Assembly (NCBI GenBank): GCA_016124975.1
Contig: WGMP01000038.1
Location: 1 to 32,674 of the forward strand
Reading direction: 5' to 3'
Length of the DNA stretch: 32,674 nt
DNA from: Phycisphaera sp.
Lineage (GTDB): Bacteria; Planctomycetota; Phycisphaerae; Phycisphaerales; SM1A02
A model generated the notes under the pieces. That model was given only the letters and a program-made list of their open reading frames with translations. It was not told the DNA's origin and ran no database searches. Below, piece after piece: positions 1 through 32,674 of the stretch. Both the position numbers and the translations under genes were made by a program. Positions within the stretch are counted from its first letter, which is position 1, and every line of letters begins with the position of its first letter.

Positions 1-804
1 CATCTCGGCGAGTCCCGTTCTCTGTTCTCTGTGCCTCCGCGCCTCCGTGAGAGACCACGAGACCGCCAGCCGCACGCGGCACGGCGCGCGGCGGGAGCGG
101 ACGGTGTCGAAACCCACACGAAAGCCTGAAGCCCCCAAAAACAGAGCCCCCTGCGGAGGTGGGATCCGCAGGGGGCGGGGGGCGGAGCCTTCGCGTGGGT
201 GGCTCCGCCGCGTGGGCATGAAAGGAGAGGTCGACCGGCCGGAGTTGGTTACTCGCTCGCCGCGTGAGGCCGCGGGGACCGAGGATTGGGCTCTGCGAAC
301 TCCGTGCGCGCCCAAACGGTGCAAGAAGGATCCATCCACTCGCCAACCTTCTCGAAACCTGGCGCGGCGCAGAGGCCTCTCGGCTGTCCACGCCGCCCAA
401 CGGCGTCGATCGAACTCTCTTCAAACTGCGGCGGGTGTGTCGGAGCTGACTGTCCTCAGCATCACCCGCTCGCGGCCGCGCACCTGATGTCGGCTTCCGT
501 TCCTCACGGCGCATGGCGGGAGGTCAAGGCCCTGAGGCCGGCCGTCCGCCGTGCGTGTTCTGCCACCTCCTGTGGCGTGCGCGTCCGCGATGCGACGCTC
601 GATGCGTCGCCAACTGTCTCCATGCCCACACGGTTGGTGTGCAGGACGCCAGTGTGGGTGGCCATCCTGCGGAAACTCGAGAACGAAACTCAGCTCAGGT
701 GCGCACGGCGCCTTGCGGGGCCGCGTGCTTCGCCGTCGGTCGACGCGGCGCCTTGGCGACGGCGTCGCGGCCTGCGTCGCGGCGACCGCCGCGCGCGCAT
801 GGCA
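1..804. other. gene-free region downstream of nrdJ
   Basis: I find no convincing coding region here. The open frames that cross it on the plus strand are antisense to nrdJ or are Arg-rich translations of GC-rich DNA without a recognisable domain. The only clear structure is the minus-strand hairpin and T-run at 132-176. The first 50 bases contain CT-rich text (CTCTGTGCCTCCGCGCCTCC) that resembles dispersed intergenic repeats, but a single copy proves nothing. The rest (178-804) holds nothing I can name; it could be a long 3' UTR of nrdJ or the remains of a lost gene. Confidence 0.5.
132..176 (-). terminator. Rho-independent terminator, minus strand
   Basis: Positions 146-157 and 165-176 form a perfect GC-rich 12-bp stem around a 7-nt loop. 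Read on the minus strand, the stem is followed by TCTGTTTTTGGGGG, a short T-run. This is the expected shape of an intrinsic terminator for leftward transcription. The nearest upstream gene on that strand is nrdJ, which stops about 630 bases earlier, so the assignment to nrdJ is inferred. Confidence 0.6.
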
Positions 805-4569
<3,765 letters not shown>

Positions 4570-4594
4570 TGTCTGTGCTTCCTGCGCGATCGCG

Positions 4595-4683
4595 GGTCGG
4601 AGTGAGGATCGGGGTGAGAGCCGGAGTGAGGGTCGAGAAAGAGTCGAGAGAGAGTCGGGGAGAGAATCGGGGAGAGAATCGAT
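4595..4683 (-). repeat. Degenerate purine/pyrimidine tandem repeat in the nrdJ leader
   Basis: The plus strand is almost pure purine here, built from degenerate units such as GGTCGGAGTGAG, GAGTCGAGAGA and two adjacent exact 12-bp copies of CGGGGAGAGAAT (4656-4679). On the nrdJ transcript this becomes a CU-rich 5' leader ending about 25 nt before the start codon. It lies between dcd and nrdJ. Function unknown: it could be unstructured mRNA leader, a protein-binding tract or simple slippage. Confidence 0.6.
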
Positions 4684-4775
4684 GTGTTCTCAGGGAGCGA
4701 GGTGCATACGGCCGTCCGCGAGGCGGACGCCATCGCGCGGTCCCCCGCGCGACGCGCGAAGGACCGGGCGGAACT

Positions 4776-5438
4776 TCATTGACTTTGCAAGTTGCGCGAA
4801 TCGTTGCGCGCGACCAGGCGATCGTCTGCGAGCGAATCGCCTTCGGGAGATGAGAGGCCGTCGACCATCGGGAGCGTGAGCCCCGCCTGGTCCTGGTACT
4901 TGCCGCCCTTGTCCGCATAGCTGACGGCGCAGACGCGGTCGGCCTTGAGGAAGATCATCTGCGCGATGCCTTCGTTCGCGTAGATCTTCGCGGGAAGGGG
5001 CGTTGTGTTCGAGATCTCGATGGTGACCTTGCCGCGCCACTCGGGCTCGAGGGGGGTCACGTTCACGATGATTCCGCAGCGCGCATAGGTCGACTTACCG
5101 ACGCAGATCGCGAGCACGTCGCGCGGGATGCTGATGGTCTCGACCGTTTCCGCGAGCGCGAAGGAGTTCGGAGGAATGATGATGTGGTCGCGGCCGGTCT
5201 CGGCCGTGTCGATCGTGACGAACAGGTCGTTCGTGAAGTTCTTCGGGTCGACCACGGCGGTGCCGCCCAGAACGAGGTTGCGGGTCGCGTTGGTGAAGAT
5301 CTTGAACCGCGTCCCCACGCGCACGTCGTAGCCATAGCTCGACACCCCGTAGCTCACGATGCCACGGCGCTTCTCGTTTCCTGCGAAGGGCTCGATGGAG
5401 ACGAGCTCGCGGATCTGGGTGTCGCTTAGAACTGCCAT
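4776..5438 (-). CDS. dcd: dCTP deaminase
   Basis: Deaminates dCTP to dUTP, the precursor of dTMP, in the cytoplasm. The 220-aa protein shows the trimeric dUTPase-like fold signatures: [10 protein letters not shown] near residue 33, [10 protein letters not shown] in the middle, and [14 protein letters not shown], which carries the catalytic glutamate. The family is usually about 190 aa; this copy has a C-terminal extension of about 25 polar residues after GGKYQDQ. The ATG at 5438 is preceded by GGTGA at 6-nt spacing, and the N-terminus [12 protein letters not shown] matches the family start. It is upstream of nrdJ on the same strand. I cannot tell from sequence alone whether it is a plain deaminase or the bifunctional dCTP deaminase/dUTPase form. 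Confidence 0.94.
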
Positions 5439-5656
5439 CTCGAATCACCGATCGCCGACCCCACCGGTCGACTCGGTCCGCTTGGGTGCGCAGCCTGCGC
5501 GCCAAGCGGTGGTTTCATGTCGGATCCGCGTCCTGCGGCGTCCGATGTGAACTCTCGTGTGCGGCGTGTTCGCCGATTCGCCGTCGTGGTTCTTCCTGTC
5601 GTGCTTCTTGCTGTCGTCTTCTCCGTCGTGTTTCCGTCGCTCGGCCTGTCACTCGT

Positions 5657-5690
5657 GCCTTCGTTCTTGCCTTCGTTCTTGCCTTCGTTC
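5657..5690. repeat. 12-bp tandem repeat, 2.8 copies
   Basis: GCCTTCGTTCTT is repeated at 5657-5668 and 5669-5680 and partly at 5681-5690. It sits in pyrimidine-rich DNA in the divergent dcd/helicase interval. No function is apparent. Confidence 0.75.
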
Positions 5691-5971
5691 GCCCCGTCGC
5701 CTTTGCGCCGTCACGAAGCGGCGGCGCCGAAGTTGGCCTGCTGCACTTGCCTTCGCGCATCACCCCGCCGAACTGGCGTCTTCGCTCCGCCACGGCCTGG
5801 CGGAAGGTCGGTGCGACCCTTCCAGACCCGCTGCAGGTCGACGAAACGACCGCAACCGGCTGAAGACTGCCCGACTGCACACTGAAGAACCACCAATTCG
5901 GGTGCGATGTGCCCCTGCCATCTCGTCGGAAGGTCCGAGTACCTCGCTCAGGCCACCGCAGGCGAGATACT

Positions 5972-5989
5972 ACCCCAACATATTGGGGT
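5972..5989. promoter_or_regulatory. Palindromic candidate operator upstream of the helicase
   Basis: ACCCCAACATATTGGGGT is a perfect dyad with 7-bp arms (5972-5978 and 5983-5989) around CATA. A further half-site-like ACCCCAACCCAT follows near 6003. It lies in the divergent interval between dcd and a DNA-repair-type helicase, so it could be a repressor site such as an SOS-type operator. The motif does not match a LexA box that I know, so the assignment is a guess. Confidence 0.3.
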
Positions 5990-6281
5990 CGCAAGAAGGA
6001 AGCACCCCAACCCATCGTTCTTTTCGACTTTTTTCAGGTTCTGTCCAGAACCGCGTGTCCTTGCTCCAAGTGCCGCTCCTGGCGCTCCGCGAGACACCTC
6101 TCCCCGCGTGGAGGACACTACCACCGCCGAGCAAGCGACAGCACCGCGGGCGATGGAGGTGGAGAACCTGTTTCGAAGGCGTGGCGACGGGTTCGCCACC
6201 AAACAGGGCCCAAACGCGGCGTTACCATCGTCGCCTTTCCGCCCCGCGCGTCGCGCGGTACCCGATCCCCTGGGACTCTCC

Positions 6282-8567
6282 GTGCACCTCGATGCGACAG
6301 ATGACCGAAGCGACGACTCGTTCGAGGCGCTGTTCGCAGGCCTGACGCCTGCGCAGCGCGAGGCGGCTTCGCACGGCGAGGGTGCCGCGCTGGTCCTCGC
6401 GGGCCCGGGTTCGGGGAAGACCCGCGTCATCACGCGGCGCATCGCGGCACTCGTCGCGCGCGGCGTGCCTCCGTGGAAGATCCTCGCGCTCACCTTCACG
6501 AACAAGGCCGCGGGCGAGATGCGCGAGCGCGTGGCGCAGCTCGTCGCGCGCGAGGACGGCTCGCGCACGGGCCTCGTGGTCTCGACCTTCCATTCGCACT
6601 GCGCCGCGATCCTGCGCCGCTTCGGCGACCGCTGCGGGCTGCAGGCTGGGTTCTCGATCTACGACTCGGGCGACCAGAAGGACGCGATCAAGACGGCGAT
6701 CGAGGAAGCGGGGCTCTCGGGCACGCAGTGGACGCCCGCGAGCGTGCTCGCCGAGATCTCCGACGCGAAGAACCGCCTGCTCGACGCGAAGGCATATCTC
6801 GCGGAGGCGAACGACTTCTGGACGCGCTCGGTGGCGAAGGCCTATGCGGCGTACGAAGCCGTGCTGACGCGCTCGAACGCAGTCGACTTCGATGATCTGC
6901 TTCTGAAGGTGGCGCTCCTCCTCAGGAGCGACGCCGAGGTGCTCGAGGCGCTGCAGGCGCGCCACCAGTGGGTGCTCGTCGACGAGTACCAGGACACGAA
7001 CCATGCGCAGTTCGTGATCGCTGCGGCGCTCGCGGCGAAGTCGCGCAACATCTTCGTCGTCGGCGACCCCGACCAGTCGATCTACGGCTGGCGCGGCGCC
7101 GACATCTCGAACATCCTCGAGTTCGACGAGCACTTCCCGGGCGCGAAGGTGATTCCGCTCGGCGAGAACTTCCGCTCGACCGCGCACATCGTGGCAGCGG
7201 CGGCGGGGCTGATCTCGCACAACCGCCGCCGCAAGCACAAGGAGCTCTCCACCGCGCTCGGCGACGGGCTTCCCGTCCGGATCCTCAAGGTGCACGACGA
7301 GCACGAGGAGGCGGACAAGGTCGTCGAGTTCCTCGAGGAGCGTGCGCGCACGGGCGTCCCGTGGCGCTCGATGGCCGTCCTCTACCGCATGAACGCGCTC
7401 TCGCGCGTGGTCGAGGACGCGCTGCGGCGTCGGATGGTCCCGTCGACCGTCGTGCGCGGCACGGCGTTCTACGACCGCAAGGAAATCAAGGACGCGCTCG
7501 CCTACCTGCGCGTCTGCGCCAATCCGCGCGACGAGGTCTCGCTCAAGCGGATCGTGAATGTGCCCACCCGCGGGATCGGCGATGTCACCGTGCGCAAGGT
7601 CGAGGCCTATGCGGTTGCGAACGGACTGCCGCTCATCGCGGCGTTCGCGCAGGCATCGGGCGCGGGCATCGTCTCGGGCAAGGCCGCGAAGTCGGTCGAC
7701 GCGTTCGTCGCCATGATCCGCGACTTCGCGCGGTCGCTCGACGAGCGCGTGCCTGGCGACCTCTCGAGCTTCGTGAGCGAGGTGCTCGAGACAAGCGGCC
7801 TCGACAGGCTCGACGACCACTCGACCGTCGACGAGCGCGAGCGCGTGGCCAACCTCGAGGAGCTTGTGTCGGCTGCGGCCGACTACCGCCTGCCCGATGA
7901 CGACCCGTCCGAGGCGGATCTTGCGGGCGTGCCCGACGACGAGCGGCCGCTGCCCGCGCTCTCCGCGCAGCCGACCCTCGGCGAGGCGCTGCGGCTCTGG
8001 CTCGAGAGCGTGTCGCTCGTCGCCGACGCAGACGCGGTCGACCCCGAGCAGGGGAGCGTGACGCTGATGACGCTGCACGCGGCGAAGGGCCTCGAGTTCG
8101 ACACGGTCGCCGTGATCGGCGTCGAGAACGGCCTTCTCCCGCACAGCCGCGCGAGCGCCGAGGAGGACGGACTCGAGGAGGAGCGGCGCCTCCTCTTCGT
8201 GGGCATGACGCGCGCCGAGCGCGCGCTGATGGTCTCGAGCGCGGCCGTGCGCACGGTGCGCGGCGTGCGCCAGGCGTCGATCGAGAGCGAGTTCCTGCGC
8301 GAGATCCCAGCGCGGCATGCCGAAAGAACCGACCTCACCGAGCGCGCGGGCGGCGCGCACATCGAATACGACGACCCCGATGCGTTCGATTCCGTCGACG
8401 CGGGCGAGCTCTTCCCGATCGGCTCGATGGTGCGCCACCCGATCTTCGGCGTCGGCAAGGTCGAGTACCTCGCGCGCGGCTTCGGCGGCACGCGCGCCCG
8501 CATCGCGTTCCGCTCGGTCGGGCTCAAGACGCTGATCGTCGAGCACGCGAAGCTGAGCCGCGCGTGA
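6282..8567 (+). CDS. UvrD/PcrA/Rep-type superfamily 1 ATP-dependent DNA helicase
   Basis: A 3'-5' DNA helicase acting in repair and in removal of replication blocks. All SF1A motifs are visible in order: Q-motif LTPAQREAA, Walker A AGPGSGKTR, motif Ia LTFTNKAAGEM, motif II VLVDEYQDTN, motif III VVGDPDQSIYGWRGA, motif IV ENFRST, motif V TLMTLHAAKGLEFD and motif VI RRLLFVGMTRAERAL. The C-terminus (HPIFGVGKVEYLARGFGG) is the Tudor-like tail typical of PcrA/UvrD. I chose the GTG at 6282 (761 aa) because third-base G/C bias begins near there. An in-frame ATG at 6153 (804 aa) is the main alternative, and neither has a clear Shine-Dalgarno. The stop codon TGA lies inside a repeat module. Confidence 0.93.
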   Translation: MHLDATDDRSDDSFEALFAGLTPAQREAASHGEGAALVLAGPGSGKTRVITRRIAALVARGVPPWKILALTFTNKAAGEMRERVAQLVAREDGSRTGLVVSTFHSHCAAILRRFGDRCGLQAGFSIYDSGDQKDAIKTAIEEAGLSGTQWTPASVLAEISDAKNRLLDAKAYLAEANDFWTRSVAKAYAAYEAVLTRSNAVDFDDLLLKVALLLRSDAEVLEALQARHQWVLVDEYQDTNHAQFVIAAALAAKSRNIFVVGDPDQSIYGWRGADISNILEFDEHFPGAKVIPLGENFRSTAHIVAAAAGLISHNRRRKHKELSTALGDGLPVRILKVHDEHEEADKVVEFLEERARTGVPWRSMAVLYRMNALSRVVEDALRRRMVPSTVVRGTAFYDRKEIKDALAYLRVCANPRDEVSLKRIVNVPTRGIGDVTVRKVEAYAVANGLPLIAAFAQASGAGIVSGKAAKSVDAFVAMIRDFARSLDERVPGDLSSFVSEVLETSGLDRLDDHSTVDERERVANLEELVSAAADYRLPDDDPSEADLAGVPDDERPLPALSAQPTLGEALRLWLESVSLVADADAVDPEQGSVTLMTLHAAKGLEFDTVAVIGVENGLLPHSRASAEEDGLEEERRLLFVGMTRAERALMVSSAAVRTVRGVRQASIESEFLREIPARHAERTDLTERAGGAHIEYDDPDAFDSVDAGELFPIGSMVRHPIFGVGKVEYLARGFGGTRARIAFRSVGLKTLIVEHAKLSRA

Positions 8568-8644
8568 TTTGAGCGGTCGCCTCGTAGTTTGAGCGGTCGC
8601 CTCGTAGTTTGAGCGGTCGCCGCTGCGGCGGCTTCCTCTGGCGT
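8563..8644 (+). repeat. Gene-end hairpin module at the helicase stop, first arm triplicated
   Basis: The module starts CGTGATTTGAGCGGTCGC and its TGA (8565-8567) is the helicase stop codon. The 20-bp unit TTTGAGCGGTCGCCTCGTAG is repeated exactly at 8568-8587 and 8588-8607. A third copy at 8608 then runs on into CGCTGCGGCGGCTTCC and TCTGGCGT. The part 8609-8644 is the inverted partner of 9014-9049 (34 of 36 positions complementary). GCCGC/GCGGC inside it can form a short hairpin. Confidence 0.85.
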
Positions 8645-8681
8645 GGATGACACGCGTCGGAGTCGACGGCTGACATCACCC

Positions 8682-8980
8682 GTTCCGCGGACTGAAGTCC
8701 ACGGGCCCCCTTGATTGTCGTGTCGCACGATTCAGATCGCCGGAGTCCCCAGCGACGGGTGCCCGGGGACGAAGTCCCCGGAACGCAAACCGTCGGAGTC
8801 GAAGGCTGACACCACCCGTTCCGCGGACTGAAGTCCACGGGCACCCCTGGTTGTCGTGTCGCACGATTCAGATCGTCGGAGTCCCCAAGCCAGGTGTGCC
8901 CGCATGCTTCAGCATGCGGAACGCAGATCGCCGGAGTCGACGGCTGACATCATCCGTTCCGCGGACTGAAGTCCACGGGC
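8682..8980. repeat. Tandem array of five hairpins with fixed caps and different stems
   Basis: Three copies of one hairpin (type A: 8682-8706, 8818-8842, 8956-8980; spacing 136 and 138 bp) alternate with two others in opposite orientation (B 8759-8785, C 8896-8923). In a common orientation all begin GTGCCCG and end CGGAACG. The stems between differ: TGGACT/AGTCCG in A, GGGAC/GTCCC in B, CATGCT/AGCATG in C. Each remains self-complementary. The spacers are conserved too, for example GTCGTGTCGCACGATTCAGA and GTCGGAGTCGAAGGCTGACA with few changes. No open frame spans the array. Confidence 0.85.
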
Positions 8981-9013
8981 ACCCCGAATCGCCGACTCCG
9001 CCAATCCTGATCT

Positions 9014-9054
9014 ACGCCAAAGGGAGCCGCCGCAGCGGCGACCGCTCAATCACG
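9014..9054 (-). repeat. Gene-end hairpin module at the prolyl oligopeptidase stop
   Basis: Read on the minus strand it is CGTGATTGAGCGGTCGCC, then GCTGCGGCGGCTCCC and TTTGGCGT. The gene's TGA stop (9046-9048) is the TGA inside GATTGAGCGG. It is the inverted partner of 8609-8644. Confidence 0.85.
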
Positions 9055-11172
9055 CCCGCAGACGCCCGTCTGCCACATGATGAACGACCACTGGTCGACC
9101 TCGTCGCGGATCCGCAGCGCGAGCGGCTTGCCCTGGCCGTGTCCTGCGTCGCGGTCGACCCACAGAAGGATCGGGTCCTGCGCGTGGTCGTTCGTGGCCT
9201 TCGCCTGCATGCGCGCCACGAACTTGCGTGCGTGCAGCGGGTGCACGCGCGAGTCGTTCTCGCCTGCGGTCACGAGCAGCGCGGGGTACCTCGTTCCCTC
9301 GCGGATGTTGTGGTAAGGCGAATACGCAAAGAGCGTCTCGAACTGCGTCTTGTCCTCGGCCGAGCCATACTCAGGCACCCAGTAGCGCGCGATGAGGAAG
9401 TCCTGGTAGCGCAGCATGTCGAGGAGTGGAACGCCGACGATCGCAGCTGCGAAGAGGTCGGGACGCTGCGTCGCGGCGACGCCTGTCAGGAGCCCGCCGT
9501 TCGAGCCGCCCTCGATCGCGAGGCGCGCGGGGCTCGTGTACTTGTTCGCGATGAGCCACTCGGCGCAGGCGTAGAAGTCGTCGAAGACATTCTGCTTGTT
9601 CCCCTGCATGCCCGCGCGGTGCCAGGCCTCGCCATACTCGCCGCCGCCGCGGAGGTTGGCGACGACATAGACGCCGCCCCGCTCAAGCCACGGCACAAGC
9701 GTCGGGTTGAACGCGGGCGTGAGCGACACATTGAAGCCGCCATAGCCATAGAGAAGCGTCGGGTTGTCGCCGTTGAACGGCATGTCCTTGCGGCGCACGA
9801 TGAACATCGGCACCTCGGTGCCGTCCTTCGAGGTCGCACGCCGCTGCTCGACCGTGTAGCCCGAGAGGTCGCTCGGGATCTCGGTCCTCGCCCACACCTT
9901 GAGGTCGGCCGCCGCGAGGTCCTTCTTCGCGAGATCGGTCGCGTAGATCGTGCGCGGCGCGTCATAGCTCGTGTAGGTGACGAACGCCTCGGTGCGGTTC
10001 CAGTCGGTCGACACGGCCGCTGTGCCGAGGCCCGGCAGCGGGATCGCGCCGATGCGCGTGCCGTCGTGACGCACGATCTCGAACTGCGTGCAGACATCCT
10101 TCGACCAAGTGAGGACAAGCGCGTCCTTCATGCGCGAGACGCCCTCGAGCACCATGTCTGGTCGCTCAGCCACCACCGTCTTCCACTGTTCGCGCGCAGG
10201 CTTTGCGAGATCGACCGCGACGATCGAGCCCTTCGGCGAGCCGAAGGTGGTCGACATGTAGAGCGTGCCGTCGATCACATCGATCGGCTCGAAGCGTCCG
10301 TCGAGGCCTTCCGCGATCATCGTGCGCTCGATCTCCCCCTTCTCGAGCCACGGCCCCATCGGCGCAACCCAGAGGTCGTTCTTCGCCCAGCCCTTGAAGA
10401 GCGAGCCGATCAGCCACTTGCCATCGGTCGAGGGGCCTGCGCCGGGGATCTCGCTCGGGTTCGTCTGCCTGACGACGATCGGGTTGAGCGAAGCGTCGCG
10501 GCCGAGCACATGCTGCCGCGTCTCGCGCGAATAGGGGTCGTTCACATCGCGCAGGCCCGAGTAGAAGAAGGTCTTGCCGTCGGGCATCCACCCGCTCATG
10601 CTGACCTTGCCCAAGATCTTGTCATCGAGCCACTTGCCCGTCGCGACATCGAGGACATGGAGCTCGCTCATCTCGCTGCCCTTCTGCGAGAGGCCGAAGG
10701 CCATCAGCGTTCCCTGTTCGTTGGGCCGCCACCAGTCGAGGCTCGTGAGGCCCTTCTCGTCGAGCGCGTTCACGTCGAGGAGGACGCGCGGCTCCGCATC
10801 GAGCGTGAGGCGGAACTTCACCACCGCCTGGTTCTGCGTGCCCGAGCGCTCGGAGTAGAAGTAGCCGCCCTCGGTCATGCGCGGCGCGCCGACCGCGCCG
10901 AGCGTCATCCAGGGCTCGAGCGCCTTCGCGAGCTCCTCGCGGCACGCGACGCCTTCGAGGACGCGCCTCGTGTGGTCGTTCTGCGTGGTGGTCCACTCGG
11001 CCACCTCGGAGGACTCCTTCTCGAGCGGCTCGAGCCAGCGGAACTCGTCGACGATCTCGACCCCGTGCAGCGTGTCTGCGACGGGCACCGCCTTCGTCGG
11101 CGGGAACGGTGCGGCTGCAGCGGGCGGGTTGGACATGCAGATGGCGGCGACGAGGGCGGATTCGATGGTCAT
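9046..11172 (-). CDS. Prolyl oligopeptidase (peptidase family S9A)
   Basis: A serine peptidase that cleaves short peptides after proline. The 708-aa length is standard for the family. It has an N-terminal propeller half, preceded by the family's capping segment (VADTLHGVEIVDEFRWLEPLE), and a C-terminal alpha/beta-hydrolase half. The catalytic triad can be placed as S557 in GGSNGGLLTG, D640 in ENDSRVHP and H678 in DAGHGQGK, close to the positions in well-studied members. LLYGYGGFNVSLTPAF is a typical S9A segment. The ATG at 11172 follows CGGAG at about 6-nt spacing. The first 20 residues are mildly hydrophobic, but a signal peptide is not clear, so the location could be cytoplasmic or periplasmic. 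The stop lies inside a repeat module. Confidence 0.95.
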   Translation of the reverse strand: MTIESALVAAICMSNPPAAAAPFPPTKAVPVADTLHGVEIVDEFRWLEPLEKESSEVAEWTTTQNDHTRRVLEGVACREELAKALEPWMTLGAVGAPRMTEGGYFYSERSGTQNQAVVKFRLTLDAEPRVLLDVNALDEKGLTSLDWWRPNEQGTLMAFGLSQKGSEMSELHVLDVATGKWLDDKILGKVSMSGWMPDGKTFFYSGLRDVNDPYSRETRQHVLGRDASLNPIVVRQTNPSEIPGAGPSTDGKWLIGSLFKGWAKNDLWVAPMGPWLEKGEIERTMIAEGLDGRFEPIDVIDGTLYMSTTFGSPKGSIVAVDLAKPAREQWKTVVAERPDMVLEGVSRMKDALVLTWSKDVCTQFEIVRHDGTRIGAIPLPGLGTAAVSTDWNRTEAFVTYTSYDAPRTIYATDLAKKDLAAADLKVWARTEIPSDLSGYTVEQRRATSKDGTEVPMFIVRRKDMPFNGDNPTLLYGYGGFNVSLTPAFNPTLVPWLERGGVYVVANLRGGGEYGEAWHRAGMQGNKQNVFDDFYACAEWLIANKYTSPARLAIEGGSNGGLLTGVAATQRPDLFAAAIVGVPLLDMLRYQDFLIARYWVPEYGSAEDKTQFETLFAYSPYHNIREGTRYPALLVTAGENDSRVHPLHARKFVARMQAKATNDHAQDPILLWVDRDAGHGQGKPLALRIRDEVDQWSFIMWQTGVCGRD

Positions 11173-11239
11173 GGACGGCTCCGTTTGGAGCCGCGATGGT
11201 ATCCCCGCGCGGCGTCTCCCGCGCGCGCCGCCCCGCGCC

Positions 11240-12052
11240 TCAGCCGACCACTTCGGGAAGCGCGAAGAGCCCCTCGGTCAGGTTCACGGGCCCCGCAGCG
11301 GTCACGAGCACATCGGCCTCATAGTGGACGCTCATCGACCCGTCGGCCGTGAAGACGGGCCATTCACGGCCGTTCGAGCGCGTCTCCGAGCTCGACACCG
11401 CGATCATCGGCTCGACTGCGACGAGGAGACCAGGCTTGATCTCCTTCCACGCCTCGGGCCACTCGCCTGGATAGCTCGGCGCCACGTTCGAGACGAAGGG
11501 GGGCGCATGGAGCTCCTTGCCGTATCCGTGCCCGCCAAGGCCGCGGACAAGGCAGAACCTGCACTGGCCCTCGACATAGCCCTGCACCGCCTTCGCGAAG
11601 TCGATCAGCGGGCGCCCCGGCTTGAGCGCCGCAACGCCGCGACGAAGCGACTCGACGCCGCACTTCATCAGCGCCTCGCCGATCGGATCGCGCTCCTTGA
11701 TGGCGTAGGTCCACGCCGCGTCGCCGATCCAGCCCTTGTGGCGCACGCCGATGTCGATCGAGACGAGGTCGCCAGGGCGCAGCGGCGACGCGCGCATGTC
11801 GTGCGTGCCATGGACGACGCACTGGTTCACAGACAGGCACGCGTGCGACGGAAACGGAGGGTGGCCGCGGATCTTGTAGCCGATGAAGCAGCTCGGCGCG
11901 TCGAGGTCCGCGAGCGTGCGTCCGATGAACGCGTCGATCTCGGCGAGCGTCTGGCCGACGCGCAGGAAGTCCACGAGCCGTTCATGGGCCTTGACCACGC
12001 ACTGCGCGGCCTTCGTGGCGCCTTCGATGTCCGCGGGGTTCGTGACCAGCAT
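11240..12052 (-). CDS. map: Type I methionine aminopeptidase
   Basis: Removes the initiator methionine from nascent proteins. All five metal ligands of the pita-bread fold are present when counted from the ATG at 12052: D100 and D111 (SIDIGVRHKGWIGDAAW), H175 (GGHGYGKELHAPP), E214 (VAVEPMI) and E245 (VHYEADVLV). The 270-aa length fits the bacterial type I enzyme. The frame stays open upstream to 12217, but that extension is Arg/Pro-rich with no homology I recognise, so the internal ATG giving MLVTNPADIEGATKAAQ is preferred. No strong ribosome binding site is visible. It lies 67 bp upstream of the oligopeptidase on the same strand, so the two peptidases may be co-transcribed. Confidence 0.94.
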   Translation of the reverse strand: MLVTNPADIEGATKAAQCVVKAHERLVDFLRVGQTLAEIDAFIGRTLADLDAPSCFIGYKIRGHPPFPSHACLSVNQCVVHGTHDMRASPLRPGDLVSIDIGVRHKGWIGDAAWTYAIKERDPIGEALMKCGVESLRRGVAALKPGRPLIDFAKAVQGYVEGQCRFCLVRGLGGHGYGKELHAPPFVSNVAPSYPGEWPEAWKEIKPGLLVAVEPMIAVSSSETRSNGREWPVFTADGSMSVHYEADVLVTAAGPVNLTEGLFALPEVVG

Positions 12053-12082
12053 GGGGCGGAACTGTAGCGGATGCGCGCGAGG

Positions 12083-12124
12083 GAAAACCGAAGACGCCGC
12101 GCCGGAATCCTCCGACGCGGCGTC
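12083..12124 (-). terminator. Rho-independent terminator after the Asn-rich gene
   Basis: GACGCCGCG (12093-12101) pairs perfectly with CGCGGCGTC (12116-12124) around a 14-nt loop. Read leftward, the hairpin is followed by TTCGGTTTTCCC. It sits 24 bp past the stop of the Asn/Trp-rich repeat gene, on the correct strand. Confidence 0.7.
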
Positions 12125-12147
12125 GCGTGGTCGTTCGGGAAGATGGC

Positions 12148-13155
12148 TCAGGCGACCGAGCGCACCTTCATGCCCGCGAAGGCAGGGGTGCAGCACTCGG
12201 TGCGCTCGTCGCAGCACTTCACGCCGTGCGCGAACTCATCGCCCGAGAGGTTCGGGTTCTGGTTCAAGGTCGAGGTCGGAGTCGCGCCGCTCGTTCCAAG
12301 CGGCGCGGTGCCGCAGGCCGCGTTCCAGAAGCCGTTGCCCTGGAATGGGCCGTGCAGCGAGGGATTCGCAGGCGACGAGTTGGTGAAGGACTGATTGGCG
12401 TACGACGAATTCGCAACCGCGGGATTCGACGCGGTGTTGGCATGCGTGAAGCCACGGGTGGCCTGCGTCGGCGTGCACGAGTTCGCGTTGGTGCGGCTTG
12501 TGCCGGTGTTCACGCTGCCCGTGCCCGGCGCGCAGTTGGTCTGCGGGTTCGTGTTGGTGGCGCAGGCGGCGCGGAGGCCGGCCTCGAAGCCAGCGTGGAA
12601 CGCGTCGCGCCAGTTCGGCTCAAACGCGTTCGAGGTGCTGTTGAAGCCGTTGTTCCAGCCGTTGTTCCAGTTGGTGTTCGGCGTGTTGTTCCAGCCGTTG
12701 TTCCAGTTGGTGTTCGGCGTGTTGTTCCAGCCGTTGTTCCAGTTGGTGTTCGGCGTGTTGTTCCAGCCGTTGTTCCAGCTGGTGTTCGGCGTGTTGTTCC
12801 AGCCGTTGTTCCAGCTGGTGTTCGGCGTGTTGTTCCAGCCGTTGTTCCAGCCGCCGAAGTTCCACGGGGTCGCGTTCCACGGCGTCGCGTTGCCGAAGCC
12901 GTTGTTCGCCCACGGGAAGTTGGCGCCGAAGCGCGTGGTGTTCGGGCCGAACGGGCCGTTGAAGCCGTTGAACCCGTTGAATCCGTTGTACCCACCGAAG
13001 CCGTTCCAGCCGTTGAAGCCGTTCGTCCCAGCGAAGCCGTTCGTGCAGGCGTTCTGCCAGGTCGCCGTTCCGCCGCAGCAGTCGCTCGAGTCGAAGTCAG
13101 GGCAGTTGGTGCAGGTGTGCGTGGGCGACCAGCCGTTCGGCGTGGTGTTGTACAT
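12148..13155 (-). CDS. Asn/Gly/Trp/Phe-rich tandem-repeat protein of unknown function
   Basis: I do not recognise this 335-aa protein. It begins with a Cys-rich head (MYNTTPNGWSPTHTCTNC, then DCCGG and ACTNG). Next come NGFNGFNG-type repeats, then five tandem 12-residue units of the form NNGWNNTPNTNW, then a less repetitive Asn/Thr-rich part, and a tail with more cysteines (CCDERTECC). There is no signal peptide or membrane segment. Asn-rich composition is striking in such GC-rich DNA and is carried almost entirely by AAC codons, which suggests selection for the protein rather than chance. I chose the ATG at 13155 because GGAG precedes it by about 8 nt; the frame remains open upstream to 13296 with poor composition. 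It has its own terminator. Possible roles, all inferred: structural or matrix protein, metal-binding scaffold or prion-like protein. Confidence 0.75.
   Translation of the reverse strand: MYNTTPNGWSPTHTCTNCPDFDSSDCCGGTATWQNACTNGFAGTNGFNGWNGFGGYNGFNGFNGFNGPFGPNTTRFGANFPWANNGFGNATPWNATPWNFGGWNNGWNNTPNTSWNNGWNNTPNTSWNNGWNNTPNTNWNNGWNNTPNTNWNNGWNNTPNTNWNNGWNNGFNSTSNAFEPNWRDAFHAGFEAGLRAACATNTNPQTNCAPGTGSVNTGTSRTNANSCTPTQATRGFTHANTASNPAVANSSYANQSFTNSSPANPSLHGPFQGNGFWNAACGTAPLGTSGATPTSTLNQNPNLSGDEFAHGVKCCDERTECCTPAFAGMKVRSVA
12647..12850 (-). repeat. 36-bp in-frame tandem repeat, five full copies
   Basis: Full units lie at 12659-12694, 12695-12730, 12731-12766, 12767-12802 and 12803-12838, each starting CCGTTGTTCCAG on the plus strand. 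Half units flank them at 12647-12658 and 12839-12850. Copies are nearly identical; the main variant position is TTGGTG versus CTGGTG (Asn to Ser). High identity indicates recent expansion or homogenisation, so copy number may vary between strains. Confidence 0.9.
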
Positions 13156-13300
13156 GTGTGTGACTCCGTTGGGGCTCTGCGCGCGCCGCGGAACTCCCGC
13201 GCCCTCGCGTGGCGCAGGGATCGGGCTCCGGTGCGCCCGACTTTGGCCGTCCACGGAAATCATCGGAAAACGGGGGAGTTTCGACCGTCGCGCCACCTCC

Positions 13301-13321
13301 GCCGCGCAGATTCTGCGCGGC
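13301..13321 (-). terminator. Hairpin immediately after hutI, possible terminator
   Basis: GCCGCGCAG and CTGCGCGGC form a perfect 9-bp stem with an ATT loop, starting 3 bp beyond the hutI stop on the minus strand. No T-run follows, so it may be a weak terminator or a 3' end protector. The Asn-rich gene begins 146 bp further on. Confidence 0.45.
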
Positions 13322-13323
13322 GT

Positions 13324-14574
13324 TCAGAGGAAGCCGCGGCCCGCATAGACCTCGCTCGGCTCCGCGATCGCCCACTCGCAGGCGAGCGCCCGCTCGTCGC
13401 GCGTCGGCAGCGCGATGAGATGCGCGCGCTTGCCCACCTCGATCGACCCGGTCTCGTGCTCGAGACCGAGCACGCACGCCGCGTTGTAGGTCGCCGCGGT
13501 GATCGCCTCTGCGTGCGTGAGCCCGCAGAAGCGCGCCGCGAGCGCGATGACGAGCGGCATCGAGACGATCGGGCTCGACCCTGGGTTGCAGTTCGTCGCG
13601 ATGGCGACCGCTGCGCCTTCGTCGACGAGCATGCGGCCGTTCGTGTAGCGGCCGTCGAGCGTGAGGCCGCAGCCTGGCAAGAGCACCGCGGTCGTCTTCG
13701 ATCGAGCGACGCGGATGAGCCCTTCGCGCGCCGTGGCCTCGAGGTGATCGACGCTGCGCGCGCCCATCTCGAGCGCAGTCTCGAGGAACCCGAGCTCGTT
13801 GAACTGGTCGACATGGACGCGAAGCGGGCAGCCAAGCGCATGCGCGCGCTCGAAGAGCCTCCTCGTCCACGCGGGGCTCCACGCGCCCTTCTCGCAGTAG
13901 GCGTCGCACGCGATCGGTCCGAACCGCGCGACCACCTCGGGAAGGATCTCATCGACGACGCGCGCGCAGTAGGTGTCCTCGTCGCCGTCGATCGCGTGCG
14001 CGCCGAGGAAGGTCGGCACGAAGAAGCCGTCGCCCTCGCGCTCGGCGCGGTCGGCAAGCGCGCGCACGGCCTCGAGCATGGCGACTTCGGTTGCGGCGTC
14101 GAGCCCGTAGCCAGACTTCACCTCGATCGCGAGCGTGCCGCGGCGCCGCATCGCGTTCGTCCGCAGCGCGAGCGCCTCGCGGAGCGCCGCGCCCGACGGA
14201 TCGCGTCGCGCCGCATCGCGGGTCGCGCGCACGGTCGACATGATGCCGCCGCCCGCCGCGAGGATCTCGAGATAGGGAACGCCCGCGAGCCGCTGCGCGA
14301 TCTCGCCGTAGCGCTCGCCCGCCCAGCATGCGTGGGTGTGGCAGTCGACGAAGGCGGGCATGAGGACACGCCCGTCGAGCGGAACGCGCGCGGCGGCGAT
14401 CGAGTCGGGCGGGTCGCCGCCGCCGACCGCCGCGATCCGGCCGTCGACGACATGCACGAACCCGCGCTCGACGACGCCGAGCTCGCGCATCGCCTCGCCG
14501 CGGCGGGGGCCCGCCGCACCGCGCTGCGCAAGCGTCAGGATCCGTGCGTTCGTGAAGAGGACGGCGGAGGACAT
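13324..14574 (-). CDS. hutI: Imidazolonepropionase
   Basis: Hydrolyses imidazolone propionate to formiminoglutamate, the third step of histidine degradation, in the cytoplasm. The 416-aa length matches the family. The amidohydrolase zinc motif HxH is present as H79 and H81 (DCHTHACWAGER), followed by the family segments YLEILAAGGGIMSTVRATR and EVKSGYGL, and the late ATNCNPGSSP segment. I chose the ATG at 14574 (MSSAVLFTNARILTLA), the normal family N-terminus; upstream in-frame residues to 14652 do not look coding. No hutH, hutU or formiminoglutamate hydrolase is in the window, so the rest of the pathway must be elsewhere or this gene is separated from it. Confidence 0.94.
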   Translation of the reverse strand: MSSAVLFTNARILTLAQRGAAGPRRGEAMRELGVVERGFVHVVDGRIAAVGGGDPPDSIAAARVPLDGRVLMPAFVDCHTHACWAGERYGEIAQRLAGVPYLEILAAGGGIMSTVRATRDAARRDPSGAALREALALRTNAMRRRGTLAIEVKSGYGLDAATEVAMLEAVRALADRAEREGDGFFVPTFLGAHAIDGDEDTYCARVVDEILPEVVARFGPIACDAYCEKGAWSPAWTRRLFERAHALGCPLRVHVDQFNELGFLETALEMGARSVDHLEATAREGLIRVARSKTTAVLLPGCGLTLDGRYTNGRMLVDEGAAVAIATNCNPGSSPIVSMPLVIALAARFCGLTHAEAITAATYNAACVLGLEHETGSIEVGKRAHLIALPTRDERALACEWAIAEPSEVYAGRGFL

Positions 14575-14654
14575 GGCGCGATTGTCGCAGGTCGACGCGA
14601 TTTGGCTACCCTTCGCCAATCGCCTCGCCCCACGAACGGCTGCCGGAGACATCC

Positions 14655-15269
14655 ATGGATCTCATCCTCATCCGCCACGCCAAGGCCTTCGAGCGCGACC
14701 CGGCGCGCTGGCCGAACGACGCGCTGCGCCCGCTGACCGACGCAGGGCGCGACGAGTTCGACGTGCTCGCGAAGCGGCTCGGCCGCGCGGTGCCCGAGGT
14801 CGTCCTCGTCGAGTCGAGCGGCTTCGAGCGCGCGTGGGAGACGGCGCGCCTCCTCGCGAAGCGCGCGCACTGGCCGCGGCCCCGACGCGCCGAGCGGCTC
14901 GAACCGCTCGGCGAAGCGGGCCCCGCGCGCGATCCTGCGGACGGCCTCGGCCTTCCGCCCGCCGCGCGCAGCCCGATCGCGCGGAACGCGCTTCCCGCGG
15001 ACCTCGCGGCGCTCGTCCGTTCCGCCGAGGCGATGCGCTCGCTGCGCGCCGTCGCGTGGGTCGGGCACGAGCCGCAGCTCTCCGAGTTCCTCTCCGTGCT
15101 GCTGACAGGCTCGCCGACGGGCGCCTCGGTCGAGTTCCGCAAGGGCGCCGCGGCGGCCGTGCGAATCCCGCCCGACGGCGGCGCCGCGGGACGTTCCACG
15201 CTTCTCTGGATGCTGGAGCCCGAGCTCGTGCGGCGCATGCGCCGGGGAAGCGGCAAGGACCTCACTTGA
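14655..15269 (+). CDS. sixA: SixA-type phosphohistidine phosphatase (histidine phosphatase superfamily)
   Basis: Predicted to remove phosphate from phosphohistidine residues. In E. coli, SixA acts on phosphorelay or phosphotransferase-system proteins. The protein is 204 aa. The N-terminus MDLILIRHAKAFERD carries the RH motif (R7, catalytic H8). The second histidine is H138 in WVGHEPQLSEF, the SixA-type GHxP segment. SSGFERAWETARLL is the internal arginine segment. The family is usually about 160 aa; extra length lies in an Ala/Arg/Pro-rich middle (about residues 78-116). The ATG at 14655 follows GGAG at 6 nt. The last 8 bases overlap the convergent STAS gene. Substrate unknown. Confidence 0.86.
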   Translation: MDLILIRHAKAFERDPARWPNDALRPLTDAGRDEFDVLAKRLGRAVPEVVLVESSGFERAWETARLLAKRAHWPRPRRAERLEPLGEAGPARDPADGLGLPPAARSPIARNALPADLAALVRSAEAMRSLRAVAWVGHEPQLSEFLSVLLTGSPTGASVEFRKGAAAAVRIPPDGGAAGRSTLLWMLEPELVRRMRRGSGKDLT

Positions 15270-15639
15270 GCAGGAGGTCGAGCTCGCCCTGGTCCTTCGC
15301 GAACTTGTAGAGCTGGTCGATCTTCATCATCGCGAAGAGCTGCAGCAGTTCCTTCGAGGTTCCGAAGAGGATCGGCTTCGCGCCCGCGGCGGAGGCCTTG
15401 TGCCGCAGCGCGATGCACACGCCGAGACCCATCGACGACATGAAGGTCACGCTCTTCAGGTCGATGATGAAGTGCTTGAGGCCCTTGCCCGCGGCGCGGA
15501 TGTAGGGCTCGACCTCCTGGCTGATGATGGGCGACTCGCGCTGGCCGACCTGCGGTCCGACGAACTTCACATACAGGAGTCCCTCGCGGACATCGATCTC
15601 GACGAGGGTGGTCTTCTTCTGGGTTGGCAGGTCGCTCAT
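15262..15639 (-). CDS. STAS-domain protein, anti-sigma factor antagonist type
   Basis: This 125-aa protein is a single STAS domain, the fold of anti-anti-sigma factors such as SpoIIAA and RsbV. The core is FIIDLKSVTFMSSMGLGVCI, where the first or second serine of MSSMG is the residue normally phosphorylated by a partner kinase. The N-terminus (VEIDVREGLLYVKFVG) forms the usual first strands. I chose the ATG at 15639 because it gives the natural domain start and is preceded by GAGAGAACC; the frame stays open far upstream but antisense to real genes. It converges on sixA with an 8-bp overlap. No anti-sigma kinase or PP2C phosphatase is beside it. Confidence 0.9.
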   Translation of the reverse strand: MSDLPTQKKTTLVEIDVREGLLYVKFVGPQVGQRESPIISQEVEPYIRAAGKGLKHFIIDLKSVTFMSSMGLGVCIALRHKASAAGAKPILFGTSKELLQLFAMMKIDQLYKFAKDQGELDLLLK

Positions 15640-15737
15640 GGTTCTCTCGACTCGATTCGATCGGCCCTGATTCTCGCGCCTCGGCTCCGTCGCCCCCGTG
15701 TGACCGATCAGTCCCGGCGCGTGCGTCGGGTCGCAGT

Positions 15738-16916
15738 CTATCGGTTCCTGCGCGAGGCGTTGGGAGCGAAGCCCGCGTCTTCCTCGCCTTCCGAGCCCAC
15801 CGCGGTCGCATCCGCTTCGCGCTGGGACGCGTCTCCCGTTTCCGCAGGTTGCGCGGGTTCCGCGGTCTGCGCAGGTTCTGCGGGCTGTGCGGGCTTCGCG
15901 CGCACGACGGGCGCTCCGTACACCACGATGTCCGCCAGCCCCTTGTCCTCCGCCGCGAGCCGATCGGACGAGCGGTCGACCACCGTGATGGTCAGCACCC
16001 GCGCCCGCGGTGCGCGCGCCTCGAACTGAAGCACCGTCCCGCCGTCGCGCTCGATGTGGAAGCAGCCCGCGCAGAGGACGACCTTCGGTGCGCCGCCCTT
16101 GAGCGCACGCGCCATTGACGCGCCCATCGTGGCGTCCCAGGTCGACTGCGAGCGGAACACATGGTCGAGCCGCGTCCGCACCTCGGGGTCGTCGCGCTCC
16201 TCCGCGCTCGACATGATCTCGTCGAAGCGCACGCGATAGGCGCTCCAACGGTCGTCCCACGAGCGGTCGAAGAGCCCGCCGCCGTCGATCGGGATGTCGA
16301 ACTGCACGCGCTCCGACTCGGGCAGCGCGGCGAGGGCGTCGAAACCCTCCGTCCGCGCGCGGCGCACGAAATCGCGCGGCGGATTCGCCGCGACCACGGG
16401 CGAGCCCGCCTCGCGCGCCGCATCGACGAGCGGCTGGTAGCAGCTGATCCAGGTGTCCTTGCCCGCCCAGTCGCGGCTCTTCGTGTCGTCGATGAAGCGG
16501 TCGAGCGCGACTTCGCCCCGCAGATAGCCGTCGACGAGGTGCTGCTCGTGCCGCTCGAGCTGCTCGAGCGCGAGCGCGGTGCCCGCGTAGCCCGCGGCAA
16601 GGTCCTCGAAGAGCGCCAGCTGCAGCCGGTGCGCGATCGGGTCGCCGTGGCGCTCGCCGATGAAGATCGCGTCGGCCCAACTCGCGGCGGCCATCACATC
16701 GGCCCATCCGAGGCTGCGGCCCGTCGAGCCCTCGAAGACATGGAGCGCGCGCGGCGCCACCGCCGCCGTCGGCACGACCGCGCCCGAGGGCTCGAGAAGC
16801 GCAGGGTCCGATGCGTGGAAGCGCGTGCAGCCCGCGAGGGAGGCTGCCCCGACCGAGAGCAGGGCGAGCGCGGGGTGGAAGAGCGGTCGTCGTCTCAGGC
16901 GCGCGTGGGTCGACAT
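15738..16916 (-). CDS. ChaN-like (haem-binding uptake, DUF399-type) lipoprotein
   Basis: The N-terminus is a lipoprotein signal: basic head, hydrophobic core, lipobox SLAGC with C30 as the lipidated residue. The body matches the ChaN-like family: FIGERHGDPIAHRLQL, ALALEQLERHEQHLVDGYL, WAGKDTWISCYQPLVDAA, VVAANPPRDFVRRA and the late VVLCAGCFHIERDGG. Characterised ChaN binds haem and is iron-regulated, so a cell-envelope role in haem or iron handling is plausible. A Glu/Ala/Pro-rich tail of about 60 residues (repeats like AQPAEPAQTAEPA) follows the domain and may be a spacer. It lies 98 bp upstream of the STAS gene on the same strand and is divergent from the carboxypeptidase. No iron-box was identified. 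Confidence 0.85.
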   Translation of the reverse strand: MSTHARLRRRPLFHPALALLSVGAASLAGCTRFHASDPALLEPSGAVVPTAAVAPRALHVFEGSTGRSLGWADVMAAASWADAIFIGERHGDPIAHRLQLALFEDLAAGYAGTALALEQLERHEQHLVDGYLRGEVALDRFIDDTKSRDWAGKDTWISCYQPLVDAAREAGSPVVAANPPRDFVRRARTEGFDALAALPESERVQFDIPIDGGGLFDRSWDDRWSAYRVRFDEIMSSAEERDDPEVRTRLDHVFRSQSTWDATMGASMARALKGGAPKVVLCAGCFHIERDGGTVLQFEARAPRARVLTITVVDRSSDRLAAEDKGLADIVVYGAPVVRAKPAQPAEPAQTAEPAQPAETGDASQREADATAVGSEGEEDAGFAPNASRRNR

Positions 16917-16983
16917 CGTGGCGAGTGTAGCGGGCGCTCGGATTTTGCTTGCAGCGACGGAAGCGGGGCGTCACACTTGCCCC

Positions 16984-19308
16984 ATGCGCAAGAGCCTGCA
17001 GACCATCACGCGGCGCACGGGAGCCCTTCGGGTGCTCGCCGCCGCGCTCGCGATCCTCTCGCCCCTCGCGATCAGCCCGTCCCTCGAGGCCGACGGCGGG
17101 CCGCGTCCTCCCGAGGATCCGTTCTTCCACGACGGTCGCAGCGTCGTGCGCGCCACGGTCGCCACCGCGCGCGATGTCCGCGTCGTGCTTGCGATCGCGA
17201 AGGATGTCCTCAACCACCGCATCGATGTCGGGCCCGTCGACCTCGTCGTCGACGCGGACGGGCTGCGCGCCCTCGCGAAGAGCGGCCTCGCGCACGAGGT
17301 GCTCGTTCCCGACCTCGGCCCCGTCCTCCGCGCCGACTTCGCAGCGCGCGCGAAGCGCGGAGGCGCGGGAGGCGACGGCGGCGTCGCAGGCGGCGGCGGC
17401 TTCTTCGACGACTTCCGCCGACTCGAGGAGATCGAGGCCAAGCTGGCGGAACTCGTGGCGGCGCGCCCAGACCTCGTCACGCCGTTCACGATCGGCACCT
17501 CGCTCGAGGGGCGACCGATCCGCGGCGTGCGCATCACGAAGGCGCCCGCGGGAAGCCCGGGCATCCTCTACAACGCCACGCAGCATGCGCGCGAGTGGGG
17601 CGCGACCACGACCGCGTGCTTCATCGCCGATAGGCTCGTCGCGCTCGAGGGAAGCGACCCGCGCATCACGGCGCTTCTCTCCCGCGCGTGGGTCGATGTC
17701 GTTCCCGTCGTCAACCCAGACGGCTATGTCTACAGCTGGGATGTGAACCGCCTCTGGCGCAAGAACCGCCGCAACAATGGCGACGGCAGCTTCGGCGTCG
17801 ACCTGAACCGCAACTGGGCCTTCCAGTGGGGCGGCGGCGGCGCGAGCACGAGCCCTGACAGCGAGACCTACCGTGGGCCGTTCGCGTTCTCAGAGCCCGA
17901 GAGCGCGGCCATGCGCGACTACTTCGCCGCGCAGACCACGCTCGTCGCCCACATCGACTTCCACTCCTACAGCCAGCTCGTCCTGAGCCCGTGGGGCTAC
18001 ACGACCGCCGCGCCGCCGAACGCGGCGGGATTCAACGCGCTCGGCCTCGAGATGCGCGACGCGATCCAGCGCGCGACGGGCGCGGCCTATGTCGCGGGCC
18101 CGATCGCGTCGACCCTCTATGTCGCGAGCGGAAGCTCGGTCGACCACGCCTTCGGCGCGCACGGCGTCATCAGCTGGACGATCGAGGTGCGCGACAAGGG
18201 CGCCTATGGCTTCGTCATGCCCGCAAGCGAGATCGTGCCGAACGCGACGGAGAACCTCGCGGCCGCGCTCGAGCTCGCCGACGCCGCCGTCGACGGCGCC
18301 GTCGTGCGGCTGTCGGGCGGTGTGCCCGCCACGGTCGAGCCGGGCCTCGCGGCGCCGATCTCTGCGGAAGTCCGCGTGATGCGCGGCGCGCCCGTCGCGG
18401 GCGGCGTCCGTCTCTTCACGCGCCTCGGCTCCTCGGGCGCCTTCACAGAGACGCCGATGGAGGAGACCGCGGCCGCCTCGTTCGCGGCGTCGCTTCCCGC
18501 GGCCCCGTGCGGCGCGCGAATCGAGTGGTACATCGAGGCCGCGACCACCGTCGGTACCGCGCGTTCGCCGCGCGCTCCTGGCGCCGTCTACGCCACGCAG
18601 GTCGTCGCCACCGAGATCCTCTTCGCGGACACCTTCGAGACAAACCTCGGTTGGTCCGCAGGCGTCGCGGGCGACACGGCGACCTCGGGGATCTGGACGC
18701 GCGTCGACCCCGTCGGAACGATCGCGCAACCCGAGAACGACTCTGCGGACGCGGGCGCGCTCTGCTTCGTCACGGGGCAGGGCGCCGTCGGAGGAGCCGC
18801 GGGCGCGGCCGATGTCGACGGCGGCATCACCACGCTCCTCTCGCCCACGCTTGACGCGAGCAACCCCGAGAGCCGCGTCTCCTATCGCCGCTGGTACTCG
18901 AACAACCTCGGCGGCGCGCCGAACGCAGACTCGATGCCGATCTCGATCTCGGGCGACAACGGCGCGACCTGGGTGCTTCTCGAGGATGTCACCGAGAACG
19001 CGGGCGCATGGGTCGAGAAGAGCTTCCGCGTCGCCGACTTCGTCGCACCGAGCGCCGCCGTGCGCCTGCGCTTCATCGCGCGCGACCTCGGCCAGGGCTC
19101 GCTCGTCGAGGCGGGCGTCGACTTCGTGCGCGTGGTCGCGCAGGGGTGCCCGCCTGTCGCGGGCGACCTCGACGGCGACGGCGTCGTCGGCGGAGCGGAC
19201 CTCGCGCTGCTTCTCGCCGAGTGGGGGAACGCAGGCGACGCCGACCTCGACGGAAGTGGAACCGTCGACGCGGCTGATCTCTCGATCCTTCTCGATCTCT
19301 GGTCGTGA
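16984..19308 (+). CDS. Secreted M14 zinc carboxypeptidase with C-terminal dockerin-like repeats
   Basis: An extracellular zinc metallopeptidase of the carboxypeptidase A/T type, 774 aa from the ATG at 16984. It starts with a signal peptide (MRKSLQTITRRTGALRVLAA followed by a hydrophobic stretch), then a propeptide-like region to about residue 145. The catalytic domain has zinc ligands H201 and E204 (QHAREWGA) and H327 (DFHSYSQLVLSPWGY), the substrate-binding DLNRNW, and the catalytic glutamate E401 (WTIEVRDKG). A beta-rich region follows. The last 50 residues contain two calcium-loop repeats (GDLDGDGVVGGADLALLL and DADLDGSGTVDAADLSILL), the dockerin type I pattern. Such tails are common in Phycisphaerae and related bacteria lacking cellulosomes; the partner is unknown. 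The start has no clear ribosome binding site. Confidence 0.93.
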   Translation: MRKSLQTITRRTGALRVLAAALAILSPLAISPSLEADGGPRPPEDPFFHDGRSVVRATVATARDVRVVLAIAKDVLNHRIDVGPVDLVVDADGLRALAKSGLAHEVLVPDLGPVLRADFAARAKRGGAGGDGGVAGGGGFFDDFRRLEEIEAKLAELVAARPDLVTPFTIGTSLEGRPIRGVRITKAPAGSPGILYNATQHAREWGATTTACFIADRLVALEGSDPRITALLSRAWVDVVPVVNPDGYVYSWDVNRLWRKNRRNNGDGSFGVDLNRNWAFQWGGGGASTSPDSETYRGPFAFSEPESAAMRDYFAAQTTLVAHIDFHSYSQLVLSPWGYTTAAPPNAAGFNALGLEMRDAIQRATGAAYVAGPIASTLYVASGSSVDHAFGAHGVISWTIEVRDKGAYGFVMPASEIVPNATENLAAALELADAAVDGAVVRLSGGVPATVEPGLAAPISAEVRVMRGAPVAGGVRLFTRLGSSGAFTETPMEETAAASFAASLPAAPCGARIEWYIEAATTVGTARSPRAPGAVYATQVVATEILFADTFETNLGWSAGVAGDTATSGIWTRVDPVGTIAQPENDSADAGALCFVTGQGAVGGAAGAADVDGGITTLLSPTLDASNPESRVSYRRWYSNNLGGAPNADSMPISISGDNGATWVLLEDVTENAGAWVEKSFRVADFVAPSAAVRLRFIARDLGQGSLVEAGVDFVRVVAQGCPPVAGDLDGDGVVGGADLALLLAEWGNAGDADLDGSGTVDAADLSILLDLWS

Positions 19309-19362
19309 GCGCGCGGCGCACCGCGCGCCGCGCACATCGCCCCGCGCATCTCACTCCGCGCG

Positions 19363-20346
19363 TCAGGCGTCTCGAGCTACGACGCGATTCGCCAGCTCAA
19401 GCAGCAGTTCCCGCGAGCCCGTCCTGCGCGTCGCAGGCAGCGCGCGCTTCGCCTCGTCGACGATCCCCACCGCGAACGCGCGCGCCGCGTCGATCGCGCC
19501 CGACGCGAAGAGCGCCTCGCGCAGGCGCGCGCCGTCCTTCGACTCGATCGCATCGAGGGCCGCGGCGCGCGCGGCGCCTTCGGTCGATCGGATGTGGAGG
19601 ATCATCGGAAGCGTGAGCTTGCCCTTCTCGAGGTCGCGCCCGATCGACTTGCCCACGGTCGCCTCGTCGCCGAGGAGGTCGAGGAGGTCGTCCTGGATCT
19701 GGAACGCCACGCCGAGCCGCTCGCCGAAGCCGCGCATCGCGGCGGTGTCGGCCGCGGACGCGCCCGCGAGGCGCGCCCCGAGTTCGCACGACGCGCCGAC
19801 GAGGACCGCGGTCTTGCGCCTGATGATCTCGAGGTAGGTCTCCTGGTCGAGCGCGAGGTCGTGCCTGCGCGAGAGCTGGATCAGCTCGCCCTCGCACAGC
19901 GTGTTCGTCACCTCGCCGAGGCGAAGGTTGAGCGCGGGGTCGCCCGCGCGCGAGCAGAGGTGGAACGCGTTCGAGATGAGGTAGTCGCCGAGGATGACGG
20001 CGGTCTCGTTCCCGCGCAGGAAGTTCACCGTCTCGCCGCGACGCCGCACCGCAGCCTCGTCGAGCACGTCGTCGTGGACGAGCGTCGCCATGTGGATCAT
20101 CTCCACGGTCGCCGCCACGATCGCGTGCTCGTCCGCGAGCGGCGCGCCGTCGTCCGTGAAGGCGAGGCCCGTCACCAGCACGAGCGTCGGCCGCAGCATC
20201 TTGCCGCGATAGCGCTCGACATGCGCGCAGAGGTCGTTGACGGCGGGGAAGTCGCTCGACAGCTGCGACTCGAAGAGCGCCTCGACCTTGGCGAGCCCCG
20301 CCGCGATGTCGGAGGCGAGCGTGGTGGCGGGCAGTGCGTTCGACAT
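19363..20346 (-). CDS. Trans-polyprenyl diphosphate synthase (IspB/GrcC type)
   Basis: Elongates allylic diphosphates with isopentenyl diphosphate to make the long isoprenoid side chain of quinones. The 327-aa protein has both Asp-rich motifs: the first with D92, D93 and D96 (HDDVLDEAAVRRR) and the second with D219, D220 and D223 (QDDLLDLLGDE), followed by GKSIGRDLEKGKLTLPMI. GKMLRPTLVL is the family's substrate-binding segment. The position before the first Asp motif and the overall length favour octaprenyl or heptaprenyl products over farnesyl, but product length cannot be fixed from sequence. It is downstream of a methyltransferase on the same strand (85-bp gap). That could hint at quinone biosynthesis, though the methyltransferase is not a recognisable UbiE/MenG. 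Confidence 0.93.
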   Translation of the reverse strand: MSNALPATTLASDIAAGLAKVEALFESQLSSDFPAVNDLCAHVERYRGKMLRPTLVLVTGLAFTDDGAPLADEHAIVAATVEMIHMATLVHDDVLDEAAVRRRGETVNFLRGNETAVILGDYLISNAFHLCSRAGDPALNLRLGEVTNTLCEGELIQLSRRHDLALDQETYLEIIRRKTAVLVGASCELGARLAGASAADTAAMRGFGERLGVAFQIQDDLLDLLGDEATVGKSIGRDLEKGKLTLPMILHIRSTEGAARAAALDAIESKDGARLREALFASGAIDAARAFAVGIVDEAKRALPATRRTGSRELLLELANRVVARDA

Positions 20347-20431
20347 GGCGGTTTCTCGCTCTTCTCTTTGCGGCCTCGGGGCCCGCGTTCGGACTCGATC
20401 GGACCGCTTCGCGCGCCGACGCCCGTTGGAG

Positions 20432-21370
20432 TCACCGCCCGCCCGAACGACGCGCGCGCGCCGCGCGTGGCACGCTCTTCTCGGCCGCGATGTAGGCGAT
20501 CCAGCCCTCGCACGCTTCGCCGCGCGTCGACGGGCGGAACACGCCGTTTCCCGTACCCGAGCGGTGGTCGGTGCCCTCCCAGTAGACCGTCGCGCGGGCG
20601 AACCCCGCCTCGCGCAGCGCGTCCTGGATCTCGGGCAGGCTCCAGAGCCGCCAGCGGTAGGTGAACGCGCGCTTCAGCTCGCTCCCGTCAGGAAAGCGGA
20701 AGTGGATGTGGTTCACCACATCGCCCGTGATCGGGTTGTACTGGTTCTGGTCCCACACATAGGTGAAGCCGTCGAGCGAGCGCTCCTCCTCCTGCTCCGC
20801 GTGCGCTTGGCTGCCGCCGTAGGCGTCGCAGATGAAGATGCCGTCGTCTGCGAGCGCCTCGAACACGCGGCGGAAATAGCGCACGAGCGTCGCACGGTCC
20901 TTGAAGATGAAGTAGCTGAAGTTCATGGCGACGACGGTGTCGACGCCGGGCGTCTCGACCTCGAGCACGTTCGCCTCGAGGATCGTGATGCGCGAGGCCA
21001 TCGTGCCGGGCAGGTTGCTGCGGTGGCGCCGCTCGCCCCAGCGGATCACGGAGCTGTCGAGGTCGACGCCGATCGCCGTGTTCGTCGCGCGGCGCCGCAC
21101 CCACTCCGTCGAGGCCTTCGCGGTGCCGCAGAAGTCCTCGCGCAGGCTCGTCGGCAGCCGCCCGCGCCTCGCGCGCCAGACGCGGTCGATGAAGTCGCAC
21201 TCGCTCACGACCTCCTGCACGGCGAGCTCGTAGAGCTCGTGCCTGTCGCTGTTTGCGGCGGTGCGCCAGAAGCCGCGGCGCGGCTTCGAGCCCGGCCTCG
21301 CCTTCGCGGGCGTGGCCTTCTTATTCGAGCGATTCACCGTGTTGGAGTGCTGCGCGCCGCGTCGTGCCAT
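20432..21370 (-). CDS. Class I SAM-dependent methyltransferase, substrate unknown
   Basis: The 312-aa protein has a Rossmann-type methyltransferase core: SLREDFCGTAKASTEWVRR covers motif I, in which the usual GxGxG is replaced by DFCGTA. TAIGVDLDSSVIRWGERR contains the acidic ribose-binding end of strand 2, and VDTVVAMNFSYFIFKDR is motif IV. The middle has a distinctive YGGSQAHAEQEEER and GFTYVWDQNQYNPITGDVVN. The first 35 residues are Lys/Arg-rich and low complexity, and the C-terminus is also basic, so both ends may be disordered or bind nucleic acid. Possible start codons further in cannot be excluded. It lies between the thioredoxin-like gene (46-bp gap) and the polyprenyl synthase. I do not know the substrate. 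Confidence 0.85.
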   Translation of the reverse strand: MARRGAQHSNTVNRSNKKATPAKARPGSKPRRGFWRTAANSDRHELYELAVQEVVSECDFIDRVWRARRGRLPTSLREDFCGTAKASTEWVRRRATNTAIGVDLDSSVIRWGERRHRSNLPGTMASRITILEANVLEVETPGVDTVVAMNFSYFIFKDRATLVRYFRRVFEALADDGIFICDAYGGSQAHAEQEEERSLDGFTYVWDQNQYNPITGDVVNHIHFRFPDGSELKRAFTYRWRLWSLPEIQDALREAGFARATVYWEGTDHRSGTGNGVFRPSTRGEACEGWIAYIAAEKSVPRAARARRSGGR

Positions 21371-21416
21371 AGGGCGCGGAAGATATCGAACGCGCTGCGA
21401 GCGTGTGCGCGGAGGG

Positions 21417-22706
21417 TCAGCGCCAGCGGTTCTTCACGGCACCGCCCGCGGCCGCGCCCATCGCCTTCGCGACAAGCTGACGGTTGGCCGACACCAGTTG
21501 GTTCATCACGGATGCGTTGAGCGAGTTCGGGTGACCCTGCCACCGCACGACGCCGTCTGCGGAGATCACGGCCACATGCGGGATTCCCGAGATGCGGAAT
21601 GCGTTCTTCATGCGCGAGGACGGATCGATGCCGACGGGGTACTGGAAGTCCGACTTGCTGAGGCGGTGCCTCATCGTGCCTTCCTCGAAGTTTCGCCAGC
21701 TCTCGTCGGAGATCCCGATGCAGACGACATCGTCGCGATACGCGGCCGCGAGTTCGTTCATGTGGGGAATCGCCGCGCGGCAGGGCCCGCACCAGGTCGC
21801 CCAGAAGTCGACCACGGCCAGCTTGCCCGTCATGTCGGGCGCGGCGTTCGTGTTGTACCAGCGCTCGACGAAGAACTCGGGTCCGGGCTTGCCGCGCAGG
21901 TCGAGCGCGGAGCCGACGGGCGTATTGAAGGTCGGGAACACGACATCCGCAGACGCGAAGGCCGCTTCATCGCGCTTCTTCGGCTCGATCGCCGGGTCGA
22001 ACGGCTCCGCCGCGCACTCGCGGACGGCGCCTTCGATGCCCTCGGCCGAAAGCCCCGCGTAGCGCAGGTTCCCCTGGCGGTCGACCACATAGGCGATCGG
22101 CCTGCGGAACGCGCCGAGCGCGTTGCAGAACTCGCCCTTCGCGTCGAGGAGAACGGGAACTTCGATCTTCCGCTTCTCGAGCTGCGCCTTCGCGTTGTCG
22201 ATCCCGTCGGGCGTGTGCACGCCGAAGAAGACGACATCGGAGGCGGGGGCGCCATCCTTGCCGTCGGCGGGCTTGAGCGCCTTGGCGCGCGCCTCGTCCG
22301 CACGCTTGAGCGCCGCGAGGCCCGCCGCGTTGCGCGAGGTGAAGGTCTGGATCACGACGACCTTGCCGCGGAGTTCGGCCATCGTCGCCGCGGGCATCTG
22401 CACGCGCTCGGCGGCCTCGGGGAACTCAGGGGCCGCGAAGCCGACGAGCGGCTCGATCGCGGCCTTGTCGTCGCGCTCGAGGCGCTCGAACCACTTGGCG
22501 CGGGCCTTGGCAGCCGCCGCGGCGGCCTCCCGCTCAGCGCGCTCGGCGCGAGGGTCCTTCTTCGGCGCGTCCTGGCTCGGCGCGGTCGGCGCAGAGGGCA
22601 TGCTCGCGGGGGCCGAGCCAGCGAGAAGCGCCGCGAGGGCGACTCCTGCGAACGGAGGGACGAGAAGGGTGCGCGCGGTCACGGCGAGGCGAGTGTGGCT
22701 TGGCAT
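21417..22706 (-). CDS. TlpA-like secreted thioredoxin protein with two thioredoxin folds, first degenerate
   Basis: An exported thiol-disulfide protein of 429 aa. The N-terminus carries a signal peptide (hydrophobic run PPFAGVALAALLAGSAPAS). An Ala/Lys/Glu-rich helix follows. The first thioredoxin-like domain (about residues 105-230) contains GKVVVIQTFTSRNAAGLAAL, VVFFGVHTPDG and FRRPIAYVVDRQGNLRYAG, but its active site reads SRNA instead of CxxC. The second domain (about residues 285-425) has the intact WCGPC motif with C306 and C309 (VVDFWATWCGPCRAAIPHMN) and the cis-proline segment SGIPHVAVISADG. The ATG at 22706 is preceded by GAGGT at about 7 nt. Only the C-terminal domain is expected to be redox-active, while the first may bind a partner or dimerise. 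It heads a minus-strand run with the methyltransferase and polyprenyl synthase. Confidence 0.9.
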   Translation of the reverse strand: MPSHTRLAVTARTLLVPPFAGVALAALLAGSAPASMPSAPTAPSQDAPKKDPRAERAEREAAAAAAKARAKWFERLERDDKAAIEPLVGFAAPEFPEAAERVQMPAATMAELRGKVVVIQTFTSRNAAGLAALKRADEARAKALKPADGKDGAPASDVVFFGVHTPDGIDNAKAQLEKRKIEVPVLLDAKGEFCNALGAFRRPIAYVVDRQGNLRYAGLSAEGIEGAVRECAAEPFDPAIEPKKRDEAAFASADVVFPTFNTPVGSALDLRGKPGPEFFVERWYNTNAAPDMTGKLAVVDFWATWCGPCRAAIPHMNELAAAYRDDVVCIGISDESWRNFEEGTMRHRLSKSDFQYPVGIDPSSRMKNAFRISGIPHVAVISADGVVRWQGHPNSLNASVMNQLVSANRQLVAKAMGAAAGGAVKNRWR

Positions 22707-22819
22707 GGTGGACCTCTTCGGCAGGCGGAAGCGTGAAGTGTACTGATCTACGCGGCGAATCCGCGCGACGGGGCGGCTGCCGCGCGCTTTCCCGCGGATC
22801 CGCGCAAGCCCCGTGCCTT

Positions 22820-23668
22820 TCAGCGCCAGACCGTCATCGCCGCGTTGTCGATGAGCCGCGTCGAACCGAGGCGCGCCGCGATCAACGCCCGCGTCGGGCG
22901 CTCGAAACCCGTCACGGGAAGAAGCGTGCGTGCGTCGCGAACGACCGCGTACTCCGTCTCGAGCCCGTGGGCGTCGAGCGTGTCGCGCATGAGGCGTTCG
23001 GCGGTTGCCACGCGCTGCGCCGAGTGGGCGATCTGCAGCGCGCGCGACAGGGCGAGCGCGGCATCCCGCTCCTCGGGCGCGAGATAGCGGTTCCTGCTCG
23101 ACATCGCGAGGCCGTTTCCCTCGCGAACGGTGGGGCAGGGCACCACCTCAAGCGCGCCGAAGCGCCCGCGGTCCGCCGCCACCATGTCCTCGATCAGGCG
23201 CAGCTGCTGGTAGTCCTTCTCACCGAAAAACGCGCGGGCGGGGCGAACGAGGTCGAACAGCCGCCCGACCACAAGCGCCACGCCTCCGAAATGCGTGGGG
23301 CGGCAGGCATCCTCGAGCCCGGGCTTCGTCGCGACCTCGGGCAGCGCCAGCGCGGCCGCCTCCTCGCGCGCCGCGTCGAGCCCACGCGGATAGATTGCCT
23401 CGACTGGCGGAACGAAGACCGCAGCGGCCCCCAGCGGCTCGAGAAGTGCGCAATCCGCGTCCAAAGTGCGCGGATATCGGGCGTAGTCCTCCCGTGGGCC
23501 GAACTGCGTCGGGTTCACGAAGATGCTGACGATGACAGGTCGGCCATCGACGCGCGCGCGCTCGACGAGCGAGCCATGCCCCGCATGCAGCGCCCCCATC
23601 GTCGGCACGAAGTTGCATCCGCACAAGTCGGGCGCGGACAAGAGGTTCGGGTCGTCGATGATGCGCAT
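22820..23668 (-). CDS. panC: Pantothenate synthetase (pantoate-beta-alanine ligase)
   Basis: Joins pantoate and beta-alanine with ATP to give pantothenate, the precursor of coenzyme A. The 282-aa length is standard. The signatures are VPTMGALHAGHGSLV (HIGH-like nucleotide motif), VSIFVNPTQFGPREDYARYPR, FFGEKDYQQLRLIEDMV and the late REGNGLAMSSRNRYL (KMSKS-like). I chose the ATG at 23668 (MRIIDDPNLLSAPDLCG); the frame is open to 23818 upstream, but that part is not like the family and would run into the divergent iscS promoter region. No panB or panD is adjacent. Confidence 0.95.
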   Translation of the reverse strand: MRIIDDPNLLSAPDLCGCNFVPTMGALHAGHGSLVERARVDGRPVIVSIFVNPTQFGPREDYARYPRTLDADCALLEPLGAAAVFVPPVEAIYPRGLDAAREEAAALALPEVATKPGLEDACRPTHFGGVALVVGRLFDLVRPARAFFGEKDYQQLRLIEDMVAADRGRFGALEVVPCPTVREGNGLAMSSRNRYLAPEERDAALALSRALQIAHSAQRVATAERLMRDTLDAHGLETEYAVVRDARTLLPVTGFERPTRALIAARLGSTRLIDNAAMTVWR

Positions 23669-23841
23669 GGCGTGGGAAGCTTGGAGCGGCGCGGGCGAAA
23701 AACGAATCGCGATTCTATCGCAACTGCAACGGTTCCCCCGCCGCCGTCGAAGCCCTATGATGAGACTCAGTCGCAATGGGCGGCTGCCGAGTCGGCGCAA
23801 GCCCGCGTGACCAAACAAACCCGAATCAGGAGAGATTGCCG

Positions 23842-25080
23842 ATGGCAGTCAAACTGCCCATCTACATGGACAACGCCGCCACGACCCGCACGGACCCCCG
23901 CGTGGTCGAGGCGATGCTCCCGTATTTCACCGAGAAGTTCGGCAACTCCGCCAGCCGCAACCACAAGTTCGGCTGGGAGGCGGAGGACGCCGTCGACCTC
24001 GCCCGCGAGCAGGCCGCCGCCCTCATCGGAGCCTCGCCGAAGGAGATCGTCTGGACGAGCGGCTCGACCGAGTCGAACAACCTCGCGATCAAGGGCGCCG
24101 CGCGCATGTACGCCCGCAGCCCCGAGGGCACCAAGGGCCGCGGCCACATCATCGCCGCCGCCCACGAGCACAAGGCCGTGCTCGACCCGTGCAAGCGCCT
24201 CCAGAACGAGGGCTTCGATGTGACCTTCCTGCAGCCCCCGGCCGACGGCGTGATCACCCGCGCCATGGTCGCCGAGGCGATGCGCGAGGACACGATCCTT
24301 GTCTCGATCATGTGGGCGAACAACGAGATCGGCACCATCAACGAGGTGCCCGAGATCGGCGCGCTGTGCCACGAGCGAGGCGTGATCTTCCACACCGACG
24401 CCACGCAGTGGGTCGGCAAGATGCCGACCGATGTCGAGAAGGACCACATCGACCTCCTGTCGTGGTCGGGCCACAAGATGTACGGCCCGAAGGGCGTCGG
24501 TGCCCTCTATGTGCGCCGCCGCAACCCGCGCGTGCGCCTCGAGGCGATCCAGGACGGCGGCGGCCACGAGCGCGGCATGCGCTCGGGCACGCTGAATGTC
24601 ACGGGCATCGTCGGCTTCGGCAAGGCGTGCGAGATCGCGCTCCATGAGATGGACTCCGAGCGCGAGCGCCTCCTGAACCTGCGCCGCAAGTTCGAGCGCG
24701 AGCTTTCGTCGCGCCTCGAGGTCACGCAGGTGAACGGCCATGCCGATCGCCGCATGCCGCACATCCTCAACATCAGCTTCGGCTATGTCGAGGGCGAGTC
24801 GCTCCTCATGGGCATCAAGGACATCGCCTGCTCGTCGGGCTCTGCGTGCACAAGCGCCAGCCTCGAGCCGAGCTATGTGCTCAAGAGCCTCGGCGTCGGC
24901 GACGAGCTCGCGCACTCGAGCCTGCGTCTTTCGCTCGGCCGCTGGTCGACGGAGGAGGAAGTCGACTACGCGGTCGAGGGAATCGTCAAGGCCGTCAATC
25001 ACCTCCGCACGATGAGCCCGCTGTGGGATCTCTACAAGGAAGGCATTGACGTCTCGAAGATCGAGTGGCAGACGCATTAG
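23842..25080 (+). CDS. iscS: Cysteine desulfurase, IscS type
   Basis: A PLP enzyme that takes sulfur from cysteine and passes it as persulfide to the scaffold IscU. The 412-aa protein starts [20 protein letters not shown], includes [15 protein letters not shown], the PLP lysine K212 ([14 protein letters not shown]) and the mobile-loop active cysteine C336 within [18 protein letters not shown] (C330 is the first cysteine of this segment). This is the group I (IscS/NifS) type. The ATG at 23842 has an AGGAGAG ribosome binding site 8 nt upstream. It is the first gene of an iscS-iscU-iscA operon and is divergent from panC. No IscR-type repressor, ferredoxin or HscA/HscB chaperone is present nearby. 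Confidence 0.97.
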
Positions 25081-25086
25081 TTTTAC

Positions 25087-25113
25087 GGATCCGAAGAAGG
25101 ACTCTTCGGATCC
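25087..25113 (+). ncRNA. Intercistronic hairpin 1 in the iscS-iscU transcript
   Basis: GGATCCGAAGA (25087-25097) and TCTTCGGATCC (25103-25113) are perfectly complementary around the loop AGGAC. The hairpin begins 7 bp after the iscS stop and is followed by TGAG. It is the first of two related hairpins 48 bp apart. There is no T-run, so simple termination is unlikely. Confidence 0.7.
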
Positions 25114-25134
25114 TGAGTGGTGAAGCAGTTGCAC

Positions 25135-25161
25135 GGATTCGGGGAAGGACTCTCCGAATCC
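25135..25161 (+). ncRNA. Intercistronic hairpin 2, covarying copy of hairpin 1
   Basis: GGATTCGGGGA (25135-25145) pairs with TCTCCGAATCC (25151-25161) around the same loop AGGAC and is followed again by TGAG. Compared with hairpin 1, two base pairs have changed on both sides (C-G to T-A, A-T to G-C) and a third is now G-T. The stem is therefore preserved while its sequence is not. It ends 62 bp before iscU. Confidence 0.7.
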
Positions 25162-25223
25162 TGAGGACGAGAAGACAACGCACAAACCCGCGCGGCGACG
25201 CGCTTTGACAAAGGACACACACC

Positions 25224-25655
25224 ATGGCCTACAGCGACAAGGTCATCGACCACTACCAGCACCCCCGCAACGTCGGCAGCTTCGGCACTTCCAAGGAAGT
25301 GGCGACCCGCAAGGATGTCGGCGTCGGCATCGTCGGCGCGCCCGAGTGCGGCGATGTGATGCAGCTCCAGATCAAGGTCAACGATGCCGGCGTCATCGAG
25401 GACGCCAAGTTCAAGTGCTTCGGCTGCGGCTCTGCCATCGCGTCGAGCTCGCTCGCGACCGAATGGATCAAGGGCAAGTCGGTTGACGAGGCGCTCGCGA
25501 TCAAGAACACCCAGATCGTCGAGGAGCTCAGCCTCCCGCCCGTCAAGATCCACTGCTCGGTGCTCGCGGAGGACTCGATCCGCAGCGCGATCGCCGACTA
25601 CAAGAAGAAGAACGGCATCGCCGCCGCAACCACCCAGGAGGCCTCCGCGCACTGA
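25224..25655 (+). CDS. iscU: Fe-S cluster assembly scaffold IscU
   Basis: The scaffold on which IscS sulfur and iron are built into a [2Fe-2S] cluster before transfer. The 143-aa protein has the three ligand cysteines C42 (GAPECGDVM, with the nearby conserved Asp), C68 (GCGSAIASSSLATEW) and C111 (KIHCSVLAEDSIRSAI). C65 is an extra cysteine just before. The N-terminus MAYSDKVIDHYQHPRNVGSF is the family start. The ATG at 25224 follows AAAGGA at about 8 nt. The C-terminal 15 residues are an Ala/Thr-rich extension. It is the second gene of the isc operon, 143 bp after iscS (this gap holds the twin hairpins) and 18 bp before iscA. Confidence 0.96.
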   Translation: MAYSDKVIDHYQHPRNVGSFGTSKEVATRKDVGVGIVGAPECGDVMQLQIKVNDAGVIEDAKFKCFGCGSAIASSSLATEWIKGKSVDEALAIKNTQIVEELSLPPVKIHCSVLAEDSIRSAIADYKKKNGIAAATTQEASAH

Positions 25656-25673
25656 GGCGCGAGGAAACGAACC

Positions 25674-26105
25674 ATGCCAGTCACCGTCACAGAGACAGCG
25701 GCCCGCCGCATCGACCAGATCATCGCAGAGCACGGCTTCGAGCCGTCGAACATGAAGCTCCGCGTCGGCGTCAAGGGCGGCGGCTGCTCGGGCTTCAACT
25801 ACACGCTCGACCTCACCGAGGTCCAGAAGGACTCGGACGAGGTCTGGAACTTCACCTACAGCCGCACGCCGAAGGTCTCGACCGCCGCGCTCGCCGAGGG
25901 CGAGCAGGGCGGCGGCACGGCGACCGCGACCGAGACGGGTGCAAGCGACACCTTCACCGTCACGATCGTCTGCGACCCGAAGAGCTACCTGTACCTCAAC
26001 GGCACCACGATCGACTACAAGGACGAGATCATGGGCTCGGGCTTCGTGTTCAACAACCCGAACTCGACCTCGACCTGCGGCTGCGGCAGCAGCTTCAGTG
26101 CGTGA
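25674..26105 (+). CDS. iscA: IscA/HesB-type Fe-S carrier with an internal insertion
   Basis: An A-type carrier that delivers clusters to apo-proteins. The three ligand cysteines are C38 (KGGGCSGFNYTLDL) and C135 and C137 (TSTCGCGSSF), with DPKSYLYLNGTTIDYKDEIMGSGFVFNNPN before them. At 143 aa it is about 35 residues longer than usual (about 107). The extra length lies after the first cysteine region, roughly residues 53-90, as a Ser/Thr/Glu/Gly-rich segment (VSTAALAEGEQGGGTATATE) that also contains EVWNFTY. The insertion would fall in a surface loop between beta strands. The ATG at 25674 follows GAGGA at about 8 nt. Third gene of the isc operon. A gene-end repeat module begins at the base after its stop. 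Confidence 0.93.
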   Translation: MPVTVTETAARRIDQIIAEHGFEPSNMKLRVGVKGGGCSGFNYTLDLTEVQKDSDEVWNFTYSRTPKVSTAALAEGEQGGGTATATETGASDTFTVTIVCDPKSYLYLNGTTIDYKDEIMGSGFVFNNPNSTSTCGCGSSFSA

Positions 26106-26148
26106 CGTGATTTGAGCGGCGGCTGCTTGCGGCAGCCGCCTTTGGTGC
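26106..26148 (+). repeat. Gene-end hairpin module after iscA
   Basis: CGTGATTTGAGCGG starts directly after the iscA stop. A 9-bp stem follows (GGCGGCTGC 26118-26126 with GCAGCCGCC 26132-26140), then TTTGGTGC. It has the same start and end as the modules at 8563 and 9054, but the stem is different and stronger. It could act as an intrinsic terminator with a very short T-run. Confidence 0.8.
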
Positions 26149-26181
26149 TGGTTCGCGAAGCAGCCATCGGCGAACTCCCTG

Positions 26182-26212
26182 AACACCCGCAGACTCTGTC
26201 TGCGGGTGTTTA
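26182..26212. terminator. Bidirectional terminator between iscA and the convergent unknown gene
   Basis: AACACCCGCAGAC (26182-26194) pairs perfectly with GTCTGCGGGTGTT (26198-26210) around TCT. The A/T ends give a short T-run in each direction. It overlaps the first base of the minus-strand gene's stop codon, so it fits termination of both convergent transcripts. Confidence 0.7.
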
Positions 26213-26719
26213 GCTTTCGAGCCGCGCCAGCGCCGTCAACGCCTTGGCGGCAAGCGTCGCGATCCACGCGACCTCCGCGGAGCACAGCGCAAGCAGAAGG
26301 TCCTCCACCGACTCGCGGCTTGCCCGCGTGTCGAGGATTCCGTGCTGGGTCAGCGACGCCGCCACCACGAGCCCGAACGCGAGCATCGCAGCACGGCGCC
26401 GCACTGGGTCGTGCTGCTCCGGGCCGAGGTCGCGCTTAGCGCGCGCCTTCATCGCGCGGAGGAGCTCGATGCCTGCACCGTGCTCGAGGTGCGTGCGCAC
26501 CTCGCCGAAGCCCGCGAGCGTTGCATCAGGCGAATCGATGGTCTCACGGAGGAGGATGGGCGCCGCATCTGGAGAGGAGAGGGTTGACGCGAGATCCGAG
26601 AGCGGGTCGCCGCCCGCGCGCTGCGCCGCCGCGAGCAGCCGCCAGAGATTCGCCGCGATATGCGATCCGTCCGACTGGTCGGTGGTCGTTTCTCGCGTGT
26701 TCCCATCGGGTGCGTTCAT
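26210..26719 (-). CDS. Unknown protein, translationally coupled to the sigma factor
   Basis: I do not recognise this 169-aa protein. It begins MNAPDGNTRETTTDQSDGSH, continues with NLWRLLAAAQRAGGDPLSDLASTLSS, and has helical hydrophobic stretches (AAMLAFGLVVAASLTQHGI near residue 115 and AEVAWIATLAAKALTALA at the end) that look more like buried helices than membrane spans. The ATG at 26719 overlaps the sigma factor stop in an ATGA arrangement, so the two are very likely translated together. The frame is open further upstream inside the sigma gene, but the coupled ATG is more natural. Position suggests a regulator or partner of the sigma factor, for example an anti-sigma protein, but nothing in the sequence proves this. 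Confidence 0.8.
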   Translation of the reverse strand: MNAPDGNTRETTTDQSDGSHIAANLWRLLAAAQRAGGDPLSDLASTLSSPDAAPILLRETIDSPDATLAGFGEVRTHLEHGAGIELLRAMKARAKRDLGPEQHDPVRRRAAMLAFGLVVAASLTQHGILDTRASRESVEDLLLALCSAEVAWIATLAAKALTALARLES

Positions 26720-27462
26720 GGCCGAAGCGCCTCCATCAGTCGTGCGATCTCGCCATCGATCTCGCTCTCGGGTATCCCGTCGCGGTCGAGCAGCTCGAAG
26801 AACGCCCGCCGCAGCTTCCCCGCGGCCGTGCGCACCATCGTGGCCGCCTCCTTCGCGGTCATGCCGTGCTCCTCGATCAGCGTCGCATAGGGAACTCCAT
26901 GCAGGTAGTGGCGCTCGAGCAGTTCCCAATGGACGCGCTGCCCGCGCCGCTCGCATGAGGCCCGTGCTCGCTCGAGCGCCCGCGTCACGAGCGCCATGCC
27001 CCACTCGCGCTCAAACTGCCTGTGTGCCATCTCGCGCTCGTCCGAGGGATCGCTCTCGAGCGTCTGGGGCGCGCGTTGGCTGCGGCGGACCGTGTCCCGC
27101 AGGTAGAACAGGAAACCGTTCATCAGCCAGCGGCGGAGCGGCAGCCCCGAGTCAATCCATCGTGCGAAGAAGTCGGCTTGCGCGACGCGATCGACAAGGA
27201 AGCCCTGCACCAGCTCAGACGCCTCCCCGGCCGAGCGATAGCTCGAGCCGCGCACATATCGCTCCAGCGGCAGTGCGTAGCTCGACATCACGTGCTGAAC
27301 GACTGCGCGGCATCCATCAACTCCGAGCGTGAGTTGATCACCGATCCATCCACGGTTGGTGCTCGGAAACTCGATGCGCGCCTGCGTGGCACCCCCTCCC
27401 AAAGGAGGGGATCCCCGAACAATCGCGCCCGCCTCCGAAGCGTCGCTCACCTGGTCGTTCAT
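26716..27462 (-). CDS. ECF-like RNA polymerase sigma factor
   Basis: A 248-aa sigma-70 family protein of the planctomycete ECF-like kind. Region 2 is at about residues 58-128: YALPLERYVRGSSYRSAGEA, ELVQGFLVDRVAQADFFARW and LRRWLMNGFLFYLRDTVRR correspond to the core-binding and -10 recognition helices. Region 4 near residues 190-235 (LLERHYLHGVPYATLIEEHG, TAKEAATMVRTAAGKLRRAF) is the helix-turn-helix for the -35. The first 45 residues are Gly/Pro/Ser-rich. The mRNA has a strong GC hairpin over codons 18-24 (27393-27410) and a CCCCATGGGG palindrome 12-21 nt before the ATG that overlaps the likely ribosome binding site. It is divergent from the lipoprotein genes and coupled to the unknown gene downstream. 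Assignment to a specific ECF group is not possible here. Confidence 0.82.
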   Translation of the reverse strand: MNDQVSDASEAGAIVRGSPPLGGGATQARIEFPSTNRGWIGDQLTLGVDGCRAVVQHVMSSYALPLERYVRGSSYRSAGEASELVQGFLVDRVAQADFFARWIDSGLPLRRWLMNGFLFYLRDTVRRSQRAPQTLESDPSDEREMAHRQFEREWGMALVTRALERARASCERRGQRVHWELLERHYLHGVPYATLIEEHGMTAKEAATMVRTAAGKLRRAFFELLDRDGIPESEIDGEIARLMEALRP

Positions 27463-27473
27463 GACAGGTCAAT

Positions 27474-27483
27474 CCCCATGGGG
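27474..27483. promoter_or_regulatory. CCCCATGGGG palindrome upstream of the sigma factor
   Basis: A perfect 10-bp dyad lies 12-21 nt before the sigma factor ATG, and its GGGG half is the only ribosome-binding-site-like sequence there. It could be an operator or a small hairpin that masks the binding site. The intergenic region (27463-27676) has no other clear motif. Confidence 0.25.
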
Positions 27484-27676
27484 CAAACCATTACCGCAAA
27501 GAGCGGCTGGATGACAGTCCGCGCGTGAAATCCATAAAACTCGTCGGAATTCTCGCGTCAGTCCTCAGCCAACTGCTTTCTCACTACCCGGCGTATCCCG
27601 TCATCTTGGTGGATGGCGCTTCGCGGGGAGCGATCCAACTTGCGTCGCGAATCGCAAGTGCTTTGAGGATAGATGG

Positions 27677-28012
27677 ATGCGTCAATCGACAGTTCGCCTC
27701 GGTCTTTGCGCAGTGCTCAGCGGTGCCGCAATTGTTCTCTGTGGATGCAACCCGCGCGTGAATCACACGGGCATCGAGCACGGCAACTTCAGCCTCGAGG
27801 GATCCCAGGTGGATTGGATTCCTCACACCTACATCCGAGGGGTGAACAGTGACTCGTTCACGGCCTACAAGGCGCCGGCTGTCACGGACACCCATCAGAT
27901 TCCAACCACGCAGAATCCAACGCCGATCACGGCCAGCCACATCCATGGGCCGACGAACACCATCGGTCTTGGACAGGCGTTCACCCCGGTCGGTGAGCAG
28001 CCGAAGCGCTGA
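27677..28012 (+). CDS. Small putative lipoprotein
   Basis: This 111-aa protein has a lipoprotein signal (MRQSTVRLGLCAVLSGAAIV then LCGC, with C24 as the lipidated residue; the lipobox has Cys at the second position, which is unusual). The mature part is short, polar and rich in Thr, His, Pro and Asn (DTHQIPTTQNPTPITASHIH), without a recognisable domain. The ATG at 27677 has GAGG about 8 nt upstream. It is the first of three lipoprotein genes on this strand (64-bp gap to the next) and is divergent from the sigma factor. Function unknown. Confidence 0.8.
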   Translation: MRQSTVRLGLCAVLSGAAIVLCGCNPRVNHTGIEHGNFSLEGSQVDWIPHTYIRGVNSDSFTAYKAPAVTDTHQIPTTQNPTPITASHIHGPTNTIGLGQAFTPVGEQPKR

Positions 28013-28076
28013 CTTGACGAGTCGCACCCTTCCTCCGCTCGCGCTTCGTCGTGATCGGTCCGCACGAAAGGCATCC

Positions 28077-28727
28077 ATGTTCTCGAAGACCCTGTCCATC
28101 GCGGCGGCCATCGCCGCCTCCGTTCTCTTCCTATCAGCATCGGGCTGCACCACGAGCCGAAATGTCGTGGTGCTCGACGGCCGCACCAGCCAGGCCATCG
28201 TCGATGCTGACTACATCGAGACCTCGTACCGCGCGGTGCATTATCTGCTCACCAACGCCCGCGGCAACATCATGGGTGACGACGCCTTCGACGCGTCGCG
28301 TCCCGTGATCTGGGCGAGCACCGTCGATCTCAACAACTACGGCCGCACCACCAACTTCGGCCGGCTGATGGGTGAGTCGCTCGCGATCGCGATGCAGAAC
28401 CACCGCAAGAACAAGATGATCCAGATGACGCTGCGCCAAGGCACCGTTCCGATCACAGGCGACGGCGAGTTCCTCCTCACCCGCGATGCCCGCGACCTTG
28501 CGACGAAGTTCAACGCGGGGGCCGCGCTCGTCTCCTCCTACAGCGTCGCGGTCGATCGGGTCTATGTGCAGTGCTCGCTCATCAATGTAGACCAGAACAC
28601 GGTGGTCGGAGCGGTGCAGTTCGACCTGCCCCTTGGCCCTCGGACGGAGGCTCTCCTGAAGGGAGTCCTGTACCCCGCCGAGGCCGCGCCGCTTCTCCAG
28701 TCCCGCACAACGGCGCTGACGAACTGA
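28077..28727 (+). CDS. FlgO-like lipoprotein
   Basis: A 216-aa outer-membrane-type lipoprotein: the signal MFSKTLSIAAAIAASVLFLS is followed by ASGC with C24. The body resembles the FlgO domain: NFGRLMGESLAIAMQNHRKN, an LRQGTVPITGDGEFLLTRDA segment, and then paired strands GAALVSSYSVAVDRVYVQCSL and VDQNTVVGAVQFDLPLG. In Vibrio, FlgO is an outer-membrane protein needed for flagellar stability, but the domain also occurs in proteins unrelated to flagella, and no flagellar gene is in the window. The ATG at 28077 has GAAAGG 5 nt upstream. It is the middle gene of the three-lipoprotein set, 25 bp before the next. Confidence 0.82.
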   Translation: MFSKTLSIAAAIAASVLFLSASGCTTSRNVVVLDGRTSQAIVDADYIETSYRAVHYLLTNARGNIMGDDAFDASRPVIWASTVDLNNYGRTTNFGRLMGESLAIAMQNHRKNKMIQMTLRQGTVPITGDGEFLLTRDARDLATKFNAGAALVSSYSVAVDRVYVQCSLINVDQNTVVGAVQFDLPLGPRTEALLKGVLYPAEAAPLLQSRTTALTN

Positions 28728-28752
28728 CCGCGCACACCCTGGAGGTGGACAC

Positions 28753-29280
28753 ATGGCCGCGCAAATCAACTCGCTTCTCGTTCTTGGGGCCCTGCTGGGG
28801 TCCGTGGGCTCGCTCGCCCTCGGTGGATGCAGCATTCGCCCTCAGCCTACGACGGTCTATCGAACGGAGCATCTCCCCGACGACTGGCTCAAGCTTCCCG
28901 AGAGCGACTGGCGCGTGCAGGCGCAGTCGCAGACGATGAAGGCGTACCTCGCCCGCGTGCGTGAGAACATGGAGGCGGAGCAGCGTTCGCCGTACTTCCA
29001 GTTCTACGGTCGCTACACCGATGCGACCCTGAAGCAGATCGCAGAGGCCAACCAACTCGCGAACACCGCATTCCTGACCTCGCCGAAGACGATCAACAGC
29101 GGGCTTTCTCCGGAGCTTCGTGGAACCGCCGAGAGCTATGACGAGACGGCCTGGCATTTCGCGGCGAACGCAGATGCGAACCTGCGTGCGCTTCAGGATG
29201 ACTGGGGTCGATTCTGGATGACGAATCGACGCTCGTCTCTTTCGTCCTATCCGATGCTGCAGACCAGCGGGCAGCGATGA
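28753..29280 (+). CDS. Putative lipoprotein of unknown function
   Basis: A 175-aa protein with a lipoprotein signal (MAAQINSLLVLGALLGSVGS, then LALGGC with C26). The mature part is mostly helical and polar: DDWLKLPESDWRVQAQSQTM, AYLARVRENMEAEQRSPYFQ, and further on DATLKQIAEANQLANTAFL and DANLRALQDDWGRFWMTNRR. I recognise no domain. A strong ribosome binding site GGAGGTG precedes the ATG. It lies 25 bp after the FlgO-like gene, so co-expression is very likely, and both probably sit in the same membrane. A good terminator follows at 29357. Confidence 0.82.
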   Translation: MAAQINSLLVLGALLGSVGSLALGGCSIRPQPTTVYRTEHLPDDWLKLPESDWRVQAQSQTMKAYLARVRENMEAEQRSPYFQFYGRYTDATLKQIAEANQLANTAFLTSPKTINSGLSPELRGTAESYDETAWHFAANADANLRALQDDWGRFWMTNRRSSLSSYPMLQTSGQR

Positions 29281-29289
29281 ACAGGAAGG

Positions 29290-29322
29290 GCGGCTGCGAT
29301 CGCGGATCGCGGGGGCAGCCGC
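29290..29322 (+). repeat. GC-rich hairpin after the lipoprotein genes
   Basis: GCGGCTGC (29290-29297) pairs with GCAGCCGC (29315-29322), with further internal pairing in CGATCGCGGATCGCG. It starts 10 bp beyond the third lipoprotein stop and precedes the better terminator at 29357. It has GCGGCTGC in common with the gene-end modules but lacks their TTGAGCGG start. Confidence 0.4.
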
Positions 29323-29356
29323 TGGAGAATCACTTCGAAAGTCCTCAAAGTCGGCG

Positions 29357-29391
29357 TGCGGGCGGCCCTCGGGTCGCCCGCATGTCGTTTT
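29357..29391 (+). terminator. Rho-independent terminator of the lipoprotein operon
   Basis: TGCGGGCGGCC (29357-29367) pairs with GGTCGCCCGCA (29372-29382), with one G-T pair and a CTCG loop. It is followed by TGTCGTTTTG. This is a standard intrinsic terminator separating the lipoprotein genes from the kinase gene, which starts at 29430. Confidence 0.8.
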
Positions 29392-29429
29392 GCTAGTCTC
29401 CCAAGCATCAAGGGCGTGGAGACGATGTC

Positions 29430-31484
29430 ATGCAGCGGGAAGATGGCGCAACATTCATTGGGGCTCGGTCCGGTGCCACTGATGGGCGCCTCTCCGGGAT
29501 TCCCTCCCGAATCGCTCGGTTCACGGTCGAACGCGCTATCGGGTCCGGCTCGTTCGGCGATGTCCATCTCGCGGTCGAGGACGGACCGCTCGCGCGGCGG
29601 GTCGCGCTGAAGGTCGTGCGCCCGAACGCGCGGGGTGCCGCGCTCGATGCGGCGCTGCGCGAGGCGCGGATGCTCGCGCGTCTTGACCACCCGTCGATCG
29701 CGCGTGTGATTGATGCTGGCGCGACGGGCGACGGAAGGGCCTTCATTGCGCTTGAGTACATCGATGGGAGGACTTTCTCGGCATGGTGCTCGGATTCGGA
29801 GCCAAGCGTGGCGTCGCGGCTCGAGGTTCTCGAGGATGTGGCCGCTGCGATCGCCTACGCCCACGACCGTGGCACGATCCATCGCGACCTCAAGCCTGCG
29901 AACATCATGGTGCGCGAGGGCGGTGGAGCCCGCGCATCGGGGGTCGTGCTCGACTTCGGGGTCGCCGCACTCGTCGATGATTCGGACGATCGCGACGCAG
30001 CGAGCACGCTTGAGGCGACGATCTCCGCGCGTCGCGCGGGCACGCTCGAGACGATGGCGCCCGAGCAGTTCATCCTCGGCGCAAGCCCGAGCGTGCGTGC
30101 GGACCTCTACTCGCTCGGCGTCCTGCTTCATTGGAGCGTGGCTGGCCGCCCGCCCTTCGCACGGACCTCCCCGAGCGACATTCTCGGATTCGCGCAGCGC
30201 GTCCAAGGTGAAGCGCTGAGGGCGATCCGCAGCCAGGATCTCGCGGCGGGGGTCGAGCTCCCCTCGGCGCAGTTGCGGGACCTCAACGCCGTTCTTTCGC
30301 GCGCGCTCGCAAAGGATCCTCAGCAGCGCTACGCCAGTGCGACGGAGTTTGCCCAGGAACTCGCCCGGCTCCGGCGGCGGGAGCCGACGGACGCGACAGC
30401 GCCCGGGCTCCTCGCGCGGTCGCGCCGTTTCGTGGCGCGCAACAAGGTGCCCGTGATGTCCGCGTCGGTCGTGATCGGAACGCTGTTCGCATCGACCGCA
30501 GTCGTCTCTGGTTTCGCGGCCAGCGAGCGCGAGGCCAGAATATCCGCAACCACTGAGCTTGAGCGCGCCACGCTTCTGGCCGAGGCATTGCGCGGCAACC
30601 TGCGGGCGTTGACAGGGGATCTTGTTGCGCTCGGCAACATGCCTCAGCTCGTGGGGTACTGGCCAAACATCCTCGCGGCGTATGAGACAGTCGAGGGCCG
30701 CGACAGCATCGTGCTCGCACAACAGCGGACGTTCTACGCGGAGCAGTTGACGAGGTCGGGACGGGCACCCGAAGCGATCGAGCAGCTGCAGGAAGCTCTT
30801 CGGGCGGCGAATCTTCATGACCATGCAGAGATCGCCGCTGCGATCTGCCTCCGTCTTGCTTTCGCGCTTGAGGAGACGGGGAGGGTGGATGAGGCGCTGG
30901 CGGTGATGGATGGCGCGATCGCGAACGATCTCCCCAAGCTCGATCCATTGGTCGTCACAAACCACCCGTGGTTCTTCCACGGCCTCCGCGGGCGGCTTCT
31001 CGCCACGCTTGGCCGGCGAGACGAGGGCATCGCCGCCATCCGCGAGGCGATCATCCTTCAGGATCGCGCGATCGGCGGCAAGGGCTCGCTGAACGACTCG
31101 CAGCTTCGCGGAGTGCTGGTCTCCGAGCTGATCAGGGCCGACCGAATCGATGAAGCGCTCGTCGAGGGTGATGCGCTTGTCGCCGACATCGAGCGGAACA
31201 AGACCGCCGAGCGCTCGGCGGGCATCCGTGCGTGGCGCGAGCGGACGCGATCCGACTTACTTCGCCTTCGCCTCGAACGCGCCTCCGATGCCGATGCACC
31301 TGAGTTGGCTGCGGAACTCCGCAGCGTCGCCATCGAGTGGCGTCGCCTGACGGGCCCGAGCGCCGACAAGTTCACCGCAATCAACCATACGCTTGGAAAG
31401 CGGGGGTATCCCCCGATCACCGAGGAAGAGGTGCTCGCGTTCATCGAGAACCTGAAGACCGAGCAGGGGATGGCTGCGCCGTAA
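29430..31484 (+). CDS. Membrane-anchored Ser/Thr protein kinase with TPR-like C-terminus
   Basis: A 684-aa eukaryotic-like protein kinase. The N-terminal kinase domain (about residues 31-315) has the Gly loop AIGSGSFGDVHLA, ATP-binding K61 (VALKVV), catalytic D153 (HRDLKPANIM), metal-binding D175 (LDFGVAAL), the TMAPEQF segment and DLYSLGVLLHWSVAG, so it should be active. One transmembrane helix follows at about residues 340-364 (VPVMSASVVIGTLFASTAVV). The C-terminal half is helical and TPR-like (RSGRAPEAIEQLQEALRAAN, GRVDEALAVMDGAIAND, GRRDEGIAAIREAI, RIDEALVEGDALV) and would lie outside the cytoplasm as a sensing or protein-binding part. The ATG at 29430 has GGAG 8 nt upstream. The kinase is 2 kb from an ECF-like sigma factor, a pairing known in planctomycetes. 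Confidence 0.93.
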   Translation: MQREDGATFIGARSGATDGRLSGIPSRIARFTVERAIGSGSFGDVHLAVEDGPLARRVALKVVRPNARGAALDAALREARMLARLDHPSIARVIDAGATGDGRAFIALEYIDGRTFSAWCSDSEPSVASRLEVLEDVAAAIAYAHDRGTIHRDLKPANIMVREGGGARASGVVLDFGVAALVDDSDDRDAASTLEATISARRAGTLETMAPEQFILGASPSVRADLYSLGVLLHWSVAGRPPFARTSPSDILGFAQRVQGEALRAIRSQDLAAGVELPSAQLRDLNAVLSRALAKDPQQRYASATEFAQELARLRRREPTDATAPGLLARSRRFVARNKVPVMSASVVIGTLFASTAVVSGFAASEREARISATTELERATLLAEALRGNLRALTGDLVALGNMPQLVGYWPNILAAYETVEGRDSIVLAQQRTFYAEQLTRSGRAPEAIEQLQEALRAANLHDHAEIAAAICLRLAFALEETGRVDEALAVMDGAIANDLPKLDPLVVTNHPWFFHGLRGRLLATLGRRDEGIAAIREAIILQDRAIGGKGSLNDSQLRGVLVSELIRADRIDEALVEGDALVADIERNKTAERSAGIRAWRERTRSDLLRLRLERASDADAPELAAELRSVAIEWRRLTGPSADKFTAINHTLGKRGYPPITEEEVLAFIENLKTEQGMAAP

Positions 31485-31489
31485 CGGCC

Positions 31490-31526
31490 TAGGGCGCGAC
31501 AGAAGAAGCCCCGCTCGCCGCCCTTA
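31490..31526 (+). repeat. 37-bp repeat, left copy, flanking the IS
   Basis: TAGGGCGCGACAGAAGAAGC starts the copy, which ends CCGCCCTTA. The matching copy is at 32375-32411 (35 of 37 identical). AGGGCG and CGCCCT at its ends are complementary, so it can fold as a hairpin. It begins 6 bp after the kinase stop and may have served as part of its transcript end. Confidence 0.85.
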
Positions 31527-32374
31527 GAGCGTGTTATGCACTCCCGCCACTTCCTGCCGATGACAGTGCATGGCACGGAAGCCTTATCCATCGGACGTCA
31601 AGGATGACGAGTGGGAGTTCGTCGCACCGTATCTCGCGCTGATCCGCGAGGATTCACCGCAGCGGGAGCACGATCTGCGCGAGATCTACAACGCCCTCCG
31701 CTGGGTCGTGCGCGCGGGTGCCCCGTGGCGCATGATCCCGAACGACCTGCCGCCGTGGGCGGCCGTCTACCAGCAGGTCCAGCGCTGGATCAAGGCCGGC
31801 GTCTTCGAGGAGATGGTGCACGACTTGCGGGAAATCCTGCGGATCGCGGCAGGCCGCGAGGCGAACCCGACGGCGGTCGTCAGCGACAGCCGAACGCTCC
31901 AGCGCACGCCCGAGAGCGGCCACCGCGGCGCCTACGACGGGGCGAAGCGCAAGAAGGGCTCAAAGGTGCACATCGCGGTCGACACGCTCGGGCACCTGCT
32001 GGCGCTGCACGTGACGCCAGCCGACAAGCAGGACCGCTCGCAGGTGCGGCGCACCGCGAAGGCCGTGCAGAAAGCGACGGGGCGGAATGTCGAGCTGGCG
32101 TACGTGGACCAAGGCTACACGGGCGACCAGGCGCAGGACGATGCGGAGGATTACGGGATCATGCTGCACGTCGTGAAGCTGTCCGAGGCGAAGCGCGGCT
32201 TCGTGCTGCTGCCGCGGCGCTGGGTGGTCGAACGGAGCTTCGCGTGGATGACGCGCTTCCGCAGGCTGGCGAAGGACTTCGAGCGGCTGCCGAAGACGGT
32301 CGCGGGGCTTCACTTCGCGGTGTTTGCGTGCATCATGCTTTCGCGGTGCTTCGCAATGAGTGCATGACACGCTC
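31527..32374 (+). mobile_element. Complete IS5-like insertion sequence, 848 bp
   Basis: The ends are 17-bp inverted repeats: GAGCGTGTTATGCACTC at 31527-31543 and its complement at 32358-32374 with one mismatch. A TA dinucleotide lies outside each end (31525-31526 and 32375-32376), consistent with the TA target duplication of several IS5 groups. A single intact transposase fills the element. Length, ends and target fit the IS5 family (IS427/IS1031-like groups). It sits exactly at the junction of two tandem 37-bp repeats. Confidence 0.85.
31570..32367 (+). CDS. IS5-family DDE transposase
   Basis: A 265-aa single-frame transposase, apparently intact. The N-terminal part (MARKPYPSDVKDDEWEFVAP, then LREIYNALRWVVRAGAPWRM and LPPWAAVYQQVQRWIKAGVF) is the DNA-binding domain typical of this family. 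The DDE catalytic residues can be placed as D106 (AVVSDSRTLQ), D180 (AYVDQGYTGDQ) and E221 (RRWVVERSFAWMTRFRRLAKDFE, the Y(2)R(3)E(6)K-like signature with W/R replacements). The stop lies inside the right inverted repeat and the start 27 bp inside the left one, so the gene fills the element. No frameshift is needed, unlike the two-frame members of some IS5 groups. Confidence 0.92.
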   Translation: MARKPYPSDVKDDEWEFVAPYLALIREDSPQREHDLREIYNALRWVVRAGAPWRMIPNDLPPWAAVYQQVQRWIKAGVFEEMVHDLREILRIAAGREANPTAVVSDSRTLQRTPESGHRGAYDGAKRKKGSKVHIAVDTLGHLLALHVTPADKQDRSQVRRTAKAVQKATGRNVELAYVDQGYTGDQAQDDAEDYGIMLHVVKLSEAKRGFVLLPRRWVVERSFAWMTRFRRLAKDFERLPKTVAGLHFAVFACIMLSRCFAMSA

Positions 32375-32411
32375 TAGGGCGCAACAGAAGAAGCCCCGCT
32401 CGCCACCCTTA
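32375..32411 (+). repeat. 37-bp repeat, right copy, flanking the IS
   Basis: Second copy of the repeat at 31490-31526 with two base changes (GCGCGAC to GCGCAAC, GCCGCCC to GCCACCC). The two copies share the TA at the insertion point, so before insertion they formed a head-to-tail tandem with a 35-bp period and the palindrome-like joint CCCTTAGGG. Confidence 0.85.
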
Positions 32412-32420
32412 GCACCACGA

Positions 32421-32487
32421 GCACCAGAGGGAGCGCCCGCAGCCGCGACCGCTGAAGCCACGCGCCCGCAGCCGCGACCGCTCAAGA
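32421..32487 (-). repeat. Gene-end hairpin module at the end of the last gene, with internal 29-bp duplication
   Basis: Read on the minus strand it is TCTTGAGCGGTCGCGGCTGC followed by GGGCGC, then a near-copy of the same text (GCTTCAGCGGTCGCGGCTGC), then TCCCTCTGGTGC. On the plus strand, the duplicated core is 32433-32453 and 32462-32482, period 29 bp. The TGA at 32482-32484 is the stop codon of the partial gene. Start and end match the other modules in the window. Confidence 0.8.
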
Positions 32488-32674
32488 TACGAGCCGCTTC
32501 AGCCCCTCCGCCGCGTCCCTCGCCAGCGGCGCGGGCGACACCGGCGAGCCGACGGCCTTCTTCATCCAGAGGTCGGGCGTCAGGCAGCCGAGGCTCGTGA
32601 TGCGCTTCGTCTCGGCGGCGAGGTCCTTGCCGCGCATGTACGAGCGGATCTGGTGGCTCATCATGTGGCCGAGC
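32482..32674 (-). CDS. 3' end of an unrecognised gene, cut by the window edge
   Basis: The frame is open from the window's right edge to the stop at 32482, giving the last 63 residues: LGHMMSHQIRSYMRGKDLAA, then ETKRITSLGCLTPDLWMKKA, then VGSPVSPAPLARDAAEGLKR and LVS. Strong G/C third-base bias supports real coding. The methionines near the edge are probably internal. The LGHMMSHQIR segment followed by a helix-rich tail resembles the C-terminal end of some helical zinc peptidases, but this is a weak impression and I do not assign a family. Its stop codon lies inside a gene-end repeat module. Confidence 0.6.
   Translation of the reverse strand, partial: LGHMMSHQIRSYMRGKDLAAETKRITSLGCLTPDLWMKKAVGSPVSPAPLARDAAEGLKRLVS

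Follow-up and report, generated by a model that had tools for sequence, protein, structure and literature searches.

Paired GTGC-footed hairpins with interchangeable stems in Phycisphaera sp., a probable REP/BIME-type repeat family associated with a RAYT gene

The hairpin array at the uvrD junction

The window, that is, the whole stretch of 32,674 nucleotides analysed here (Phycisphaera sp., contig WGMP01000038.1), contains an intergenic region of about 478-485 bp between a UvrD-type helicase gene and a prolyl oligopeptidase gene, and this region holds an array of short hairpins (Table 1). The initial annotation had described five hairpins of three stem types, and these were found at 8681-8982: T (TGGACTTCAGTCCG) three times, and G (GGGACGAAGTCCC) and M (CATGCTTCAGCATG) once each, with hairpin lengths of 27-28 nt. 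The caps, GTGCCCG and CGGAACG, had been described as fixed; both are exact in four of the five hairpins, whereas the first reads GGGCCCG instead of GTGCCCG. The orientation alternates along the array, and direct repeats are spaced by 136 and 138 bp, in agreement with the period of about 137 bp reported before. A further exact-cap match in the window, at 30447-30482, forms no hairpin and is consistent with the chance level.

Table 1. Positions of the flanking genes, hairpins, spacers and linkers in the window.
Feature	Position	Strand	Remark
UvrD-type helicase gene	5907..8567	+	flanking context; gene end abuts array
Second-family hairpin GCGGTCGCCGCTGCGGCGGCTTCC	8613..8636	+	array edge
Spacer of incomplete first unit, 31 nt	8650..8680	+	window array
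Right-slot hairpin, T stem	8681..8708	-	degenerate 5' cap, GGGCCCG vs GTGCCCG; left partner missing
Linker separating units	8709..8758	+	window array
Left-slot hairpin, G stem (GGGACGAAGTCCC)	8759..8785	+	both caps exact
Conserved spacer, 31 nt	8786..8816	+	window array
Right-slot hairpin, T stem	8817..8844	-	both caps exact
Linker separating units, 51 nt	8845..8895	+	window array
Left-slot hairpin, M stem (CATGCTTCAGCATG)	8896..8923	+	both caps exact
Conserved spacer, 31 nt	8924..8954	+	window array
Right-slot hairpin, T stem	8955..8982	-	both caps exact
Second-family hairpin, inverted copy	9022..9045	-	one mismatch; opposite array edge
Prolyl oligopeptidase gene	9046..11172	-	flanking context; convergent with UvrD-type helicase gene

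The second family, GCGGTCGCCGCTGCGGCGGCTTCC, occurs at 80 places in the genome when up to 2 mismatches are allowed, against 0 for the reversed control, some copies lying within other arrays and some being solitary. Directly 3' of the uvrD stop codon, at 8568-8621, 2.7 copies of the 20-bp sequence TTTGAGCGGTCGCCTCGTAG form a perfect tandem repeat, which is a stutter of the edge of this second family. Another tandem repeat of the window, with a period of 36 bp (12645-12851; 5.6 copies, 99% match), is rich in GTTGTTCCAG.

A dispersed family of capped hairpins and its paired units

The two exact caps with an interior of 8-24 nt were found at 202 places in the genome (106 + 96), compared with 4 for the reversed control pattern, and the element agrees with the broad sense of a REP, a short, high-copy palindrome able to form a stem-loop. 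Nearly two fifths of the contig ends of the genome (45/118) have a capped hairpin no more than 300 bases away, which indicates that the arrays break the assembly and that 202 is probably an underestimate.

The stems were analysed in 200 exact-cap matches from 71 sources (70 array stretches and the window), to which one 9-nt interior was added for scoring (n = 201; G-T pairs allowed). All five outer positions were paired in 190 interiors, four in 8, three in 2 and none in 1. The earlier claim that the structure is conserved and the stem sequence variable therefore stands, and copies with non-complementary arms at background frequency, the refuting result named in the initial annotation, were not seen. 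The five main types, M (77), T (51), G (19), H (TGGACGAAGTCCA; 16) and P (CAGGTTTCAACCTG; 15), make up 178 of the 200 matches, and the 22 rarer ones include the non-hairpin at 30447 of the window. Hairpins with arms from two types are rare (GGGACGAAGTCCA twice, TGGACGAAGTCCC once, and one CATGC/GTCTG chimera), and their existence means that arms can change separately. Two causes had been suggested in the initial annotation for the retained structure. A constraint on the folded strand is its natural cause. Hairpin-templated copying is not supported: chimeric-arm hairpins exist, and the stems often contain G-T pairs, which compensatory change of the ordinary kind would leave behind.

Each hairpin has a GTGC foot immediately before a stem beginning CCG/CGG; the upper part of the stem is interchangeable and closes in a short loop. 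The foot is conserved at 98-100% at each letter in the 194 of 215 spacer-anchored hairpins with a placeable 5' cap, a placing that itself requires most of those letters. Stem types T, G, M, P and K, the five that were folded as DNA (H left out), all took one predicted shape: two pairs close the hairpin, bases of the caps form an asymmetric internal loop, and a stem of eight pairs ends in a loop of three or four. In this model, the caps may build a small bulge beneath the interchangeable stem, which by analogy would resemble the bulge of the E. coli REP. According to the accessible text of PMC8266576, the E. coli bulge is needed, an upper stem swapped to its complement is still bound and cleaved, and a stem mismatch lowers activity in two other systems.

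The hairpins are arranged in units: a conserved 31-nt spacer separates a left hairpin from a right one in inverted orientation, and the GTGC feet point outward. Common inter-unit linkers measure 49-51, 55, 74-76 and 94-95 nt, and longer gaps often contain a hairpin with altered caps. Inverted pairs with a conserved spacer in alternating orientation are the arrangement that defines BIMEs and REPINs. Anchoring on the spacer alone, in which neither caps nor pairing were required, gave 113 places within the stretches fetched for an exact-cap hairpin. Both sides could be typed at 72 of these places, and the other 41, with an untyped side, were dropped. The left slot was occupied by M (22), H (14), Q (CAGACTTCAGTCTG; 12), P (12), G (11) and q (CAGACGAAGTCTG; 1), and the right slot by T (28), M (27), K (TTGGAC[G/A]AAGTCCAA; 15) and C (CGGACTTCAGTCCG; 2). 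Between the five main left and the three common right types, 11 of 15 combinations are present; the empty cells are M/M, H/T, P/T and Q/K, for which 8.25, about 5.4, about 4.7 and 2.5 pairs were expected by hand calculation.

Identical left/right pairs were absent among the 72 places, compared with about 8.3 expected (0 of 100,000 permutations as low), and the M/M cell supplies nearly all of this expectation. When the types were replaced by a folding criterion (102 of the 113 places, 11 dropped), there were again no identical pairs against 7.2 expected (1 of 5000 shuffles as low), and 2 pairs at least 90% alike against 9.2 expected (4 of 5000). Counting one pair per array (63 arrays), 4.6 identical pairs were expected, and the chance of zero was about 0.002. 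A general structural cause of heterotypy was rejected, as the mean left/right similarity (0.694) was not lower than in the shuffled pairs (0.683); the shortage is therefore confined to identical and near-identical pairs. H/K pairs, alike at about 24-25 of 27 positions by eye, are present (6/72). The non-identical cells H/T, P/T and Q/K are also empty, which means that lines of descent can empty cells, and loss in assembly is a possible reason for the missing identical pairs. The less expected feature of the family is the lack of identical pairs among stems that otherwise combine between left and right, with some non-identical combinations missing too.

Related hairpins and RAYT genes

In eight genomes of the same genus, 64 cap matches were detected, of which 41 were fully paired and 18 had at most 3 pairs, compared with 14 matches of the reversed pattern; at least one of the 18 poorly paired matches (G012, TCAGGCGAAGCCTG) pairs in a shifted register. 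Other stems stand under the same caps, including CACCCTTCAGGGTG (G004), CAGACTTCAGTCTG (G006), CAGATGCAATCTG and CAGGCGAAGCCTG (G008), and GGGATGCAATCCC (G003, G010). Across nine genomes, 48 distinct interiors of 13-14 nt were collected, non-hairpins included, and 25 of them were fully paired. After the 3' arms of these interiors had been re-dealt 20,000 times, 6.25 of them were fully paired on average and never more than 15, a result that is no true probability, the 48 interiors sharing descent. This check of arm complementarity across related genomes, proposed in the initial annotation, came out in favour of covariation and does show that the arms of the stems change together.

The junction of uvrD and the oligopeptidase gene is kept in 1 of 15 same-genus genomes (G006) within the stretches read. 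Its gap there is 164 bp, against about 478-485 bp in the window, and has a GCTGCGGCGGC hairpin and no GTGCCCG hairpins. Judged from this one site in one species, a later arrival of the array at the junction would fit. The hairpin at the G006 junction, where the array is absent, is similar to the second family GCGGTCGCCGCTGCGGCGGCTTCC. Hairpins were also recognized by eye at the uvrD 3' end in G014 (L259) and G012 (L261); their caps are related (GGTGCCCG...CGGAAC type) and their stems are different again.

Matches to PF01797 or to RAYT models were found on three contigs of the genome, C15, C14 and C30. With NF047646, the NCBIfam equivalog for the REP-associated tyrosine transposase (cut-off 80), the C15 and C14 proteins scored 89.9 and 84 bits, and the C30 protein scored 61.1 bits, below the cut-off. 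The C15 RAYT has 179 aa, an intact frame with no stops, and the motif YIHLNP. Upstream of its gene lie family hairpins of the M, P and M types, the nearest about 130 bp from the start, and downstream none was seen in the stretch read. The arrangement of a RAYT gene flanked by its REPs (REPtron) is thus present at C15 on the upstream side only. On either side of the C14 RAYT gene, the same GGGTGC was seen by eye to be followed by another stem, of the CACCACT...AGTGGTG type. Long GGTGCCAAGCACGTGCC palindromes lie on both sides of the C30 RAYT-like gene (70189-70575; L151 / L031), and a gene in G003 (L138) is flanked by a similar pattern.

Within the genus, RAYTs at 43-44% identity in G002, G004 and G006 adjoin GTGG-footed hairpins, and the G002 and G004 loci have, by eye, two different stems after the common head GTGTGGCA. 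A close RAYT was not found in G003 (best 31% identity) or G008 (none), two assemblies of about 82-83% completeness that both contain the hairpins.

The survey of RAYT loci was extended to the best 80 of at least 423 named relatives found, mostly Planctomycetota. In these best 80, the density of hairpins with stems of at least 8 was 0.85/kb near the RAYT gene versus 0.15/kb far from it. With stems of at least 7, GTGC was the commonest foot in the same sample (49 tags at 125 near hairpins versus 9 at 140 far ones), followed near the gene by GTGG with 8, and a single locus contributed 8 of the 49 GTGC tags. GTGC hairpins occurred at 20 of the 80 best loci and at 19 of the 66 that had both flanks; by the strict perfect-stem test, 44 of these 66 had no GTGC, GTGG or GTAG hairpin. 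In the RAYT tree, with bootstrap not settled, the GTGC label stands on 22 rows spread across Planctomycetota. The label changes twice, compared with a shuffled mean of 3.9 (4 of 500 as low), a count made between the 22 GTGC rows and only 4 GTGG rows, with 56 rows in no group. The tree was not used as proof of a single GTGC origin.

Interpretation as probable RAYT-associated repeats

A RAYT gene beside the same hairpins, the high dispersed copy number and the convergent-gene setting together point to a REP-type repeat family. The array is best explained, with a probability of roughly 0.8, as a cluster of non-autonomous REP/BIME-type repeats that owe their spread to a RAYT (TnpA_REP) whose gene lies elsewhere in the genome, or that derive from substrates of this enzyme. 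Several observations weigh against this interpretation: the C15 hairpins are one-sided in the stretch read, G003 and G008 have the hairpins with no close RAYT found at their completeness, the strict test left the 44 loci of the best-80 sample blank, the published GT[A/G]G head is lacking, and empty-site support comes from one site in 1 of 15 relatives.

In the proposed mechanism, the RAYT would bind, cleave and mobilize the folded strand, which it would recognise by the GTGC foot and the lower stem; of the upper stem, only pairing would be required. A nuclease that needs a folded hairpin with a fixed foot, and not one stem sequence, is expected to leave covarying stems, as shown for other RAYTs and presumed for this one. 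Stems would then drift through compensatory change, often by G-T steps, and copies would swap hairpins at the caps that they share. Tandem duplication and dispersal would raise the number of units, each made of two unlike hairpins and the 31-nt spacer. If identical dimers are indeed avoided, they might be lost as long perfect inverted repeats, the cause proposed in the available part of PMC3733652, or might be poor substrates.

The hairpins might instead act mainly as RNA, stabilising mRNA 3' ends or terminating transcription between convergent genes, the stems being kept by RNA-folding selection and the RAYT being incidental. The arrays are extragenic and mostly downstream of genes: 21 classified internal arrays comprised 16 convergent, 5 same-direction and 0 divergent cases by rough GC3-based calls, a count that leaves out 4 ambiguous arrays, contig-end arrays and L079. 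This setting, the common G-T pairs of the stems and the view in PMC3733652, as far as its accessible text goes, that REPs elsewhere are transcribed would suit such a role, which is nevertheless unlikely. The region 8500-9100 has no intrinsic terminator site (stem plus T run), and a promoter scan of it found none. Four Rfam matches were all well below the gathering score, and an RNA role leaves both the RAYT adjacency and the GTGC-footed hairpins at other RAYTs unexplained.

Alternatively, the repeats could be fossils spread by homologous recombination and replication slippage, with a RAYT that is now inactive and covariation that comes from a few old copied types. The dominance of five types, the tandem arrays and the hairpins of G003 and G008 agree with this, but several species have differing paired stems under the same caps, and an intact RAYT frame adjoins an array, and we regard such an origin as quite improbable. 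Integron attC sites, with core sites RYYYAAC/GTTRRRY and an IntI gene, resemble the hairpins only in outline, in that they are recombination sites in a folded single strand whose ends are constant and whose paired middle varies, and are a most improbable identity, because CGGAAC by eye does not fit RYYYAAC, the units of about 137 bp have no cassette genes and the associated enzyme is a RAYT.

As REP/BIME-type repeats, the hairpins share with the gammaproteobacterial REP/BIME and TnpA_REP/RAYT systems the footed short palindromes, high copy number, alternating orientation, adjoining RAYT, and a stem whose sequence is largely free and whose structure is important, as far as these are described in the accessible parts of PMC2817692 and PMC8266576. 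They differ in the foot, which is GT[A/G]G there and GTGC here, in the planctomycete host, and in having more stem types per single set of caps, spacer and arrays than those parts describe. The available text of PMC3733652 reports REP sub-families with alternative complementary stem residues, and a preference for heterodimers in many families that is stated to lack an obvious explanation. Complementary stem changes, outward-tag dimers (HH type), a conserved spacer and heterodimers are common to its GTAG and CGTC super-families and to the present repeats, but the tag GTGC fits neither, and no identical pair was seen among the combinations that M, T, K and other stems form across the two slots here. 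Class 3 TnpA_Y1 of Planctomycetes, Acidobacteria and Proteobacteria (PMC6006769, in part) likewise involves planctomycete RAYT-like genes and hairpins without a GT[A/G]G foot, with a CnGA foot and the Y-motif Y----Q there versus GTGC and YIHLNP here; no word in the available text begins with 'gtgc'. As the foot is GTGC and not the GT[A/G]G of canonical RAYT substrates, the repeats are not assigned to the GTAG REPs and are considered a GTGC-foot variant of REP/BIME elements in the broad sense. In the open-licence literature, no description was found of a GTGC-footed REP class or of planctomycete REPs or RAYTs with a GTGC tag.

Knowledge of REP elements comes mainly from proteobacteria, where the foot is GT[A/G]G. 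Within one genus here, related RAYTs differ between GTGC and GTGG feet. The repeats offer a natural substrate series with which to find out what part of a hairpin is read by a RAYT. We tentatively propose, as a possibility rather than a probability, that Planctomycetota widely carry a REP super-family with a GTGC foot and with RAYTs of its own, that the enzyme reads only the foot and the lower stem, the upper stems being free modules, and that a working unit needs two unlike modules, identical pairs being removed or immobile. With 11 of the 15 combinations of its five main left types and three common right types filled and no identical pair, this one genome makes the heterodimer question testable: long perfect inverted repeats may be unstable, the enzyme may require two ends that differ, or the pattern may reflect descent and nothing more. 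If the reading of unlike modules is true, this genome would be a natural combinatorial experiment on the frequent heterodimers of REPs.
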